Position numbers and translations under genes: made by a program | Shown here: piece after piece, positions 1-64,000 of the stretch | How positions within the stretch are numbered: the first letter of the stretch is position 1 | Layout of the letters: the number at the start of each line of letters is the position of its first letter | DNA from: Fructobacillus americanaquae | GTDB taxonomy: Bacteria; Bacillota; Bacilli; Lactobacillales; Lactobacillaceae | Assembly (NCBI RefSeq): GCF_024029775.1 | Contig: NZ_CP097122.1 | Span: 1,055,001 to 1,119,000 of the forward strand | Direction: 5' to 3' | Length of the DNA: 64,000 nt | Notes under the pieces: generated by a model | The model's database searches: none | What the model saw: the letters and a program-made list of their open reading frames with translations, nothing else | Told to the model about the DNA's origin: nothing

Positions 1-488
1 ATATTGGTTCTGGTGCCGGCTTCCCGGCAATTCCTTTAAAAATTGCTTTACCAAACCTAAAGGTGACGCTGATTGATTCTTTGAACAAACGGGTTAACTT
101 TTTAAAAACAGTTGTTGCAGATCTCGGCTTAAAAAATGTAACGGTTTTGCATGGTCGTGCTGAGGACTTTGGTCAAGACCAACACATGCGTGAAAGTTTT
201 GATTATGCCACGGCCAGGGCTGTTGCGCGCACTGCCGTTTTAGCTGAGTACACATTGCCGTTTGTTAAACTCGATGGACAACTTTTGGTGATGAAGGGGT
301 CGGCTGGTGAAGACGAGTTGCAGGCCGGTCAAAAGTCTTTACAGACACTTGGTGGTCAATTCCAGGAAAGCTTCACTTTCACCTTACCAAATCAGGATCC
401 ACGAATGATTCAGATTATTGCTAAGGTACAAAAGACACCAAAGAAGTATCCAAGGCAGGCCGGTACTCCTAGCAAAAAGCCATTATAA
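1..488 (+). CDS. rsmG: 16S rRNA (guanine-N7) methyltransferase RsmG, 3' part
   Basis: This is the C-terminal part of RsmG (GidB), which uses S-adenosylmethionine to methylate N7 of G527 in 16S rRNA. The reading frame is open from base 3, so the start lies left of the window. The first residues seen are IGSGAGFPAIPLKI, the glycine-rich SAM-binding loop of a Rossmann-fold methyltransferase. It is followed by VTLIDS, the acidic strand end that binds the SAM ribose, and by a TARAV segment typical of the family. The end is basic (KKYPRQAGTPSKKPL), as in other RsmG proteins. It sits just before parA, the usual rsmG-parAB neighbourhood near the replication origin in Firmicutes. Confidence 0.93.
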   Translation, partial: IGSGAGFPAIPLKIALPNLKVTLIDSLNKRVNFLKTVVADLGLKNVTVLHGRAEDFGQDQHMRESFDYATARAVARTAVLAEYTLPFVKLDGQLLVMKGSAGEDELQAGQKSLQTLGGQFQESFTFTLPNQDPRMIQIIAKVQKTPKKYPRQAGTPSKKPL

Positions 489-507
489 AAGAAAAAGGAG
501 CCAGCAG

Positions 508-1266
508 ATGGCAAAGATTATTGCTTTAGCCAACCAAAAAGGTGGGGTTGGCAAGACAACAACAAGTATTAACCTGGGTGCTGCCTTGGCAAAAGCTGGT
601 AAGCGGGTTTTGTTAGTTGATGCCGATCCACAGGGAAATGCAACCTCTGGTGTTGGTGTTGACAAATCAGAATTAGAGAATGATGTTTATGAAGTCTTGA
701 TTAATGGCGTTGCCGCTCAGGACGCTATTGTTGGTGCCGATACTTTGGATATTTTACCAACGACGATTCAGTTGTCAGAAAGTGAAGTACAGTTAGTTGA
801 TCTTCCACGACGAGAATTTCGCTTAAAGGATGCACTAGCACCATTGGCTGATCAGTATGACTATATTTTGATTGACAATCCGCCTTCATTAGGACTTTTG
901 ACGATTAACTCCTTCACAGCAGCCGATGCGGTTTTGATTCCAGTCCAAACGGAATTTTACGCTTTGGAGGGTTTGGGGCAATTGCTCAATACGATTGAAC
1001 TTGTTCGTCAAGGTCTAAATCCTGATTTGGAAATGGCCGGTATCTTATTAACGATGTATGATACAAGAACAAATTTGGCAAGACAGGTGTCTGAGCAAGT
1101 ACGCAAGTACTTTGAAGACCGGGTTTACCAAACGGTTATTCCGCGGACAGTTCGGTTGTCGGAAGCACCTTCGTACGGCCAGGCGATTATTGATTTTGAC
1201 CCAAAGTCACTCGGTGCACGGGTGTATACCGAATTTGCTAAGGAGGTCATGGCGCAGTATGGTTAA
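508..1266 (+). CDS. parA: Chromosome partitioning ATPase ParA (Soj)
   Basis: ParA/Soj is a deviant Walker-A ATPase that works with ParB in origin segregation and in control of replication initiation. The 252-residue product starts MAKIIALANQKGGVGKTT, carrying the deviant Walker A motif KGGVGKTT near residues 11-18. DADPQGN (Walker A', about 42-48) and a DNPPS motif (about 124-128) follow. The ATG at 508 was chosen because AAGGAG lies 7 bases upstream and the protein then begins exactly at the ParA fold. An upstream in-frame extension overlaps rsmG and looks unrelated. The gene overlaps parB by 8 bases, so the two are probably translationally coupled. No parS site was recognised nearby. Confidence 0.95.
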   Translation: MAKIIALANQKGGVGKTTTSINLGAALAKAGKRVLLVDADPQGNATSGVGVDKSELENDVYEVLINGVAAQDAIVGADTLDILPTTIQLSESEVQLVDLPRREFRLKDALAPLADQYDYILIDNPPSLGLLTINSFTAADAVLIPVQTEFYALEGLGQLLNTIELVRQGLNPDLEMAGILLTMYDTRTNLARQVSEQVRKYFEDRVYQTVIPRTVRLSEAPSYGQAIIDFDPKSLGARVYTEFAKEVMAQYG

Positions 1267-2158
1267 TAAAAGAGGTGGATTGGGTAAAAACATGGATTCG
1301 CTCTTTGGATCCAATGGTATTTCAAAGGAAGCTTTGGCCCATTCAAAAACAGTTAGCCGCAATCCGGATGCAGGGGAGAAAGTTGTTTCGCTTCCCTTAG
1401 ACCAAATTGAAGCCAACCCGTTTCAACCGCGGCTGCACTTTGATGAAGAATCGATCAAAGAGCTCGCTCAGTCAATTAAAGAAAATGGCATGTTGACGCC
1501 GATTATTGTTCGTCAAAGCGGTGTTAAGTATCAAATTATTGCTGGGGAGCGTCGTTTCCGCGCAACTAAGACTTTGCCGGTGAAGGAAATTACCGCGATT
1601 GTTCGAGCAACCAATGACGATACCATGGCGACGTTGGCACTGATTGAAAACTTGCAACGCGATAACCTGGACCCGATTGAAGAATCACGGGCCTATGCCA
1701 ACTTGATGGCCCAGTTGGATTTAAACCAAACTCAACTGGCTGAAAAGTTAGGAAAAGAACGGACAACGATTGCCAATGCTTTGCGCTTGTTAAGGTTACC
1801 CAATCAGGTTCAAGACTTGGTGCAAGCTGGTGAACTTTCCATGGGACAAGCCCGGGCCTTACTCGGTTTGGAAAAAGAAAGTCAGATGAATGCTGTTGTC
1901 CAAACGATCTTGAAAGAACAGTTGAATGTCCGCCAGGTTGAAACACTGGTCAAGAGAGTTAACGCCGGTGACCAAAAGCCTGCCAAAAAGGTTGAATCGC
2001 CATTTGCTAAGGATTTAGCAAATCGGTTAGAAGATAAATTTGGCACAAAGGTCAAGGTCAACACCGGTTCAAAGGGTGCAGGAAAGATTGAAATTGCTTA
2101 TCTTTCAGAACAAGACCTGGCTCGAATCTTAAGTATTTTATCAATTGAGGTAGACTAA
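1259..2158 (+). CDS. parB: Chromosome partitioning protein ParB (Spo0J)
   Basis: ParB is the parS-binding CTPase clamp that loads on origin-proximal DNA and stimulates ParA. The product has 299 residues. The N-terminus MVNKRGGLGKNMDSLFG matches the Soj-interacting lysine/glycine-rich tail. The NPFQPR motif, the GERRFRA box (CTP-binding fold) and a helix-turn-helix near LNQTQLAEKLGKERTTIANALRLL are all visible. The ATG at 1259 overlaps the parA stop and has a strong AAGGAGG just upstream. The same frame is open further 5', but that part lies inside parA and does not resemble ParB. Two bases separate it from the DUF951 gene. Confidence 0.95.
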   Translation: MVNKRGGLGKNMDSLFGSNGISKEALAHSKTVSRNPDAGEKVVSLPLDQIEANPFQPRLHFDEESIKELAQSIKENGMLTPIIVRQSGVKYQIIAGERRFRATKTLPVKEITAIVRATNDDTMATLALIENLQRDNLDPIEESRAYANLMAQLDLNQTQLAEKLGKERTTIANALRLLRLPNQVQDLVQAGELSMGQARALLGLEKESQMNAVVQTILKEQLNVRQVETLVKRVNAGDQKPAKKVESPFAKDLANRLEDKFGTKVKVNTGSKGAGKIEIAYLSEQDLARILSILSIEVD

Positions 2159-2159
2159 A

Positions 2160-2363
2160 ATGGCGCAATCAATTGAATATGGTCTTGGTGACCTAGTTGA
2201 AATGAAGAAGCCCCATGCTTGCGGAACGAATGCTTGGGTGGTCAACCGACTTGGGGCCGATATTAAAATTACCTGTTCGAACTGTAACCGGACAATTATG
2301 TTAACCCGGTTTAACTTTGAAAAGCGCTTGAAAAAAGTCTTAAAAAAGGCCGAAGAAGATTGA
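2160..2363 (+). CDS. DUF951 family small protein
   Basis: A 67-residue protein of the DUF951 family, whose members are nearly always encoded next to parB and ychF in Firmicutes. It contains KKPHACGTNAW and CSNCNRT. The single Cys of the first motif and the CxxC of the second suggest a small zinc- or nucleic-acid-binding fold, but no molecular role is established. The ATG follows the parB stop by one base and uses the GAGGT inside the parB end as ribosome-binding site. ychF starts 33 bases downstream. The family assignment is firm; the function is unknown. Confidence 0.88.
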   Translation: MAQSIEYGLGDLVEMKKPHACGTNAWVVNRLGADIKITCSNCNRTIMLTRFNFEKRLKKVLKKAEED

Positions 2364-2396
2364 TTTTTACGGTTTAAGACGAAAGGATAAATAGAC

Positions 2397-3497
2397 ATGG
2401 CTTTAACAGCTGGAATCGTTGGACTACCTAATGTTGGTAAGTCAACACTTTTTAATGCAATTACAAAGGCTGGTGCAGAAATGGCAAATTACCCATTTGC
2501 CACCATTGAACCAAATGTTGGAATTGTCGAAGTGCCAGATGATCGCTTAGCGCGGATTCAAGAAATTGAACCGGCTGATAAGATTATTCCAACAACATTT
2601 GAATTTACCGACATTGCCGGTATCGTAAAGGGTGCTTCCAAAGGTGAAGGACTTGGAAACAAGTTTTTGGAAAACATTCGCCAAGTGAATGCTATTGTTC
2701 ACGTTGTCCGTGCCTTTGATGACGATGAAATCATTCACGTTAATGGTAAAGTTGATCCACTTGATGATATTGACACCATTAATACTGAGTTGGTCCTAGC
2801 TGATTTGGAAGCAGTCGATAAGCGCTATGCGAAGGTTGCTCGTGCTGCGAAGGGATCCGATAAAGTTGCTAAGGCAGAAGCTGCTGTTTTGGAAAAGATT
2901 AAGCCTGTCTTGGAAGCTGGCAAGGCCGTGCGGACGGTTGATTTCTCAGAAGAAGAAGAAAAGGTCGTCAAGGGCTTATTCTTGTTGACATCAAAGCCAA
3001 CGCTTTATGTTGCCAATATCGCAGAAGACGATATGGCGGATCCAACCAACTCGCCTTACTACCAAAAAATTAAGGATTTTGCTGATTCTGAAAAGGCTGA
3101 AGTAATTGCCTTGTCAGCCAATGCCGAAGAAGAGATTGCTCAGCTAGATGACGACGAAAAGGCCGATTATTTGGAATTAGCTGGTGTTCAAGAACCTGGT
3201 TTGAACAAGCTGATTCGCTCTGCTTACCACTTATTAGACTTGCGAACATTCTTTACTGCTGGTGGCAAAGAAACGCGGGCATGGACCTTTAAGGCCGGAT
3301 ACAAAGCTCCACAGGCTGCTGGTGTGATTCATTCGGACTTTGAGCGTGGATTCATCCGGGCGGAAACGATTGCCTTTGCTGATTTGGACGAATATGGGTC
3401 TGTTAAGGCCGTTAAAGAAGCTGGTAAGTTGCGATCAGAAGGAAAAGATTACGACGTTCAAGACGGCGATATTATCGAATTCCGTTTCAACGTATAA
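2397..3497 (+). CDS. ychF: Redox/stress-linked P-loop ATPase YchF (OBG family)
   Basis: YchF (OLA1 homologue) is an OBG-family translation-factor-like P-loop protein that prefers ATP and binds ribosomes. The 366-residue length is normal. The G1 motif GLPNVGKST lies at residues 9-17, the G3-like DIAGIVKGASKGEGLGN at about 70-86, and NIAED in the nucleotide-specificity region. The C-terminal TGS domain ends in DGDIIEFRFNV, the canonical YchF terminus. AAAGGA stands 11 bases before the ATG. It is very likely co-transcribed with the parB cluster. Confidence 0.96.
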   Translation: MALTAGIVGLPNVGKSTLFNAITKAGAEMANYPFATIEPNVGIVEVPDDRLARIQEIEPADKIIPTTFEFTDIAGIVKGASKGEGLGNKFLENIRQVNAIVHVVRAFDDDEIIHVNGKVDPLDDIDTINTELVLADLEAVDKRYAKVARAAKGSDKVAKAEAAVLEKIKPVLEAGKAVRTVDFSEEEEKVVKGLFLLTSKPTLYVANIAEDDMADPTNSPYYQKIKDFADSEKAEVIALSANAEEEIAQLDDDEKADYLELAGVQEPGLNKLIRSAYHLLDLRTFFTAGGKETRAWTFKAGYKAPQAAGVIHSDFERGFIRAETIAFADLDEYGSVKAVKEAGKLRSEGKDYDVQDGDIIEFRFNV

Positions 3498-3524
3498 TAA
3501 ATTTAAAGGACGAAAGACAGTAAG

Positions 3525-4232
3525 ATGACGCAAGTAGATTCGCAATTAAGCAAGAAGAATCAAGACTTTATTTTCCGATTTAAGAAGGGCTTGGCGGAAA
3601 CTGACAAGCTCAGTAACGAACGCAAGGAAGAAATTGTGCAAACGATTTCTAAAAAGCTTTACGTCGGTCAAAAGGCAGGAAAAACAGCTGCGCAAATGTA
3701 TGGCTCACCAGCTCAACTTTTGCAAGAGTATTTGAATCCCCGCCGCTTAGCTAAGAAGTTCCACGATTATTCCTTTACATTCTTGGCCACTGATACGGCC
3801 TTGGTCTTAGTGATGTTCTTGTCTGGTGTTTTCGCTATTACAATGAGTTTTGGCAAGAGTTCAAGCGAAAGCCAAGGAATCGGTGTTGTCTCAAGGCTCT
3901 TGCTATCATTCTGGGGTGGTGCGATTTATACCCTGGCAATGCAACGTTTGGTGCCTAATCCAAAGGACAAGCATCCAAAGAAGAAAATGCCGACTTGGTT
4001 GTTACTGATTGTTGTTGCGATTTTGTGGGTCGCCGGTTTCACGGCCTTCATGTTTATCCCGACGGTGGTTAATCCGATCTTGCCTCTCTTTGGTAATGTG
4101 CTGGTCTTGGCTTTGGCTTGGTTAGCTTACCTGTTGAACCGTAAGCATGCTGGATTGGAACACGGTGGTATTTTAGCTATCTCAAAGTTGTCTCAACAAG
4201 CACGGGTAGATGAGGCTAATCAAAAGGAGTAA
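3525..4232 (+). CDS. DUF1129 family membrane protein
   Basis: A 235-residue membrane protein resembling the DUF1129 family of lactic acid bacteria. The first 80 residues are soluble and charged, with SQLSKKNQDFIFRFKKGL and a YGSPAQLLQEYLNPRR stretch. About four hydrophobic segments follow (roughly 85-110, 125-145, 160-180, 185-205), then a short charged tail. It lies 3 bases before the response regulator and is probably in the same transcript as the two-component system and the carboxypeptidase. That position hints at an envelope role, but none can be read from the sequence. Confidence 0.75.
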   Translation: MTQVDSQLSKKNQDFIFRFKKGLAETDKLSNERKEEIVQTISKKLYVGQKAGKTAAQMYGSPAQLLQEYLNPRRLAKKFHDYSFTFLATDTALVLVMFLSGVFAITMSFGKSSSESQGIGVVSRLLLSFWGGAIYTLAMQRLVPNPKDKHPKKKMPTWLLLIVVAILWVAGFTAFMFIPTVVNPILPLFGNVLVLALAWLAYLLNRKHAGLEHGGILAISKLSQQARVDEANQKE

Positions 4233-4235
4233 GGG

Positions 4236-4925
4236 ATGAAAATCTTAGTTGTCGACGACGATCAAGAAATTGCTGAATTATTAGAAATTTACTTGAAAAA
4301 TGAAGGCTACGAACCCGTGATTGCACAAGATGGGAAAGAAGCCCTTTCAAAATTAAATACTAACCCGGATGTTGCTTTAATGGTCTTGGACATTATGATG
4401 CCCAATATGTCCGGCTTAGAAGTGTTAAAGGCTGTTCGGAAGGACACGCATATTCCAATTTTGATGCTTTCGGCTAAGTCTTCTGATATGGACAAGATTC
4501 AGGGACTGATTTCTGGAGCCGATGACTACGTAACAAAACCTTTTAACCCTTTGGAAGTGATGGCTCGGATTCGTTCGCTTTTACGGCGGTCTCAAAACAT
4601 GGTCCAAGAGCAAAAGCCGGATGTTTTGTCGGTGGCCTCTTTGGTTATCAATAAGGATTCCCACGAAGTGAAGACCACAAGTGGTGATTTGGTTAATTTG
4701 ACGGCCTTAGAATTTGGAATTTTATACCTCTTGGCTTCTCATCCAAACCGCGTGTTCTCTGCCGATGATATCTTCGAACGTGTTTGGCAACAAGAATCTG
4801 TTGTTTCTGCTAAGACAGTTATGGTGCATGTTTCTCATTTGCGCGATAAATTAGAAGAAGCAACCCATGGTGACCAGGTTATCCAGACTGTTTGGGGTGT
4901 TGGTTATAAGATTGAAGTGAGTTAA
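4236..4925 (+). CDS. OmpR-family response regulator (VanR-like)
   Basis: A two-component response regulator of 229 residues. The receiver domain (1-115) has the acidic pocket VVDDD, the phospho-acceptor Asp52 in MVLDIMMPN, the switch Ser in LSAKS and the Lys in VTKPF. The C-terminal winged helix (about 130-229) has LTALEFGILYLLASHPNRVFS and ends VWGVGYKIE, as in OmpR/PhoB proteins. It lies between the DUF1129 gene and its histidine kinase, 2 bases upstream of the latter. With the carboxypeptidase as the last gene of the run, control of cell-wall crosslinking or envelope stress is a reasonable inference. The target genes cannot be read here. Confidence 0.93.
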   Translation: MKILVVDDDQEIAELLEIYLKNEGYEPVIAQDGKEALSKLNTNPDVALMVLDIMMPNMSGLEVLKAVRKDTHIPILMLSAKSSDMDKIQGLISGADDYVTKPFNPLEVMARIRSLLRRSQNMVQEQKPDVLSVASLVINKDSHEVKTTSGDLVNLTALEFGILYLLASHPNRVFSADDIFERVWQQESVVSAKTVMVHVSHLRDKLEEATHGDQVIQTVWGVGYKIEVS

Positions 4926-4927
4926 TT

Positions 4928-6055
4928 ATGGTCAAGAAAAGTACAATTCTGGCGCAAACCGTTTTGTCATTAATTTTGGCTACTTTGACCTCCGCTGGCC
5001 TTGCCTGGGTGTTGGTTTTTGACCTCTTACAAGACAAAATGAATTGGTCAGCTCGGCAAAGCTGGCCTTTTTTTTACATTGTGTGGCTATTGCTATTGGC
5101 TATTTGGTTAATTCATCTCTGGCGCCGCAGTCGGGAACGTTTGTTATTGCTCAACCTGGCAAAACGACTGTACACCCTTGCTAATCATCCTGATCTTGGT
5201 CACAAGTCGAATGGCCATGATGAGTCGGACTTGCCCGAAAACCAAGAACAACGTCAGTTACCAACCTATAGCAACCAAGCACGGCAACTCACGGCTTTAG
5301 TCGATCGAGTAGTGGCCGAGTTCAATTTGGCCCATGAGGAACAGTTAGCCGTTGAAAAATCGAAGGATGAGATGATGACGAATATCTCTCACGATTTGCG
5401 GACGCCACTAACAGCCATTATTGGTTACCTAGGTTTGGTGGTGACGCCAAATTCGCCTTTATCAGAAGAAGACCAGGCTAAGTATTTAAAGACGGCTTAT
5501 TATAAGTCCAACCAGATGAAGACATTAGTTGAAGACCTCTTTGAGTTTGCCAAGTTGCAAACAACGCAGGTAAGTTTGAATATCACCGATTTCTCGCTTG
5601 GTGACCTCTTTGATCAGGTCCTTGCGAATTATGCCATGGAGGCGGAAAATCGGCACCTGCGCTTTGCAACTAATTTAGACCCAAGTGTGATTGTGATGGC
5701 TGGTGACTCGGATAAATTAGCCCGGGTTTTGATTAACTTGGTTGAAAACGCATTGAAATATGGTCAAGGTGCTAGTTTTATTAAATTAACTGGTCAAGTC
5801 AGGGAGGCTGGATTGGTGGAAATCAGGGTCATTAATGATGGTCCTGCTATACCTGCTCGTTCGGCTAATCATATTTTTGAGCGCTTTTACCGAGTGGAAG
5901 AATCGCGCAACAGCAAGACTGGTGGTACGGGCTTAGGGCTCGCAATCGTGAAGGGCATTATTGACCAGCACAACGGTCAAGTAAAAGTCGAATCAGATGA
6001 GACGGCCACGGCATTCGTCATGACCCTCCCACTGAAACAAGTGAAAGAAGAATAG
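4928..6055 (+). CDS. Membrane sensor histidine kinase (VanS-like)
   Basis: The 375-residue partner of the preceding response regulator. Two N-terminal membrane helices (about 8-33 and 47-66) enclose only a very short outside loop, so it probably senses within the membrane or through a partner. The H-box NISHDLRTPLTAI places the phospho-accepting His at 155. The N-box (LINLVENALKYG), the F-box (IFERFYRVE) and the G-boxes (GGTGLGLAIVKGI) are all intact, so it should be an active kinase. The gene is 2 bases from the regulator and 4 bases from dacA. Confidence 0.93.
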   Translation: MVKKSTILAQTVLSLILATLTSAGLAWVLVFDLLQDKMNWSARQSWPFFYIVWLLLLAIWLIHLWRRSRERLLLLNLAKRLYTLANHPDLGHKSNGHDESDLPENQEQRQLPTYSNQARQLTALVDRVVAEFNLAHEEQLAVEKSKDEMMTNISHDLRTPLTAIIGYLGLVVTPNSPLSEEDQAKYLKTAYYKSNQMKTLVEDLFEFAKLQTTQVSLNITDFSLGDLFDQVLANYAMEAENRHLRFATNLDPSVIVMAGDSDKLARVLINLVENALKYGQGASFIKLTGQVREAGLVEIRVINDGPAIPARSANHIFERFYRVEESRNSKTGGTGLGLAIVKGIIDQHNGQVKVESDETATAFVMTLPLKQVKEE

Positions 6056-6059
6056 AGTG

Positions 6060-7385
6060 ATGAGTGAAAAGCCAATGTATCGGTTACACGCCGCTAATCG
6101 AAAGAAAAAACGTGGGCGGTTTTGGGCCATCCTAATGGCCGTTTTGGTCTTAGCGATAGCCATGATAGGGGCAGGCCTGTATTTCTTGGTACCAGATGAT
6201 GTTAAATCGTCGATTCAAGCCACGAAAGATCAGCCGGTTAGTTTAAATGTTGATGCCACCTCAGCTGTGGTAATTGATTTAACATCAGGCCAAGTTTTGG
6301 GTGAAAAGGATGCCAATAAACAAGCACCGATTGCCTCTGAGAGTAAAATGTTGGTGGCTTACGGCGTCTTAAAAGCAATTGAAGATAACCAATTGAAGTG
6401 GACTGACCAGGTAACCGTGCCGGCTAGTGCCGATCTTTCAGCACAAAATGCAGATGCTATTTCCCATTTGAACATGAAGACGGGTGATAAGCTTTCAGTA
6501 CGCGACCTCTATTGGGCAATGTTTACTAATTCTGCCAATGATGCTGCGCTGACCTTAACGGCTGCCTTGACCAAGCCAGGACAAACGGCACAAGAAACGC
6601 TTGAATCCTTGGCAAGTGACCTGAATTTAAAGGGAACTGAATGGTATAACGGTGCTGGTTTGACAAATGGTGACTCTTATAACAATAACGAAGTTACTTC
6701 CGCATCTGATTCAGCTGCAAACCATGCATCAGCGATGCAGGTTGCTCAAATTGCTAAGAAGATTATGACAATGGATCCGACCTTAAAAACTGTGACGACC
6801 AATCCAACGATAACTTACACAAAAAACAAGACCGTCAAGGTGACGGAGACGTCTGATTTTGGTCAAGGATTTGCCAACATTATCAAAGGCTTGGATAATG
6901 AAAACGGCTTGAAAATACTTGGGTTAAAGACGGGTTCGACACCAGAAGCAGGGGCTTGTTTTACGGGTTATGTCGTTGACCAACAGGGACATGAGTTCTT
7001 GACAGTTGTGAACAATGCTGCCGATTACACGGATACAAAGCAACGGTTCCAAACGACCATTGATATGGTTAACCAGGTCTTGGCTAAAAAGAAAGCGTAT
7101 ACTTTTACGGCAGGTAAGCAACTGACAAACCACAAGACTGTTGGTGTTGATCATGAGGATCAAACAGTTGCCGTACAAGTAGCAGCAAGCAAGACCTACT
7201 GGACAAGTTTGAAAAAATCATTAAAGATACAGCCATTGAAAGACTTGAAGTCTCGCCCCGATGAAAAGAGTACCAACGTGGTGACCTATGCTAAGCCGGA
7301 ATTGAAGGCGACCTTCCTGCCAGGCCTTGCTGACACGGATAAAGAAATTCCCTTACAGGTTTTGACGGCAACAGCTCAGAAATAG
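6060..7385 (+). CDS. dacA: D-alanyl-D-alanine carboxypeptidase (DacA/PBP5 type)
   Basis: A low-molecular-weight penicillin-binding protein that trims the terminal D-Ala from peptidoglycan stem peptides. After a basic cytoplasmic tail (KKKRGR) there is one membrane anchor at about residues 21-44, with no cleavage site evident. The three serine-transpeptidase motifs are present: SxxK (Ser93-Glu-Ser-Lys96), SAN (in TNSANDAAL) and KTG (in LKTGSTPEAG). The C-terminal 100 residues form a PBP5-like all-beta domain. I chose the ATG at 6060 over the GTG directly before it. It follows the histidine kinase by 4 bases, so its level is probably set by that system, comparable in outline to van-type modules. 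Confidence 0.9.
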   Translation: MSEKPMYRLHAANRKKKRGRFWAILMAVLVLAIAMIGAGLYFLVPDDVKSSIQATKDQPVSLNVDATSAVVIDLTSGQVLGEKDANKQAPIASESKMLVAYGVLKAIEDNQLKWTDQVTVPASADLSAQNADAISHLNMKTGDKLSVRDLYWAMFTNSANDAALTLTAALTKPGQTAQETLESLASDLNLKGTEWYNGAGLTNGDSYNNNEVTSASDSAANHASAMQVAQIAKKIMTMDPTLKTVTTNPTITYTKNKTVKVTETSDFGQGFANIIKGLDNENGLKILGLKTGSTPEAGACFTGYVVDQQGHEFLTVVNNAADYTDTKQRFQTTIDMVNQVLAKKKAYTFTAGKQLTNHKTVGVDHEDQTVAVQVAASKTYWTSLKKSLKIQPLKDLKSRPDEKSTNVVTYAKPELKATFLPGLADTDKEIPLQVLTATAQK

Positions 7386-7396
7386 TTTAAAAAATT

Positions 7397-7413
7397 TGAC
7401 TAATTTTTAGTCA
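7397..7413. repeat. Perfect inverted repeat after dacA
   Basis: TGACTAA, three T, TTAGTCA: a 7-base perfect dyad lying between dacA and the pgi promoter. No T-run follows it, so it is a poor terminator. It could be a weak terminator or an operator. Confidence 0.4.
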
Positions 7414-7418
7414 CAGCG

Positions 7419-7446
7419 TTAACTTTACCGTAAAGGGTGCTATAAT
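7419..7446 (+). promoter_or_regulatory. pgi promoter with extended -10
   Basis: TATAAT at 7441-7446 is preceded by TG one base away (extended -10). TTAACT at 7419-7424 is a moderate -35 at a 16-base spacing. Transcription would start at about 7453, just before or within the cre-like site. Confidence 0.7.
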
Positions 7447-7454
7447 AAAAATAG

Positions 7455-7468
7455 TGAAAGCGTTTACT
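7455..7468 (+). promoter_or_regulatory. Putative CcpA operator (cre) of pgi
   Basis: TGAAAGCGTTTACT matches the cre consensus TGWAANCGNTNWCA at 13 of 14 positions. It lies at the predicted transcription start of pgi, 26 bases before the start codon. Binding of CcpA here would be expected to repress by blocking the polymerase. Confidence 0.6.
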
Positions 7469-7493
7469 TTCCGAACAGAAAGGGGTATTCTTC

Positions 7494-8837
7494 ATGGCAG
7501 CAATTCATTTTGATTCGAACGGTTTAGAGAATTTCATTGCAGACAACGAGTTGGATGAAATTAAGGATCAGGTCCGCTTTGCGCATCAGACATTGGTGAA
7601 CAAGACTGGCGCGGGAGCTGACTTTACTGATTGGTTCCACTGGGCTTCGAGCCAAGACCAAGCTAGCTTGGCACCGATTCATCAGGCGGCGGACGCGATT
7701 AAAAAGAATTCTAAAGTTTTGGTAGTGATTGGAATTGGTGGTTCTTATTTGGGATCACGAATGGCAATCGACTTTTTGAAGTCACCCTGGCATAACGAAT
7801 TAGTTCAGGGCGATGAGGTCAAGGTTTACTTTGCCGGTAATGCGATGTCGCCAATGGCCTTAGATGAATTGGACCGGGTAATCGGTGACCAAGATTTCTC
7901 TGTTAACGTGATTTCAAAATCAGGAACCACGACGGAGCCAGCTGTTGCCTTCCGGTTCTTTAAGCAACGCTTGGTAGCTAAGTACGGTGAAGAAGGTGCC
8001 AAAAAACGTATCGTGGCAACGACAGATGCCAAAAAGGGTGCTTTAAAGAACGAGGCCACTGCCGAAGGGTACCAAACATTGGTCATTCCTGATGGCATTG
8101 GTGGTCGATTCTCTGTTTTGTCAGCTGTTGGTTTGTTGCCGATGGCAGTTGCCGGAGTTAATATTGAAAATGTTTTGGCCGGTGCAGCAGCAGCTGAAAA
8201 GACGTATAGCAGTGACGATGTCCATGACAACCCAGCCTTAGCCTATGCGGCTTACCGCCGAATTCTTTACGATAAGGGTTATACAACTGAAATTTTGGCT
8301 AACTGGGAACCATCGCTGCAATACTTGTCAGAGTGGTGGAAGCAGTTGATGGGTGAATCAGAAGGAAAGAACCAAAAGGGCATTTATCCTTCATCGGCGA
8401 ATTACTCGACTGATTTGCATTCTCTTGGTCAATATATTCAAGAAGGTCGTCGTGATCTCTTTGAGACAGTTGTTCGTATTGACCATTCAAAGCATGATTT
8501 GCCAATCCCAAAGACTGGTAATAATGAAGATGGCTTGCTTTATTTGGAAGGAAAGTCATTGGAAGAAGTGAATAAGACTGCTGCGACTGGCGTTGTCTTG
8601 GCCCATGTGGATGGCGGTGTACCAAACTTAGCCGTTTTTTTGGATCGTCAAGATGAAGCTGGTTTGGGTGAATTGATTTACTTCTTTGAATTAGCTGTAG
8701 GTGTTTCAGGCTACCTCTTTAACATCAACCCATTCAACCAACCTGGTGTTGAAGCCTATAAGACGGCGATGTTTGCCCTTTTGGACAAGCCGGGCTATGA
8801 AGAACAAAGTCAGGTTTACCACGACCGGTTAAAGTAA
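7494..8837 (+). CDS. pgi: Glucose-6-phosphate isomerase
   Basis: Interconverts glucose-6-phosphate and fructose-6-phosphate. The 447-residue length matches the short Gram-positive form. The sugar-phosphate binding SIS motifs [10 protein letters not shown] (about 78-87) and [10 protein letters not shown] (about 140-149) are clear, and [14 protein letters not shown] carries family catalytic-region residues. The C-terminal segment [12 protein letters not shown] is the PGI signature. AGAAAGGGG precedes the ATG at good spacing. The gene is monocistronic, with its own promoter, a cre-like site and a strong terminator. In a heterofermentative organism it would mainly serve fructose entry to, or exit from, the pentose phosphate route. 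Confidence 0.96.
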
Positions 8838-8845
8838 GACAAAAT

Positions 8846-8897
8846 AAAAACTAGAAACCAAATTTGCATGTGATGCGACTGGGTTTCTAGTTTTTTT
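8846..8897 (+). terminator. pgi terminator
   Basis: AAAAACTAGAAACC pairs with GGTTTCTAGTTTTTTT across a 22-base loop. The T-run ends the pgi transcript and separates it from the convergent busR. Confidence 0.85.
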
Positions 8898-8962
8898 GTC
8901 TAATGAGCACAGAGCTAAAAAATCGTTATTAGCTGATTTTGCAGAGACTGCTTTGTTGGCAG

Positions 8963-9580
8963 TTAGACAGCAAAGAATTGGTGGATGGCCTCAACCGTCT
9001 TGTCAGAACCAACGAAGTAGATAGTATCACCAGGCATGATATTGGCATAGGGGCCGGGAGACAAGGTGATTTCATCTTCGTGAAGAATGGCAATAATCGT
9101 CGCTCCGGTATTTTGCCAAATATTCAAAGACCCGATCGATTGGTTGAGCATCGGTGAATCGACTTCGGGAATAAATTCGTAAGGGGACATGGGATTATTC
9201 TTGCGCACACGTTGGGTTTGATCCAACAGGAGTGAAAAACCTTCCTCTAAATTAGCTAGGTCCTCTTTTTGCTTGGCGATTAAGCTTTTAATTTCGCTGT
9301 GAGTAGTTTGTAGATCGCGACTCTCTTTGGCTTGATTGAGAAATTCGTGGGCCTTTTCCCGGGAAAGGACTTCGACGCCAGAACCGTGAACAGGCTTGAC
9401 GATATCGAGATCGGCTAGCACGGAAATTGCCTTGCGGGCGGTTTCAGCGGAAACGCCAAAGGTTGCGGCCAAGGTTGACCGAGCATGGAGCTTTTCGCCA
9501 ACGAGAAATTGTTTATTAACGATGTGCTCAGCAATTTCCTGAGCGATTTGGTGATAACGGGGTTCTTTAACTTTCGGCAT
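8963..9580 (-). CDS. busR: c-di-AMP-responsive osmoregulator BusR
   Basis: A 205-residue GntR-type repressor. The N-terminal winged helix (about 5-75, with LHARSTLAATFGVSAETARKAI) is followed by a coiled-coil linker (about 80-115) and a C-terminal RCK_C/TrkA-C domain (about 125-205, ending GDTIYFVGSDKTVEAIHQFF). This wHTH-coil-RCK_C order is that of BusR of Lactococcus and Streptococcus, which binds c-di-AMP through RCK_C and represses the betaine transporter busA. It is transcribed divergently from busAA, across an intergenic region carrying two large palindromes. The identification rests on domain order and neighbourhood. The c-di-AMP response is family knowledge, not visible here. Confidence 0.9.
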   Translation of the reverse strand: MPKVKEPRYHQIAQEIAEHIVNKQFLVGEKLHARSTLAATFGVSAETARKAISVLADLDIVKPVHGSGVEVLSREKAHEFLNQAKESRDLQTTHSEIKSLIAKQKEDLANLEEGFSLLLDQTQRVRKNNPMSPYEFIPEVDSPMLNQSIGSLNIWQNTGATIIAILHEDEITLSPGPYANIMPGDTIYFVGSDKTVEAIHQFFAV

Positions 9581-9622
9581 AACCGGTGTCCTTTAAAAGA
9601 ATTAGTGAATAAATATTCTAAT

Positions 9623-9650
9623 TTGACAAAAGTGACCACTAGTGTATGAT
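9623..9650 (+). promoter_or_regulatory. busA promoter
   Basis: TTGACA at 9623-9628 and TATGAT at 9645-9650 are spaced by 16 bases. The left arm of the first BusR-type palindrome fills the spacer, so repressor and polymerase would exclude each other. Confidence 0.7.
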
Positions 9651-9698
9651 AATAGAGTGGTCACTATTGACCACCGCTTAAATCCACAACGGTGGTCA
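9631..9698. promoter_or_regulatory. Paired palindromic BusR operators
   Basis: Dyad 1 has arms AGTGACCACT (9631-9640) and AGTGGTCACT (9656-9665). Dyad 2 has arms TGACCACCG (9668-9676) and CGGTGGTCA (9690-9698). All four arms share the core GTGACCAC/GTGGTCAC. Two adjacent dyads suit a tetrameric BusR. The position over the busA promoter suggests repression of busA and possibly of busR itself. Confidence 0.7.
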
Positions 9699-9749
9699 CT
9701 TATTTAGTTTATTTTAAATGAGCAGGATAGTCAACTAATAGGAGGGTTT

Positions 9750-10940
9750 ATGCCAAAAGTTCAGATTAAGCATTTAACCAAAATCTTTGGAAAGCGTCAA
9801 AAGGCTGCTTTGAAGATGGTTGAAGAAAATAAATCTAAGAACGAAATCTTTGAAAAGACTGGCTCAACGGTTGGTGTTTACGACATTAACCTTGATGTCA
9901 ATGAGGGCGAAATCTTCGTCATCATGGGGTTGTCAGGTTCTGGAAAGTCGACGTTAATTCGTTTGCTCAATCGCCTGATTGAACCAACTAGTGGGGAAAT
10001 CTTTTTGGATGGGAAAAACATTACCCATTACAACAAGAAAGAGATGCTTGATATTCGACGGAAGAAAATGTCGATGGTCTTCCAGAATTTTGCCTTATTC
10101 CCACACCGGACCATTCTGGAAAATACAGAATTTGGTTTGGAAATCCAAGGTGTGCCAGCAGCGGAACGGCGCGAACGTGCCGAAAAGGCCTTGGAACATT
10201 CGAAACTTTTGTCATTTGAGGACCAATATCCTTCACAGCTTTCGGGAGGGATGCAACAGCGAGTTGGCTTGTCACGGGCATTAACGAATGACCCTGACAT
10301 TCTCTTGATGGATGAAGCCTTTTCTGCCTTGGATCCATTGGTTCGTCACGAAATGCAAGATGAGCTCTTAGACTTGCAGGCAACGGTGAAGAAAACCATT
10401 ATTTTTATTACCCACGATTTGAACGAGGCTTTGCGTTTGGGTGACCGAATTGCCATCATGAAGGATGGTCAGTTACAACAAATCGGTACTGGAGAAGAAA
10501 TTTTGACTAATCCAGCAAACGATTATGTTGAAAACTTCGTTGAAGATGTTGATCGTTCAAAGGTTTTGAATGCAGAATCCATCATGATTCCTGGCTTAAC
10601 AATCAACGCTGATACGGATGGACCAAACGTTGCCTTACACCGGATGTCAGAAGAAGAAGTTTCTGGCTTGGTTGCCGTCGATGGTAACCGAAAGTTTGTT
10701 GGGTACGTGACATCTGACGCGGCCGTGAATGCTCGTCGTGAAAAGTTGACTCTGCGTGACGTGATCACAGCAATGCCAACAGTAACGCCTGACACGGTTG
10801 TTTCAGACATTATGCCAATCATTTATGACGCCCACACGCCAGTGGCCGTCGTTGATGAAAATCAGAAGCTTCACGGTATTATCATTCGTGGTGCCGTGAT
10901 TGAAGCGTTAGCCCAAACGGAAGGAGACAATAATGATTAA
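9750..10940 (+). CDS. busAA: Glycine betaine ABC transporter ATPase with CBS domains
   Basis: The ATP-binding subunit of a BusA/OpuA-type osmoprotectant importer, 396 residues. Walker [10 protein letters not shown] (about 59-67), the Q-loop [10 protein letters not shown], the signature [15 protein letters not shown] and Walker [13 protein letters not shown] are intact. Residues of about 260-390 form two tandem CBS domains (ending [13 protein letters not shown]), the ionic-strength sensor of OpuA. AGGAGG lies 6 bases before the ATG. The 8-base overlap with the next gene indicates coupled translation. Expression is predicted to be repressed by the divergent BusR. Confidence 0.95.
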
Positions 10941-12639
10941 TTTATTATCAGTTGCCAAACTCCCAATCGACTCCTGGGTAACCGATGGGGTTAACTGGTT
11001 AACAAAGAATCTGTCTGGATTTTTTACAGCGATTCAAAATAGTGGTTCCACTACGATGGATGGCATTACGAATTTCTTAACAGCGATTCCAATGCCAATC
11101 TTCATCATTGCCTTGGCATTGATTTCATGGCTGTTGACGCCTAAGAAGTATGGTCAACCACTCTTTATTTTGATTGGTTTGGCCTTGGTGGCTAACCAAG
11201 GATTATGGTCTGACTTGATGCAGACTTTGACACTGGTCTTGATGGCCTCGGTTGTCTCTTTGGTTATTGGAATCCCAATGGGGATTTGGACGGCTAAGTC
11301 GCCAAAGGCCTACATGGTGATTAAGCCGATCTTGGACTTTATGCAGACCATGCCTGCCTTTGTTTATTTGATTCCAGCCGTTGCCTTCTTTGGTATTGGT
11401 GTTGTGCCTGGGGCCTTTGCCTCTGTTATCTTCGCCCTGCCACCAGTTGTGAACTTCACTTATCTTGGGTTGCAACAGGTGCCAACTGATTTGGTTGAAG
11501 CCGCTGACTCATTTGGGGCAACGACTTGGCAAAAGTTGTTCAAGTTGGAATTACCAAATGCGAAGAACACGATTATTGCTGGTGCTAAGCAAACGATTAT
11601 GCTGGCTCTGTCAATGGTTGTGACGGCTTCTATGATTGGTGCACCAGGACTTGGTCGTGGTGTCTTGTCAGCTGTTCAACACGCCGACGTTGGTTCGGGA
11701 TTTGTTAATGGAATCGCCTTGGTGATTTTGGCTATTATCATTGATCGCTTTGTTCAGCGTCTGAACACAGAGCCCGTCTCTGCACCAAAGTGGCGTAAGT
11801 TGGCTACTTGGGCAATGTTGGCCGTGATTGCTATCGCCGGTATTGCTGGTAGCATCACTGCTCACCAAGCTTCAGGCAAGAAAGTCAATATTGGTTATGT
11901 TGAATGGGATTCTGAAGTGGCCTCAACGAATGTTTTGGCTGAAGCAATGCGTCAGCACGGCTATGATGTGACGATTACCCCACTTGATAACGCCGTGAAC
12001 TGGCAATCAGTTGCTAACAAGCAAACTGATGCTACGGTTTCAGCCTGGTTGCCAAATACTCACAAGGCTTTGTACGCTAAGTATAAGAATGATGTCGATT
12101 TGCTTGGTCCTAATTTGAAGGGGGTTAAGTTAGGTTTGGTTGTGCCAGATTATATGGATGTCAACTCAATTGCAGATTTGACCAACCAAGCAAACAAGAC
12201 CATTACGGGGATTGAACCTGGTGCCGGTGTGATGGCTGCCGCACAAAAGACGATTGATTCTTATGGTAACCTTTCTGGTTGGAATTTGCAGGCATCATCA
12301 TCTGGTGCAATGGTTTCAGCATTGGATAAGGCTTATAAGGCTAAGCAACCAATTGTCTTGACTGGTTGGTCACCACATTGGATGTTCAACAAGTACAAGT
12401 TGAAGTACCTGGCTGATCCAAAGGGAACAATGGGATCACAAGAAACAATTAATACTGTTGTTCGTAAAAACTTGAAGCAGACGAACCCTGATGTCTACAA
12501 GGTGATGAAGAACTTCCACTGGACACAAGATGACATGCAGACGGTTATGCTTGATATCCAAAACGGTAAAACGCCTACAAAGGCTGCCGACGATTGGATT
12601 AGTAAGCACAAGTCTCAAGTGAACGCTTGGTTTAAGTAA
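10933..12639 (+). CDS. busAB: Glycine betaine transporter permease-substrate-binding fusion
   Basis: A 568-residue fusion of the membrane permease (about 1-290, with six to eight hydrophobic segments and the EAA-like loop [20 protein letters not shown]) to an extracellular OpuAC-type binding domain (about 310-568, starting [14 protein letters not shown]). Aromatic residues typical of the betaine cage, such as those in [10 protein letters not shown], are present. The fusion is the known BusAB/OpuABC arrangement of lactic acid bacteria. With BusAA it imports glycine betaine under osmotic stress. Confidence 0.95.
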
Positions 12640-12678
12640 CAATTTGAATCAGGTTCGCCACCGTTTTGATGGTTAATT

Positions 12679-12718
12679 AAAAGCGACCCAAGCAATTTGA
12701 TTGCTTGGGTCGCTTTTT
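12679..12718. terminator. Bidirectional terminator after busAB
   Basis: A perfect 17-base stem starts AAAAGCGACCC and has a 5-base loop (12696-12700). A T-run follows on the plus strand and the matching A-run gives T on the minus strand, so it can serve both busAB and the convergent ABC-2 permease. Confidence 0.88.
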
Positions 12719-12770
12719 GATTTGGGTTACTGTCGGTAAGCCTGGAAGAAGCTGGGGCTGATTTTACCGT

Positions 12771-13994
12771 TTAAGAGTGCTTGAGGGAAGCTAATAGTTG
12801 CTTCAAGATATTTTCATCTGAATAGGACAAAACGTTTTTAGCGTAAAGTTTTTGTCCATATTGAGCAAGCGCCACGAGAGCAATGAGCGAAATGGCCAAT
12901 GATAGAAGAGCCTGCCACCAGCTGGCATATTGGTTGGCAAGCAAGCTTGGCATTGTTGATTGGGCCATGAAGGGGATATAGGCAAAAATACGAACGAGAA
13001 TGTTATTGCCACCATTTGAAGCTGAAGCAAGACCAACAATATAGGGAATCATGGCCAGGGTCGTGACGGGGACCATGGCTTGAGAAACTTGTGAATTATC
13101 ATTGACTAATGAAGCTGCAATGGCTGCTAAAATCAGGTAAAGGCCAGTGGCAACGATGATGAAAATCAAAGAATAAATTAGAAAAGCTGGGGTCAAGGCA
13201 GTCAAGTAGGAAAGGGCCTGCTTGACCACTGCAATTTTTTGACCGAAAAGGTTGGTTCCTATTCCTAAGACCACGTAAGAAAGCAGTTGGGTAACCAGAA
13301 GACCAGTGATACCTAGCAGCTTACCGAAGTATTGTGCCCTAGAAGACGAGGCTGCTAATAGGGTTTCCATAATTCGTGACGATTTTTCATTGGCAATCTC
13401 ATTACCAATTAAGGATGCATAGGTCGAAACAATGACTAAGACGATAATCGTTATAGCAACTGAAACAGCTGCTTTTGCAGCCTGGTTATTGTCGGCGTTT
13501 TCTTGACTAGCGTGACTTTGCACAGTTGTTTTCAGGCTAAACGGTGTCATCAATGCTGCGGTTTGTTTGGGGGTTAGACCATAATTTTCAGCCTGATTCA
13601 TCAAAAAAATCTTGCTTAAGACCGCTTGTAATTGATCTTTATCAATTTTCGGCGCTTTTGGCTGCATCACTAATGTTCCTTGATCAGCATTGAGAGTAAG
13701 GATGCCGTCAATGCTTTGCTTTTGTAAAGCCGACTGTGCAGAGTGGTCATCGGTAATTGATGAGACCTTGATATTGAGCTTGCTAGCTGTTTGGCTGATG
13801 GCCTCACGACTATTGGCCTGTCCAATAACAGCAATTTTGGCTGGTTGGTCGTTTGAAAAGTAGCTAATTCCGTAGCCTAGAAGACCAGCAGCAGCAATTA
13901 AAAGGATAGGTGAGATAATTAACCACCAAAAAGATTTTTTCTTAAGGCGACTGAAGTAGGTGTGCTTGGCTACGAGAAAGGTTAGATTAGTCAT
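12771..13994 (-). CDS. ABC-2 type exporter permease (NatB-like)
   Basis: A 407-residue membrane subunit of an ABC-2 exporter. One N-terminal helix (about 23-45) is followed by a long outside domain (about 50-170) and five or six helices in the C-terminal half, including the family motif NEIANEKSSRIMETLLAA. This topology matches NatB and related permeases linked to sodium, antibiotic or unknown substrate export. It overlaps the ATPase gene by 8 bases and is translated from within it. The substrate cannot be told from sequence. Confidence 0.85.
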   Translation of the reverse strand: MTNLTFLVAKHTYFSRLKKKSFWWLIISPILLIAAAGLLGYGISYFSNDQPAKIAVIGQANSREAISQTASKLNIKVSSITDDHSAQSALQKQSIDGILTLNADQGTLVMQPKAPKIDKDQLQAVLSKIFLMNQAENYGLTPKQTAALMTPFSLKTTVQSHASQENADNNQAAKAAVSVAITIIVLVIVSTYASLIGNEIANEKSSRIMETLLAASSSRAQYFGKLLGITGLLVTQLLSYVVLGIGTNLFGQKIAVVKQALSYLTALTPAFLIYSLIFIIVATGLYLILAAIAASLVNDNSQVSQAMVPVTTLAMIPYIVGLASASNGGNNILVRIFAYIPFMAQSTMPSLLANQYASWWQALLSLAISLIALVALAQYGQKLYAKNVLSYSDENILKQLLASLKHS

Positions 13995-14883
13995 TGGTGC
14001 TGACCTCCGTTTTAAAGATTTCGGCTAGAGTGGGTGGCTGTTGTGAGAAGGCGGGGATGTACCCATTACTGGTCACCGCCTCGAAGATGGAATGTCCAAC
14101 CGCTTCAGAGTCTAGTGTCAGCAGAAAGCCACCATCTTTAGCTTCGACATGGTTGACGCCGGTCATTGCTAAATAGTCTGATTTTGTTAAATGAGGCGCT
14201 TCAACATAAAGACGGGTTCGGCCAAACGATTCACGAATTTCCTGAACAGGTCCTTGCAGGACGGTTCGACCCTTTTTAAGCATTAGGAGTTGGTCTGAAA
14301 TTTGGCTAACATTATCCATATTGTGCGATGAGAAGATAATCATTGTGCCACGATCTTTGAGACGCTGAATTTCGTCCATAAAAATGGCAGCATTGACAGG
14401 ATCTAAGCCAGAGAAGGGTTCATCGAGAATCACAAAGTCTGGCTCGAAAATCAGAGCCATAATCATTTGGATTTTCTGGGCGTTTCCTTTTGATAGAGAT
14501 TGGACTAAGTCCCCTGGTTTTCCAACGACTTGTAAGCGGTCTAGCCAGTCTTGGAGCGCTACTTTTGCCGCTTTTTTGTCCATACCATGTAATTGGGCAA
14601 GGTAGACGACCTGTTCTTCAATGGTCTGTTTTTGATAGAGCCCGCGTTCTTCGGGTAGAAAGCCAATTTTTCGACTTAAATTAGCATCGATTGGATGTTG
14701 ATCCCAGGCAATCGTACCTTCGTCAGCCTGGATAAAGTCTAAAATCATCCGAAAAGTGGTGGTTTTGCCGGCACCATTTTGACCAATCAAGCCGAGAACT
14801 TCACCTGGTTGAAGGGTGAAGGAAAGATTGGCAACGGCTTGGTGACTGCCGAATGCTTTTGATAAGTTGGAAATGGTAATCAT
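13987..14883 (-). CDS. ABC exporter ATPase (NatA-like)
   Basis: A 298-residue ATP-binding subunit. Walker A is GQNGAGKTT (about 34-42), the signature LSKGNAQKIQMI is a variant of LSGGQ typical of the NatA/DrrA group, and Walker B reads FVILDEPFSGLDPVNA. The switch His lies in FSSHNMDNV. The C-terminal 80 residues are the extra domain seen in NatA-like ATPases. A good AGGAGC precedes the ATG. Together with the downstream permease it should form a two-gene exporter operon. Confidence 0.88.
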   Translation of the reverse strand: MITISNLSKAFGSHQAVANLSFTLQPGEVLGLIGQNGAGKTTTFRMILDFIQADEGTIAWDQHPIDANLSRKIGFLPEERGLYQKQTIEEQVVYLAQLHGMDKKAAKVALQDWLDRLQVVGKPGDLVQSLSKGNAQKIQMIMALIFEPDFVILDEPFSGLDPVNAAIFMDEIQRLKDRGTMIIFSSHNMDNVSQISDQLLMLKKGRTVLQGPVQEIRESFGRTRLYVEAPHLTKSDYLAMTGVNHVEAKDGGFLLTLDSEAVGHSIFEAVTSNGYIPAFSQQPPTLAEIFKTEVSTND

Positions 14884-15230
14884 GGTCTGCTCCTGACATC
14901 TCTAATTTAATGGATGAATTGGGTTTAACTTAGGCTATTCAACAAACGTGGAATAGTTATTTAATACCAAAAATTGATCTTCATCACTTGTTCGAATATT
15001 CTCATTATCTCATAGTTTTTCTTTGGGTTCGACAGTAATTGAAGAGAGTTCGGTGTTGATGAAAACGGCTCTTGGGTTGGTGGGTCAGTGTAAATTGGTT
15101 GTTAGCTGGTGTCTTTGAGCCTGACAGTCACAAATTTGTGATACAGGCTCTGGTCAAAGGGGGTAACAAGGTAACAATAACGTTTGTTATACCAATAATT
15201 TGCTAATAGCAAACAATGCTAAAAAAATAA
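14884..15230. other. Non-coding stretch with inverted repeats
   Basis: No coding region is seen. It holds the presumed promoter region of the minus-strand ABC operon and several dyads. GAGCCTG (15117-15123) pairs with CAGGCTC (15144-15150) and encloses the perfect palindrome TCACAAATTTGTGA (15128-15141). ATAAC/GTTAT lies at 15177-15190 and TTTGCT/AGCAAA at 15199-15213. None has a T-run. Confidence 0.5.
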
Positions 15231-15259
15231 TTGACGGGTGGGCAATAATCTAGTAAACT
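15231..15259 (+). promoter_or_regulatory. tRNA-Glu promoter
   Basis: TTGACG at 15231-15236 and TAAACT at 15254-15259 with a 17-base spacer, 20 bases before the tRNA 5' end. Confidence 0.75.
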
Positions 15260-15279
15260 ATTTAAGTATTGTTGACTAT

Positions 15280-15352
15280 GGCCCCATGGTCAAGTGGTTA
15301 AGACGTCGCGTTCTCAGCGCGGAATCGAGGGTTCGACTCCCTCTGGGGCTAT
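15280..15352 (+). tRNA. tRNA-Glu (anticodon CUC)
   Basis: The acceptor GGCCCCA pairs with TGGGGCT (one G-U pair) and A15352 is the discriminator base. The D-stem is GTC/GAC. The anticodon stem TCGCG/CGCGG encloses the loop TTCTCAG, giving anticodon CTC. The T-stem is GAGGG/CCCTC around TTCGACT. No CCA is encoded. A CUC isoacceptor reads GAG only and would be accessory to the usual UUC tRNA-Glu. A decayed integrase gene lies just downstream, so the tRNA 3' end probably served as an attachment site. Confidence 0.93.
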
Positions 15353-15357
15353 TTTTG

Positions 15358-15395
15358 CCGATGCATTGCAAACAAGCAGTGCATCGGCTTTTTTG
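15358..15395 (+). terminator. tRNA-Glu terminator
   Basis: GCCGATGCATTGC pairs with GCAGTGCATCGGC (one G-U pair) around AAACAA and is followed by six T. Confidence 0.88.
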
Positions 15396-15426
15396 TTAGA
15401 AAAGGCTCTATATCAGTAGTTACATA

Positions 15427-15490
15427 AGATAAAAAAAGATAAAAAAAGATAAAAAACAAGTAAATAAATTTGCTAAAAATTTGCTAAATC
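15427..15490. repeat. Short direct repeats beside the tRNA
   Basis: AGATAAAAAA occurs three times in a row from about 15427. ATTTGCTAAA occurs twice at about 15468-15488. Such AT-rich repeats near an integrase end may be old arm-type sites, or simple drift in a decaying element. Confidence 0.4.
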
Positions 15491-15527
15491 ATGGCAAAAT
15501 TAGTCCTGTTTGCCCCAAATTTTCCCG

Positions 15528-15552
15528 AAAAAAATACCCCCCAAAGGGGGTA
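15528..15552 (-). terminator. Terminator of the integrase remnant
   Basis: On the minus strand TACCCCC pairs with GGGGGTA and is followed by TTTTTTT, directly after the integrase stop codon. Confidence 0.7.
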
Positions 15553-15570
15553 ATCGAAGTTATAAATTGT

Positions 15571-15750
15571 TCAAATAATCAATGGATTTATCTCTTCTTG
15601 AGTTTTTAGTTCATGAATCATGTGGGCATATAATTCTATCGTGATTGTCGTATTCTCGTGTTCTAAGCGCTCAGAAATATAATTGATAACAACACTTTTA
15701 GATAACAGCAAACTAACATGAGTGTAATGCCAGTTTTTTGCTATGGGTAG
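15571..15750 (-). pseudogene. Tyrosine recombinase (phage/ICE integrase), C-terminal remnant
   Basis: Translation of this 60-codon open stretch gives WHYTHVSLLLSKSV, then YISERLEHENTTITIELYAH. This matches the end of integrases (HGLRHTHASLLL... YISERLGHANVSTTLNTYAHL) through the second conserved His box and the catalytic Tyr region. The RH motif is degraded to HY and an in-frame stop lies immediately upstream. A plausible continuation (KKPIITLATHS) is in another frame near 15760. The rest of the gene is gone. It points toward the tRNA-Glu 3' end 220 bases away, as expected for an element once integrated there. Confidence 0.8.
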
Positions 15751-16409
15751 CTAACGTAATTATTGGTTTCTTCAAGCTACTACTTAATAAGTAATCAATG
15801 GTCCTTGGGTTGTATATGATTAAATATTAATTATTTTAAAATGTGATTGTTAGAGCGTGTATATTTAACTGGAAAAAAAGTAGAGGGAAGGTGATGGACT
15901 TATGCAACTATAAGTATATCAGTAAGATATTTTAGTAATGCTGTTGATGTAAGAAAAATGCCAATTAATGGTTTAGCTCCCGCACTAATTACTCTTTTCG
16001 ATGCTGTTCATGAAATTAAAAGATCGAAAATCCAAATGAAACGTTTCTATCTTGAGCTATTAAAGCAATTAAGAAAGATTATTTGATTGTTGATTTGGTG
16101 TTAGCAAACGGAAGTGATATTTATTAAAAGCAGTTAATCTACTTACTTTTAATAAATTAAATGTTGTACTTAATTTGGCATTGTATATTGGCATTTTTGA
16201 TGGTGTTCTATAAATATATTTTAAAAAAGTCGATTAAGTGATCTGAAAGAGTGAAAGGTGCCAAGTTAATCATGATCGAGCAGTAAGACTAAATCATACA
16301 AGAATTGGCTTATAAATAAACTCGAGATAACTCCTATTGCTGATTGTGCTTTAAGGGACCATGCTTTGGAATACTTGGGTAGGTAATTTAGCACAACATG
16401 TTGTAAACG
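15751..16409. other. Decayed non-coding stretch, remnant of an integrated element
   Basis: AT-rich sequence with many stops in all frames. Short protein-like islands are visible on the plus strand. One is an SD-led MDLCNYKYISKIF at about 15895, which stops and continues in another frame to about 16086 as SNAVDVRKMPINGLAPALIT and beyond. Another, ITPIADCALRDHALEYLGR, ends near 16384. I recognise neither. The palindrome ACAACATGTTGT is at 16393-16404. Together with the integrase fragment this looks like a degenerated mobile element. Confidence 0.5.
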
Positions 16410-16435
16410 AAAAGGGCTCCCATCGGAAGCCCTTT
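16410..16435 (-). terminator. Terminator of the 16439-17290 gene
   Basis: AAAGGGCT pairs with AGCCCTTT across a 9-base loop, directly after the stop codon on the minus strand. The T-run is short, so it is a moderate terminator. Confidence 0.6.
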
Positions 16436-16438
16436 GTC

Positions 16439-17290
16439 TCACTTTTTAAATTCTTTGGCTGCTTTTTTTAATGCGATTGGCACAATTAATTTTTGTAACC
16501 AATTTGGCTTCTTTGTCGATGCAAAATGAAGTCCATTGTTAAATTCAACCATTAAATGCCATTTATGTCCTTCTAAGATAGCATCCGGAGCTGACTGTGG
16601 CAGGAATACACCTAACTTGACATGTAAACCGTTCTGCTTTCCCTTGAATTGATGCATTCCGATAATCTTAGTATCTTGCATATTGTGGGCCAGGAGTGTT
16701 TTACCAAGCATAACCATGTCTGTATCAGCATCAGGGGTGATGGGTTTTGCCACACCTCGTCCAGGTACTAAGTGTAAGTAGGATGGATCTTTATACATAC
16801 CAAATGTTTCGACAATTGTTTGTGTGCCCCCCTTACCAGCTTCAAAGTAGTAATGCTCAGGGTGAATTTTTGATGGCAAGTACAAATTGTTTTCCTTGGC
16901 CAGACTTTGATTAAAGAGGATGAATTGAATTAGTGAAATATTATCTGTTTCCACTTCCACAATGGCTTGTTTCATTGGCTTTTGGCCATCGGCTTCTGCA
17001 GCAATGTCTTCCCACATTTTATCGGCGCGGAGCAATTCGTCTTTGTAATAATCGAGCATTCCTTGCTTTCCAACTGCCTCTTTACTTTGGGCAAGAAGTT
17101 CTTTAGCTTCTTCCAAGGGAAGTTCAATGGCTTCTTCTGCGCTATATTGCTTGCCATCCATTTGAAGAGGAATACCCTTTTCACCAAACTCGTTAAAGAC
17201 CTTTTCATAGCGGCTAAGTTCCATGTCATGAATTTGTTCTTGCGTAATCATTTCACCATCGATTTTAAATTGAATATTGAAATCTGCCAT
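16439..17290 (-). CDS. Unknown 283-residue protein under TetR control
   Basis: I do not recognise this family. The protein is soluble, with no signal peptide or membrane segment. Residues of about 1-110 are helical and acidic (ELPLEEAKELLAQSK). From about 110 the sequence becomes beta-rich, with LYLPSKIHPEHYYFEAGKGG, HLVPGRGVAKP and GHKWHLMVEFNNGLHF, and it ends in a basic helix (KKAAKEFKK). The many His and aromatic residues in the C-terminal half could suit a small-molecule-binding barrel, which is only a guess. GGAGG lies close to the ATG. It is divergent from a TetR regulator, and a perfect 16-base palindrome lies in its promoter, so it is probably induced by that regulator's ligand. Confidence 0.75.
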   Translation of the reverse strand: MADFNIQFKIDGEMITQEQIHDMELSRYEKVFNEFGEKGIPLQMDGKQYSAEEAIELPLEEAKELLAQSKEAVGKQGMLDYYKDELLRADKMWEDIAAEADGQKPMKQAIVEVETDNISLIQFILFNQSLAKENNLYLPSKIHPEHYYFEAGKGGTQTIVETFGMYKDPSYLHLVPGRGVAKPITPDADTDMVMLGKTLLAHNMQDTKIIGMHQFKGKQNGLHVKLGVFLPQSAPDAILEGHKWHLMVEFNNGLHFASTKKPNWLQKLIVPIALKKAAKEFKK

Positions 17291-17330
17291 TTATTTTCCT
17301 CCAACTGTCTCGTTTGTATCTTTTAGTTAT

Positions 17331-17346
17331 ACCAAGTATACTTGGT
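17331..17346. promoter_or_regulatory. Perfect TetR-type operator palindrome
   Basis: ACCAAGTATACTTGGT is a 16-base perfect palindrome between the divergent unknown gene and the TetR gene. On the minus strand it falls in the spacer just before TATAAC, the likely -10 of the unknown gene, so binding would block that promoter. Confidence 0.72.
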
Positions 17347-17398
17347 GTCAGAAAAAAGAAAATACTTTTTAAGTAAGTTGCACAATTGGAGATTATCT

Positions 17399-17944
17399 GT
17401 GTCAGTAAAAAATAATATAAAGAGAACCAAACAGGTTGATCAATCAATTAATCTGCTGATTTTAGGATTGATAAGATTAATGAATACGAAGCCACTTGAA
17501 AAAATAACTATTAGCGAATTGACTAAGGAGGCGGGGTTATCAAGGCGGACTTTTTATCGTCACTTCCAAAGCATAGATGATATACTCACTTTAAAAGTCG
17601 AGCAGATCGTTGATAAACTCTATCAAAGAGCTGGATTGAAGGGACAGACGTTGGAGGAAGTTTTAAATGACGCTTATCATGTTTTGCTGTCAGATAAGGT
17701 CTTCTTGCAAAGTTTATTAGAAAATAATCATGAGTATTTGTTACAAAAAGTCATTTTACAGAAGTGTGAACAAAGTACGATGGATGTTCCTCATGATCAA
17801 ATTCATAATTTAACGGCTTATTTTGGGGCTGGTGGTATCAGTTTCGTTATCATCTACTGGATTCATCAGGGGTTTAATCAAAAAATAGAAGAAGTTAAAC
17901 AGGCCAACAAAGAGCTCGTAACGCATATTAAAAAATTAATGTAA
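17399..17944 (+). CDS. TetR family transcriptional regulator
   Basis: A 181-residue TetR-type repressor. The helix-turn-helix region reads ITISELTKEAGLSRRTFYRHF (about 34-54), a textbook TetR DNA-binding motif. The C-terminal domain (about 70-181) ends with a hydrophobic helix pair (AGGISFVIIYWIHQGF) that may bind a ligand. I chose the GTG at 17399 because GGAG lies 8 bases before it. The frame is open 19 codons further 5', but that part overlaps the operator region. It is divergent from the unknown gene at 16439-17290 and probably represses it and itself through the palindrome between them. Confidence 0.88.
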   Translation: MSVKNNIKRTKQVDQSINLLILGLIRLMNTKPLEKITISELTKEAGLSRRTFYRHFQSIDDILTLKVEQIVDKLYQRAGLKGQTLEEVLNDAYHVLLSDKVFLQSLLENNHEYLLQKVILQKCEQSTMDVPHDQIHNLTAYFGAGGISFVIIYWIHQGFNQKIEEVKQANKELVTHIKKLM

Positions 17945-18015
17945 TGAATATGGATTCATTTAAAAACAAGATTCATAAAATAGGATAGCGCAGTAATTGT
18001 GTATTCCATAATAAA

Positions 18016-18059
18016 AAGCACCTTGGTAAACCATAAACTGTCCGGCAACCAGGGTGCTT
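18016..18059. terminator. Bidirectional terminator between convergent genes
   Basis: AAGCACCTTGGT pairs with ACCAGGGTGCTT (one G-U pair) across a 20-base loop. T-rich sequence follows on both strands, so it can end both the TetR gene and the convergent anchored protein. Confidence 0.75.
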
Positions 18060-18080
18060 ATTTTATTAATATATAAGTCA

Positions 18081-18626
18081 TTAATAGTGTATTGTCTCAC
18101 TTGAAGAAGCCAAGGGATCAAGATCTTTGTCGCCAATGTGGTTATTATAGTCTTCCCCGTTATAGGTGAATCCTTGTGATTTGCTAGTTGGTTCTTTGGT
18201 GAAAATTTGGAAATATCCCATGCGTGCATACATTGCCACTACATTTTCTTTTTTACCATTGATAGTTAAGGTTGCTGGCCAGAATGTAGCACCGTCGGTG
18301 TAGTTTTCGTTCGGATCAATACTTCCGTTAGTAGTGGGCAAGGTTGTTTTTGTTTGACCATCATAATAAACGAGGCTGTTATTATTGGTATGTGACTGAC
18401 TAAATGACGGTTGACTGCTTGAAACTGTTGAATTTGCTGACTCTTGTTGATTGGTTGACTTTGAAATGTGGCTCAAAATTACACTTGATGAGTTATCGCT
18501 ATTTTTTTCGTCCTTGTTATTATTAGCATTACCGACAAAGTAAAAGCTGACCACCAGAATGACGACAATGGCTAAAACAGAAATGAATAACAGGCCTTGG
18601 CTGTTTTTATTTGATCCGTGTTTCAT
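18081..18626 (-). CDS. Membrane-anchored secreted protein of unknown function
   Basis: A 181-residue protein with a short cytoplasmic tail (MKHGSNKNSQ) and one hydrophobic anchor (about 11-33, LLFISVLAIVVILVVSFYFV). A Ser/Asn/Thr-rich linker (about 38-85) follows, then a compact outside domain (about 90-181) containing DGATFWPATLTINGK and MYARMGYFQIFTKE. No lipobox Cys is present, so it stays anchored by the helix. I chose the ATG at 18626, with GGAG upstream. Its start lies 2 bases after the stop of a small upstream reading frame. I do not recognise the outside domain. Confidence 0.75.
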   Translation of the reverse strand: MKHGSNKNSQGLLFISVLAIVVILVVSFYFVGNANNNKDEKNSDNSSSVILSHISKSTNQQESANSTVSSSQPSFSQSHTNNNSLVYYDGQTKTTLPTTNGSIDPNENYTDGATFWPATLTINGKKENVVAMYARMGYFQIFTKEPTSKSQGFTYNGEDYNNHIGDKDLDPLASSSETIHY

Positions 18627-18628
18627 GG

Positions 18629-18826
18629 TTATATCTCCGTTAAATATATTTTTTGCTTGCAAGCCCTGGAGGAATTTGTTAATTGTTCGTATCCACCCAA
18701 TTTTGGTGGTAATTGTGCACGTTTCTCTAAATCTATCAGTAGGTCGATAATAGGTTGTATGTTTGCTTTTATTTCGGGGTACGCGTTATGGCTAAGTGTT
18801 GCTTTTCTAGCCAAGTACTGAACCAA
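18629..18826 (-). CDS. Small 65-residue protein, possibly truncated
   Basis: This frame starts at a TTG and ends 2 bases before the ATG of the anchored protein, a spacing that suggests translational coupling. The sequence has AYPEIKANIQPIIDLLIDLE and a basic Cys-containing end. The pattern YPEI..NI.P....L.DLEK loosely recalls the enterocin-A type bacteriocin immunity proteins, though I would not assign it. An in-frame stop lies just upstream and the ribosome-binding site is weak, so it may be the 3' part of a broken gene. Not recognised with confidence. Confidence 0.35.
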   Translation of the reverse strand: MVQYLARKATLSHNAYPEIKANIQPIIDLLIDLEKRAQLPPKLGGYEQLTNSSRACKQKIYLTEI

Positions 18827-19157
18827 GCTAAGCTAAGATTGTCCCCCTTTTCTCAACTGTCTAATATTATTTTGCTTTGTTATTTATCAGAATAATTCTA
18901 AATAATTTTATAATAAAAGTATCGACGAATTGTCTTAGCGGTTCAAGAGATAATTTGCCTGCAGCAAAGTCCTTATTTTGAATTTACCAGCGTAGTTTTT
19001 GCCTTTATGCCCATTAGTCGACTATTGATAAAAGATTCCAGCGGAAAAGAATAGTACAACTGTTTTGTACTGCGTTTCAATAATTTTGCCATTGCCTATT
19101 TCTAATTCTGTTAAAACTGAATTCAACTGACTGTTAAAATTTATTAGGGATTAGAAA
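18827..19157. other. Non-coding stretch
   Basis: An AT-rich gap between the small minus-strand frame and the broken acetyltransferase. No RNA gene, strong hairpin or credible coding frame was seen. It probably holds the promoter of the minus-strand gene pair. Confidence 0.5.
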
Positions 19158-19727
19158 CTATTGGTGACGATTGTTTACCTCTAGCTGAGTTTTCCATTCT
19201 GATTTTGTTAGTGACCAAACGTTTTCATCGTGGTAACCATCGGATAATCGTTCTTGTTGACGTAACGTGCCATCGAGGGTGAAGCCAGCACGTTTGGCAG
19301 TGTTATTACTACGAGTGTTATCTACTGCCGCATGAATGGTCATTTTATGCAAATCATAATCTTCAAAGCCAATTGCACACATCCCTTGAATTGCTTTTTG
19401 CATAATGCCTTTTCCGGAAAAATTAGTGCCGAGCTAATAGCCAATTTCAGTATTCTGATTGAGCCAGCTAAAACGGTTGAAACTGATCATACCAGCAATT
19501 TCACCGTGATAAAGAATGACCAGATTGAGTGAAGTTTTTTCGACAAAGCGTTTCATAGTACTTTCCAAGAAGCTTTGTTCATCCTGAGGAGATTTCACAT
19601 TCTGAATCCGGAGCCAGGGCTCAATTTCTTTTTGACTGGCGGTTAATAAATTAAATAGTGGTACTGCATCTTTTTCAGGGGTCGGCAGGGCCAGACTAAC
19701 TTCCTGATCGATTCGATAAGTAAACAT
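19158..19727 (-). pseudogene. RimJ/RimL-type GNAT acetyltransferase, interrupted by an amber codon
   Basis: Reading through one in-frame TAG at 19434-19436 gives a normal-length (189 codons) GNAT protein. The first part holds FRIDQ-like starts and LVILYHGEIAGMISFN up to NTEIGY. After the TAG come LGTNFSGKGIMQKAI, HKMTIHA, and N..S...A.RAGF. The family usually reads EIGYWLG at this point, so TAG most simply replaces TGG (Trp) by one base change. The frame and reading are otherwise intact, so the damage is recent. Readthrough or an independent restart at the ATG at 19403 cannot be excluded. Confidence 0.82.
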
Positions 19728-20450
19728 AACTTTCTCCTAACATTTTCTAAATAGCATAACCTTAAATTAAACAAATTATTACGCACTTTAGGAGTGGGGT
19801 CAATAAGCTAATCATTGGATGGCTATATTTAATAAAAAATATATCGGGATGATCTGGGCTTTGAAAGTTGCATGAATTTTCAGGGGATATCTAATTATCA
19901 AATTTTACTGTTAATCCAAAGGATGAGCTAAATAGTTGAAAAACAAAAGAGATTTTTGCAGTAGTGGTTGCTTGAGTGGACATGATAACAAGTTCAGTGA
20001 ATCATTCAGTTTTCGTATTTTCAATGAAATAAATTTAAAAAACTTGCTAAATGATAATTTATTGGTTACACTATGAATCTAGTCGATAAATCTTATTTAT
20101 TGACGTAATCAGAAAAAGGCTTTAGCTTATGTATGATTTGTTGAATGGGATGTCTTTAGAGAACTCTAAAGGCACATTCAGAAATCATCTTTTTTTTTGC
20201 TTTCATTTTGATAAAAGCAACTAAGAGGTGAAACTTGTTCGGTTGATTCTTTTCTTGCAAGAAATTAGCTGTCGAATTCATTTGTTAAAGCGATACGAAA
20301 GTAAACAGGCCGCAAAAATTTATTTTCGAGTGATTACGTGAATACGAAGTGGAGTAGTTGGGCTGCTCTACTAATAAGATCTATTCAACAAATCATCACT
20401 ATTAATGGCCGTTCTGATTACTGTTACTTGTATTCGGAAAGGAATTAGAA
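19728..20450. other. Long non-coding stretch
   Basis: Between the divergent acetyltransferase pseudogene and the drug exporter. It contains no credible coding frame. The one clear structure is a terminator-like hairpin at 20134-20198. Scattered short protein-like pieces such as LLKRYESKQAAKIYFRVIT (ending near 20340) may be the remains of a lost gene. Confidence 0.5.
20134..20198 (+). terminator. Orphan terminator hairpin
   Basis: Nested pairing of TGATTT/AAATCA, GAATG/CATTC and CTTTAGAG/CTCTAAAG around a 2-base loop is followed by nine T. No plus-strand gene lies upstream within 2 kb, so it ends an unidentified transcript or acts as a leader attenuator for the exporter downstream. Confidence 0.65.
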
Positions 20451-22022
20451 ATGAGTAATTCAGGAAAAAGTAGTCCAAGGAAATGGTGGGCATTATTTGC
20501 ACTATCCTTGGGCGTCTTTATGAGTTTGTTAGACGTAACAATTGTGAATGTTGCTTTGCCAATTATAGCTGAGGGCTTTAAGACCAACTTTAGCAATGTT
20601 CAATGGGTGATTAGTGCCTATACAATTTCGTATGCGGTGGTCATCTTGATTGTGGCAAAATTGGGTGATATGTATGGCCGTAAACGAATCTATTTAATTA
20701 GCATGCTGATTTTCGTTTTAGCTTCAACCATCAACGGTTTAGCACCGTCGTTGCTGATTTTAAATATTGGTCGGGTCATTCAAGCATTCGGTGGCGCCGG
20801 CTTAATGAGTTTAGCGCTGGCACTAGTCGCCTCTTTGTTTGATGGAAAAGAACGGGGAGTTGCCCTAGGTATTTTAGGTTCAGTGATGGGAATTTCAACT
20901 GTTTCTGGTCCTTTGATTGGTGGTATTTTATCAGAGTCATTTGGCTGGCCATCAATCTTTTATGTAAACATTCCAATTGGAATATTGGCAGGATTTTTAG
21001 TTTATTTCACAACAAAAGAAACGCCAAAGTATGGTGAAGGTCAGAAAATTGATTTCTGGGGGATGCTTTTATCTTCGGCAGCCATTTTTTCTGCGATTTA
21101 TGGATTAATTCAAAAGGAAAATCATGCGCAATTATCATGGTTTAATCCTCAAATCGCATTCTGGTTAATTACAGCAATTCTACTGTTAGTGGCATTTATC
21201 GGTGTTGAATCGAGAATCGAAAAACCAATGATGGATTTATCCTTGTTTAGAAATAAAAATTTTGTTGGTTCGATTATTGTTGCCTTTGCCTTGGGATCCG
21301 GCGTTTATGCGATGCAAATTTTTATCACTTCGATGATGGAAAATGCGCTGTCTTACGCATCCTTTGAAACTGGGTTACGTCAGGTACCAATGACCATTTG
21401 GAGTTTGATTTTAGGGCCAGTTGCCGGTTATTTAACCAATAATTTTTCAAACCGCCGCACAATTGCGGTTAACTTATTAGTGGGCGCTGTCGGTCTATTA
21501 CTCTTCGCTAATGCCATGACAACCCAGCTGTCTTATCAGGAACTAATTTTGCCACTAATTTTGCTCGGAGTATCAAATGGACTCGTCAATCCGTTGTTGA
21601 ATAATGCAGCCTTGGCAGATGCAAAACCGGCTGAAATTGGAATGGTATCAGGCCTAGTCAATGTCTTTATGCAGTTAGGAACATCCTTTGGAGTCGTGAT
21701 CTTAGGGCTGTCTCAAAGTAGGACATATGATACTCATCTGCAGACTTTCTTTCATTCTTTTGATACCCATTTACCAGGCATTGAAAAGATCAAAGATCAG
21801 TTATTAGCAGAAGGACCCTTTTCGAGTCATAGCATTATGTCACAGGATATTCAGGCACCAATGACAATGGTGAAAAGTCTTCAGCATGCTGCCTCAAAAG
21901 CCTTTTACGCAGGAATGAACAGCGTGATGTTGGTTTCGGCATCGATTTTAACAGTCGCTGCTGTTCTAGCCTTTTTCTTGCTAAAAGATGGTCAAGCTGC
22001 TAAAAATTTAGAAAATAATTAA
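20451..22022 (+). CDS. MFS drug exporter, DHA2 (EmrB/QacA) family, 14 TM
   Basis: A 523-residue proton-coupled multidrug exporter. Fourteen hydrophobic segments can be counted. Motif D1 (LDVTIVNVALP, about 27-37) and motif A (GDMYGRKRIY, about 71-80) of the DHA2 family are clear, and GSVMGISTVSGPLIGG is the antiporter motif C. AAAGGA lies before the ATG. It is a single gene with its own terminator. The substrate cannot be told. No regulator gene is adjacent, but a long non-coding leader region with a terminator-like hairpin precedes it. Confidence 0.92.
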   Translation: MSNSGKSSPRKWWALFALSLGVFMSLLDVTIVNVALPIIAEGFKTNFSNVQWVISAYTISYAVVILIVAKLGDMYGRKRIYLISMLIFVLASTINGLAPSLLILNIGRVIQAFGGAGLMSLALALVASLFDGKERGVALGILGSVMGISTVSGPLIGGILSESFGWPSIFYVNIPIGILAGFLVYFTTKETPKYGEGQKIDFWGMLLSSAAIFSAIYGLIQKENHAQLSWFNPQIAFWLITAILLLVAFIGVESRIEKPMMDLSLFRNKNFVGSIIVAFALGSGVYAMQIFITSMMENALSYASFETGLRQVPMTIWSLILGPVAGYLTNNFSNRRTIAVNLLVGAVGLLLFANAMTTQLSYQELILPLILLGVSNGLVNPLLNNAALADAKPAEIGMVSGLVNVFMQLGTSFGVVILGLSQSRTYDTHLQTFFHSFDTHLPGIEKIKDQLLAEGPFSSHSIMSQDIQAPMTMVKSLQHAASKAFYAGMNSVMLVSASILTVAAVLAFFLLKDGQAAKNLENN

Positions 22023-22041
22023 TTGTGACTCAACTTGACTG

Positions 22042-22076
22042 AAACCCCTGAATGTTATCGACATTCAGAGGTTTTT
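22042..22076 (+). terminator. Exporter terminator
   Basis: CCTGAATG pairs with CATTCAGAGG around TTATCGA and is followed by five T. Confidence 0.75.
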
Positions 22077-22221
22077 CTTATTTTTTTCAGGGTTTGCGTC
22101 TGATTTTTGGAAAAAATGTCTTCAAAACAACATTTTGTATGTAAACAAAGTAAAATAAATGATAAAATTGTATTTAAATATTATCAATAAGATTATTTAA
22201 AAGATAAGGAGAAATATATAT

Positions 22222-22491
22222 ATGGATACTATATATGATGGCAATGCAAGGATTAACAACGTGAATAAGCATGTTTTTGTTTGGGTTTGCAATTTTTTGG
22301 TTGGTACCTTTGGTGTTGATCGCTTTATTCGCGGACAAATCGGCTTAGGTTTGCTCAAGCTACTTGTTGGTTCATGGATTACCTTTGGAATTTGGCCTTT
22401 TGTTGACTTTGTGATTGCTCTGGTTAAAGCTTATGGTTCCAATAATCATAGCAATCAACTAACGTTTATTAATGGTCGTTATGCTAACTAG
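22222..22491 (+). CDS. TM2 domain protein
   Basis: An 89-residue protein with two membrane helices (about 18-38 and 43-68). The TM2-domain pattern is visible: FLVGTFGVDRFIRGQIGLGLLKLL, then W...D (WPFVDFVIAL). The DRF/Y motif between the helices is the hallmark of this family, whose role is poorly known. AAGGAG precedes the ATG. It is monocistronic and closed by a strong bidirectional hairpin. Confidence 0.85.
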   Translation: MDTIYDGNARINNVNKHVFVWVCNFLVGTFGVDRFIRGQIGLGLLKLLVGSWITFGIWPFVDFVIALVKAYGSNNHSNQLTFINGRYAN

Positions 22492-22606
22492 GGATTGCGA
22501 CTAAGCATTAATGAACTAGGTTACTAATCAGTAATGTCCTAATTTGAATTTTAACATTGGTGTCAGTTAACAAATTTTTCCGGATAACAAATTGTTACCA
22601 TTTATA

Positions 22607-22642
22607 AAACCCCACCGTGATTGAACGGTGGGGTTTATTTTT
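22607..22642. terminator. Bidirectional terminator after the TM2 gene
   Basis: AAACCCCACCGT and ACGGTGGGGTTT form a perfect 12-base stem around a 6-base loop. T-rich sequence follows on both strands. It can also end the convergent small-gene pair at 22699-23007. Confidence 0.85.
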
Positions 22643-22698
22643 TATTTGATATTGTGAAAGTGGACCTAAGTCAATACTGATTTGGTATTAGTAATCGT

Positions 22699-22827
22699 TC
22701 ACCCAAGCAAGGCAATATAGCCGACCATACTGAGGACCGCAATGATGCCAATCATAATGAACCAAGGACGCGTGTAAAGCGTGTTTCGGGGTTGTTGGTC
22801 TTCGTTTTCTTTGTTTTTCTTGTACAT
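22699..22827 (-). CDS. Very small single-helix membrane protein (42 residues)
   Basis: A 42-codon frame starting MYKKNKENEDQQPRNTLYTR, with a hydrophilic basic/acidic head and one helix (about 23-41, FIMIGIIAVLSMVGYIALLG) ending right at the stop. AAGGA stands upstream of the ATG, at a slightly long spacing. It follows the 49-residue gene by 30 bases on the same strand, so the two probably form a small operon. Not recognised. The strong topology and the ribosome-binding site make it a likely real small protein. Confidence 0.6.
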   Translation of the reverse strand: MYKKNKENEDQQPRNTLYTRPWFIMIGIIAVLSMVGYIALLG

Positions 22828-22857
22828 TAGGCGCTCTTCCTTTCCGAAAAAATTAGA

Positions 22858-23007
22858 TTATTGGTATAAAATAATAGCGCGATAGCTGAGTGACCATGGT
22901 GAAATTGACACGATTTCATAACCTTGGTCTGTCAGATTGCTGATGGCTGTATTTAAATTTTTTTCAAAACCTTTAGCAGTATTAGCGATAATAACTTCTG
23001 TTTTCAT
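22858..23007 (-). CDS. Small soluble protein (49 residues)
   Basis: Starts MKTEVIIANTAKGFEKNLN and ends SYRAIILYQ. The layout, a short beta strand, a helix with FEKNLNTAISNLTDQGYEI and a last beta strand ending in a hydrophobic-Tyr pattern, recalls the Cse60/DUF2758-like small proteins. The match is weak and I assign no function. I chose the ATG at 23007 because GGAGAG lies 6 bases before it. The frame is open 17 codons further upstream without a good ribosome-binding site. Confidence 0.55.
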   Translation of the reverse strand: MKTEVIIANTAKGFEKNLNTAISNLTDQGYEIVSISPWSLSYRAIILYQ

Positions 23008-23058
23008 TAATTCTCTCCGTTCTTTGGATAACAGGTACAAGTAACTGTCTTCCTTCAT

Positions 23059-23530
23059 TGTAAGTAAAACGACGTATTTTTCAATGTTCGAGGTGATTCT
23101 TTTAATAAATTTAAAGGGATTCAGCTACGATTACGATAGTTGCCAATTCGGTGCTAAGAATCGAAACAGCTAGCTGGTATTGGATTTGTTCAGGTTGAAA
23201 ATGGGATATGAATGACAAAGAAGATTAATTTCTTTGAGGAGATTTTAGCGTAGTAAACCTCAGCCCGCTATTTCGAAATTAGTTTCCGACAAAGTGAGAT
23301 CCAGTCAGCTTAGTGGATGAACTTGTTTGTGGATGAGCCGTTTGATTTCTGTCAGTAAAGATAAGTTCGCTAAATTGTCATCAGAATGATAGACAAAAAA
23401 GCGACGAGAGAGTTAAACTAATGGGGTCAGTTACCAATTTTTCTTGCAAAGAAATGGTACAAATTTATTAGGTTCGATTGAACATCAGGTTGTTTAGTGT
23501 CCTGATTTTTAATTGTTTGGGAGAATCAGA
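23059..23530. other. Non-coding stretch
   Basis: No RNA gene or strong terminator was seen. A short minus-strand frame near 23117-23215 gives protein-like text (QYQLAVSILSTELATIVIVA) without a start signal and may be a gene fragment. Confidence 0.4.
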
Positions 23531-24094
23531 ATGTTTTTCTTGTTTTCAATGACGATTGTCGCCTTGCTGTTTTTGACTGCAATTGTGCGGGCATACCATT
23601 TAGCTCGCCGCCGTCGTATTGTTGGTGCAATGTTTCGGCATGGAGTTAATCAGGTTTTGGTCGACCAAAACCAGCAGAGTGACCATTACTTTGATTTTGA
23701 CGTTCATACGCCAAAAGAGGCCCATGATTATCTCAAGCAGCAATTCCAAGATGAAAATGCCTTAAATCTCGGTGATGGTCTCTTTATTGATGTTAAGACA
23801 GAGTATTTGTTTTATGACTTGGGCCATGCTGATGCCGACGGCAACCTTTATTTCATTGAAAACTTTGATGAAATTGAATACTATGAAGTCGTAGCTGAGA
23901 CTGAGGAGACTAAGACCATTGCTGCTAACTTTTTAGATTTTGATGATGGTGATTTTGTTCAGACGACTTTAAGCCGTCGGGAAAATCCGGTTATAGGGGC
24001 TAGTCCGGCTGACTACTTTGAAAAATTGTTGAAAAAATGCGTCAAGCAAAACCGGCAAACCTACCAGGATTATTTGGTTGGGCAAGAGCGCTAA
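23531..24094 (+). CDS. Unknown protein with N-terminal membrane anchor
   Basis: A 187-residue protein. One N-terminal hydrophobic helix (about 1-20) is followed by RRRR-type basic residues, so the bulk of the protein should be cytoplasmic. The rest is acidic and Tyr/Phe-rich (DHYFDFDVHT, YFIENFDEIEYYEVV, NFLDFDDGDFV). I chose the ATG at 23531, with GGGAGAA 6 bases upstream, over the TTG 18 bases earlier. Not recognised; a single gene with no clear partner. Confidence 0.65.
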   Translation: MFFLFSMTIVALLFLTAIVRAYHLARRRRIVGAMFRHGVNQVLVDQNQQSDHYFDFDVHTPKEAHDYLKQQFQDENALNLGDGLFIDVKTEYLFYDLGHADADGNLYFIENFDEIEYYEVVAETEETKTIAANFLDFDDGDFVQTTLSRRENPVIGASPADYFEKLLKKCVKQNRQTYQDYLVGQER

Positions 24095-24170
24095 AAGCGG
24101 ATTATATTCTCACTTAATCTATTTGAGTTACACTAGAGTTACAATCATGATATTGAATGAGGTATAAAAC

Positions 24171-24446
24171 GTGTTCTTATTATTTGGTTTAATTTTAGTA
24201 GTGTGGGGAGTTGTTTCATTATTCCGCTTCACTTTATCTGTATTTTCATACTTTTTAATTTTGATTGGCTTTTTGTTAATCATTGGTTTCTTTCTCCACC
24301 ACTGGATCTTTTCGTTGATTCTTGCAGCCATTATCGTTTACATTGTCCGCAGTGGGAAACGTCGGGTTGTTGTTGAAGAACAAGCGGATACAGGCTTTGG
24401 CCGTCGCGATATTAGCGATGAGGCAGAACAAAGTGATTCAAAATAA
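24171..24446 (+). CDS. Small membrane protein with charged tail
   Basis: A 91-residue protein starting at a GTG with GAGGT upstream. Two or three hydrophobic stretches (about 2-17, 22-42, 44-60) are followed by a charged cytoplasmic tail with RRVVVEEQ and DISDEAEQSDSK. It resembles the small LiaI/DUF-type envelope proteins in layout only. A strong terminator follows 12 bases after the stop. Confidence 0.6.
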   Translation: MFLLFGLILVVWGVVSLFRFTLSVFSYFLILIGFLLIIGFFLHHWIFSLILAAIIVYIVRSGKRRVVVEEQADTGFGRRDISDEAEQSDSK

Positions 24447-24458
24447 TTTTCAATCAAT

Positions 24459-24486
24459 AAAGACGACCGAGAGGTCGTCTTTTTAT
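24459..24486 (+). terminator. Terminator
   Basis: AAAGACGACC pairs with GGTCGTCTTT around GAGA and runs into a T-tract. Confidence 0.85.
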
Positions 24487-24576
24487 TAGCTACTAATTTT
24501 TTATCAATATTTTCCTTTTTTTCTCAACTGGTCTATAATCAAGATTGCTTATTATAGTTGAAAAGAGGACGAATTA

Positions 24577-25323
24577 ATGAAAATTGGTATTACAGCAGAT
24601 GCGAATATGCAGCAAACGGCCCCAAGTCGATTGAAGCTAGCTAACTACGTTCAAAAGAGTCTAGTAGATGTTTTGGTTAAAAATGACGTGGTGCCAGTGA
24701 TTTTACCAATTGTTAAGTCAGCAATGGTAGCAGAGATGGTGCGCATGGTGGATGCCATTATTATTCCAGGTGGACCGGATGTTTCACCACATCTTTACGG
24801 TGAAGACCCATACCAACAAATTGGCGTAACTTATGTGCCACGCGATGACTTTGAAAAAGCAGTCATTGAAGAAAGCGTGCGGCAGAACAAACCCGTTTTG
24901 GGAATTTGCCGTGGTATTCAAATTATTAATGTGGCCTTTGGTGGCACGCTATATCAGGATTTGCCTTCACAATATGAACAGGAAGCGATTCGTCACGAAC
25001 AGGTGCCCGATTCGGCTTTTCCAACCCATTTCGTCATTGTGGAAGAGAAAAGCTTCCTGGCCAAGTCTCAGGGAGCGCACCCGTTCGTGAACTCCAAGCA
25101 CCATCAAGCAGTGAAAAAGATTGCCGATGGTTTCAAGGTCACGGCACGGGCCAAGGATGGGGTCATTGAGGCGATTGAAAATCCTGATTTGGCCGTTTAC
25201 GGCGTTCAGTGGCATCCGGAAACTTTCTGGTCTGACCATGAAAAGCAGGAGAAGCTTTTCCAAGATTTTTTTGCCTTGGTAGCTGAAAAAAGCCCTAATG
25301 AACTAAATAGTGAACGGAATTGA
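24577..25323 (+). CDS. Gamma-glutamyl-gamma-aminobutyrate hydrolase family (peptidase C26)
   Basis: A class-I glutamine-amidotransferase-like hydrolase of 248 residues, related to PuuD, which cleaves gamma-glutamyl amides. The nucleophile Cys111 lies in LGICRGIQIINVAFGG, and the catalytic His and Glu lie in YGVQWHPE (about 208-215). The IIIPGGPDVSP segment forms the oxyanion region. No putrescine-pathway genes are adjacent, so the physiological substrate is open. Peptidoglycan- or glutathione-derived gamma-glutamyl compounds are alternatives. A TATAAT at 24534-24539 is the likely -10. Confidence 0.87.
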   Translation: MKIGITADANMQQTAPSRLKLANYVQKSLVDVLVKNDVVPVILPIVKSAMVAEMVRMVDAIIIPGGPDVSPHLYGEDPYQQIGVTYVPRDDFEKAVIEESVRQNKPVLGICRGIQIINVAFGGTLYQDLPSQYEQEAIRHEQVPDSAFPTHFVIVEEKSFLAKSQGAHPFVNSKHHQAVKKIADGFKVTARAKDGVIEAIENPDLAVYGVQWHPETFWSDHEKQEKLFQDFFALVAEKSPNELNSERN

Positions 25324-25467
25324 TTGTTAATAAGAATTGCAATAAACCCTTAATTTTACACTACTGAAACCCGGGTATTTATGCCAAATGGGAATAAATT
25401 TTGCAAACTGAATTGCTTATAATGGTGGCAAGCGAAAGCCAAATTTAATAGCAATGAGGTGATTAGA

Positions 25468-25746
25468 ATGCAAAAATATTTATGGCCGGTGACAAAGGGC
25501 GGACTCATTTTTATGGGACTGCTGTTGATAGATTTCTTTGTCGCCATGTTTAATATTTCCCAGAGCGGGGTGACAGAAACGGCACTCGGAATTCGGATTG
25601 AGACCGAACGTGATGCTCGCTCAATGAGCAATTTTGTGACGGGTACCTGGGAGATGCTGGTATACTTTACCGTCTTTATGCTTTGCTGGTTGGCTTATTT
25701 TTATTTCAAAAATCAGACCCAAAGCAAACATTCTGCTGCCAAATAA
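25468..25746 (+). CDS. Small two-helix membrane protein of unknown function
   Basis: A 92-residue protein with helices at about 7-28 and 60-80. An outside or inside loop between them is rich in charged residues (ALGIRIETERDARSM). GAGGTG lies 7 bases before the chosen ATG, and a TATAAT box sits at 25418-25423. Not recognised. It stands alone between terminators. Confidence 0.55.
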   Translation: MQKYLWPVTKGGLIFMGLLLIDFFVAMFNISQSGVTETALGIRIETERDARSMSNFVTGTWEMLVYFTVFMLCWLAYFYFKNQTQSKHSAAK

Positions 25747-25753
25747 AATCATC

Positions 25754-25783
25754 AAAAAACCGACTTTTTAGCCGGTTTTTTTA
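25754..25783. terminator. Terminator between convergent genes
   Basis: AAAAAACCG pairs with CGGTTTTTT. T-runs occur on both strands, so it also serves the end of the minus-strand aro operon. Confidence 0.7.
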
Positions 25784-25800
25784 TGAGCGAATGCTGATTT

Positions 25801-26349
25801 TTATTTGATTTGATAAAGACACCAGACCATCTCGGGGTGGTATTCCTTGATGATGGTCAATGAATCGTGGGGGAGGAAGGATTGCTGACTGAAAATGGCG
25901 TATTGATAGTGGCCTTTCTCGAAGGCCTTTTGTGCCAGGGGCTTGCTGGGGACGAAGTCGATGATTAGATTTTGGTGGCTATCAACCATGTATTGCTGAA
26001 TTAACTCCGTTGTTGCTGGATGGAGGATGGCTTTTTTATTCTTGATTGCTTGGTTTTCCGTTAATAACATCGGCATGGTTGGTAAGAAAAAGGTCGTTTG
26101 AATCGTGAGATGATCGAGATAGCGGTAGTTATTTCTGGTCCAACTGTCGCCATTGTCTGATTGGTAGGCAGTTGGCACCAAAAAATAATCACCGATAAAA
26201 TCAGTCAGGTGCTGGTAGACGTTCTCAAAGTTTTCATGCAGGGTGATTGTGAGAGCTCGATAGTCAGGATCCTCATCTTGCAGGTGCTTGGCGGCTTGAT
26301 AGCTGTCGGTTGTTTTTGGTCCTAGAGTATGAATGGTAGCCATCGTCAA
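25801..26349 (-). CDS. BacA/prephenate-dehydratase-like protein
   Basis: Last gene of the aro operon, 182 residues with no ACT regulatory domain. The start IHTLGPKTTDSYQAAKHL copies the N-terminal TLGPxGTxSxxAA motif of prephenate dehydratases. The pattern LHENFENVYQHL... YFLVPTAYQ... ILHPATTELIQQY... PEMVWCLY follows the bacilysin enzyme BacA (prephenate decarboxylase) more closely than PheA. The TRF motif needed by prephenate dehydratase is absent; VWCLY stands in its place. It may be a divergent dehydratase, a decarboxylase or a prephenate-binding regulator. No bacB-like genes are present. It lies 5 bases after aroK. Confidence 0.7.
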   Translation of the reverse strand: MTMATIHTLGPKTTDSYQAAKHLQDEDPDYRALTITLHENFENVYQHLTDFIGDYFLVPTAYQSDNGDSWTRNNYRYLDHLTIQTTFFLPTMPMLLTENQAIKNKKAILHPATTELIQQYMVDSHQNLIIDFVPSKPLAQKAFEKGHYQYAIFSQQSFLPHDSLTIIKEYHPEMVWCLYQIK

Positions 26350-26354
26350 TCCTC

Positions 26355-26867
26355 CTAAATGTTAACGTTGATTGAATGAATAATTTCTTTTGCGATATCA
26401 GCCGGTTGTTTGCCATCAACGGTAATAATTTCACTGGCAATTTTTTCGTACACTGGCTGGCGAGTCTGCTTGAGCGCTAGCAGACCGTCCATCCCCAGTT
26501 GCTGAAAGAGTGGCCGACTAGTAACCCCATCGGCCAAGAGCCGACTAGCAATGGTCTGGTCACTGGCATCCAAGAAAATGACGGGGCCAGGCTGATTTTT
26601 CAGTAGGCCTTGGTTGCTGACTTGAACGGGGGTGCCGCCACCAGTTGACAGGATGCCTTCTAGGCTCAGTGCCTCGGTTAAGACACTCTGCTCGAGCTGA
26701 CGAAAGCGAGCCTCACCAAATTGTTCAAAGTAGGCGGGGATAGTTAGGCCCGCAGTCTGTTCAATGAGGGTATCAAGATCATTTTGCGGTAGGTTCAACT
26801 GGTGGCTAAGCTCTTTGGCAACAGTAGTTTTACCGGAACCCATAAAACCTATTAAGGTAATTCTCAT
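26355..26867 (-). CDS. aroK: Shikimate kinase
   Basis: Phosphorylates shikimate to shikimate-3-phosphate with ATP. The 170-residue NMP-kinase fold has Walker A GFMGSGKTT (about 7-15), the shikimate-binding Asp in NDLDTLIE, FGEARFRQLE with the conserved Arg, STGGGTP, and the lid Arg in TSRPLF. It overlaps tyrA by 4 bases (ATGA type). Confidence 0.95.
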   Translation of the reverse strand: MRITLIGFMGSGKTTVAKELSHQLNLPQNDLDTLIEQTAGLTIPAYFEQFGEARFRQLEQSVLTEALSLEGILSTGGGTPVQVSNQGLLKNQPGPVIFLDASDQTIASRLLADGVTSRPLFQQLGMDGLLALKQTRQPVYEKIASEIITVDGKQPADIAKEIIHSINVNI

Positions 26868-27730
26868 CGCTTGTCCTCCAATCGTCGTCGGGCCGTGTTG
26901 GCGGCCTGGAGTTGGTCATGAATACTTTCCTGGTCATCAACCGAGATGGCAGTTCGTAACCGGGTTAGTTGCTTTTGAAATTGATCGATCTGTGCTAATA
27001 AATCAGCCCGCTCGCTCGTAAAAATAGCGGTCCACATGTCAGGGTCTGCCTTGGCAATTCGTGTGGTATCAAGCAGACCGCCGGAGGGAATACCAGGATC
27101 GATAGCCATGTCGTCCACCTCCGGAATGATTGTGTTGGTTAGTGCAAAGGCAACCATGTGGGGCAAGTGACTGGTAGCTGAGACTAGTTGATCGTGCTGC
27201 TCAGCAGTTAAAGCACTAAAGTGCAACTGAGCTGGAACCAAGAGTGCTTGATAGGCCTTGATAGTGGTGGGACTGGCATTGCCATTCACTAAGAAAAAAC
27301 TGTGGTTGGCCAAAAGGTCCAGCCGGCTATTTTGGCTTCCCGTTAGGTGGGATCCGGCCATCGGGTGGCCACCTAGGAATTGGACACCGCGGTCCATTAA
27401 GGGTTCAGCGGCCCTTAGAATAGTTTCCTTGCTACTACCAACGTCGGTCACGAGAACACCTGGCTTTAAGTCCAGCTGAGCTAACTGGTGGAGGCTTTCA
27501 CAGATACCAGAAACGGGGGTGGCAAGAATGATTAAATCAGCCTGGCTGGCTCCCGTTGCAAAGTCAACGGTTTGGTCGACAACCCCAGCAGCTACCATTG
27601 TGGTCACATTTTCTTGTTTAGAATCAAAAGCAGTTATGGTTGTGGTCGGGCTAGCGGCTTTGATGATTCTGGCCATCGTGGCCCCAATTAACCCTAACCC
27701 GTTGATAAAGACGGATTTCAATTTAATCAA
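26864..27730 (-). CDS. tyrA: Prephenate dehydrogenase
   Basis: Oxidises prephenate to 4-hydroxyphenylpyruvate, the tyrosine precursor. The 288-residue protein starts with an NAD-binding Rossmann motif INGLGLIGATMARI. GGHPMAGS with the catalytic His and SATSHLPH of the dimerisation/substrate region follow. It lacks a C-terminal ACT domain, so direct tyrosine feedback through ACT is not expected. It overlaps aroA and aroK by 4 bases on each side, in a tightly coupled operon. Confidence 0.94.
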   Translation of the reverse strand: MIKLKSVFINGLGLIGATMARIIKAASPTTTITAFDSKQENVTTMVAAGVVDQTVDFATGASQADLIILATPVSGICESLHQLAQLDLKPGVLVTDVGSSKETILRAAEPLMDRGVQFLGGHPMAGSHLTGSQNSRLDLLANHSFFLVNGNASPTTIKAYQALLVPAQLHFSALTAEQHDQLVSATSHLPHMVAFALTNTIIPEVDDMAIDPGIPSGGLLDTTRIAKADPDMWTAIFTSERADLLAQIDQFQKQLTRLRTAISVDDQESIHDQLQAANTARRRLEDKR

Positions 27731-29013
27731 CTCCTTAATCGTTGTAAGTCAGCTAGAAAGCTGGGGTAAGAAATATTGACGGCATCAAAGTCACGAATTG
27801 TCACTGGCTTAGAAAGGAGGAGAGAGGCGATTTTCAGGGTCATTGCAATTCGGTGGTCATGGTGGCTATCCAAATCCGTACTGTGTAACTGCCAATTTTG
27901 CCGCCCGTCAATCACGAAACCATCGGGTAATTCCTCAATGGCAATGCCAAGCTTACGAAATTCTTCTGCAACGACGGCTAGCCGATCAGACTCCTTAAAG
28001 CGTAATTCTTCTGCGCCAGTTATGCGACTGATGCCATCCGCTCGAGCAGCTAAGAGGGCTAATAGGGGGACTTCATCAACAAGAGCGGGAATTTCTTCAG
28101 CACCGATTGTAAAGGGCTGTAGTTTTGAGGCGGTGACGGTAATATCGGCAGCAGGTTCGGTTTCATTGTTTGCCTGAGTCCGTTCTTGAATGGTTAGTTG
28201 TGCACCCATTTTCTTTAGAACTGAAAGGATGCCGGTGCGCGTTTGATTAATACCAACATTTTCAATCGTGATAGCAGAGCCGGGCACAATTGCACCCGCA
28301 ACCAACCAGAAGGCGGCGGAAGAAATGTCACCGGGAACGGTGACGTGTTGGGCGGTCAGAGGATGGCCAGGGTGAATGATAATTTGGTGACCATGCCGGT
28401 CAATACTGGCTGGGCTAAAGGTCGCTAGCATTCGTTCAGTATGGTCTCTGGAGGCCGTTGGTTCCTCTATGACGGTCTCGCCCGTTGCCTGCAGAGCAGC
28501 GAGGATGATGGCACTTTTGACCTGGGCACTGGCAACCGGCAGGCGGTAATTAAACCCGTGGAGGGGGCGACCGAAGACCATTAATGGTAGGTGGTTTTCA
28601 GTGCTGGTAAAATTAGCTCCCATTTGACTGAGTGGGTCGGTGACCCGGGCCATTGGTCTTTTGGAAAGTGAGGCATCCCCGACCAATGTGGAAGCAAAAT
28701 CTTGGCCGGCCAAAAGACCAGTGATTAACCGCGTTGACGTACCGGAATTCCCCATGTCAAGGGGTTGGCTGCTTTGTGTCAGTCCCTTTAAGCCAACACC
28801 TTTGACCAGTACTTGGCTTTTTTGTTCATCAATTTTGACCCCCAAGTCCTTGAAAGCCTGCATCGTGGAGAGGCAGTCAGCTGATTTCAAAAAATTATCA
28901 ATCGTTGTGACGCCCGTGCTAATTGCCGCAAAAATAATGCTGCGGTGGGAGATACTCTTGTCACCAGGAACAGTGATGCGTCCTGTTAATTTTGTTCGAT
29001 CTTGTTCTGCCAT
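27727..29013 (-). CDS. aroA: 3-phosphoshikimate 1-carboxyvinyltransferase (EPSP synthase)
   Basis: Joins shikimate-3-phosphate and phosphoenolpyruvate to EPSP. The 428-residue protein has VPGDKSISHR near the start, LDMGNSGTSTRLITGLLAG (about 86-104, PEP site), SKRPMARVTDPL, and ELRFKESDR with DSHHDHRIAM near the end. GNSGTS with Ala/Ser variation nearby is the region that separates glyphosate classes, but I do not assign a class. It overlaps tyrA by 4 bases and starts 9 bases after aroC. Confidence 0.95.
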   Translation of the reverse strand: MAEQDRTKLTGRITVPGDKSISHRSIIFAAISTGVTTIDNFLKSADCLSTMQAFKDLGVKIDEQKSQVLVKGVGLKGLTQSSQPLDMGNSGTSTRLITGLLAGQDFASTLVGDASLSKRPMARVTDPLSQMGANFTSTENHLPLMVFGRPLHGFNYRLPVASAQVKSAIILAALQATGETVIEEPTASRDHTERMLATFSPASIDRHGHQIIIHPGHPLTAQHVTVPGDISSAAFWLVAGAIVPGSAITIENVGINQTRTGILSVLKKMGAQLTIQERTQANNETEPAADITVTASKLQPFTIGAEEIPALVDEVPLLALLAARADGISRITGAEELRFKESDRLAVVAEEFRKLGIAIEELPDGFVIDGRQNWQLHSTDLDSHHDHRIAMTLKIASLLLSKPVTIRDFDAVNISYPSFLADLQRLRS

Positions 29014-29022
29014 GGTTTATCC

Positions 29023-30192
29023 TTAGAAATTCTTGAGTTCGAGACGGTAGTCCGCAATTTGCTTTTGTAAGCGGGTGAGGTTGCTACCGTCAAAAGTATC
29101 GGTAATCGCCTTAGCCAATTCAATGGCAATCACACTTTCAATCACAATTGAAGCGGGCACAATCGCAGTGGTATCGGAGCGTTCCACTGTAGCCTTTTTA
29201 ACTTCCTTGCTATTGATGTCGGCACTTTGTAATGGCTTGTAAAGAGTTGGGATGGGCTTCATGGCTGCCTTAACAATGATTGGCATGCCGTTGGTCATCC
29301 CGCCTTCAAAGCCACCCAGATGGTCTGAATTACGGGAAAATCCATGACCCTCTTGCCAATCAATCTCATCCATGACCTGGCTGCCACGGTGTTCAGCGTT
29401 TTCAAAACCGTCGCCAATTTCAACGCCTTTCATCGCATTGACACCCATGACCGCCGCCGCCAGCTTGGCATCTAATTTTGTATCCCAGGAAACGTAGGAA
29501 CCTAAGCCGGCAGGGACGTTTTCAGCAACTACACGAATTACACCACCTAAAGTGTCGCCGTTACGCTTAGCTGCATCAATTAAATCGTGAATTGCTGTCA
29601 CCTGGGTCTCTTCAGTGAGGCGCAAGTCGTTTTGGGTAATCAACCGTTCGATTTGATCAACGTCTGTGGGTTGGCTGCCTTCGGCATGGATGCCTCCAAT
29701 GGCTTCAACGTAGCCAACCAATTTGATGTCGAGGGCTTGTAAGACCTGCTTGCAGATATTACCAATAGCGACCCGCATCGCTGTTTCGCGGGCGGAGGAC
29801 CGTTCTAACACATTGCGCATGTCACGATGACCGTATTTCATGCCGCCAACTAAATCAGCATGGCCAGGGCGGGGCCGACTAACGGCACGCAAAGTATTTT
29901 CTGGTGTCTCAGCTGAGGTGGGATTCATGATTTCGGACCATTGCTTGTGGTCACGGTTTTTAACCGTTAAGGCAATTGGGGAACCAAGTGTTAGGCCGTG
30001 GCGAACGCCACCAGTGATAATGATTTGGTCGTGTTCGATCTTTTGTCGGTTGCCCCGGCCGTAACCACCCTGACGGGCTGCCAAGGCGGCATTAATTTCA
30101 TCAATATCAAGGTGAAGACCAGCGGGGATGCCCGTGAGGATTCCTGAAAGTTCCGGTCCGTGTGATTCACCAGCAGTTAAGTAAGTCAGCAT
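29023..30192 (-). CDS. aroC: Chorismate synthase
   Basis: Converts EPSP to chorismate using reduced FMN. I chose the ATG at 30192 (MLTYLTAGESHGPELSG), since AAAGGA precedes it and chorismate synthases start this way. The frame is open 24 codons further 5' without family similarity. The 389-residue protein has the three family signatures: GESHGP, the HAD.VGGMKYGHRDMRNVLERSSARETA stretch near 115-150, and SDHLGGFEGGMTNG near 300. Confidence 0.95.
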   Translation of the reverse strand: MLTYLTAGESHGPELSGILTGIPAGLHLDIDEINAALAARQGGYGRGNRQKIEHDQIIITGGVRHGLTLGSPIALTVKNRDHKQWSEIMNPTSAETPENTLRAVSRPRPGHADLVGGMKYGHRDMRNVLERSSARETAMRVAIGNICKQVLQALDIKLVGYVEAIGGIHAEGSQPTDVDQIERLITQNDLRLTEETQVTAIHDLIDAAKRNGDTLGGVIRVVAENVPAGLGSYVSWDTKLDAKLAAAVMGVNAMKGVEIGDGFENAEHRGSQVMDEIDWQEGHGFSRNSDHLGGFEGGMTNGMPIIVKAAMKPIPTLYKPLQSADINSKEVKKATVERSDTTAIVPASIVIESVIAIELAKAITDTFDGSNLTRLQKQIADYRLELKNF

Positions 30193-30276
30193 AATGTTTT
30201 TTCCTTTTCTATGGTTGAGATGGTTTTCAATGATAACGGCTATCATCGTCACGTTTTTTGTCAAATTGACCTTTTT

Positions 30277-31713
30277 TTATTTGAGTGAAGCCTGGTACTT
30301 GCGTGAATTATCCATGATTGTTTGGATGATATCTTGATTGTAAGTGACCAATTTTTTATTTTTAGTTTTTCTGGCAACGTGAGCGAGGACTTGCCGCTCA
30401 CGGTCGAGATCTTTAATGGCAATTTGCCCGGATTGCTTAAATTGATGGACGTCATCGACAGCCGCAAAGCGCTGTTCGAGGAGGTCAATGATTTGCGTGT
30501 CGATACGATTAATTTCTGCCCTTGCAGCAGCCAAAGAGGTGTTAGCTGGTTTTTCTTTGGGGAGGGCCCAGTACATCATCAAGGCGACGACCAAACCGAC
30601 CAGGGCCACGAGAATGTCGCCGGCCATCAAATTCAAATGTTGGTTTTTAACAATCAGGCCAGTCATGATTGGCACTGAGAAGGAGGCCAAGGAACCAAAA
30701 ATAAAGAAGAGACCGGTTAACATGCCCTTGTGCTTTGGGTAGATGGACAAGAGGGTGTTTAAGGCGATTTGCATCAAGCCACCCGCTGCGCTCAAACCAA
30801 AGAGAAAAGCTGCGACGGCTGAAAGCGTTTCGTTGGTGCTCAAGGTAATGGTGGTGATGGACAGGAATGAGATAGCGTTTAGTGTTAGGAACAGTTCTTT
30901 TTTAATGGTTAAACGCTGTAGTAATATCACGACAATAATGACGCCACTGATGGAGCCTAGGCTGTACAGGGAAAGGAGGAAGTGCGCCATGGCAGCCGTA
31001 AAATTAATTTTCTTAGCGAAAATGGTAATCCATTGGGTAAACCAAATCATGACGGCCATCGATGTGTAACCATAGATGAAGAGCCCAGCGGTCAAGGCTG
31101 ATTTCTTAGCAAAGCCGAGTTGGAGACCGGATGTTTCTGTAACAGCGGCTGTTTTCTTGGCGGCCTGAACATTGATCGTCAAAATATTGACAAGGTTCAC
31201 CAGTAAAATCCCTGCTGGAACCAAAAATGAAAGGCCGAACCACAGTTTTTGCTCGGTTAAGAAGAGCAAAAGCATTGGCAAGATAAATTCGCCAATTGAA
31301 ATGAAAGCCTTCAAGAAGACGCTATTACTAGTGCCATTTTGGTTAATTTCAGTTAAGAGAGGGTAAGTTGCTGAGTCGAGGGCTGAGTTGGCCACACCAG
31401 CCAAGATGGCGAGGCTGTAAGCTAAGGCAAGTGATTGGTTCAGTGGCGTAGCCACGAAGAAAATTAGGTAAGTAATCATCCCAATTAAGAGGGTTGTCTT
31501 GCGGCCAAAGCGGTCGGAAATAAAGCCCATAATCAGGTAAGCAAGCAGGCGACCAATCCCTATTCCAGAAAGGATAAAGGAGGCCACCGGTAAAGTGGCT
31601 TGCCAGTGCTGAGCCAGGGTGACCAGATTTTGGGTCAGAATAATCATGCCAAAGCCATGAACTAAGTAATTGGTGAAAAGCCCGGATTTGAGACGAAAGC
31701 GGGAAGTTTGCAT
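30277..31713 (-). CDS. MFS transporter fused to chorismate mutase
   Basis: One continuous 478-residue frame. Residues of about 1-388 are a 12-helix major facilitator protein with motif A DRFGRKTTLL near 65. Residues of about 390-478 form an AroQ-class chorismate mutase. RAEINRIDTQIIDLLEQR carries the first two active-site Arg, FKQ the Lys, and DLDRERQVL the Asp/Arg/Glu set, so the domain should be active. Chorismate mutase makes prephenate for tyrA and the BacA-like protein. No other mutase is in the operon. The transporter may move shikimate, quinate or another pathway compound, which is inference. It lies between aroD and aroC, with GGAG before the ATG. Confidence 0.88.
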   Translation of the reverse strand: MQTSRFRLKSGLFTNYLVHGFGMIILTQNLVTLAQHWQATLPVASFILSGIGIGRLLAYLIMGFISDRFGRKTTLLIGMITYLIFFVATPLNQSLALAYSLAILAGVANSALDSATYPLLTEINQNGTSNSVFLKAFISIGEFILPMLLLFLTEQKLWFGLSFLVPAGILLVNLVNILTINVQAAKKTAAVTETSGLQLGFAKKSALTAGLFIYGYTSMAVMIWFTQWITIFAKKINFTAAMAHFLLSLYSLGSISGVIIVVILLQRLTIKKELFLTLNAISFLSITTITLSTNETLSAVAAFLFGLSAAGGLMQIALNTLLSIYPKHKGMLTGLFFIFGSLASFSVPIMTGLIVKNQHLNLMAGDILVALVGLVVALMMYWALPKEKPANTSLAAARAEINRIDTQIIDLLEQRFAAVDDVHQFKQSGQIAIKDLDRERQVLAHVARKTKNKKLVTYNQDIIQTIMDNSRKYQASLK

Positions 31714-31725
31714 AACGATTTCTCC

Positions 31726-32478
31726 TTAGAGTAGTTGAAAGATTTGCCGGATTTGAGCGATGGTTAGTTGGCCGGGCGCTGACTCCGCTGTTTCGTCCAG
31801 GCTAGCGAAAGTAATTGCCGACCCGCTGAGTTGGCCGGCGATGCGACTGATTTTTCCAAGGTCCCCCATGGCCATGGTGACGATTGGAATCGTCAAACTT
31901 TCCTGGGCGGTTTGGCTAACAGTCAAGAGACGGAAAACATCGGCCTTGGTTTTGGGCATAACGGCAATCTTGGCCATGTCTGCCTTCAAATTAGCCATTT
32001 TTTCAAATTGCTTTTGTAGAAAGGTCGTGGTTGGGGTTGATTGGAAGTTATGGTAGCTGGCGATAACCAGTTGATTGCGATCGTGGCTAGCCTGGATGGC
32101 TTTCTCAACCAAATTTAGGTCGTGGTCAACCTCGACATCGATGAGATCAAAATCACTTTGAGCTAGGTTGGCTAAAAGGTCGCCGTAATCTGCTTCTTCA
32201 AGGGGCATGGCGCCACCTTCGCCCTGTGTTCGAAAGGTAGCGATAATGGGCAAATCACCTAAACCAACCGTTAAAGCGGCTCGAATATCTTTGAGGTCCT
32301 TTAACTCTGGGGTATGGTCAAGGTGGTCAATTCGCCATTCAACTAAATCAGGCTGGCTTTCCCTGATCGCTGGCAGTTGCTCTTTCAGATCGGCTAGGTT
32401 GGTTGCGACGATTGGGAGGGCGATGGCGCTTTGGTCGTTTTCGCCGATGATGGTATTGTGACAAGTAAGTGTTTTCAT
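31726..32478 (-). CDS. aroD: 3-dehydroquinate dehydratase, type I
   Basis: Dehydrates 3-dehydroquinate to 3-dehydroshikimate through a Schiff-base Lys. The 250-residue TIM barrel has DLVEWRIDHL (about 45-54), ATFRTQGEGG (about 87-96), VIASYHNFQ with the catalytic His (about 140-148) and DMAKIAVMPK with the Schiff-base Lys (about 168-177). The C-terminal loop ..ITFASLDETAESAPGQ is the type I signature. It overlaps aroE by 4 bases. Confidence 0.95.
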   Translation of the reverse strand: MKTLTCHNTIIGENDQSAIALPIVATNLADLKEQLPAIRESQPDLVEWRIDHLDHTPELKDLKDIRAALTVGLGDLPIIATFRTQGEGGAMPLEEADYGDLLANLAQSDFDLIDVEVDHDLNLVEKAIQASHDRNQLVIASYHNFQSTPTTTFLQKQFEKMANLKADMAKIAVMPKTKADVFRLLTVSQTAQESLTIPIVTMAMGDLGKISRIAGQLSGSAITFASLDETAESAPGQLTIAQIRQIFQLL

Positions 32479-33353
32479 TGTTGGTCCTTTTGCTCAATTG
32501 CTGTTTGGACGAGGTCGATTGGCATGTTTTGGCCGGTCCAAAGTCGAAAAGCGGCAGCGCCTTGTTCAATCATCATACCCAAGCCATTGTAAACATGGGC
32601 AACGCCGGCATTCTTGGCGATGGTCATGAGCTTGGTTTCTCTTGGGGCATAAACTGTGTCGTAAACGACCAAGTCTTTTTTGAACCAGGTCGGGTCTGTG
32701 ACGAGGCTTTGGTCTTCCAATGGCTTCATGCCAACGCCGGTTGCATCACAGAAGATGTCGGCCCAAGCGAGGGCTTCTTGCAAAGCGCCTTGATCAGCCA
32801 GGTCAGTTAGGCTTGCCTGACAATTCGTTTTTTGATTGATGATGTCGACGGTTTCTTGTGCGTGGCCGAACCGCCCGTCGTGACGGTTGAAGATTCTGAT
32901 TTCACTGAGGCCATCGAGGGCCGACTGGGTTGCAATCGGGGTTCCAGCACCACCGGCACCAATCAAGACCATCTTTTTTCCGGCGACTTCATGGCCTTTT
33001 TTCTTTAAATCAGTGACGAAGCCAACGCCGTCGGTGGTGTAACCGGTTAAGATTCCGTGATCGTTGACCACAGTGTTGACGGCCTGGTTTAGCTCAGCTG
33101 AGATATCGAGCTTGTCTAAGTAGGGGATGATGGCCTGTTTATTGGGCATTGAAACGTTAGACCCCCGCATCTCGAGGGTGCGGATAGCAGCGACGCCATC
33201 CTTGAGTTTTTCCTCTGGTACATCAAAAGCCAGGTAAACAAAGTTTAGGTTCAAAGCCTCGAAGGCGGTGTTATGCATGGTTGGTGACATAGAATGGCGG
33301 ATGGGGTAGGCCATCAAGCCAATTAAATAGGTGTGTCCATCAATTCTTGTCAT
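32475..33353 (-). CDS. aroE: Shikimate dehydrogenase
   Basis: Reduces 3-dehydroshikimate to shikimate with NADPH. The 292-residue protein has PIRHSMSPTMHN (substrate Ser residues), NVSMPNKQAI (catalytic Lys in NVxxPxK; here NVSMPNK), YTTDGVGF and the cofactor loop IGAGGAGTPIA. The cofactor-motif NRHDGRF (NRxxxR variant) follows. It is the first gene after the Tyr/Phe leader region, with AGAAAGGAAG ahead of its ATG. aroB and DAHP synthase are not in the window. Confidence 0.95.
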   Translation of the reverse strand: MTRIDGHTYLIGLMAYPIRHSMSPTMHNTAFEALNLNFVYLAFDVPEEKLKDGVAAIRTLEMRGSNVSMPNKQAIIPYLDKLDISAELNQAVNTVVNDHGILTGYTTDGVGFVTDLKKKGHEVAGKKMVLIGAGGAGTPIATQSALDGLSEIRIFNRHDGRFGHAQETVDIINQKTNCQASLTDLADQGALQEALAWADIFCDATGVGMKPLEDQSLVTDPTWFKKDLVVYDTVYAPRETKLMTIAKNAGVAHVYNGLGMMIEQGAAAFRLWTGQNMPIDLVQTAIEQKDQQ

Positions 33354-33377
33354 ATGATTCTTCCTTTCTGATTGAAA

Positions 33378-33411
33378 TAAAAAAGCCGGCTAGGTAAAGA
33401 CCTAGTCGGCT
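33378..33411 (-). terminator. Attenuator terminator before aroE
   Basis: On the minus strand AGCCGACTAGGT pairs with ACCTAGCCGGCT (one G-U pair) around CTTT and is followed by six T, 25 bases before aroE. Its 5' arm can instead pair over ten bases with the upstream copy at 33462-33471. Confidence 0.88.
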
Positions 33412-33555
33412 GATTGCTCACAGTGAGAAAGAAAAAATTCCATCATGGTTGCCATCGATTACCGACTAGGTGTTACATCTAGTCGGCCAACACAAAGATG
33501 GCTTTATTACCTAGATGCGGACGCTTGAGCACGTCCGCATCGAGAATTGGACGTG

Positions 33556-33615
33556 CTATCTAAAGTAATAAAAGCCATAATAACGACTCATCATTTGTGC
33601 TGATGATTTTTTCAT
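33556..33615 (-). CDS. Tyr/Phe-rich leader peptide of the aro operon
   Basis: A 20-codon frame encoding MKKSSAQMMSRYYGFYYFR and a stop. Six of its last eight residues are Tyr or Phe (codons 12, 13, 15-18, bases 33562-33582). GGAAAGGG stands 9 bases before the ATG. It begins about 25 bases after the predicted transcription start and is followed by competing hairpins and a terminator, the layout of leader peptides such as pheL or trpL. Stalling at these codons when charged tRNA-Tyr or tRNA-Phe is scarce would be the sensor. Confidence 0.82.
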   Translation of the reverse strand: MKKSSAQMMSRYYGFYYFR

Positions 33616-33646
33616 TGTTGGAATCCCTTTCCGTTAAGTTGCTTTA

Positions 33647-33675
33647 ATTAAAACACAGGAAAAATGTTTTTGCAA
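33647..33675 (-). promoter_or_regulatory. aro operon promoter
   Basis: On the minus strand TTGCAA (33670-33675) and TTTAAT (33647-33652) with a 17-base spacer. Transcription would start near 33640. Confidence 0.75.
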
Positions 33676-33835
33676 GATTTTTTATCATCTTTTTCTCATT
33701 TTTATCTTGTTTGCTTGATTTTCTTTAATGCTTAAATAATCCGCTATATAAGAAGAAAAAAGTCGTTTAATAGTTGTTATTTCTTGGATTGATTTATTTT
33801 TTAATCATAAAAATGAAAATAATCCTCATTTTTTC

Positions 33836-33864
33836 TTGACACTTTTTCATTTTGTGATTAAACT
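33836..33864 (+). promoter_or_regulatory. trp operon promoter
   Basis: TTGACA (33836-33841) and TAAACT (33859-33864) with a 17-base spacer. It precedes the T-box leader and is divergent from the aro promoter 160 bases away. Confidence 0.8.
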
Positions 33865-33894
33865 GAGGGCAATTAAATAGTTCGTCCATAAAAA

Positions 33895-34203
33895 CCAATG
33901 ATGTGGAGATCAAGATTGTTGTGCACGCTAAGAGAGTCGCCGATGCTGGGAAGGCGATGGGAACGCAGGCAGTTAAATGGACCACGGAGGGTTCCGCTGA
34001 AAGAGCATTTGCTCAAGTACGGGAAACGTCAGGCATACGTCAGTTGTCGGGGATATGTTAGTATCTCGCTAAGGAGGGGCTAAAGACCTTTTTTCATTGA
34101 CTTTTTTGTTGAAAAATGAGTTTTTTGGCCTAATTAAGGTGGCACCGCGGAGAGAATCCGTCCTTAACAAAGCATAGATTGCGTTGTTATGGGCGGATTT
34201 TTT
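33895..34203 (+). promoter_or_regulatory. Trp T-box riboswitch with terminator
   Basis: The T-box core AAGGTGGCACCGCG lies at 34136-34149 and pairs with the tRNA acceptor end. Stem I starts near AAGAGAGTCGCCGATG. The specifier is best read as TGG at 33978-33980 within AATGGACC, so the leader senses uncharged tRNA-Trp. The terminator (34155-34203) pairs AATCCGTCC with GGGCGGATT and ends in six T. When uncharged tRNA-Trp binds, the antiterminator containing the T-box forms and trpE is transcribed. Confidence 0.92.
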
Positions 34204-34234
34204 AGTTGAAAAAATGAAACGAGGTGACCAAGAG

Positions 34235-35761
34235 TTGAAACAATTAGACCTAAAGCAATATGGCCAAGAATATCCCTTCCTGCCAGTGATTGTTAGCAAA
34301 AGAATCAGTAATTTTGACCCAGAATTGCTCATGCAGGAACTGGGGACAACCAAGAATCAGACGATGATCTTTCAACGCGAGGGTGTGACCACTTTTTTCC
34401 TCTCACTTGAGCAAACGATTACCGGTCGTGATGGCCAAATCCAAGTAATGAGTGCCGATGGTGCGGTCGAAACCGCCCAGGGTGATCCAATTGCCTTTTT
34501 AAATCAGCTTTATCACCAGTATCAAATTCCCAAGGTGACAGACGCCATCCCCTTTGTGGCCGGACTAATGGGCTATTTTGCTTATGATTTTGTCCGTTAC
34601 CATCCTGATGTTCACTTAGCGCCAGCCCAAGACGATCTTGGTTTAGCGGACTTCGAATTATTTTTACCAAAGGTGGTTGCCAATTATCGTCACGAGACCA
34701 AGGAATTGATTTTAAGCCAAACGGTACCGTCCGAAAGGTTGTCGACCGACTTCGATCAGGTTCAACAAAAGTTAAATGATTTGGCGAACCGGGCTGGTGA
34801 AATGATGGACCAAATTCAGGAAAATGATTTGGCAACTGCCGAGCTGGAAAACCAGGTTAGCTCAAATCAAGAGCTGCTTCAGGGTGATGAGGCCAAAAGC
34901 CAGTCAGCACTAACTTTTACCAATCAATTGACGCGGACAGCCTTCAGCGATCGGGTTCAAAAAACGAAAGAACATATTCATGCTGGTGATATCTTTCAGC
35001 TGATTTTATCCAATCCTTACCTGGCGAAAACTAATAATCAGCAACTCTTGCTGGGTGTTTTTACCAGGTTACAGGGTGGGCCCCAATCACCCTACCAATT
35101 CTACTTTTATAACGGTGACTACCAAGCAACCGGTGCCTCACCAGAAACCTTAATTAAAAAGACCGGGGACCGATTGTTCTCATATCCGCTAGCGGGTACG
35201 AGACGGCGGGGGAAAACAGCAGAAGAGGACCAATTTTTTGCCCAGGAACTGCAGCACAGCGAAAAAGAACTCGCGGAGCACAATATGCTAGTTGATTTGG
35301 GTCGCAATGATTTGGGTCGAGTGAGCCAATTTGGCACGGTCGCCGTTACGAAGCTGCGCCACCTGCTTTATTTTCTAAATGTGATGCACCTTGGCTCAAC
35401 AATTGAAAGCCAAGTTCAGACTGATTTAACTCCCATCGACATTCTAAAAGCAACCTTGCCAGCGGGAACGTTATCCGGAGCACCTAAGATTTCGGCCATG
35501 CAGATTATCAATCAGTTGGAGAACCGCAAGCGTGGCATTTACGGTGGTGGTATTGGAACGATTGGTTTTGATGGCGACCTCGACTTCAGTATTGGGATTC
35601 GCTTAGCCTACCAAAAAAAGCAAAACCTGGTCGTCCAGGCCGGTGCTGGGATTGTGGCCGATAGCAGCCCAGCGGAAGAGTACCGAGAATTTGAAAATAA
35701 AAGCCGGTTAATGTTGGATTTGGTTACAAAGGAGGCGGCATCCGATGCTATTACTAATTGA
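34235..35761 (+). CDS. trpE: Anthranilate synthase component I
   Basis: Makes anthranilate from chorismate, with TrpG supplying ammonia. I chose the TTG at 34235 because GAGGTGA lies 7-8 bases before it. The earlier in-frame ATG at 34214 lies right after the terminator T-run without a ribosome-binding site. This gives 508 residues. The catalytic domain shows IFQLILSNPY, GASPETLIK, PLAGTRRRG, ELAEHNMLVDLGRNDLGRV, PAGTLSGAPK and IGIRLAY. The N-terminal Trp-feedback motif LLES is not recognisable; IFQREG stands at the expected place. It overlaps trpG by 17 bases. Confidence 0.95.
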   Translation: MKQLDLKQYGQEYPFLPVIVSKRISNFDPELLMQELGTTKNQTMIFQREGVTTFFLSLEQTITGRDGQIQVMSADGAVETAQGDPIAFLNQLYHQYQIPKVTDAIPFVAGLMGYFAYDFVRYHPDVHLAPAQDDLGLADFELFLPKVVANYRHETKELILSQTVPSERLSTDFDQVQQKLNDLANRAGEMMDQIQENDLATAELENQVSSNQELLQGDEAKSQSALTFTNQLTRTAFSDRVQKTKEHIHAGDIFQLILSNPYLAKTNNQQLLLGVFTRLQGGPQSPYQFYFYNGDYQATGASPETLIKKTGDRLFSYPLAGTRRRGKTAEEDQFFAQELQHSEKELAEHNMLVDLGRNDLGRVSQFGTVAVTKLRHLLYFLNVMHLGSTIESQVQTDLTPIDILKATLPAGTLSGAPKISAMQIINQLENRKRGIYGGGIGTIGFDGDLDFSIGIRLAYQKKQNLVVQAGAGIVADSSPAEEYREFENKSRLMLDLVTKEAASDAITN

Positions 35762-36344
35762 TAATTATGACAGCTTTACCTATAACCTCTACCAGGAAAT
35801 TGGCAAGTTGACCAAGCAGACCATCAAGGTGGTTAAAAATGATCAGGTAAGAGTTGAGGACCTAGATGAACCAACGTTAATGGGACTGATTTTATCACCG
35901 GGACCGGGTCGGCCAAATCAGGCCGGGAACCTCAATGCCGTTCTGGCAGCTGCTATCGGTCGGGTACCTGTTCTTGGTGTTTGCCTTGGCCATCAGGCAA
36001 TTGGCGAGGTCTATGGTGCCAAGATTGTTACGGCCCCGTTGATGCACGGGAAGACCAGCCTGATTCACCAGCAGGGAAAGCAGTTGTCGGGTATCTTAGC
36101 CGGGTGCCCGACCACTTTTACAGTTGGACGCTACCATTCCTTGATGATTGATCCAGCCACCATTCCCAATCACTTAACCGTGACCGCCCAGGCCGACGAT
36201 GGGACCGTTCAGGCAGTTGCCGATGAAGAAAACTACGTTTACGGAGTCGAATTTCACCCCGAATCGATTATGACGGACCAAGCGGCCGCCAAACAAATTT
36301 TTACTAATTTTTTAGCTTATACGGGAGAGAGCAACCATGATTAA
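35745..36344 (+). CDS. trpG: Anthranilate synthase glutamine amidotransferase
   Basis: Hydrolyses glutamine to feed ammonia to TrpE. The 199-residue class-I amidotransferase has LSPGPGRP (about 47-54), the nucleophile Cys in VLGVCLGHQAIG (about 75-86) and the His/Glu pair in YGVEFHPESI (about 166-175). It starts inside the 3' end of trpE and overlaps trpD by 8 bases. Its role could be shared with p-aminobenzoate synthesis, as in Bacillus, but no pabB is seen here. Confidence 0.94.
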   Translation: MLLLIDNYDSFTYNLYQEIGKLTKQTIKVVKNDQVRVEDLDEPTLMGLILSPGPGRPNQAGNLNAVLAAAIGRVPVLGVCLGHQAIGEVYGAKIVTAPLMHGKTSLIHQQGKQLSGILAGCPTTFTVGRYHSLMIDPATIPNHLTVTAQADDGTVQAVADEENYVYGVEFHPESIMTDQAAAKQIFTNFLAYTGESNHD

Positions 36345-37350
36345 ACCAGCCATTCAAAAAGTCAGCCAACAGCAAAACTTAACCTTCGATGAGTCAGCCG
36401 AGGTTATTAGTGAGATTATGACCGGCCAAGCAGAAGAAAATCAGATTGCCGCTTTTTTGACGGCATTAACAGCCAAGGGGGAAACGGCCGCTGAAATTGC
36501 TGGGGCAGCCCAAGCAATGCGGCAAGCGGCCCTGGAATTTCCTAAACAAGCAGCGGCCCTGGACATCGTTGGTACCGGCGGTGACCATTCTAATTCCTTT
36601 AACATTTCGTCGACGGCGGGTTTGGTCATTGCTAGTCTTGGTTATGATGTGGTCAAGCACGGGAACCGCGCTGCTTCTTCAAAAAGTGGTGCTGCCGATG
36701 TTCTCGAGGCCCTGGGATTTCCAATTAACCAGGAGGTTGGCCAGGCCGAGCAGCTACTAAAAGATCAGCACTTTACCTTTCTTTTTGCCCAAAAGTACCA
36801 TCAAGCAATGAGGTATGTTGCCCCTGTTCGCCGCAGTTTGGGCATCCCAACCATTTTTAATGTTTTAGGTCCCTTGGCCAATCCAGCCGAACCAAAGCAA
36901 ATGGTTTTGGGTGTCTATGATGGGGCGCTGTTGGAACCGATGGCTCAGGTTTTGCACCAACTCGGTGTACAGTCAGCCAATATTTTGTATGGAACGGATG
37001 GCCTCGATGAAGCTTCAATCTCAGCACCAACTAAGTTAGTACGATTGCGGGGTGATAAGGTTCAGTTCCAAACGATTATCCCAGAGGAGTTTGGCTTGAA
37101 GCGGGCAACCAAAGAAGAAATTGTGGGCGGAACAGCCCAGGAGAATGCAGCCATTACTCGGACTATCTTAGCCGGTGAAGAACGGGGAGCCAAGCATGAT
37201 ATCGTGGTTTTAAATGCGGCCATTGGCCTCAATGCCGTCAATCCAGCTATCTCGATTGAACAGGGGGTGATATTAGCACAGGAGGCCCTCGATAGTGGTC
37301 GGGTAGCTGATTTGCTTGCAAGGATAAGCACTGCGGAGGCCGTTGAATGA
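36337..37350 (+). CDS. trpD: Anthranilate phosphoribosyltransferase
   Basis: Transfers phosphoribosyl from PRPP to anthranilate. The 337-residue protein has the PRPP-binding DIVGTGGDHSNSFNISS (about 80-96), KHGNRAASSKSGAADVLEALG (about 109-129) and HQAMRYVAPVRRSLG with the anthranilate-contacting Arg residues. GPLANPA is the second family motif. It overlaps trpG by 8 bases and trpC by 4. Confidence 0.95.
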   Translation: MIKPAIQKVSQQQNLTFDESAEVISEIMTGQAEENQIAAFLTALTAKGETAAEIAGAAQAMRQAALEFPKQAAALDIVGTGGDHSNSFNISSTAGLVIASLGYDVVKHGNRAASSKSGAADVLEALGFPINQEVGQAEQLLKDQHFTFLFAQKYHQAMRYVAPVRRSLGIPTIFNVLGPLANPAEPKQMVLGVYDGALLEPMAQVLHQLGVQSANILYGTDGLDEASISAPTKLVRLRGDKVQFQTIIPEEFGLKRATKEEIVGGTAQENAAITRTILAGEERGAKHDIVVLNAAIGLNAVNPAISIEQGVILAQEALDSGRVADLLARISTAEAVE

Positions 37351-38138
37351 TTTTAGATGATTTAGTGGCCGCCACGAAAAGCCGGCTAGTAAAAGAAAAA
37401 GTAGCGGTGTCATTAGCGACTTTGAAAGCTCAGACAGAGGCTCTGCCGGTGATTGACCCGCAAGCTGTTTACGACCGTTTTCTAGCACCAGGGATTCACG
37501 TGATTGCCGAGGTCAAGAAAGCCTCACCCTCCAGGGGTTTGATTGCGGTTGATTTTCCTTATCAAGAAATTGCTCAAACCTATGATCAAGCCGGCGTAAC
37601 GGCCATTTCTGTCTTAACCGAGCCGGATTACTTTTTGGGCAAATTAGACTATTTGGCTGAGATTGCGGCCAAGGTAACCGTTCCAGTTTTGCGAAAGGAC
37701 TTTGTCATCGACCCCTACATGATTTATCAGGCAAAGGTTGCGGGCGCAAAAATTATTTTGCTGATTGTGGCGATTTTATCTCCGCTAGACTTGCAAGTCT
37801 ATTTGAACTTGGCTGAGAGTCTGGGACTGGCCGTGTTAGTCGAGGCACATGATGCAGATGAAATTAGTCGAGCGCTGGCCGTTGGTGCCAAGCTGATTGG
37901 GGTTAATAATCGCAATTTAAAGGATTTTACAGTCTCCTTTGATAACAGCCAGCGGCTCTTTAATTTGGTGCCCGATTCTGTTGCCTTTATTGCCGAAAGT
38001 GGCGTGCAAAGTCCGGCAGATATTGCACACCTACAATCCTTAGGAATCAATGGTGTGCTGATCGGAGAGGCCTTGATGAAGGCGGCTAGTCCAAAAGCTT
38101 TCATTGAAGCCGGATTGGGGGAGCCAACCCATGACTAA
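37347..38138 (+). CDS. trpC: Indole-3-glycerol phosphate synthase
   Basis: Closes the indole ring from CdRP. The 263-residue TIM barrel has IAEVKKASPSRG (catalytic Lys in EVKKASPS), VLTEPDYFLG, VLRKDFVIDPYMIYQAK (second Lys), VEAHD, GVNNRNLKDF and FIAESGVQ. All core residues are present. It overlaps trpF by 8 bases. Confidence 0.95.
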   Translation: MILDDLVAATKSRLVKEKVAVSLATLKAQTEALPVIDPQAVYDRFLAPGIHVIAEVKKASPSRGLIAVDFPYQEIAQTYDQAGVTAISVLTEPDYFLGKLDYLAEIAAKVTVPVLRKDFVIDPYMIYQAKVAGAKIILLIVAILSPLDLQVYLNLAESLGLAVLVEAHDADEISRALAVGAKLIGVNNRNLKDFTVSFDNSQRLFNLVPDSVAFIAESGVQSPADIAHLQSLGINGVLIGEALMKAASPKAFIEAGLGEPTHD

Positions 38139-38856
38139 GATTAAAATTTGTGGCTTGATGACTAAAAAAGAGGCCCTGATGGCCAACGAGGCCCGCCCTG
38201 ATTTTGTAGGAGTCGTCTTTGCTCCAGGTCGCCACCAGGTTACGAAAGCGGAAGCTTTAGTAGTGCGCACGACGCTTTATGAGTCGATTCCATTGGTTGG
38301 TGTCTTTGTTGCTGAACCGGTGGAAATGATTTTGGAATTGGTTGAAATGGGGACGATTCAGCTGATTCAGCTCCATGGCCGGCGACCAATTGACGAGGTC
38401 CGGCGGTTGGAAATGGCAGGCGTACCAATTATCCAAGCCCTGGTGGGTGATGATGCCATTGACCAGGCCGAGAGTTGGCAAAATCAGCTTCGGTGGTGTC
38501 GGCCACAAGCAGACAATGGCGGTTTGGAAGAAGGTCTAAATCGCAATCGGCAGTTAGCCAATTTTAGTGGCAGTTTGCAAGAACAATCAGTTAGTAATTT
38601 TGACCTAATTGATTTTTTAATGGTTGATGCTGGTGCTGGCTCTGGTCAACGATTAGATTGGCAGCGGTTAGCTGGTTTGGCCCCGAACCACCTATTTGTG
38701 GCTGGCGGGATTCGCCCCGATAATTTAAGCGATTTACTGCAGGTTTATCAGCCTGCTGGCGTTGATGTGAGTACTGGGGCGGAAACCAACCGGCATAAAG
38801 ACCTAAAAAAGATGTTGGCACTGGTAGCCATTGCCCATCAAGAGGAGAGAAAGTAA
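38131..38856 (+). CDS. trpF: Phosphoribosylanthranilate isomerase, with insertion
   Basis: Amadori rearrangement of PRA to CdRP. I chose the ATG at 38131 ([15 protein letters not shown]), the family start with catalytic Cys7. The general acid Asp166 lies in [16 protein letters not shown]. The protein has 241 residues against about 200-210 in most species. The excess is an extra polar segment at about residues 116-156, including [19 protein letters not shown] and LQEQSVS, inserted before the strand carrying the catalytic Asp. The C-terminal phosphate site ([18 protein letters not shown]) is normal. Confidence 0.93.
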
Positions 38857-40064
38857 TGGAAGCAGAATACAAGACAAAGAAGCAGGATGGTCGGTTTTTA
38901 GAGTATGGCGGCCAATATGTACCGGAAACTTTGATGAATGAGTTAAATAAGTTGGCTGCAGTTTACCAGGAAGCCCAGGCCGACCCTGATTTTCAGGCGG
39001 AATTGGCTGACCTATTGGCTAATTATGCCAACCGACCATCGTTGTTGTACTATGCCAAAAACATGACGGCTGACCTTGGTGGCGCCCAAATTTATTTTAA
39101 ACGTGAGGATTTGAACCACACGGGGGCCCATAAGATTAACAATGTCATTGGCCAGGCACTGTTAGCTAAGAAAATGGGCAAGAAACGCTTAATAGCCGAA
39201 ACAGGAGCGGGACAACACGGGGTAGCAACGGCTACGATTGCTGCCTTGTTTGGTCTGGAGTGCGAAGTCTTTATGGGCAAGGAGGACACGGATCGCCAAC
39301 GGTTGAATGTTTATCGGATGGAACTCCTTGGGGCCAAAGTCCACGCCGTGACTTCCGGATCAATGGTGTTGAAGGATGCCATTAATGCTGCCTTGCAGGA
39401 CTTTGCGGCCCGGCCTGAGGATACGTTTTATGTGATGGGTTCGGCCACCGGCCCCCATCCTTATCCGGAGATAGTCCGTGATTTTCAAAGTGTGATCAGC
39501 CAGGAATCCAAGCAACAAATTCAAGACCAATTGGGACGTTTGCCCGATAAGGTCATCGCCTGCGTTGGTGGCGGATCCAATGCCATTGGTAGTTTTGCCC
39601 ATTATATTAACCATGCTGAAGTTGAGTTGATTGGGGTAGAAGCAGCCGGCAAGGGCGTTGATACTGATTTGACGGCGGCTACTATCGAAAAGGGTCGCTT
39701 AGGTGTCTTTCACGGCATGAAGTCACTCTTTTTGCAAAATGATAGTGGCCAAATCAATCCGGTCTATTCGATTTCGGCTGGGCTCGATTACCCGGGTGTT
39801 GGGCCAGAACACGCAGCATTAGCAGCCGAGCACCGTGCCCAATACGTCGGTATTACAGATGATGAGGCCGTGGCTGCCTTTGAATACATTGCCAAGCAAG
39901 AGGGGATTATTGCCGCTATTGAAAGCTGTCATGCTGTGGCCTATGTGCAAAAATTAGCGCCAACGTTACCTAAGGACCAGGTCATTGTCTGCACACTATC
40001 TGGCCGGGGGGACAAGGATGTTGCCGCAATTGCCAAGTACCGGGGGGTTGAAATTCATGAGTAA
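38856..40064 (+). CDS. trpB: Tryptophan synthase beta chain
   Basis: PLP enzyme joining indole and serine. The 402-residue length is standard for TrpB1. [14 protein letters not shown] holds the PLP Lys, [14 protein letters not shown] the carboxylate loop with the catalytic Glu, and [12 protein letters not shown] the PLP phosphate loop. [10 protein letters not shown] closes the family. The ATG shares one base with the trpF stop. It overlaps trpA by 8 bases. Confidence 0.96.
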
Positions 40065-40854
40065 AATTAGTCAAAGCTTTACGAATCATAAAAATTTTAT
40101 TGCCTTCGTCACCGCCAATGATCCTGACATGGAGACGACTGTGAAAAATGTCGTGGCTTTGGCAAAGGGCGGGGCCGATATTGTTGAAATTGGCATTCCT
40201 TTTTCGGATCCAGTCGCCGACGGTCCCGTTATTCAAGCGGCCGATTTGCGGGCTTTGCGTGACCCTGATTTACCAATTGAAGTGATTTTTACGGCGGTGA
40301 AGGAAATTTGTCTGCAAACAGCGGTGCCTCTGGTTTTCTTGGTGTACCTGAACGTTGTTCTCCAGTATGGCTATGAACGTTTTACCGCCGACTGTGAAAA
40401 ATTCGGTGTCGATGGCCTGATTATCCCCGATTTGCCCTATGAAGAACGAGGAGAGTTAGTTTCTTTTACTGACAAGCATGGGCTGGATTTGATTCCGTTG
40501 ATTACAGTGACGTCTGGTGAGCGCATTGCGCTGATTGCCAAAGAGGCGACCGGTTTCATCTACTTGGTTTCTTCTTTAGGCGTAACGGGAACCCGTGAAT
40601 CCTTTGCTGCTAATTTAGCAGAAGTTGTCGGGCAAATTAAAGCGGTCACGAATGTGCCGGTGGCTATTGGCTTTGGTGTACATACCGCTGACCAGGCCCA
40701 GGCAATGGCTGATTTGGCCGATGGGGTTATTATTGGCTCAGCCTGCGTCCAGATTGTCGCTGAAAATGGTCACAAAGCACCAGCAAAGTTACAGGCGTAC
40801 GCTAAAGAAATCAGCGCTGCTGTTGATGGTGTGTCGGTTGGGAATGCTGAATGA
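40057..40854 (+). CDS. trpA: Tryptophan synthase alpha chain
   Basis: Cleaves indole-3-glycerol phosphate to indole for TrpB. I chose the ATG at 40057 ([19 protein letters not shown]), which overlaps the trpB stop in the operon's usual way and gives 265 residues. The catalytic Glu lies in [17 protein letters not shown] and the catalytic Asp in [29 protein letters not shown] and GFGVHTADQ form the phosphate site. Last gene of trpEGDCFBA. Confidence 0.95.
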
Positions 40855-41021
40855 ATTGGTCAAAATTGAGTGCCGTTACCAACAAGTAAAATGGCCTAGT
40901 GATTGCTACCAAGATTGAGGTTGTTGCTGGTGGTGCATTTCGCCTAACTTTTTTGACCAGCGCTTTGTCTGCTACTATTCGTGGAACAGTTTCGAATTTG
41001 ATTAAACAAAGTTGATTATAT

Positions 41022-41051
41022 TTGTTCTAATATTGAATTTCATGTTATACT
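41022..41051 (+). promoter_or_regulatory. Promoter of the TPP-riboswitch operon
   Basis: TATACT at 41046-41051 with TG one base upstream (extended -10), and a weak TTGTTC at 41022-41027. Confidence 0.65.
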
Positions 41052-41069
41052 GAAAAAAATTAATTAATT

Positions 41070-41157
41070 CGCAAGGGGAGCATCACGCTGAGATTAGACA
41101 GAAATGTCTTAGACCCTATGTACCTGATCTGGTTAATACCAGCGTAGGAATGCAACT
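41070..41157 (+). promoter_or_regulatory. TPP riboswitch (THI element)
   Basis: All conserved blocks are present in order: GGGGAGC, GCTGAGA, the variable P3a arm GACAGAAATGTC, ACCCT, then ACCTGATCTGGTTAATACCA and GCGTAGGAA. It should sense thiamin pyrophosphate. A terminator follows at 41200, so TPP is expected to stop transcription into the permease operon. Confidence 0.96.
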
Positions 41158-41199
41158 AATATTGATAACAAGGGGTCTTTTTTAGGACTTTTCGGTTGA

Positions 41200-41230
41200 G
41201 GTTGAATTCATCATGAATTCAACCTTTTTC
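41200..41230 (+). terminator. Riboswitch-controlled terminator
   Basis: GGTTGAATTCA pairs perfectly with TGAATTCAACC around TCA and is followed by five T, 43 bases after the aptamer. Confidence 0.88.
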
Positions 41231-41287
41231 TTTTGCTGGTAAAGACTGTTCAGGGTGGATTGATGAATTAAATTTTAGGAGAAAAAA

Positions 41288-42604
41288 ATGATTCAACAGA
41301 ACCATCAGCAGCAAGAAAGTTCCCCGGAAGAGATTCCATTGAGTACTAGTCAGACGATATTGATTAGTCTCCAACACATCTTTGTTTCCAATGTCTGGCT
41401 TGATCCGATTTTTGTTGCTTCAGCCGCGGGCCTCTCGTTAGCCTTGTCGACGAATTTGATTAGTGCCATTTTTTTGGCATCTGGTCTGGTAACGATTTTG
41501 CAGGCTTCAAAATTAGCACGGCTGCCGATTGTGCAAGGGCCTTCAGCGGCCTTTGATGCCCTCATGATTAGTGCTGGTAAAACTGGAGGTTTGCCAGCTG
41601 CCGGTGGTGCCGTCTTTCTCAGTGGCTTTATTGTTTTGCTGATGTCTTTATTTGGCTGGGTTCATCGCTTAGCTAAGAAATTGACACCTGCGATTAACGG
41701 GACCATTATTTTTTTGGTTGGCATTTCGCTTTCAAGTTTTACAATGTCAGAATTACTAGGAGGGACGCCTGGCACAAAAGGTTTTGCATCGCCAAACGTT
41801 CTTCTGGTGGCCGTTACAACCACTTTGATTGTCGTCTTAGGATCGTTGTTTGGCCGAGGTTACTGGCGCAAGTTTTCCTTTTTGCTGGCCCTTGTGGTTG
41901 GTAATCTTTTGGCGGCCAGCCTGGGGATGATTGACTTGTCAAGCGTGCAAAGTCAACCGTTTTTTGGCCTACCACGGTTGTTTCCTTATGGACTATTTCG
42001 TTTTAATTGGGCCATTTTTCTGACCTTCTTCATCGCTTATTTAGTGGCAGTGATTGAAGCTTTGGGCGTTTATGAAGCCTCTGCAGATGTTACCAAAGAA
42101 GAATTAAGTGCAAAGCGTATTAGTCGTGGAATTGCAGGTGAAGCGGGTGGCTCAATGCTTTCTTCTTTGATTGGCGGTTTTCCAACCACAGCTTTTGCCC
42201 AAAACTTAGGGTTCATGAAGTTGACGGGAGTGCATTCTCGTAAGCCCATTCTATTGGCCGGGGGATTACTAATTTTACTAGGATTTGTGCCCAAGTTTGC
42301 AGCAGTACTCGCTTTGACCCCAGCACCCGTTATCGGTGGGATGTTTTTGCCGGCAGCGGCAACCTTGTTAACGACGGGCTTTGCAACCCTGCAGAAGGCT
42401 GATAAAGGCGAAGCTACTCGGATGAGTATTGGTCTGTCTTTGTTGCTGGCCATTGCCCTGCCATCTTATGCAAAAGGATTTTCGGGTATTTATCAGTCGC
42501 TCTTTTCAAATAGTATTTTAGTCGGTGCTCTGTCGATTGTGACCCTGCATGTTCTATTAATTGTTGTACCAGGATTTTTTGGAGGGAAAAAGAACCATGA
42601 GTGA
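41288..42604 (+). CDS. NCS2-family nucleobase-type permease under TPP control
   Basis: A 438-residue transporter with about 12-14 membrane segments and the nucleobase-ascorbate (xanthine/uracil permease) fold. The QGPSAAFDALM stretch, the acidic VIEALGVYEASADVT (substrate-contacting Glu region, about 258-272) and GGFPTTAFAQNLGFMKLTGV (NAT signature region) are visible. Its relatives carry purines or pyrimidines. Control by a TPP riboswitch suggests that it imports a thiamin precursor, perhaps a pyrimidine related to HMP. That is inference. It overlaps the LuxE-like gene by 8 bases. Confidence 0.87.
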   Translation: MIQQNHQQQESSPEEIPLSTSQTILISLQHIFVSNVWLDPIFVASAAGLSLALSTNLISAIFLASGLVTILQASKLARLPIVQGPSAAFDALMISAGKTGGLPAAGGAVFLSGFIVLLMSLFGWVHRLAKKLTPAINGTIIFLVGISLSSFTMSELLGGTPGTKGFASPNVLLVAVTTTLIVVLGSLFGRGYWRKFSFLLALVVGNLLAASLGMIDLSSVQSQPFFGLPRLFPYGLFRFNWAIFLTFFIAYLVAVIEALGVYEASADVTKEELSAKRISRGIAGEAGGSMLSSLIGGFPTTAFAQNLGFMKLTGVHSRKPILLAGGLLILLGFVPKFAAVLALTPAPVIGGMFLPAAATLLTTGFATLQKADKGEATRMSIGLSLLLAIALPSYAKGFSGIYQSLFSNSILVGALSIVTLHVLLIVVPGFFGGKKNHE

Positions 42605-43718
42605 TTCGGTTGCTGCAATTCAAAAAGAAATTCTGAGTTTTATTGACCAACACCAAGTCATGGACGGCCACCATGAAAGTGATGAGGATTTCAATCAGTT
42701 GGCCCTCGATTTATTTCAATACCAATTTGACCATAATTTACCCTATAAAAAATATGCGCAACAACAACGAAAAAGTCCGCTAATGGTACATCGGTGGCAA
42801 GAAGTACCATTAATGCCGATTCAGGGATACAAGCAGTTAACGCTGTCGACAACGCCGATCACGGCGGGCGAAGCTGTTTTTATGTCAAGTGGGACAACGG
42901 ATAAGACCCACCGTAGCCATAGCTACCATCCGACTTTTGCTGTTTGGAATGAGTCAATGAAAGTATCTTTCAAGCAGTATGTCCTCCCGGACGTTGATCA
43001 AATCACTATTATTGGCCTATTTCCGGATGAAAAGCACCTTGACAATTCTTCTTTGGCTCATTATGTCAGTCGCGCCATTACCGAATTTGGTGACCAACAC
43101 AGCAGATCCTATGTCGATGCAGACGGGATTGATTATCAGGGAGTGGTCGCTGCTTTAACGGCGGCAGAAATTGATCACCGTCCCGTGATGCTGCTTGGCG
43201 CAAGTTTTTCCTACGTCCATTTTTTGGATTACCTACAAAAGCACCAGTTGGTCTTTCACCTGGCTGAAAAAAGTCGAATTTTTGATACCGGTGGTTTCAA
43301 GGGCCAATCGCGTCAAGTTAGCGAAGACCAGCTACTAGCTGATTTGGAAGCGGCCTTCGGTATTGGTCGTGACTATTATTTGAATATGTATGGCATGACG
43401 GAAATCAGTTCACAGTGCTATGACCAAAAATTGTGGCGGCTCAACCAGGGTTTGGACCTAATTTATAGTAAGCAAACACCAGCTTGGGTTCGCGTCAGGA
43501 TTTTAGATACCGATACCTTGGCGCCTGTTGCGCCCGGACAAAAAGGTGTCTTGGCCTATTATGACCTTTCGAACTGGAACTCATGCTTGGGCATCTTAAC
43601 GGAAGATTTAGCCGTACAGGATGACGTCGGCTTTACTTTGCTTGGTCGGATTGCTGGGGCGGAGTCAAAGGGGTGCTCAATTTCTGTTGATCAACTACTG
43701 CAAGCCAATCAAGCATGA
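42597..43718 (+). CDS. LuxE-like acyl-activating enzyme (acyl-protein synthetase family)
   Basis: A 373-residue member of the LuxE family, an adenylate-forming enzyme that activates a carboxylic acid with ATP and hands it on as a thioester. The FMSSGTTDKTHRSH segment (about 98-111) is the ATP/phosphate loop, and LNMYGMTEISSQCY the A5-like motif. The C-terminal GAESKGCSISVDQLL places the acyl-acceptor Cys at about 360, matching the acylated Cys near the LuxE end. The ATG at 42597 has GGAGGG before it. No luciferase genes are present, so it does not serve light emission. Its probable partner is the LuxC-like reductase directly downstream. Confidence 0.85.
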   Translation: MSDSVAAIQKEILSFIDQHQVMDGHHESDEDFNQLALDLFQYQFDHNLPYKKYAQQQRKSPLMVHRWQEVPLMPIQGYKQLTLSTTPITAGEAVFMSSGTTDKTHRSHSYHPTFAVWNESMKVSFKQYVLPDVDQITIIGLFPDEKHLDNSSLAHYVSRAITEFGDQHSRSYVDADGIDYQGVVAALTAAEIDHRPVMLLGASFSYVHFLDYLQKHQLVFHLAEKSRIFDTGGFKGQSRQVSEDQLLADLEAAFGIGRDYYLNMYGMTEISSQCYDQKLWRLNQGLDLIYSKQTPAWVRVRILDTDTLAPVAPGQKGVLAYYDLSNWNSCLGILTEDLAVQDDVGFTLLGRIAGAESKGCSISVDQLLQANQA

Positions 43719-43729
43719 AAGAGGATACA

Positions 43730-45205
43730 ATGGCTAAAGAAGGAGAGACAACCAAAATCAACTTGTTTCTTTCGCCAAATGAGAGTCAATTTAATCGATT
43801 GAAAACCTGGTCGATTTCGGTGGGTAAGCAACGCTATGATTTACAGTATCCTGATTTGACAGAACAAGAAGTCAAAGAAACCATCAAGACGTTGAAAGAC
43901 CATCAGCAGGCTTTTTTAAGTCAACTTTCGGTCGAAGAAATCATTCTGATGATTAGTACTGCCGCCGAAAAATGGATGGACCCGGAGTACAATGAGCGCC
44001 AGTTGGCACTAAAGTTATTACCGATTATCACGGGATACAGTGAGGAAACGATTAACTTGGAAATTAGGCGGTATATGCGCCTGTTTCGTGCCAAAGAGTT
44101 ACGTCGCTTTTTAAATACGGAATTGGCAAACCCAGCAATTTTGGATGCTTTTCAGCCACAAGCATCCGGAAGCCTAACCAAGGCTTATGGCCCCCAAACA
44201 AGCTTTCACGTTTTTTCCGGTAATATTCCTGGTCTCCAGGTTTGGTCGCTCGTAATGACACTGTTGGTAAAATCAGCTAGATTTGGGAAAACTTCCTTTG
44301 CTGAGCCGCTTTTCCCGGTGCTCTTTGGCCAAAGTTTATTAGCAGTGGAACCCAGATTGGCGGGTTGCTTGGCAATCTTTCCTTGGAAAGGTGGTAGCAA
44401 GAAGTCAGTTGAGAAAGCGGCTGCGGCTGGGACAGAGGCTACGATTGCCTATGGCTCGGATCAATCGGTGAAGAATGTTCAGACATTGGTGCCAGCTGGC
44501 CATTTATTTTTGCATTTTGGCTATAAAATCAGTTTTGCTCTGGTTGGTCAAGAGGCGTTGGCGACCGATCGGTATCAAGGTACCGTTAATCGGGCGGGTG
44601 CGGACGTAGCGATTTATGACCAGCAAAGCTGCCTGTCGCCGCAGTGTATTTTCGTTGAACGCGGTGGTTCTCTGTCACCAAAGGACTTTGCTAGTGCGTT
44701 AGCAGCTGATTTGGCAAGCAGACAACAACGGTGGCCTCGGGCGGACCTGGATGACCAACAAGCCACAGCCATTAACCGCTTAAGGGCACAATTTCAATTG
44801 GAAGCAATCGCTGATCACAGCTTGACAGTCTATTCTAGTCCGCAAAAGACAGATTGGACCGTTGTTTACCATGATCAACCCATCTTCATCAGTTCGCCAT
44901 TAAATCGGTTTGTGCATGTGGTGGCCGTTGATAATTTACTGACTGTGCCGATTTACTTAAGACCCTACCAGCAGTACTTACAAACTGCCGGTATCGCTGT
45001 CGCACCAAAACGTCTGTTACCAATCACGGATACTTTGGGCCAAGCGGGTTTGTGCCGGATTACCGCCTTAGGGGAGATGACTCGGGCACGACCTGGTTGG
45101 CACCATGATGGTCGTTTTAATATATTAGATTTGTTGCGGTTTACAGATATTGAGCCAAGTGCAGAAAGTCTGGCTGAACACTTAGATACAGATGTGGAGT
45201 GGTAA
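43730..45205 (+). CDS. LuxC-like acyl reductase
   Basis: A 491-residue member of the LuxC family, aldehyde-dehydrogenase-fold enzymes that reduce an activated acyl group to the aldehyde with NAD(P)H. FHVFSGNIPGLQVWSL (about 155-170) matches the family cofactor region, and the catalytic Cys is Cys301 in DQQSCLSPQCIFVE. I chose the ATG at 43730, with AAAGAGGA upstream, over one 15 bases earlier that overlaps the luxE-like stop. With the LuxE-like protein it should reduce an acid to an aldehyde. The substrate is unknown; the TPP riboswitch points to thiamin metabolism. Confidence 0.85.
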   Translation: MAKEGETTKINLFLSPNESQFNRLKTWSISVGKQRYDLQYPDLTEQEVKETIKTLKDHQQAFLSQLSVEEIILMISTAAEKWMDPEYNERQLALKLLPIITGYSEETINLEIRRYMRLFRAKELRRFLNTELANPAILDAFQPQASGSLTKAYGPQTSFHVFSGNIPGLQVWSLVMTLLVKSARFGKTSFAEPLFPVLFGQSLLAVEPRLAGCLAIFPWKGGSKKSVEKAAAAGTEATIAYGSDQSVKNVQTLVPAGHLFLHFGYKISFALVGQEALATDRYQGTVNRAGADVAIYDQQSCLSPQCIFVERGGSLSPKDFASALAADLASRQQRWPRADLDDQQATAINRLRAQFQLEAIADHSLTVYSSPQKTDWTVVYHDQPIFISSPLNRFVHVVAVDNLLTVPIYLRPYQQYLQTAGIAVAPKRLLPITDTLGQAGLCRITALGEMTRARPGWHHDGRFNILDLLRFTDIEPSAESLAEHLDTDVEW

Positions 45206-45207
45206 AG

Positions 45208-45975
45208 ATGTTATTAGAAAATCAAGTCGCACTGGTGACTGGGGCTAGCCGGGGCATTGGTGCTGCCGTTGCTAAAAAATTTGCTGCTGAGGGAGCACTT
45301 GTTATCGTCAATTTCTTGAAAAATCAGGAAAAAGCGGATGCAGTTGTGCAAGAAATCCAGACAGCCGGAGGACAAGCGGTCGCGATGGCTGCCAATGTTT
45401 GTGATGACCAGGCAGTTCAAGATATGATGACGATGATTGCTGATAATTTTGCAGGTTTGGATATTGTTGTTAATAATGCCCTAAGACACTACAGTTTTAA
45501 TCCAAAAAACCGTCATCAGGTGGAATCGATGCCTTGGAGTGACTATCAGGAACAATTTGAGGGGGCAGTCAAGGCAGCTTACAATGTCAACCGGGCTGCC
45601 CTCCCTTTGTTAAAGGCGAACCAGGACGGTCGAATTATTCAGATGATCAGTAACCTTGTTCAACAGCCAATGGTTCCTTACCACGATTATATTACTGCGA
45701 AGGCTGCTTTATTAGGCTATTCGCGGGCATTAGCCAAAGATCTTGGGCCATTTGGTATCCGCGTGAACACAATTGCACCTGGGCTGACTTATCCGACCGA
45801 TTCGAGCAGTGCTACTGGTAATGACGTGCGTGAGCGGTTGTTGGCTCTCTCGGCAACGAAATGGTTAACCATTCCAGAAGATGTGGCTGGAACAGCTCTG
45901 TATCTAGCTTCAAGATTATCCAATAACGTGACGGGTCAGTGCATTACAGTTGATGGTGGTCTAACCATGAATTAA
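45208..45975 (+). CDS. Short-chain dehydrogenase/reductase (FabG-like)
   Basis: A 255-residue classical SDR. GASRGIGAAVAKKF (about 12-25) binds the dinucleotide, NNALRH is the NNAG variant, the catalytic Ser lies in QMISNLVQ, and Tyr/Lys are in YITAKAALLGYSRALA. The end NNVTGQCITVDGGLTMN is typical. It follows the LuxC-like gene directly. As the last enzyme of the operon it is the natural candidate to reduce the LuxC-made aldehyde to an alcohol. A role in fatty acid synthesis is less likely, since no fab genes are near. Confidence 0.85.
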   Translation: MLLENQVALVTGASRGIGAAVAKKFAAEGALVIVNFLKNQEKADAVVQEIQTAGGQAVAMAANVCDDQAVQDMMTMIADNFAGLDIVVNNALRHYSFNPKNRHQVESMPWSDYQEQFEGAVKAAYNVNRAALPLLKANQDGRIIQMISNLVQQPMVPYHDYITAKAALLGYSRALAKDLGPFGIRVNTIAPGLTYPTDSSSATGNDVRERLLALSATKWLTIPEDVAGTALYLASRLSNNVTGQCITVDGGLTMN

Positions 45976-46022
45976 CAATCAACTTGTTTTTTTATTAGGT
46001 GTTTGTTTGAATAAGTGAAACA

Positions 46023-46072
46023 AAAAAGGAAACAACTAGTCAGGGAGAAGCCTGACTAGTTGTTTCCTTTTT
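46023..46072. terminator. Strong bidirectional terminator
   Basis: A perfect 22-base stem (core AACAACTAGTCAGG) with a 6-base loop. A-run and T-run on opposite sides let it end both the TPP-riboswitch operon and the convergent TauE gene. Confidence 0.92.
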
Positions 46073-46078
46073 ATCTTT

Positions 46079-46819
46079 TTAAAAGAACAAACGAATACCA
46101 AAGTACATAATGACAAAGCCAATGAAGGGCGATAAGAACTTGTTAATCTTTTTTGGATCAAATTGTTTTAGAACAAGGGGTGTCAGAATTGAACCCGCCA
46201 CACCACCAATCATCAGATAAAGGCCAGCTGTCCAAGAAATAGGACCGCCACTTAGTAAGTGGCTGATGAGCCCGACGACAGCTAAAACCCACAGAACGTA
46301 GGTTGTGGTACCAGCAGCCTTGACTGCAGGCACGTTCATAATCGAAAGGCCCGCTACGGTGGCCGAGCCACCTGATAGGCCGCCAAAACCAACCATCAGG
46401 CCGGAAATTAGTCCAAAGACTGGTGCGACTTTACTATTCTCATTGGACTTTGCGTTCTCTTTTTTCTTACGGAAATTTTTGATGACCACAATCAAGCCCA
46501 TCCCAGTCAACAAGATTCCGACGCCGAGATTGTAAACAGTGACGGGAATGAACCGGGAGACGGCGGTACCGATGATAATGCCTGGAATACCGGCTATAAT
46601 TAATCGATTTCCAAGTTTACTTTCGATATTCTTTAACCGCCATTGTGTTATCATGCCTGAAAAAAGGGCGAAGACGGCAATTAAGAGCGAAGTTGGGACA
46701 GCGACGACAGTCGACATCCCTAAAGTCGATGTTAGCACTCCAAGGTAAAAAGTGGCACCCCCACCACCAATTAAGGTAACAAAGCAGCCAATTAGGAAAC
46801 CATAGAAAATTGCAATCAT
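46079..46819 (-). CDS. TauE/SafE family exporter
   Basis: A 246-residue membrane protein with about eight helices. The two TauE/SafE repeats are recognisable, one with GGGGATFYLGVL and one with GLMVGFGGLSGGSATVAGL. Family members export sulfite, sulfoacetate or other organic anions. The substrate here is unknown. I chose the ATG at 46819; the frame is open 6 codons further to a TTG without a ribosome-binding site. A minus-strand terminator-like hairpin about 200 bases upstream may be part of a leader. Confidence 0.82.
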   Translation of the reverse strand: MIAIFYGFLIGCFVTLIGGGGATFYLGVLTSTLGMSTVVAVPTSLLIAVFALFSGMITQWRLKNIESKLGNRLIIAGIPGIIIGTAVSRFIPVTVYNLGVGILLTGMGLIVVIKNFRKKKENAKSNENSKVAPVFGLISGLMVGFGGLSGGSATVAGLSIMNVPAVKAAGTTTYVLWVLAVVGLISHLLSGGPISWTAGLYLMIGGVAGSILTPLVLKQFDPKKINKFLSPFIGFVIMYFGIRLFF

Positions 46820-46837
46820 GAAAAAACCAGCTTTCAA

Positions 46838-47464
46838 ATAAAAGATTTAGCAAAACCGAGCAGGGTTTGCGGAGGTTCAGGAGATGAACCTTCAAACAGA
46901 ATGACACTAATTATTAGTAGTCTACCAGTCTTTGCCAAAAAATGCAGGGTAGGAGTTGGTTAAAAGAAAAAAGTGCGAGGACGTCAGCAGCAAAAAGAGC
47001 GGAAAATTTTAGTATCAAAAAAGGACTGGGATTTCCAGTCCAAAGGTTGGCTAGTAACTTGGTGGCAGTGAAAGAATTAATGGAACGGTAAACAGGTCGG
47101 AATAAAAAATGCATTTTTTGGGAAACGTGATAGAAATATAGTTAGGAACTCATTGATTACACGAAAGAATCCTGTTTACCCAATGTCGAACAATAGAAGT
47201 AGGAATTAAGACAAGTATTCATATAAGGACACTGCCACCAGGTTCCTAGCACCAAGATTATATAATAATTTTAAAATAACGACCATTATTTAAAAATATT
47301 ATACAAAAGCAGGGCGATTAACTAAAAAATAAATTTAAATATTGAAAGTTGCCGGTACCATAGTTTGGTCAGGGAGATTAAGGTTGATTGGGGCTGATTT
47401 ATTCAGACTGTGACAACCGTTTTTTTCTTAGTCAAGCAACGACCCGTTGCTCTTCAGGCAAAAT
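46838..47464. other. Long non-coding region upstream of the TauE gene
   Basis: No credible gene is seen. On the minus strand, leading to the TauE gene, there is a terminator hairpin at 47017-47041. Hairpins AGGTTCA/TGAACCT (46873-46891) and GCAAAACC/GGTTTGC (46850-46870) follow. AAAAAATGCATTTTTT at about 47105-47120 is a perfect AT palindrome. It may be a structured leader, but no known riboswitch or T-box consensus was found. Confidence 0.5.
47017..47041 (-). terminator. Leader or orphan terminator upstream of the TauE gene
   Basis: On the minus strand GGACTGG pairs with CCAGTCC around a 5-base loop and is followed by six T. It lies about 200 bases before the TauE start and about 430 after the NUDIX gene, which has its own terminator. 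Confidence 0.65.
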
Positions 47465-47485
47465 AAAAAAGGCCTTAGGCCTTTT
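47465..47485 (-). terminator. NUDIX gene terminator overlapping the stop codon
   Basis: AAAAAGGCC and GGCCTTTTT form the stem, and the loop is the TAA stop codon itself (47475-47477). Confidence 0.75.
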
Positions 47486-47993
47486 TGTTTGAAAAAGATT
47501 CGCGTAACCATGGTTGGTTACTGGCCTCATTTTCAGTTAAAACACGTTCGAGCGTTTCCGCCGCCGCAGGCACAAACATTTCTGGTCTTGGGTTAACCGG
47601 AATAAAGTCGGCGGCCAAAGTTTCATCACCATCGACAACTAAATCAGCTGCGCTGGCACCAGGAACTAAGCGGACCTCAAAGCCCATTGACAAGGTCTCT
47701 TGGGCATCGCCCCATGAATTTTTGTCTGTGACGTGGCTGGCTACGCCTAAGAGCCGGACTACTTCGACATCGAGATTGGTTTCTTCTTTAAATTCACGGA
47801 CAACGGCCTGCATTGGTGACTCACCATACTCCAAGAACCCCCCTGGGAAGCCGTAGCCATTCTTTGAATCACCACGTTTTTCTAATAAAATAGCGTCGTG
47901 GTTTTCATTCCAAAGTACGCCCCAGGCAGAGGGAAAAATCATGCCTTCGTGACCAACTTTTGCCCGCATTCGAGCGATATAATTTTGTTCCAT
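47475..47993 (-). CDS. NUDIX hydrolase
   Basis: A 172-residue protein with the NUDIX box GGFLEYGESPMQAVVREFKEETNLDVE (G-x5-E-x7-REUxEExxD-type, about 52-78), the catalytic metal site for hydrolysing nucleoside diphosphates linked to a moiety X. GYGFPGGFLEYGE is typical of ADP-ribose or nucleotide-cleaning enzymes. The substrate is not predictable. I chose the second of two adjacent start candidates (ATG at 47993). Confidence 0.88.
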   Translation of the reverse strand: MEQNYIARMRAKVGHEGMIFPSAWGVLWNENHDAILLEKRGDSKNGYGFPGGFLEYGESPMQAVVREFKEETNLDVEVVRLLGVASHVTDKNSWGDAQETLSMGFEVRLVPGASAADLVVDGDETLAADFIPVNPRPEMFVPAAAETLERVLTENEASNQPWLRESFSNKKA

Positions 47994-48122
47994 CAAATAA
48001 CCAGCTTTCTTATTTTTAGCTTTGAGTTAATTTTACAATAGTATCATAACATTCAATCATGGTGTTTTGCGGGCTGTTTTTTGCAGACTAATTTGCTTGT
48101 CAACCGTTTCCAAGATCGACCG

Positions 48123-48131
48123 TGCTATAAT
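48123..48131 (+). promoter_or_regulatory. tgt promoter, extended -10
   Basis: TGCTATAAT at 48123-48131. No good -35 at standard spacing was found. Confidence 0.55.
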
Positions 48132-48164
48132 GGGAATAGTGAAAATTTTTGAAGTAGGTGAAAT

Positions 48165-49382
48165 ATGACACAGCAAAAGGGTGCCGTTTGGTACGAACAC
48201 CTTCATACTGAAAAACATACCGGTGCACGTCGTGGCCGATTACATACTCCCCATGGAACCTTTGAAACGCCAATGTTTATGCCAGTTGGAACTCAGGGCG
48301 CCGTTAAGGGCGTGAATAATCGAACATTGAAGGAAATTGGGTCCCAGTTTATCTTGGCCAATACTTACCATTTGTGGGTTCGCCCCGGAGATGAGTTAAT
48401 TGCTGAGGCCGGCGGCTTGCACAAGTATATGGGTTGGGATCAGGCCATTCTAACCGATTCTGGCGGCTTTCAAGTCTTCTCATTATCCGATTCGCGTAAA
48501 TTGAGTGAAGAAGGGGCGACCTTTCGTAACCACGTGAACGGCGACAAGATGTTTTTGTCGCCGGAAGTGGCCATGCGCATTCAGAACAATTTGGGTTCTG
48601 ATGTCATGATGCAGCTGGACGAAGCCATTCCTTATTTTGAAACCTATGAGTATATTCGGGATTCCATGCAACGATCATTACGTTGGGCAGACCAGGCACA
48701 ACAGTATCACAAGAAGACCGATACTCAGGCTTTATTTGGAATTGTCCAAGGAGCTGGTTTCCGCGATTTACGGACTGAATCCGCTCAGGAATTGGTCAAG
48801 ATGGACTTGCCAGGCTATGCCGTGGGTGGTTTATCTGTTGGTGAATCAAAGAAGGAAATGAATCGGGTTTTGGACTTTACCATGCCAATCTTACCCGAGG
48901 ATAAGCCCCGTTATTTGATGGGGGTAGCTGCTCCTGACTCCTTGATTGATTCGGTTATCCGCGGGGTGGACATGTTTGATTGTGTCTTGCCAACGCGAGT
49001 CGGCCGTAAGGGGACACTGATGACTAAGCGCGGTCGAGTGGTAATTAAGAATTCGAAGTATAAGAATGACTTTTCACCTATTGATCCTGATTTGGAATAT
49101 TATTCAAAGAATCCCATCCGGTCAAATCAGTTTGGCAATTTAGCGCAATACGATTTGCCATCTTATAGCCCTTATCAAAACCTATCAAGGTCTTACTTAC
49201 ACCATCTCTTTAATGCCAATGAGTTGCTGGGAGCGCAAATTGCCTCAGAGCATAACCTGCGCTACCTGTTAAACTTAATGGAAGAAATGCGGACTGCGAT
49301 TGAAGAAGACCGACTCTTGGAATTCCGTGAGCAGGTCTTGGAAGATTATGGTTATAATAAACCCAATGCGCGTTTGTTCTAA
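48165..49382 (+). CDS. tgt: Queuine/preQ1 tRNA-ribosyltransferase
   Basis: Exchanges G34 in GUN-anticodon tRNAs for preQ1. The 405-residue TIM barrel has [13 protein letters not shown] (nucleophile/general base Asp region), [37 protein letters not shown] with the catalytic Asp, and downstream the family's zinc region, in which the usual CxCxxC motif is not evident. The segment after [11 protein letters not shown] lacks the canonical Cys triplet (VLNIKNAKHA..CSC.C). That is seen in some lactic acid bacteria, but I flag it. yajC follows, as usual. Confidence 0.9.
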
Positions 49383-49429
49383 AAATTTGTTACAATAGTT
49401 TAAACTAAAATAAATTAAAGGAAGTTTTT

Positions 49430-49738
49430 ATGCAAAGTTTCATTTTCCCTCTATTAATTATTGTTGTGATGCTTTGGTGGATGTCACGGACAAGCAAGAA
49501 GCAACAACAACGCCAACAAGAGATGCGCAGCAATCTGAAGCCAGGTGCTAAGGTGATTACCATTGGTGGTTTGCATGCTGTTGTTGATGCTGTCAACGAA
49601 GAAGCAAAGACTGTTGATTTGGACGCCGAAGGCGTTATTTTGACTTTTGAAGCAACGGCTATCCGGACTGTTAAACCTGAAGAGGCTAAGTCTGACGATA
49701 ACACCGCTGAAGAAGCAAAGGACGAAGCAAAAGATTAA
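49430..49738 (+). CDS. yajC: Preprotein translocase subunit YajC
   Basis: A 102-residue accessory subunit of the Sec translocon. One N-terminal helix (about 3-20) is followed by a basic segment (SKKQQQRQQEMRSNLKPGAKVITIGGLHA) with the family motif PGxxVxTxGGxxG/A. A long acidic tail (EEAKSDDNTAEEAKDEAKD) ends the protein. It lies 47 bases after tgt, with AAGGAAG before its ATG. Confidence 0.93.
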   Translation: MQSFIFPLLIIVVMLWWMSRTSKKQQQRQQEMRSNLKPGAKVITIGGLHAVVDAVNEEAKTVDLDAEGVILTFEATAIRTVKPEEAKSDDNTAEEAKDEAKD

Positions 49739-49775
49739 GACGTGACTCGTTTTGTTTAACACAAACAGTCGTCTT

Positions 49776-49807
49776 GGACCCTCCCAGCAATTCGGGAGGG
49801 TCTTTTT
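49776..49807 (+). terminator. tgt-yajC terminator
   Basis: GACCCTCCC pairs with GGGAGGGTC around AGCAATTC and is followed by five T. Confidence 0.9.
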
Positions 49808-49875
49808 ACCAGTAAAAAGGGACAAAAATTCTAAGGAATGCTGATTTGCCCCAAAAACGTGATGAGGAAGAATTG

Positions 49876-51609
49876 ATGAATTTATTATTACATTATGCCA
49901 GGCCTTATTGGAAGCAAATCACCTGCGCTGTTTTAGCAGTCGTGACGATGGCAACGGCAACATTATTGCAGCCTCAGTTTTTAAAGCGGATGCTATCGGC
50001 TATTATTGCTGATAATTCACAGGCCGTTCTCCATAATGGGGTTTGGCTGCTAGTACTAGCCGTTGTTGGTATGATTGCCGGGGTTTCAGGCACCTATTTT
50101 GCTTCCCAAGTTTCCCAAAGTTTTGCGGCTGATTTACGACGAGCAGAGTACGAAAAAATTCAGTCGTTTTCTTTGACACAAATCCAAAAGTTTTCGTCTG
50201 CTAACTTGGTGATTCGACTAACCAATGATATTAACCAGGTGCAACGGTTTGCCATGCAGTTGCTGCAAATTATTTTACGCGTGCCAATTTTGTTTGTCGG
50301 TGGCTTGGTGTTGGCCATTTGGACCATGCCTAGTCTTTGGTGGGTAATTGTTTTGATGATTATTTTAATCATGTTGGCAACAGGACGTATTTTTGGCAAA
50401 ATGGGTGGTTTGTTTGGTAAGTTCCAACATATCTTGGACAAAAACAACACTCTTACCCAAGAAAGCCTTTCAGCCGTCCGCGTCGTGAAGTCCTTTAACC
50501 AAGAAAAGCAGGAAGAAGATAACTTTGCAGCTAGTACTAAGGAATTGACTGATTTAAACCAAAAGATTTCTTATATTTTCTCATTAATGCTGCCGGTTTA
50601 TATGCTAATTTCCTATATTGCCATCGCTGCGGCTTTACTTTTGGTTTCGCAAACAATTTTGAAGAATCCCGATGAATTGGCAAAAATTACACCTTTTATC
50701 ACCTATTTAAATCAGATTTTGTTCTCCTTGCTGATGATGGGAATGGTTTCCAACATGGTTTCCCGCGGTTTGGTTTCTTTGAAGCGTATTGGGGCGGTGA
50801 TGGCCGAGCCCAGTACCATTAATATCCATGCCAATGCTGAAACTGGAGCGGTTAAGCGGTTGAATGGGGTGATTACTGTTCGCAATCTTTCCTTTGCCTA
50901 TCCAAATGATGACAAACAGGTTTTGCGCGATATTTCCTTTAACCTTCTCGCTGGTCAAACGCTTGGCATCGTTGGTTCGACCGGGTCCGGCAAGTCAACT
51001 TTGGCACTGTTGTTAGCCCGTTTGTATCAGCCGAGTGCGGGTCAGATTGACATTGATGGCCAAGATTTACAAACCATCGACCAAGAAACGCTGCATCAAA
51101 ACCTATCAATTGTCTTGCAAAAGCCAGTCTTGTTTTCCGGCACGATTGAAGACAACTTAAAGATGGGGCGTCCAGATGCCAGTTTGGCTGATTTAGAAAA
51201 GGCAGCCGACCAGGCTCAGGCCAGTGAATTTATTAACCAATATCCTAACCGCTTTGGTCAAGAAGTGTCTGAAAGGTCTTCTAACCTTTCTGGTGGGCAG
51301 AAGCAACGGTTGTCGTTGGCGAGAGCCCTTGTTAAAAATCCGAGTTTGTTAATCTTGGATGATTCAACCTCGGCCTTGGATGCCCGGTCAGAAAAGTTGG
51401 TTCAAGAAGCATTAGCCAAGGACTTTGTGGCAACCACTAAGGTGATTATTGCTGAAAAGATTGCTTCCATTATCCATGCAGATCAGATTCTAGTCATCGA
51501 TCAGGGGCAGATTGTTGGTGCAGGAACGCACCAAGAACTACTCGAGCAGTCTGAAATTTATCAAGATATTTACCAAAGTCAAAAAGCAAAGGAGGACAAC
51601 CATGGCTGA
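49876..51609 (+). CDS. Heterodimeric ABC exporter subunit with degenerate ATP site
   Basis: A 577-residue half-transporter: six membrane helices (about 10-310), then an ATPase domain. Walker A GSTGSGKST and signature LSGGQKQRLSLARAL are normal. After Walker B the catalytic Glu is Asp (LLILDDSTSALD), and the H-loop reads IIAEKIASI, with Glu in place of the switch His. So its own catalytic site is inactive, as in LmrC/BmrC/TM287-type subunits. The partner follows with an 8-base overlap. Drug, lipid or peptide export is possible. I chose the ATG at 49876, with GAGGAAG upstream. Confidence 0.9.
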   Translation: MNLLLHYARPYWKQITCAVLAVVTMATATLLQPQFLKRMLSAIIADNSQAVLHNGVWLLVLAVVGMIAGVSGTYFASQVSQSFAADLRRAEYEKIQSFSLTQIQKFSSANLVIRLTNDINQVQRFAMQLLQIILRVPILFVGGLVLAIWTMPSLWWVIVLMIILIMLATGRIFGKMGGLFGKFQHILDKNNTLTQESLSAVRVVKSFNQEKQEEDNFAASTKELTDLNQKISYIFSLMLPVYMLISYIAIAAALLLVSQTILKNPDELAKITPFITYLNQILFSLLMMGMVSNMVSRGLVSLKRIGAVMAEPSTINIHANAETGAVKRLNGVITVRNLSFAYPNDDKQVLRDISFNLLAGQTLGIVGSTGSGKSTLALLLARLYQPSAGQIDIDGQDLQTIDQETLHQNLSIVLQKPVLFSGTIEDNLKMGRPDASLADLEKAADQAQASEFINQYPNRFGQEVSERSSNLSGGQKQRLSLARALVKNPSLLILDDSTSALDARSEKLVQEALAKDFVATTKVIIAEKIASIIHADQILVIDQGQIVGAGTHQELLEQSEIYQDIYQSQKAKEDNHG

Positions 51610-53374
51610 AATCAAAACAGCACTTGCTTACTTTGTTAAAAATTTAAAGCAATATTGGCGAGCTTTGTTTATTTCGTTGCTTTTAATTTTAGTGGCAACT
51701 TATGCACAAATTAAGGCACCGCTTTATTTAGGGGATGCCATTTCGTCCTTGACTGATTATTTGGTTGCCTCGCTCACGCCTGGGGGTCATGGTTCCTTAC
51801 ATGACTTTTATGTGGCCGTTTTTTCCATGATTGCTTTTTATGTGTTGACCGAATTTGCCTTGCTAATTTCAGGTCTCATGACTGCCAAAATTTCTTCTGA
51901 TTCAGTGGGTGTGATGCGGCGTGGCTTGTTTGGCAAGCTTCAAAAAATGCCGGTGCGCTACTTTGATACCCACCAGGACGGAAAGGTTTTATCACTCTTT
52001 ACTTCTGATTTAGATAATATTTTTACGGCCATGAATAACGCCGTTTTTCAGATTTTCTCTCAAGCGTTGCTTTTTGCTGGTGTGATTTGGATGATGTTTG
52101 CCAAATCAGCAACGATGGCGTGGGTAACCTTAGCCTCAACGCCAATTGCCATTATTGGTGCCTTACTGATTGCTAAATATGCTCAAGTTCAAATTAACCA
52201 CCAGCAGGCGGCGACAGCTGATATGAACGGTTATATTAATGAACAGTTGGCAGGGCAAACTGTTCTGTTGACGGAAGGCCGCCAAGCGGATTCAATTGAA
52301 AAGTTCGAGCCGTTTAACGATCAGGTCCGAGTAGCTAGTCAAAAGGGACAGTTCTATTCTGGCCTGTTAAATCCTTTGATGCAGGGCTTCTCTTTGCTTA
52401 ACTTAGCTATTGTGATTTTCTTTGGTTCGTGGTTAGTTTTGCATAATGGCATGGACAAGGCCTCGGGTTTGGCCTTGGTTGTTGTCTTTGTTAACTACTC
52501 ACAGCAGTTGTTTCAACCAATTACTTCATTGACGACTATTTATAATGTCCTGCAACTGGCCGTAACGGGTGCTAACAGGATTACGGAAGTTGAAGAGGAA
52601 GACGATGAAGTTAATAACGGGAAAAAGATTGCTGGTCCATTAAAGGATGAAATTGCTTTGAAGCATGTTGATTTTGCCTACAATCCTGATCGACAAATTT
52701 TAAAGGATGTTTCAATTACGGTCAAAAAGGGACAGATGGTTGCTTTGGTTGGGCCAACGGGTTCTGGTAAGACGACTGTGATGAACCTTTTAAATCGTTT
52801 CTATGATCTTTCAGGTGGTGAAATTACCTATGATGGGACCAAGTTACAAGACTTTGACCTTTATTCCCTGCGTGATCGAGTTGGGATTGTTTTGCAGGAA
52901 TCAGTTATCTTTTCCAAGTCAATCATGGATAATATTCGCTATGGCCGGCCGGATGCCAGCTTAAAAGAAGTCCAAGAGGCCGCTAAACAAGCCCGCATTC
53001 ACGACTTTATTATGTCCTTACCGGACCAATATGATACACAAATTTCTCCTGAAAAAGATCTTTTCTCCAGTGGGCAAAAGCAGCTCCTTTCGATTGCTCG
53101 GACAATCTTAACGGATCCAGTTTTGTTAATCTTGGACGAAGCAACATCAAACGTTGATACGGTGACCGAGGCAAAAATTCAAGAGGCAATGGACAACGTT
53201 ATGGCTAACCGAACTTCCTTTGTGATTGCGCATCGTCTGAAGACAATCTTATCTGCTGACCAAATTGTTGTTTTGAAGGATGGACAAGTCATCGAGCGTG
53301 GTTCTCATGAGGATTTGATTAAGAAAAACGGCTTCTACGCTGAACTTTATACGAATCAAATGGTCTTTGAATAA
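51602..53374 (+). CDS. Heterodimeric ABC exporter subunit with catalytic site
   Basis: The 590-residue partner of the preceding gene. Six membrane helices (about 20-320) precede the ATPase domain. Walker A GPTGSGKTT, the catalytic Glu in LLILDEATSNVD and the switch His in FVIAHRLKTI are intact, while the signature is altered to FSSGQKQLLSIAR. This complements the first subunit: one consensus ATP site combines this Walker pair with the LSGGQ of the partner, and the other site is degenerate. AAGGAGG precedes the ATG. Confidence 0.91.
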   Translation: MAEIKTALAYFVKNLKQYWRALFISLLLILVATYAQIKAPLYLGDAISSLTDYLVASLTPGGHGSLHDFYVAVFSMIAFYVLTEFALLISGLMTAKISSDSVGVMRRGLFGKLQKMPVRYFDTHQDGKVLSLFTSDLDNIFTAMNNAVFQIFSQALLFAGVIWMMFAKSATMAWVTLASTPIAIIGALLIAKYAQVQINHQQAATADMNGYINEQLAGQTVLLTEGRQADSIEKFEPFNDQVRVASQKGQFYSGLLNPLMQGFSLLNLAIVIFFGSWLVLHNGMDKASGLALVVVFVNYSQQLFQPITSLTTIYNVLQLAVTGANRITEVEEEDDEVNNGKKIAGPLKDEIALKHVDFAYNPDRQILKDVSITVKKGQMVALVGPTGSGKTTVMNLLNRFYDLSGGEITYDGTKLQDFDLYSLRDRVGIVLQESVIFSKSIMDNIRYGRPDASLKEVQEAAKQARIHDFIMSLPDQYDTQISPEKDLFSSGQKQLLSIARTILTDPVLLILDEATSNVDTVTEAKIQEAMDNVMANRTSFVIAHRLKTILSADQIVVLKDGQVIERGSHEDLIKKNGFYAELYTNQMVFE

Positions 53375-53418
53375 GGACTGCAGTGGTCCACAATGATGAT
53401 TTCTTGCTGGAGCAAGAT

Positions 53419-53447
53419 TTGGAACGGTCTCAGCGAGATGGTATACT
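53419..53447 (+). promoter_or_regulatory. Glycolipid operon promoter
   Basis: TTGGAA (53419-53424) and TATACT (53442-53447) with a 17-base spacer, about 45 bases before the first glycosyltransferase. Confidence 0.7.
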
Positions 53448-53492
53448 AAAAGTATTATGCCCACGGGCAAGCAATGAGCAATGGAGATTCCT

Positions 53493-54722
53493 ATGAAAAT
53501 TGGCTTATTTACGGATACTTATTTTCCACAGGTTTCCGGTGTCGCCACCTCAATTCAAACCTTAAAAAATGCTTTGGAGGCCCAAGGCCACCAAGTCTAT
53601 ATTTTTACGACCACGGACCCCAAGGTTGACAAGCATACGCCAGAAGAAGGAATTTATCGTTTTTCATCGATGCCTTATTTTGGCTTCAAGGATCGTCGCT
53701 TGACTTTTCGTGGTTTAATTCAGGCTGTTGAAATTGCCCGTGACTTGGGCTTGGAAATTGTGCATACCCAAACGGAATTTTCGTTGGGCTTAATTGGCAA
53801 GTATGTGGCCCGACGGTTAAAGATTCCTGTTATTCATACCTATCACACGCAATATGAAGATTACACACATTATGTTGCGAAAGGGATGTTAATTCGGCCC
53901 AGTGCAGTTGGTCATATCGTCAAGGCCTACCTGAAGGGAATGGAGGGCGTAATTGCTCCTTCTGAGCGGGTCAAAGAAAGTCTCCTCAGTTATGGTGTGA
54001 CGATTCCAATTCCAGTGATTCCAACCGGTGTGGCTATCCAAAAGCGAGAAGCTCATCACGATCTTCGTAAGCAGTACGGTTTGGCTGAGAATCAGCCGGT
54101 GATTTTATCTTTGGGGCGGTTAGCTTTTGAAAAAAATGTGGCTTTGACCATTTCTGCCTTTTCTGAGCTTTTGCAGACCGTTCCAGATGCCAAGCTCATG
54201 ATTGCTGGTGACGGCCCAGCTAAAAAATCACTGGAAGAACAGGTTGAAGACATGGGCTTGCAGGAAGCGATCATTTTTACGGGAATGATTAATCATGACC
54301 ATGTCGGTGATTACTATCGAATGGCTAACGTTTTCGTTTCCTCATCAGATAGTGAGACACAGGGGCTAACTTTTATTGAAGCCTTGGCAGCCGGCCGGCC
54401 GTTTGTCGCTGTTCGTTCACCTTATTTAGAAGAAGTGGTGACCAATAAGGCCATTGGAACGTTAATTGATGATTACGACGAGTTCCTAGCTGCCACTTTA
54501 TACTACTTACAGCATTCTGATACAGCTGCCGATGATCAAATTCGGGCAGCAGCAGTAAAAAACGTTGATGCAACGACTTTTGCGGATCGAGTCTTAAACT
54601 TTTATGACCAGGTCTTGCAGAATTACCACCATGATGACGTTGATGACGATTCAGACCAGTTAACGGATGAAGAGGTCGGCTATATCAAACGTCTCTTACG
54701 CAACCCCTTTAGGAGAAGCTAA
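53493..54722 (+). CDS. GT4 glycosyltransferase, probable diacylglycerol glucosyltransferase
   Basis: A 409-residue GT-B enzyme of family 4. The start MKIGLFTDTYFPQVSGVATSI matches 1,2-diacylglycerol 3-alpha-glucosyltransferases. HTQTEFSLGLIGK and the sugar-nucleotide site SDSETQGLTFIEALAAGRP (EX7E) are clear. It would transfer glucose from UDP-glucose to diacylglycerol, making the membrane glycolipid that anchors lipoteichoic acid. The next gene overlaps its region closely and a flippase and an LtaS-type gene follow, which supports the role. I chose the ATG at 53493, with GGAG upstream. Confidence 0.88.
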   Translation: MKIGLFTDTYFPQVSGVATSIQTLKNALEAQGHQVYIFTTTDPKVDKHTPEEGIYRFSSMPYFGFKDRRLTFRGLIQAVEIARDLGLEIVHTQTEFSLGLIGKYVARRLKIPVIHTYHTQYEDYTHYVAKGMLIRPSAVGHIVKAYLKGMEGVIAPSERVKESLLSYGVTIPIPVIPTGVAIQKREAHHDLRKQYGLAENQPVILSLGRLAFEKNVALTISAFSELLQTVPDAKLMIAGDGPAKKSLEEQVEDMGLQEAIIFTGMINHDHVGDYYRMANVFVSSSDSETQGLTFIEALAAGRPFVAVRSPYLEEVVTNKAIGTLIDDYDEFLAATLYYLQHSDTAADDQIRAAAVKNVDATTFADRVLNFYDQVLQNYHHDDVDDDSDQLTDEEVGYIKRLLRNPFRRS

Positions 54723-54723
54723 C

Positions 54724-55803
54724 TTGAAGGTTCTGTTATATTTTGAAAACCAAAAATTGATTGCCAAATCAGGAATTGGTCGAGCAATGCGCTTGCAACA
54801 AGAAGCGCTAGCACCAATTGCTAATGTGGAGGTAACGACTGACCCCAAGTGTACAGACTATGATATTTTGCATATCAACACTTATGGCGTGAAATCGATG
54901 TATATGGTCAAAAAGGCCCACAAGATGGGGAAAAAGGTGGTTTACCACGCTCATTCGACTTATGAAGACTTTCGTAATTCATTTTTTGCCTCAAATTTGA
55001 TTGCACCCTTGTATAAAAAGTACTTGGTAGCCCTCTATGGTCAAGCCGATGCTTTGATTACGCCAACGCCGTATTCAAAATCACTTTTGAAAAATTACGG
55101 TCTCACACAGCCAATTTATGCTATTTCAAATGGGATTCGTTTGAGTAAATATGCAAACGATCCACAAAAAATTCAGGCCTACAAGGATTATTTCCGTATT
55201 CAACCAGGACAAAAGGTTGTGATGTCTGTTGGTCTATTCTTTGAGCGTAAGGGGATTTTTGACTTTGTTGAATTAGCCAAGCGGCACCCAGAAATTACCT
55301 TTATTTGGTTTGGTCATACCAACCCCGCCATCTTGCCACGCAAAATTCGCCGGGTTGTCTTTGGTGGCGAACATCCCAAAAACCTCATTTTCCCGGGTTA
55401 TTTATCTGGCGATGTGATTTTAGGGGCCTTTGCTGGGGCTGATTTGTTTTTGTATCCATCTTATGAAGAGACAGAGGGAATTGTTGTCTTAGAAGCCTTG
55501 GCCTCTAAGCAGCGTCTCTTGGTTCGTGATATTCCAGTTTATGATTCTTGGCTGAAAGACGGCGTTAACAGCTATAAGGCAGAAGACTTAGACGACTTTG
55601 ACCGTCAAATGGTCGCAATTTTAGCCGGTGAAAAATCTGATTTGACGCAGGCTGGCTTCCAAGTTGCACAAGAAAAAGATTTAAACCGAGTTGGCGAAAT
55701 TCTTGCTGAGGTTTATCAAGCAGTTTTAGATAATCGCGCCTTGTCACTTAACCCTGACCAGGACGAGGCGCTTATGCCAGCTTGGTCGACGAATCGGTCT
55801 TAG
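54724..55803 (+). CDS. GT4 glycosyltransferase, probable second glycolipid sugar transferase
   Basis: A 359-residue family-4 glycosyltransferase. It starts at a TTG one base after the previous stop, with AGGAGAAG 8 bases upstream. YHAHSTYEDFRNSF, TPTPYSKSLLKNYGL and the EX7E motif in YEETEGIVVLEALASK are present. In lactic acid bacteria such a pair adds a second hexose to monoglucosyldiacylglycerol. Chain specificity cannot be read here. The flippase-like gene follows 10 bases after the stop. Confidence 0.86.
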   Translation: MKVLLYFENQKLIAKSGIGRAMRLQQEALAPIANVEVTTDPKCTDYDILHINTYGVKSMYMVKKAHKMGKKVVYHAHSTYEDFRNSFFASNLIAPLYKKYLVALYGQADALITPTPYSKSLLKNYGLTQPIYAISNGIRLSKYANDPQKIQAYKDYFRIQPGQKVVMSVGLFFERKGIFDFVELAKRHPEITFIWFGHTNPAILPRKIRRVVFGGEHPKNLIFPGYLSGDVILGAFAGADLFLYPSYEETEGIVVLEALASKQRLLVRDIPVYDSWLKDGVNSYKAEDLDDFDRQMVAILAGEKSDLTQAGFQVAQEKDLNRVGEILAEVYQAVLDNRALSLNPDQDEALMPAWSTNRS

Positions 55804-55813
55804 GAGATTCTTG

Positions 55814-56869
55814 ATGGGTGCTTTAAAATCCAAAAAAAACCAATTATCGGCCTTGCTTGTCCTCGTGCTAACAGGTCTAACCGTCTATTATTTGACGCGG
55901 GAATTAAGTGGCCGTGAAAAGCAATTAGAGGCTGCGCTGAAAGTCTTAGACTGGCATTTTCTTGTGCTTGCATTGTTGACGATGATGCTGTCGTTGCTGC
56001 TAGAGGCATTGGCTACTAGATCTCTGCTGAGTTCTGTTGACCGAAAGAATACGAGTTGGGGAACGTTGATTCGTGTTCCGTTGTTGAATCAACTAGGGAC
56101 GGGTCTGACGCCTTTTGCTTCCGGGGGACAGCCAGCACAACTATATGCGTTAACTCGAGGAAAAATTGAAGGTAGCCGCGCTTTATCTGTGACTTTGATG
56201 AAATTTTTGGTTTATCAAATTGTGGTCGTTTTGTTCTTTATCGTCGGCTATGTAGCCGCTGATTCTTTCATCTACAAAAATGTTGATCCAGCCTTTGCGA
56301 CTTTCATTCCTTTTGCTATCGCTATTCACGCCGTCGTGATTATCGGTCTGCTGTTGATCATGTTTTGGCCACAGCTGTCTTTGAAGGTTGTTGAGTGGTT
56401 TGGCCGTGGCGCGCGAAAGTTTATGAGTGCCAGTCGAGTTAAAAAATTAGTTGACACGACGGAAGATAAGGTCAATAATTTCCATCAGGAGTCAAAACGT
56501 GTGGCCCGCTCGGCTAAGTCACTCCTGGTAGCAACCCTGTGGACTGCTCTGCAATTAATTGCCTTTTACCTGGTGCCCTATTTTGTTATCCGGGCCTTTG
56601 GCTATGCCTCCGTGAACCCCTGGCTGATTTTAACAATGAACATTATGATCGTGATGGTTATTTCGTTGTTTCCAATTCCAGGTGGTGTTGGGGGGGCGGA
56701 GCTGTCCTTTCAACTTCTCTTTACGCCTTTTGTTAAGAACCCAGCAACGCTAGTCTTGGTTATCTTAATTTGGCGCATCATTACTTATTACTTCTGTCTC
56801 TTTGCTGGTATTTTAGCCTATGTAATTCCTAATAAGGAGCAGCGGTTGGCAAAGAAACAAAGGGGGTAA
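55814..56869 (+). CDS. Flippase-like membrane protein (LPG synthase TM / UPF0104 family)
   Basis: A 351-residue protein with about eight membrane helices and the UPF0104 pattern. RVPLLNQLGTGLTPFASGGQPAQLYALTR holds the conserved G..TP...GG.P motif, and SLFPIPGGVGGAEL the second. It lacks the soluble MprF synthase domain. In this gene order it may flip a glycolipid or polymer precursor across the membrane. AGGAG lies 8 bases before the chosen ATG. Confidence 0.83.
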   Translation: MGALKSKKNQLSALLVLVLTGLTVYYLTRELSGREKQLEAALKVLDWHFLVLALLTMMLSLLLEALATRSLLSSVDRKNTSWGTLIRVPLLNQLGTGLTPFASGGQPAQLYALTRGKIEGSRALSVTLMKFLVYQIVVVLFFIVGYVAADSFIYKNVDPAFATFIPFAIAIHAVVIIGLLLIMFWPQLSLKVVEWFGRGARKFMSASRVKKLVDTTEDKVNNFHQESKRVARSAKSLLVATLWTALQLIAFYLVPYFVIRAFGYASVNPWLILTMNIMIVMVISLFPIPGGVGGAELSFQLLFTPFVKNPATLVLVILIWRIITYYFCLFAGILAYVIPNKEQRLAKKQRG

Positions 56870-56874
56870 AAAGA

Positions 56875-57135
56875 ATGGATGAATTAGCCAGTAAAAGTGT
56901 TTTAACAACGATATTAAACCGGCTCTTTGCCATGGAAAAATCAACGGACCAGCGTTTTCAAGTTCGACGTTTTGATTCTTACGGCTTAGAGGTTTTAAAG
57001 GTAACCCTTGATCAAGAAGACAAGGTTTGGACAATCGAAGAACACCGGCGCAATAAGCAATATAAATTTGATGATGTTGATTTGGTTGCCATCGAGATTT
57101 ACGATGTCCTCTTCGATATTCAACATACCTTTTAA
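56875..57135 (+). CDS. YkuJ/DUF1797 family protein
   Basis: An 86-residue soluble protein of the YkuJ family (DUF1797). QVRRFDSYGLEVLKVTLDQ and DDVDLVAIEIYDVLFD follow the family. The structure is known for YkuJ but not the function. It sits 5 bases after the flippase-like gene and 20 before the LtaS-type gene, within the operon. Confidence 0.82.
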   Translation: MDELASKSVLTTILNRLFAMEKSTDQRFQVRRFDSYGLEVLKVTLDQEDKVWTIEEHRRNKQYKFDDVDLVAIEIYDVLFDIQHTF

Positions 57136-57155
57136 GTTTTGTGAGGAAAACCAAT

Positions 57156-59270
57156 ATGTTAGCTCGTCTTAAAAATGAATTCAAGCCAAAAAAACTCTGG
57201 CAAAAGATGAAGAATACTAAGGACTTTTGGACTAGTATTAGTGGTTTTTTTGTTTTGAACCTTTTTTTTGTGTGGTTAAAGACTTATATTAATTACCACA
57301 TCAATTTTTCTTTGGGTGCCCAAGGACCAATTCAGGATTTCTTGCTGTTCTTGAATCCAATCCCAACGGCCATTATTTTGCTCGGGATTGCACTCTATTT
57401 TCGCGGGAAAGTGGCTTATATTCTAGCCTGGGTGATGAACTTAATTCAGACCCTTTGGCTCTTTGCTAATATCCTTTATTACCGTGAGTTTTCTGATTTC
57501 TTATCCTTTGGGATTATGGGATCTGGTTCATCAACGGGAAATAACCTGGGCAAGTCAATTGCAGCCATTATTCGCCCAACGGATTTCTTAGTCTATGTTG
57601 ACTTGATTGTGATGGCCGTCCTCTTACTCTTTAAGTTTTGGCCGATTGATAAGCAAGCGATTCAAAAACGTTATGCGATTTTGACAACTATTTTAGGAAT
57701 TGTCTTGATGTTGGTCGATTTCGGTGTAGCTTCGGTTGACCGATCGGGCCTGTTGACGCGCTCATTTGATAACAACTATATTGTCAAGTACTTAGGCTTA
57801 AATGAATACGCTGCCTTTAATGCCTGGCAGACCAATAATCAAACGAAATCTCGTAAAGAAGCCAGTGCCGCTGATTTACAAAAGGTTCAAGATTTCTTGA
57901 AGCAAAATTCAGTGCCGGCCAATATTTCATACACCGGAACCGAAAAGGGGAAGAATGTCTTCGTCATTCACCTTGAGTCTTTCCAGCAATTTTTGATTGA
58001 TTACAAGGTTGATGGTCGCGAAGTAACACCAAACTTAAACGCCTTCTACCACGATCAAAATACCCTTTCGTTTGATAACTTCTACAACCAAGTTGGACAA
58101 GGAAAGACATCTGATGCTGAAATGATGCAGGAAAATTCCTTGTACGGACTTTCAACCGGATCAGCAATGACCAAGTACGGTTCCAGCAATACCTTTGAGG
58201 CGACACCGGCCATCCTAGGCCAACAGGGCTACACTTCTGCCGCCTTTCATGGTGATGTGCCAACCTTCTGGAACCGAAATAATACTTATAAGTCCTTTGG
58301 CTATAATTATTTCTTCTCAAAGAACTTCTATAAGGATAGCGATAAGCCAAGTTATAATGTTGGTTATGGAATGAAGGATAAGATTTTCTTGAAGGATACT
58401 GCTCAATATATCGAACAGTTACCACAGCCATTCTATGCCAAGTTAATTACGGTGACGAACCACTACCCATATGAAATTGATAAGGAAGATACTGATTTCC
58501 CAGCTACAAAGACTGGTGATACTACAGTTGATGGTTATGTTCAAACAGCGCACTATCTTGATCAGGCGTTCGGTGAACTGATGGCTTATCTCAAGCAGGC
58601 TGGCTTGTACGATAACTCTGTCTTTGTTTTGTACGGTGACCATTATGGTATTTCTGAAAATCATAAGCCTGCCATTGCGAAATTATTGGGTAAGACTTCT
58701 GTTAGCGATTACGACTTGGCCCAATTCCAAAAGGTGCCATTCATGATTCATGCAACTGGCTTGCAGGGTGGAATCAACGATACCTACGGTGGTGAAATCG
58801 ATATGATGCCAACTTTGATGAACCTTTTGGGGGTTTCAACAGAAGGGATGACCATGTTCGGTCACGATTTGTTGTCAACTCAAAATCCACAAATTGTTGC
58901 TTTCCGTGATGGTGATTGGACGACACCAACTTATACAAAGTATAAGAACCAGTACTTCGATAGTAAGACTGGTCAGAAATTGTCAATCGATAATAATCCA
59001 GCGTTAAAGGCAACGGCGCAGCGAGTGCAATCATACGTTGATGAATCGCTATCAAATTCGGATAAGGTAATTACAGGTGATTTGCTTCGCTTTGATAAGA
59101 ACCGTTGGAATTTCCACCAAATTGATAAAAAATCGTACGACTATACGAAGGCCAATACCTTGAAAGCATTGAAGGCGAGCCAGTCGTCGAGTCCAACTTC
59201 GATTTTAGCCTTACGTAACGGCCAATCGACTGTAGCAGATTATAAGACTGATGCACCAGAGTTGAAATAA
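57156..59270 (+). CDS. Lipoteichoic acid synthase family protein (LtaS type)
   Basis: A 704-residue membrane sulfatase-fold enzyme that polymerises glycerol phosphate from phosphatidylglycerol. Five membrane helices (about 25-215) precede the outside catalytic domain. The nucleophile Thr318 lies in VGQGKTSDAEMM, with metal ligands in FVIHLESFQ, AAFHGD and LYGDHYG. The C-terminal tail after about 640 is unusually Lys/Ser-rich. GAGGAAA precedes the chosen ATG. Together with the glycosyltransferases upstream it completes a lipoteichoic acid module. More LtaS paralogues may exist elsewhere. Confidence 0.92.
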   Translation: MLARLKNEFKPKKLWQKMKNTKDFWTSISGFFVLNLFFVWLKTYINYHINFSLGAQGPIQDFLLFLNPIPTAIILLGIALYFRGKVAYILAWVMNLIQTLWLFANILYYREFSDFLSFGIMGSGSSTGNNLGKSIAAIIRPTDFLVYVDLIVMAVLLLFKFWPIDKQAIQKRYAILTTILGIVLMLVDFGVASVDRSGLLTRSFDNNYIVKYLGLNEYAAFNAWQTNNQTKSRKEASAADLQKVQDFLKQNSVPANISYTGTEKGKNVFVIHLESFQQFLIDYKVDGREVTPNLNAFYHDQNTLSFDNFYNQVGQGKTSDAEMMQENSLYGLSTGSAMTKYGSSNTFEATPAILGQQGYTSAAFHGDVPTFWNRNNTYKSFGYNYFFSKNFYKDSDKPSYNVGYGMKDKIFLKDTAQYIEQLPQPFYAKLITVTNHYPYEIDKEDTDFPATKTGDTTVDGYVQTAHYLDQAFGELMAYLKQAGLYDNSVFVLYGDHYGISENHKPAIAKLLGKTSVSDYDLAQFQKVPFMIHATGLQGGINDTYGGEIDMMPTLMNLLGVSTEGMTMFGHDLLSTQNPQIVAFRDGDWTTPTYTKYKNQYFDSKTGQKLSIDNNPALKATAQRVQSYVDESLSNSDKVITGDLLRFDKNRWNFHQIDKKSYDYTKANTLKALKASQSSSPTSILALRNGQSTVADYKTDAPELK

Positions 59271-59279
59271 AAAACAAAA

Positions 59280-59327
59280 CAAGAAAACGGACACGTTCAA
59301 GTGATAGAACATGTGTTCGTTTTTTGT
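59280..59327 (+). terminator. Glycolipid operon terminator
   Basis: AACGGACAC and GTGTTCGTT flank an imperfect stem with GTTC/GAAC, followed by a T-run of six. Confidence 0.72.
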
Positions 59328-59333
59328 TATATT

Positions 59334-59342
59334 TGTTATAAT
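59334..59342 (+). promoter_or_regulatory. uvrBA promoter, extended -10
   Basis: TGTTATAAT at 59334-59342, an extended -10 box. No SOS (LexA/DinR) box was recognised beside it. Confidence 0.6.
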
Positions 59343-59382
59343 ATTCCTGAATGATTTTTTTACCAGGCGAGGAGGATTTATC

Positions 59383-61392
59383 TTGATTACACCGCAAAAA
59401 GATCAAAGCTTTGAAGTCGTTTCAAAGTACCAACCGACTGGTGATCAGCCGAAAGCGATTGATAAACTCGTGAAGGGTTTAAAAAATGGCGTCAAGGAGC
59501 AAATTTTGCTCGGGGCAACGGGAACTGGGAAAACATTTACAATTTCCAATGTGATTGCTCAAAACAATAAGCCCACCTTGGTCCTGTCACACAACAAGAC
59601 CCTGGCTGGTCAGCTCTATTCAGAATTAAAGGAATTCTTCCCACATAATGCGGTTGAATACTTTGTTTCTTATTATGATTACTACCAGCCAGAGGCTTAT
59701 GTCCCTTCTTCAGATACCTTTATTGAGAAGGATTCCGCGATTAATGACGAAATTGACCAATTGCGCAATTCGGCAACGGCTTCACTTTTTGAGCGTAATG
59801 ATACGATTGTTGTTGCTTCAGTCTCGTCAATCTTTGGTTTGGGTGACCCGCACCAGTACCAAAACCACGTGATTTCCTTGCGGGTCGGTAACGAATATGG
59901 TCGCAATCAATTGATGCGCGACCTGGTTGACATTCAATTTACCCGAAACGATATTGACTTTCAGCGTGGAACTTTCCGGGTGCGCGGCGATGTGATTGAA
60001 ATTTTCCCGGCCTCCCAGGATGAGCTGGCCATGCGAGTTGAGTTCTTTGGCGATGAAATTGACCGCATTCGACAAATCTCAGCCTTGACGGGTCAAGTTG
60101 TTTCTGAACGCGACCATGTGGCGATTTTTCCGGCTAAACACTTTATGACTGATGATGAACGGATGAAGGCAGCCCTGATTGGTATTCGCCAGGAAATGGA
60201 AGACCAGGTCAAGAAATTTGAAAAAGCAGGAAAACTTCTTGAAGCCCAAAGGATTAAGCAACGAACCGAATATGACCTCGCCATGTTGAATGAAATGGGC
60301 TTTACTTCTGGAATTGAAAATTATTCGCGCTGGATGGACGGACGCAAAGAAGGGGAACCACCATTTACCCTTCTTGACTTCTTTCCCGATGATTTTTTGC
60401 TTGTTGTCGATGAAAGTCACGTGACGATGCCACAGGTGCGCGGAATGTACAATGGTGACCGTGCTCGAAAGCAAACTTTGGTTGATTATGGTTTCCGTCT
60501 CCCTTCAGCATTAGATAACCGTCCTCTGCAATTACCAGAGTTTGAAAAACATGTTAATCAAATCATTTATATGTCGGCCACGCCAGGTGATTACGAACTT
60601 TCTCGGGTACCCAAACGTGACATTGTTGAGCAAATTATCCGGCCAACCGGCTTGCTCGATCCGGAGATTGAAGTCCGCCCAGTGATGGGGCAGATCGACG
60701 ACTTAGTCGGTGAAATTAACCTGCGGGTAGAACGCAATGAGCGCGTCTTTATTACAACGCTGACAAAGCGGATGTCAGAGGATTTGACGGACTATTTGAA
60801 GGACGTTGGTATTAAAGTAGCTTACCTGCATTCCGATATTAAGACGCTTGAACGAACGGCCATTATCCGTGATTTGCGTTTGGGAAAGTACGATGTGCTC
60901 GTCGGTATTAACTTGTTACGTGAAGGAATTGATGTCCCCGAAACCTCTTTGGTAGCCATTTTGGATGCTGATAAAGAAGGTTTCTTGCGTAATCCTCGCT
61001 CGTTGATTCAAACAATTGGTCGGGCTGCACGAAATGCAAACGGCCACGTGATTATGTATGCCGATAAGGTGACAAGGGCGATGCAGGAGGCGATGGATGA
61101 AACGGCTCGTCGTCGTGACATTCAGATGGCTTATAACAAGGAACATGGCATCACGCCACAAACAATTAAAAAAGAAATTCGCGACTTAATTAGTGCAAGC
61201 AAGGCGGCTGAAGAAGTTGAAGACGTTGACTTGACCCAAGTTGACTTTGCTGATTTGCCAAAGTCAGACCAGACTGAAATTTTGGAAAACCTAACTAGCC
61301 AAATGAAGGCTGCAGCCAAGGGCTTAGACTTTGAGACTGCTGCTAAAATTCGCGATAATATTATGAAATTGAGGAAACGGGCCGGCCGGTAA
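59383..61392 (+). CDS. uvrB: Excinuclease ABC subunit B
   Basis: DNA-damage verification helicase of nucleotide excision repair. I chose the TTG at 59383 because GAGGAGGA lies 6-13 bases before it and the protein then starts [25 protein letters not shown]. The upstream in-frame part runs through the previous terminator. The 669-residue product has Walker A GATGTGKT, the beta-hairpin [49 protein letters not shown] and QTIGRAARN. The C-terminal UVR domain ([19 protein letters not shown]) binds UvrC. Confidence 0.96.
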
Positions 61393-61479
61393 AGGGTTGG
61401 TCTCTAGTCACCGCTGTGATAAAACAGGGGTGAACTTGCCAAGCGGGTTTTGGCTCGTTTGACCATGAAAGAGGATTTT

Positions 61480-64000
61480 ATGGCGAAAGATAAAATTGAA
61501 ATTCGCGGGGCTCGTGCCCATAACTTAAAAAATATTGATGTTGATATTCCCAAGGAATCCCTCACGGTTGTGACTGGCCTATCGGGATCAGGAAAGTCCT
61601 CTCTAGCTTTTGATACCCTCTATGCCGAGGGGCAACGACGCTACGTGGAATCATTGTCCGCCTACGCCCGGCAATTTTTGGGACAGATGGATAAGCCTGA
61701 TGTTGACTCGATTGACGGCCTCTCACCGGCCATTTCCATTGATCAAAAGACAACTTCGAATAATCCACGGTCAACGGTTGGGACAGTAACCGAGATTTCG
61801 GATTACTTCCGCCTGTTGTTTGCTCGAGTAGGGAAACCTGACGATCCAAAGGATGGGACGAAAATTCTCCATTCGATCGATCAAATGGTCGAATACGCTC
61901 AAAAAGCGTTACCTGAGGGGACCCGTCTGCAGGTTTTTGCACCGATTATTAAACACAAGAAGGGCACCCATGAAAAGGCCTTTGCTCAGATGCAAAAGCA
62001 GGGTTATTTACGGGCTCGCATTGATGGTGAAATTGTCGAACTTGATACAGTTGATGACCTTGCTTTGGAACGCAACCGCTTCCATGATATTGATGTTTTG
62101 GTGGATCGAATTGTGTTGCGGGCTGATGCTCGGTCGCGCCTTTTTGATTCAATTGAAGCAGCGACGAACCTAGCGGGGGGATTAGTCGTTTTGGAACCAG
62201 TTGGCCGTGGTGATGAGGAGGTTCCCGCGCCATTGAGGTTCTCAGACCACTATTTGGGTGACCTGAAAGATTTTAAGGTTGGCCGGTTGGAACCGCGACT
62301 CTTTTCTTTCAACGCACCAATGGGAGCTTGCCCAGTTTGTCAGGGACTGGGGGCAACCCAGGAGGTTGATTTAGACCTCGTTGTGCCTGATGATACCTTG
62401 ACGCTGAAACAGGGCGCTCTGGCGCCTTGGAACCCAATTTCTTCCAATTACTATCCTGCATTGTTGGAACAGTTCTGTGAACAATTTGGAATTGACCAAA
62501 ATGTGCCCTTCATGGACTTATCAAAGAAGGACCAAGACCTGATTTTATATGGTTCGGGTGAAAAAGAATTCCATTTCCATTTTCAAAACGATTTTGGTGG
62601 CGTTCGTGATGCTGATCAGGTTTTCGAAGGGGTGATGAATAACGTTTCCCGGCGGTATAAGGAAACCAACTCTGACTTTACTCGTGACCAAATGGCCCAG
62701 TACATGACGCGATTAACCTGTCCAGCATGTCATGGATACCGGTTAAATCCGGCGGCCTTGTCGATTAAGGTTGGGGGTCGCAATATTGGTGATGTCACTA
62801 ATTTGCCAGTTGATGAAGAGCTAGCATACTTTGCTAATTTAACCTTTGGCCCCCAGGACCAGGAAATTGCTCAACCAATTTTAAAAGAAATTCAAGATCG
62901 ACTTGGCTTTTTGCGGTCGGTTGGCCTTGATTATTTGACGCTATCTCGTTCTGCAGCGACATTGTCTGGTGGTGAATCTCAGCGAATTCGTTTAGCAACA
63001 CAAATTGGATCCAACCTATCTGGGGTTCTTTATGTTTTGGATGAGCCATCGATTGGTTTGCACCAGCGCGATAATGACAAGCTCTTAGCATCAATGAAGT
63101 CAATGCGTGATTTGGGCAATACGTTGGTTGTCGTGGAACACGACGAGGATACCATGGAGGCGGCCGACTACCTCATTGATGTCGGCCCTGGTGCTGGGTC
63201 ACTTGGTGGCCAAATTATGGCTGCTGGAACACCGACCGAGGTCATGCAGAATCCAAAATCTTTGACGGGTCAGTACCTTTCGGGGAAGCGGTATATTCCA
63301 GTACCAAAGTCTCGTCGGAAGGGTAATGGAGCAGAAATTGTCATTCGAGGAGCAAAGGAAAATAACCTGAAAAACATTACGGCGAAGTTCCCACTGGGCA
63401 AGTTTGTGGCCGTAACGGGGGTTTCTGGATCGGGCAAGTCGACACTCGTCAATACCATTTTAAAACGGGTTTTGAAGCAAAAACTCAACAAGAATTCAAA
63501 TAAGCCTGGTGCTTACCGCTCGGTTGAAGGAATTGAAAACCTCGAACAAGTAGTTGATATCGACCAATCGCCAATCGGTCGAACGCCACGGTCAAACCCT
63601 GCCACTTATACAGGTGTTTTTGACGATATTCGCGAGTTGTTTGCCCAGACAAATGAGGCTAAACTCCGTGGCTATTCTAAGGGACGGTTTTCTTTTAATA
63701 CGAAGGGTGGCCGTTGTGAAAACTGTCGTGGTGATGGAGTCATCAAGATTGAGATGAACTTTTTACCTGATGTTTACGTAGCCTGTGAGGTCTGTGGTGG
63801 TACTCGTTACAATTCTGAAACCTTGGAAGTTACTTATAAGGATAAGACGATTTCTCAAGTTTTGGATATGACCGCTAAGGAAGCCCTCGATTTCTTTGCA
63901 CCAATTCCAAAAATTGCGCGCCGTTTGCAAACAATTAATGATGTTGGTTTGGGCTATGTAAAATTAGGTCAGTCCGCAACAACCCTATCAGGTGGTGAGG
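61480..64000 (+). CDS. uvrA: Excinuclease ABC subunit A, 5' part
   Basis: Damage-recognition ATPase of nucleotide excision repair, cut by the right edge after 840 codons. The ATG at 61480 ([20 protein letters not shown]) has AAAGAGGA 5-8 bases upstream. The first ATPase has Walker [10 protein letters not shown]; the second starts with GVSGSGKST near 63430. Zinc modules [14 protein letters not shown] and CENCRGDGV...[10 protein letters not shown] are present. In the usual ARVG..CP.HG segment the Cys is replaced (DDPKDG), a variation outside the main zinc fingers. It lies 87 bases after uvrB, likely in the same operon. Confidence 0.96.

Follow-up and report, generated by a model that had tools for sequence, protein, structure and literature searches.

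The four genes considered here lie in a 64,000-nucleotide stretch of Fructobacillus americanaquae DNA (the window), and all coordinates are positions in it, counted from its first letter (Table 1). The earlier note had described a complete TPP aptamer with a terminator, and both are borne out: the match to RF00059 is full length and exceeds the gathering score, a hairpin with a T-rich tail stands before the first gene, and the predicted fold of the leader (41064-41240) has an energy of -54.6 kcal/mol (z = -4.0 versus shuffles). The NCS2, LuxE, LuxC, and SDR genes named behind the riboswitch are all intact and closely packed, with one correction; near-zero spacing holds, but the 8 bases given as a gap between the permease and LuxE genes are really an 8-base overlap. 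The LuxE and LuxC genes overlap by 4 bases; taking the second ATG (43730) as the LuxC start instead gives an 11-base gap. Two bases separate LuxC from the SDR gene. The second ATG, where by-eye judgement finds the better ribosome-binding site, gives a 491-aa LuxC whose cysteine is Cys301, as the note had numbered it; the longer reading numbers the same residue Cys306. A convergent TauE/SafE gene shares the closing hairpin with the operon.

Table 1. Features of the riboswitch-controlled operon, in window coordinates.
Feature	Coordinates	Strand	Basis
TPP riboswitch aptamer	41064..41167	+	RF00059 covariance-model match, full length, 73.5 bits (gathering 54.3), E 1.4e-12
Terminator-like hairpin, riboswitch expression platform	41198..41226	+	13-pair stem, loop 3, T-rich tail
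NCS2-family permease, 438 aa	41288..42604	+	PF00860 1.1e-76
LuxE-family acid-activating enzyme (predicted), 373 aa, Cys360	42597..43718	+	PF04443 4e-23
LuxC-family acyl-thioester reductase (predicted), 496 aa from first ATG	43715..45205	+	PF05893 6.4e-104
SDR, 255 aa, Tyr161-x3-Lys165	45208..45975	+	PF13561 9.7e-50
Bidirectional terminator-like hairpin, operon end	46024..46071	.	20-pair stem, T-rich tails on both strands

The permease scores 99.1 bits against the NCBIfam purine/pyrimidine permease model NF037981 (cut-off 40), which places it in NCS2, and its nearest solved relative by sequence is a uracil permease; it stays under the cut-offs of the superfamily model TIGR00801 (234.6 of 291.8) and of the xanthine permease PbuX model TIGR03173 (328.6 of 414 bits). 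LuxE belongs to the PF04443 family and carries its C-terminal acyl cysteine, predicted at about position 360, at Cys360, and LuxC belongs to PF05893. Among the best 80 of 397 LuxE relatives and their loci (see below), Cys360 and the catalytic LuxC Cys306 are invariant in 80/80, and the tyrosine and lysine of the SDR YxxxK motif, present as noted earlier, in all 73 SDRs. The structure model of LuxE (pLDDT 88) has the acyl-ligase (ANL) fold, and its top match is an enzyme with a bound aminohydroxybenzoic acid adenylate, which is weak evidence because the whole superfamily has the same fold.

At E 0.01, the sole solved sequence relatives of LuxE and LuxC are the chains of 7xc6, the fatty acid reductase that LuxE and LuxC form in luminous bacteria, with which the pair here shares its Pfam families, adjacent genes, and both cysteines. 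In contrast to that system, the operon is TPP-controlled and linked to thiamin genes, and an SDR follows in luciferase's place; Pfam profiles identified no luciferase among the products of the operon and of the convergent TauE/SafE gene. The proteins also fall far under the long-chain equivalog cut-offs, with LuxE at 75 of 550 bits against NF052244 (long-chain-fatty-acid--protein ligase) and LuxC at 112.6 of 750 bits against NF052251 (long-chain-fatty-acyl-CoA reductase).

In 8/8 Lactobacillaceae relatives from six genera, one or two TPP riboswitches precede this four-gene set in unchanged order, and a wider scan seeded on LuxE gave 397 relatives, of which the best 80 were compared by locus; these span Bacillota, Bifidobacterium, Proteobacteria, and NC10. 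A TPP riboswitch lies upstream in 76 of these 80 loci, three of the four misses being cut contigs (L102 has no TPP riboswitch); LuxE and LuxC occur together in all 80, and an SDR in 73. The gene set sought behind TPP riboswitches in other genomes is thus found both within the family and well outside it, and the operon architecture behind a TPP riboswitch is far beyond chance. A zinc alcohol dehydrogenase is present without an SDR in one NC10 locus (L072), a replacement that fits an aldehyde/alcohol step. Sequence alignments comprised eight of nine Lactobacillaceae LuxE proteins (A1, from which L018 was omitted because its LuxE match splits over two frames), 40 LuxE proteins (A4), and 10 binding proteins (A5). 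A scan of viral contigs with LuxC gave five pattern stretches, none of which was confirmed, and a search of E. coli genomes with the Enterobacter cancerogenus copy gave no match. The gene set is also found on plasmids, among them a 10.3-kb plasmid of Lactiplantibacillus plantarum SRCM103295, and plasmid copies are labelled acyl-CoA reductase and long-chain fatty acid--CoA ligase, with the GO term bioluminescence.

These labels on plasmid copies, together with the family names of PF04443 and PF05893, would suit a reading in which LuxE, LuxC, and SDR make fatty aldehydes or alcohols and the riboswitch control is incidental. We regard this as extremely unlikely, given a riboswitch at 76 of the best 80 loci across several phyla, the scores far under both long-chain cut-offs, and the fact that some of the loci are linked to ThiD, ThiE, ThiG, ThiM, or a THI5-like binding protein.

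An NCS2 permease serves most of the Bacillota loci seen and those of Bifidobacterium, and an ABC transporter of the NMT1/THI5 family replaces the permease in 30 of the best 80 loci; five enterobacterial clusters (L075, L082, L083, L085, and L101) contain neither type, and in the L029 cluster no transporter other than ThiW was found. The binding protein of one ABC version (L089) matches PF09084 (NMT1/THI5), its nearest NCBIfam model is SsuA, below cut-off, and a profile search of solved chains places the uncharacterised 3qsl first. The structures nearest to its model are the thiamin-bound 4nmy, the FAMP-binding 3ix1, 3qsl, and Thi5.

Several loci tie the module directly to thiamin genes. In three betaproteobacterial loci (L076, L093, and L100) the order is TPP-ThiD-LuxE-LuxC-ABC-SDR, with ThiD as first gene directly before LuxE. 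In Paenibacillus nasutitermitis (L052) a riboswitch is followed by TenI-like, ThiO, ThiS (assigned by eye), ThiG, ThiF, NCS2, LuxE, LuxC, SDR, ThiD, and ThiE genes, and a cut contig (L045) has the same order from ThiF through NCS2, LuxE, LuxC, SDR, and ThiD to ThiE. The Limnohabitans module (L065 and L067) is followed by ThiD (on the opposite strand), ThiO, ThiG, and ThiE. The P. nasutitermitis genome lacks ThiC and ThiM, and the Limnohabitans genomes lack ThiC, ThiM, and TPK. Some loci are linked instead to the thiazole salvage genes ThiM (L037, L041, L049, L054, and L057, four of which also have ThiD and ThiE) or ThiW (L029, L030, L031, and L044).

Thiamin genes were profiled in 58 operon genomes, 49 from the best 80 loci (completeness not stated for these 49) and nine from Lactobacillaceae; the 31 loci left out comprise L025, L026, L033, L035, and L043, whose contigs match genomes already included in length, 24 MAG contigs, L082, and L086. 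The co-occurrence with thiD and thiE that the earlier note proposed to look for is complete, each being found in 58/58 genomes (57 above the curated cut-off for ThiD and 53 for ThiE), and the genome of the window carries thiD, thiE, and thiM together at C1:229973-232171, so ThiD and ThiE, the pair required for HMP salvage, lie in one genome. ThiM is present in 50 of the 58 and missing in eight, and TPK has no match in 15 and only a partial match in three more.

We propose that the operon is a TPP-repressed pyrimidine salvage system in which 4-amino-2-methylpyrimidine-5-carboxylate would be imported and reduced to HMP, with substrate, direction, and activities all inferred; we put the probability of this reading at about 0.7. 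When TPP is low, riboswitches of this family let transcription read past the terminator, and the operon would accordingly be transcribed. The predicted importer of the pyrimidine acid, presumably an oxidised thiamin breakdown product, is the NCS2 permease or, elsewhere, the ABC transporter with its NMT1/THI5-type binding protein. Judging from family chemistry, LuxE would adenylate the carboxylate with ATP and hold the acyl group as a thioester on Cys360, LuxC Cys306/301 would accept it for NAD(P)H reduction to the aldehyde, and SDR would convert the aldehyde to HMP, the alcohol; ThiD could then phosphorylate HMP, and ThiE couple the product to the thiazole. Going by the title of Neal and Pearson 1964, listed among the references of PMC7780320, the proposed substrate has been reported from rat urine as a metabolite of thiamin.

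Sequence does not reveal which substrate the enzymes prefer, and the choice of product relies on genomic context. The earlier note had left pyrimidine and thiazole side by side as products of a TPP-controlled acid import and reduction to the alcohol; comparative genomics upholds that frame, with the pyrimidine as the better-supported product. HMP is the preferred reading because ThiD leads the three betaproteobacterial operons and because the P. nasutitermitis and Limnohabitans modules lie among ThiD, ThiE, and thiazole-synthesis genes in genomes that lack both ThiC and ThiM. The thiazole version would have 4-methylthiazole-5-acetate, also a thiamin breakdown acid, imported, reduced to hydroxyethylthiazole (HET), and phosphorylated by ThiM, which is needed for use of HET. 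Although ThiM is common in the operon genomes (50/58) and adjoins five of the best 80 loci, and ThiW, a predicted thiazole transporter according to a passage of PMC5627462 (with a profile match here), is linked to four and is once the sole transporter found, this version is unlikely: eight operon genomes have no ThiM, the first gene of the betaproteobacterial operons is ThiD and not ThiM, the binding protein falls in the NMT1/THI5 group, and the ThiM-less P. nasutitermitis and Limnohabitans genomes have thiazole-synthesis genes beside the module and would gain little there from another source of thiazole.

A further candidate substrate is thiamin acetic acid, a known thiamin oxidation product, which the enzymes might reduce back to thiamin. 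The structure nearest to the binding-protein model is thiamin-bound 4nmy, and most profiled genomes have TPK; nonetheless, such repair seems quite improbable, as thiamin would not be directly pyrophosphorylated in the 15 genomes with no TPK match, unless by a ThiK-type kinase (and three more have a partial match only), the linked ThiD, ThiE, and ThiG would be needless for free thiamin, and NCS2 carriers are nucleobase-type transporters. The existence of operon genomes without ThiM, TPK, or ThiC thus ranks thiazole second and whole thiamin third, behind HMP.

We also considered, and rejected, replacement of ThiC as judged by co-occurrence. With an E-value of at most 1e-90 required for ThiG, since short fragments also pass the Pfam cut-off, 14 of the 58 operon genomes have ThiG without ThiC, and none has ThiC without ThiG, a pattern that at first seemed to prove a need for pyrimidine. 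However, controls within families removed this argument: ThiC is missing in 300/301 Lactobacillaceae, with ThiG in 4/9 operon genomes versus 30/292 others, and 14/22 operon genomes versus 42/129 others have ThiC in the family of Niallia. Because operon genomes do not have ThiC less often, and in the Niallia family have it more often, the module is no general ThiC replacement, and the argument rests on the logic of single genomes. In the ThiC-less P. nasutitermitis and Limnohabitans, the module might serve beyond salvage as the regular pyrimidine source, fed by a pyrimidine acid made by another route in the cell or community, but we hold this to be improbable.

The proposed HMP pathway has partial parallels. 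Salvage of base-degraded thiamin by TenA/YlmB/ThiXYZ (Jenkins 2007, as cited in a passage of PMC5627462) is likewise a TPP-controlled recovery of the pyrimidine half as HMP, and shares the NMT1/THI5-family ABC transporter found in 30 of the best 80 loci here. TenA and YlmB act on an amino or formylamino group, whereas the set here would activate and reduce a carboxylate, and import falls to an NCS2 permease in most Bacillota loci and in those of Bifidobacterium. CytX is an NCS1 protein. According to a passage of PMC5874261, its gene clusters with those of thiamin metabolism, and PLUTO, a member of NCS1, carries HMP. Both resemble the permease as nucleobase carriers, but the carrier here is an NCS2 protein whose gene accompanies acid-reducing enzymes. 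Carboxylic acid reductases and PaaK-type aryl-acid ligases offer a further parallel; the structures most similar to the LuxE model are ANL ligases, several of them with aryl acids. Carboxylic acid reductases perform ATP-driven acid activation and then reduction to the aldehyde, functions that would be split here between LuxE and LuxC with a cysteine thioester, and no CoA or phosphopantetheine arm is seen. A TPP-regulated oxidoreductase, OarX, was reportedly listed by Rodionov et al. in 2002 (J Biol Chem), and could be the operon SDR; a literature text search for oarX together with thiamin gave no match.

The earlier note knew of no thiamin route using LuxC and LuxE, and in an open PMC text search none of the matches listed concerns LuxE, LuxC, or acyl-CoA reductase in thiamin metabolism by title or abstract. 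Of the papers that mention LuxE, LuxC, and thiamin together, the two that seemed closest, a transcriptome study of a cyanobacterium using a lux reporter and a proteome study of Vibrio harveyi, are unrelated as far as the matching passages go.

Oxidised thiamin breakdown acids are usually regarded as waste. If the proposed pathway is correct, many bacteria recover them, the carriers seen being lactic acid bacteria, bifidobacteria, bacilli, and freshwater and plant-associated Proteobacteria, and a LuxE/LuxC pair would be at work in vitamin metabolism. A function would thereby be assigned to widespread genes whose present labels point to fatty-acid or bioluminescence enzymes, and were the module also a regular pyrimidine source, it would constitute a ThiC-independent HMP supply moving between phyla and on small plasmids. 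Predictions of vitamin B1 need, and of its trade in food, gut, and water, would change if recovery of these acids is confirmed.

The window's genome (1.41 Mb, one contig, 98% complete) carries a TPP aptamer and a terminator-like hairpin ahead of four intact genes, the set that the earlier note had described. A TauE/SafE-family exporter gene is convergent with the operon, and one terminator-like hairpin is common to both. Four further TPP aptamers are found in the genome, one of them 0.1 bit under the gathering score, and by eye the genes behind them look like thiW, tenA, an ECF HMP-type transporter, and thiT. The tenA and thiW frames each seem, by eye, to be interrupted by a frame change, unlike the LuxE operon, which is intact; thiW is followed by a HAD-type gene and then by a frame for a 99-aa protein resembling, by eye, an MTH1187/YkoF-type thiamin-binding protein. 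In profile searches of this genome, ThiD, ThiE, ThiM, and TPK are present, ThiC has no match, and ThiG is absent at our threshold (E of 1e-90 or better); two ThiG matches (2.1e-8 and 3.6e-6) lie above Pfam's low cut-off and span just 60 and 95 of 247 positions.

Features of the operon, its surroundings, and its plasmid-borne counterparts
Feature	Location	Strand	Remark
TPP aptamer, full	41064-41167		
Terminator-like hairpin	41198-41226		between TPP aptamer and first gene
NCS2 permease, LuxE-family, LuxC-family, and SDR genes, in that order			3' of aptamer and hairpin
Bidirectional terminator-like hairpin	46024-46071		operon end
TauE/SafE-family exporter gene	46079-46819	-	
tenA frame, window genome	L103:3695-4354	-	
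thiW frame, window genome	L104:1168-1673	+	
99-aa protein, window genome	L104:2376-2675		
Plasmid operon with riboswitch, L107	NZ_CP035118.1		
Plasmid operon with riboswitch, L108	NZ_CP050546.1		
Plasmid operon with riboswitch, L109	NZ_CP146255.1		

A LuxE-alignment scan of named genomes gave 397 relatives, and the best 80, which form the wider comparison, come from Bacillota, Bifidobacterium, alpha-, beta-, and gammaproteobacteria, and NC10. LuxE and LuxC occur together in all 80, with catalytic residues LuxE Cys360 and LuxC Cys306 in 80/80 and SDR Tyr161 and Lys165 in 73/73. A few LuxE copies appear interrupted (L018, L055, G312/L039). An SDR follows in 73 loci. Contig ends truncate six of the seven others; the remaining one, L072 from NC10, has a zinc alcohol dehydrogenase gene first behind the riboswitch, before LuxE. 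A second NC10 locus (L084), cut inside LuxC, begins with the same gene. In 39 of the 80, LuxE comes after an NCS2 permease gene, and 30 have an ABC transporter binding protein. The 11 with neither by this test are L029, where ThiW takes their place, five enterobacterial three-gene clusters, and five contigs ending within or shortly past LuxC.

A TPP riboswitch lies upstream on the same strand in 76 of these 80 loci. Three of the remaining four (L045, L069, L087) are cut by contig ends, and only L102 truly lacks a match at this search sensitivity. Of 12 riboswitch-bearing loci submitted to Rfam, five passed the gathering score and seven gave RF00059 matches below it (33.6 to 50.8 bits) at unchanged positions; the remaining 64 calls rest on our own model, built partly from relatives in the same set, with five of these loci apparently in genomes with Rfam-confirmed sites.

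Which half of thiamin is served is addressed by gene content and linkage. ThiD and ThiE, whose co-occurrence the earlier note had proposed as a check, have matches in all 58 profiled operon genomes (above cut-off in 57 and 53, respectively). ThiM is missing in eight of the 58 (four without a match, four with a one-end match of 19.7 to 23.5 bits), and TPK has no match in 15, with partial matches only in three more. Individual genomes are more telling than averages. A single riboswitch in Paenibacillus nasutitermitis (L052) is followed by TenI-like, ThiO, ThiS (by eye), ThiG, ThiF, NCS2, LuxE, LuxC, SDR, ThiD, and ThiE genes, and ThiC and ThiM were not found in the genome, whose completeness is not stated. 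Judged from these genes, thiazole is predicted to be makeable on the spot and free thiazole unusable, and the pyrimidine to be the missing half. A cut MAG contig (L045) reads ThiF-NCS2-LuxE-LuxC-SDR-ThiD-ThiE. Behind the module in two Limnohabitans loci (L065, L067) come ThiD on the opposite strand, ThiO, ThiG, and ThiE; ThiC, ThiM, and TPK were found in neither genome (completeness not stated). At L076, L093, and L100, the riboswitch is followed first by ThiD, immediately 5' of LuxE. Where an ABC transporter is present, its binding protein (L089 tested) matches NMT1/THI5; the model of this protein (pLDDT 88) is nearest to thiamin-bound 4nmy, FAMP-binding 3ix1, uncharacterised 3qsl, and Thi5, followed by sulfonate-binding SsuA. 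Together, the ThiD/ThiE/ThiM/TPK profiles, these single loci, and the binding protein point to HMP as the module's product.

The earlier note had allowed either a pyrimidine or a thiazole carboxylate or aldehyde, reduced to HMP or hydroxyethylthiazole. The HMP alternative is favoured at L052, at the Limnohabitans loci, and where ThiD comes first. Thiazole may nonetheless be used at some loci, since ThiM adjoins the module in five (four of these also with ThiD and ThiE) and ThiW in four, being the sole transporter found in L029. Also counting against the pyrimidine reading, the NCBIfam entry nearest to the binding protein is SsuA, with a score below cut-off. ThiC is not avoided by operon genomes (14/22 versus 42/129 without the operon in the Niallia family; 38 of the 58 profiled), and because it is no rarer with the operon, we regard the ThiC and ThiG counts as base rates and set them aside as evidence for a pyrimidine need.

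In luminous bacteria, LuxE first adenylates the acid and then carries the acyl group as a Cys thioester, and LuxC produces the aldehyde from this group by reduction. By analogy, LuxE here would convert an acid through its acyl-adenylate to a thioester on Cys, LuxC would reduce this to the aldehyde, and the SDR or, at L072, the zinc alcohol dehydrogenase would take the aldehyde on to the alcohol. The fitting acid would be 4-amino-2-methylpyrimidine-5-carboxylate, with HMP as the alcohol; this acid is reported as a thiamin metabolite in rat urine (title of Neal and Pearson 1964, given in the reference list of PMC7780320). At E 0.01, no solved structure other than the LuxC-LuxE pair 7xc6 is related in sequence, and 7xc6 is absent among the best 50 structural matches to the LuxE model (pLDDT 88; Cys region 53 to 57). 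The nearest matches are small-acid and aryl-acid ligases, headed by ClxA with aminohydroxybenzoic acid adenylate (TM-score 0.59); this likeness of the predicted fold lends weak support, because the fold is common to the whole superfamily.

Among Lactobacillaceae, a LuxC search found the operon in 9 of 301 genomes and 6 of 40 genera; its distribution is patchy, and the genus of the window has it in 2 of 13 genomes. The other eight have the identical four genes in identical order behind one or two TPP riboswitches, the recurrence that the earlier note had suggested looking for. Five of the eight have two riboswitches in tandem, a known but uncommon arrangement; tandem pairs precede the operon at L018-L022, L029-L031, L033, L035, L043, and L044. 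The sole ThiC-bearing genome of the 301 (G209) also has the operon. The window's LuxC is closer to those of three other genera (52 to 53%) than to that of its genus-mate (47%), which suggests that the operon was transferred horizontally. Plasmid copies are found in 27 records at E 1e-40, and three plasmids examined, from Lactiplantibacillus plantarum (10.3 kb), Levilactobacillus brevis (21 kb, mobilizable), and Pantoea dispersa, each carry the riboswitch. The 10.3-kb plasmid also has a toxin-antitoxin pair and an integrase aboard.

The names that public records give these genes are acyl-CoA synthetase, long-chain fatty acid--CoA ligase, and acyl-CoA reductase, the last with a term for bioluminescence; the LuxE- and LuxC-family proteins score far under the long-chain equivalog cut-offs. 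None of the matches listed in the open PMC literature ties LuxE or LuxC to thiamin metabolism, the two nearest being unrelated, in agreement with the earlier note, to which no such thiamin route was known. Among the matches listed, the enzyme pair is not described in this role; thiamin-pyrimidine salvage itself is known, and the proposed entry compound would be new.
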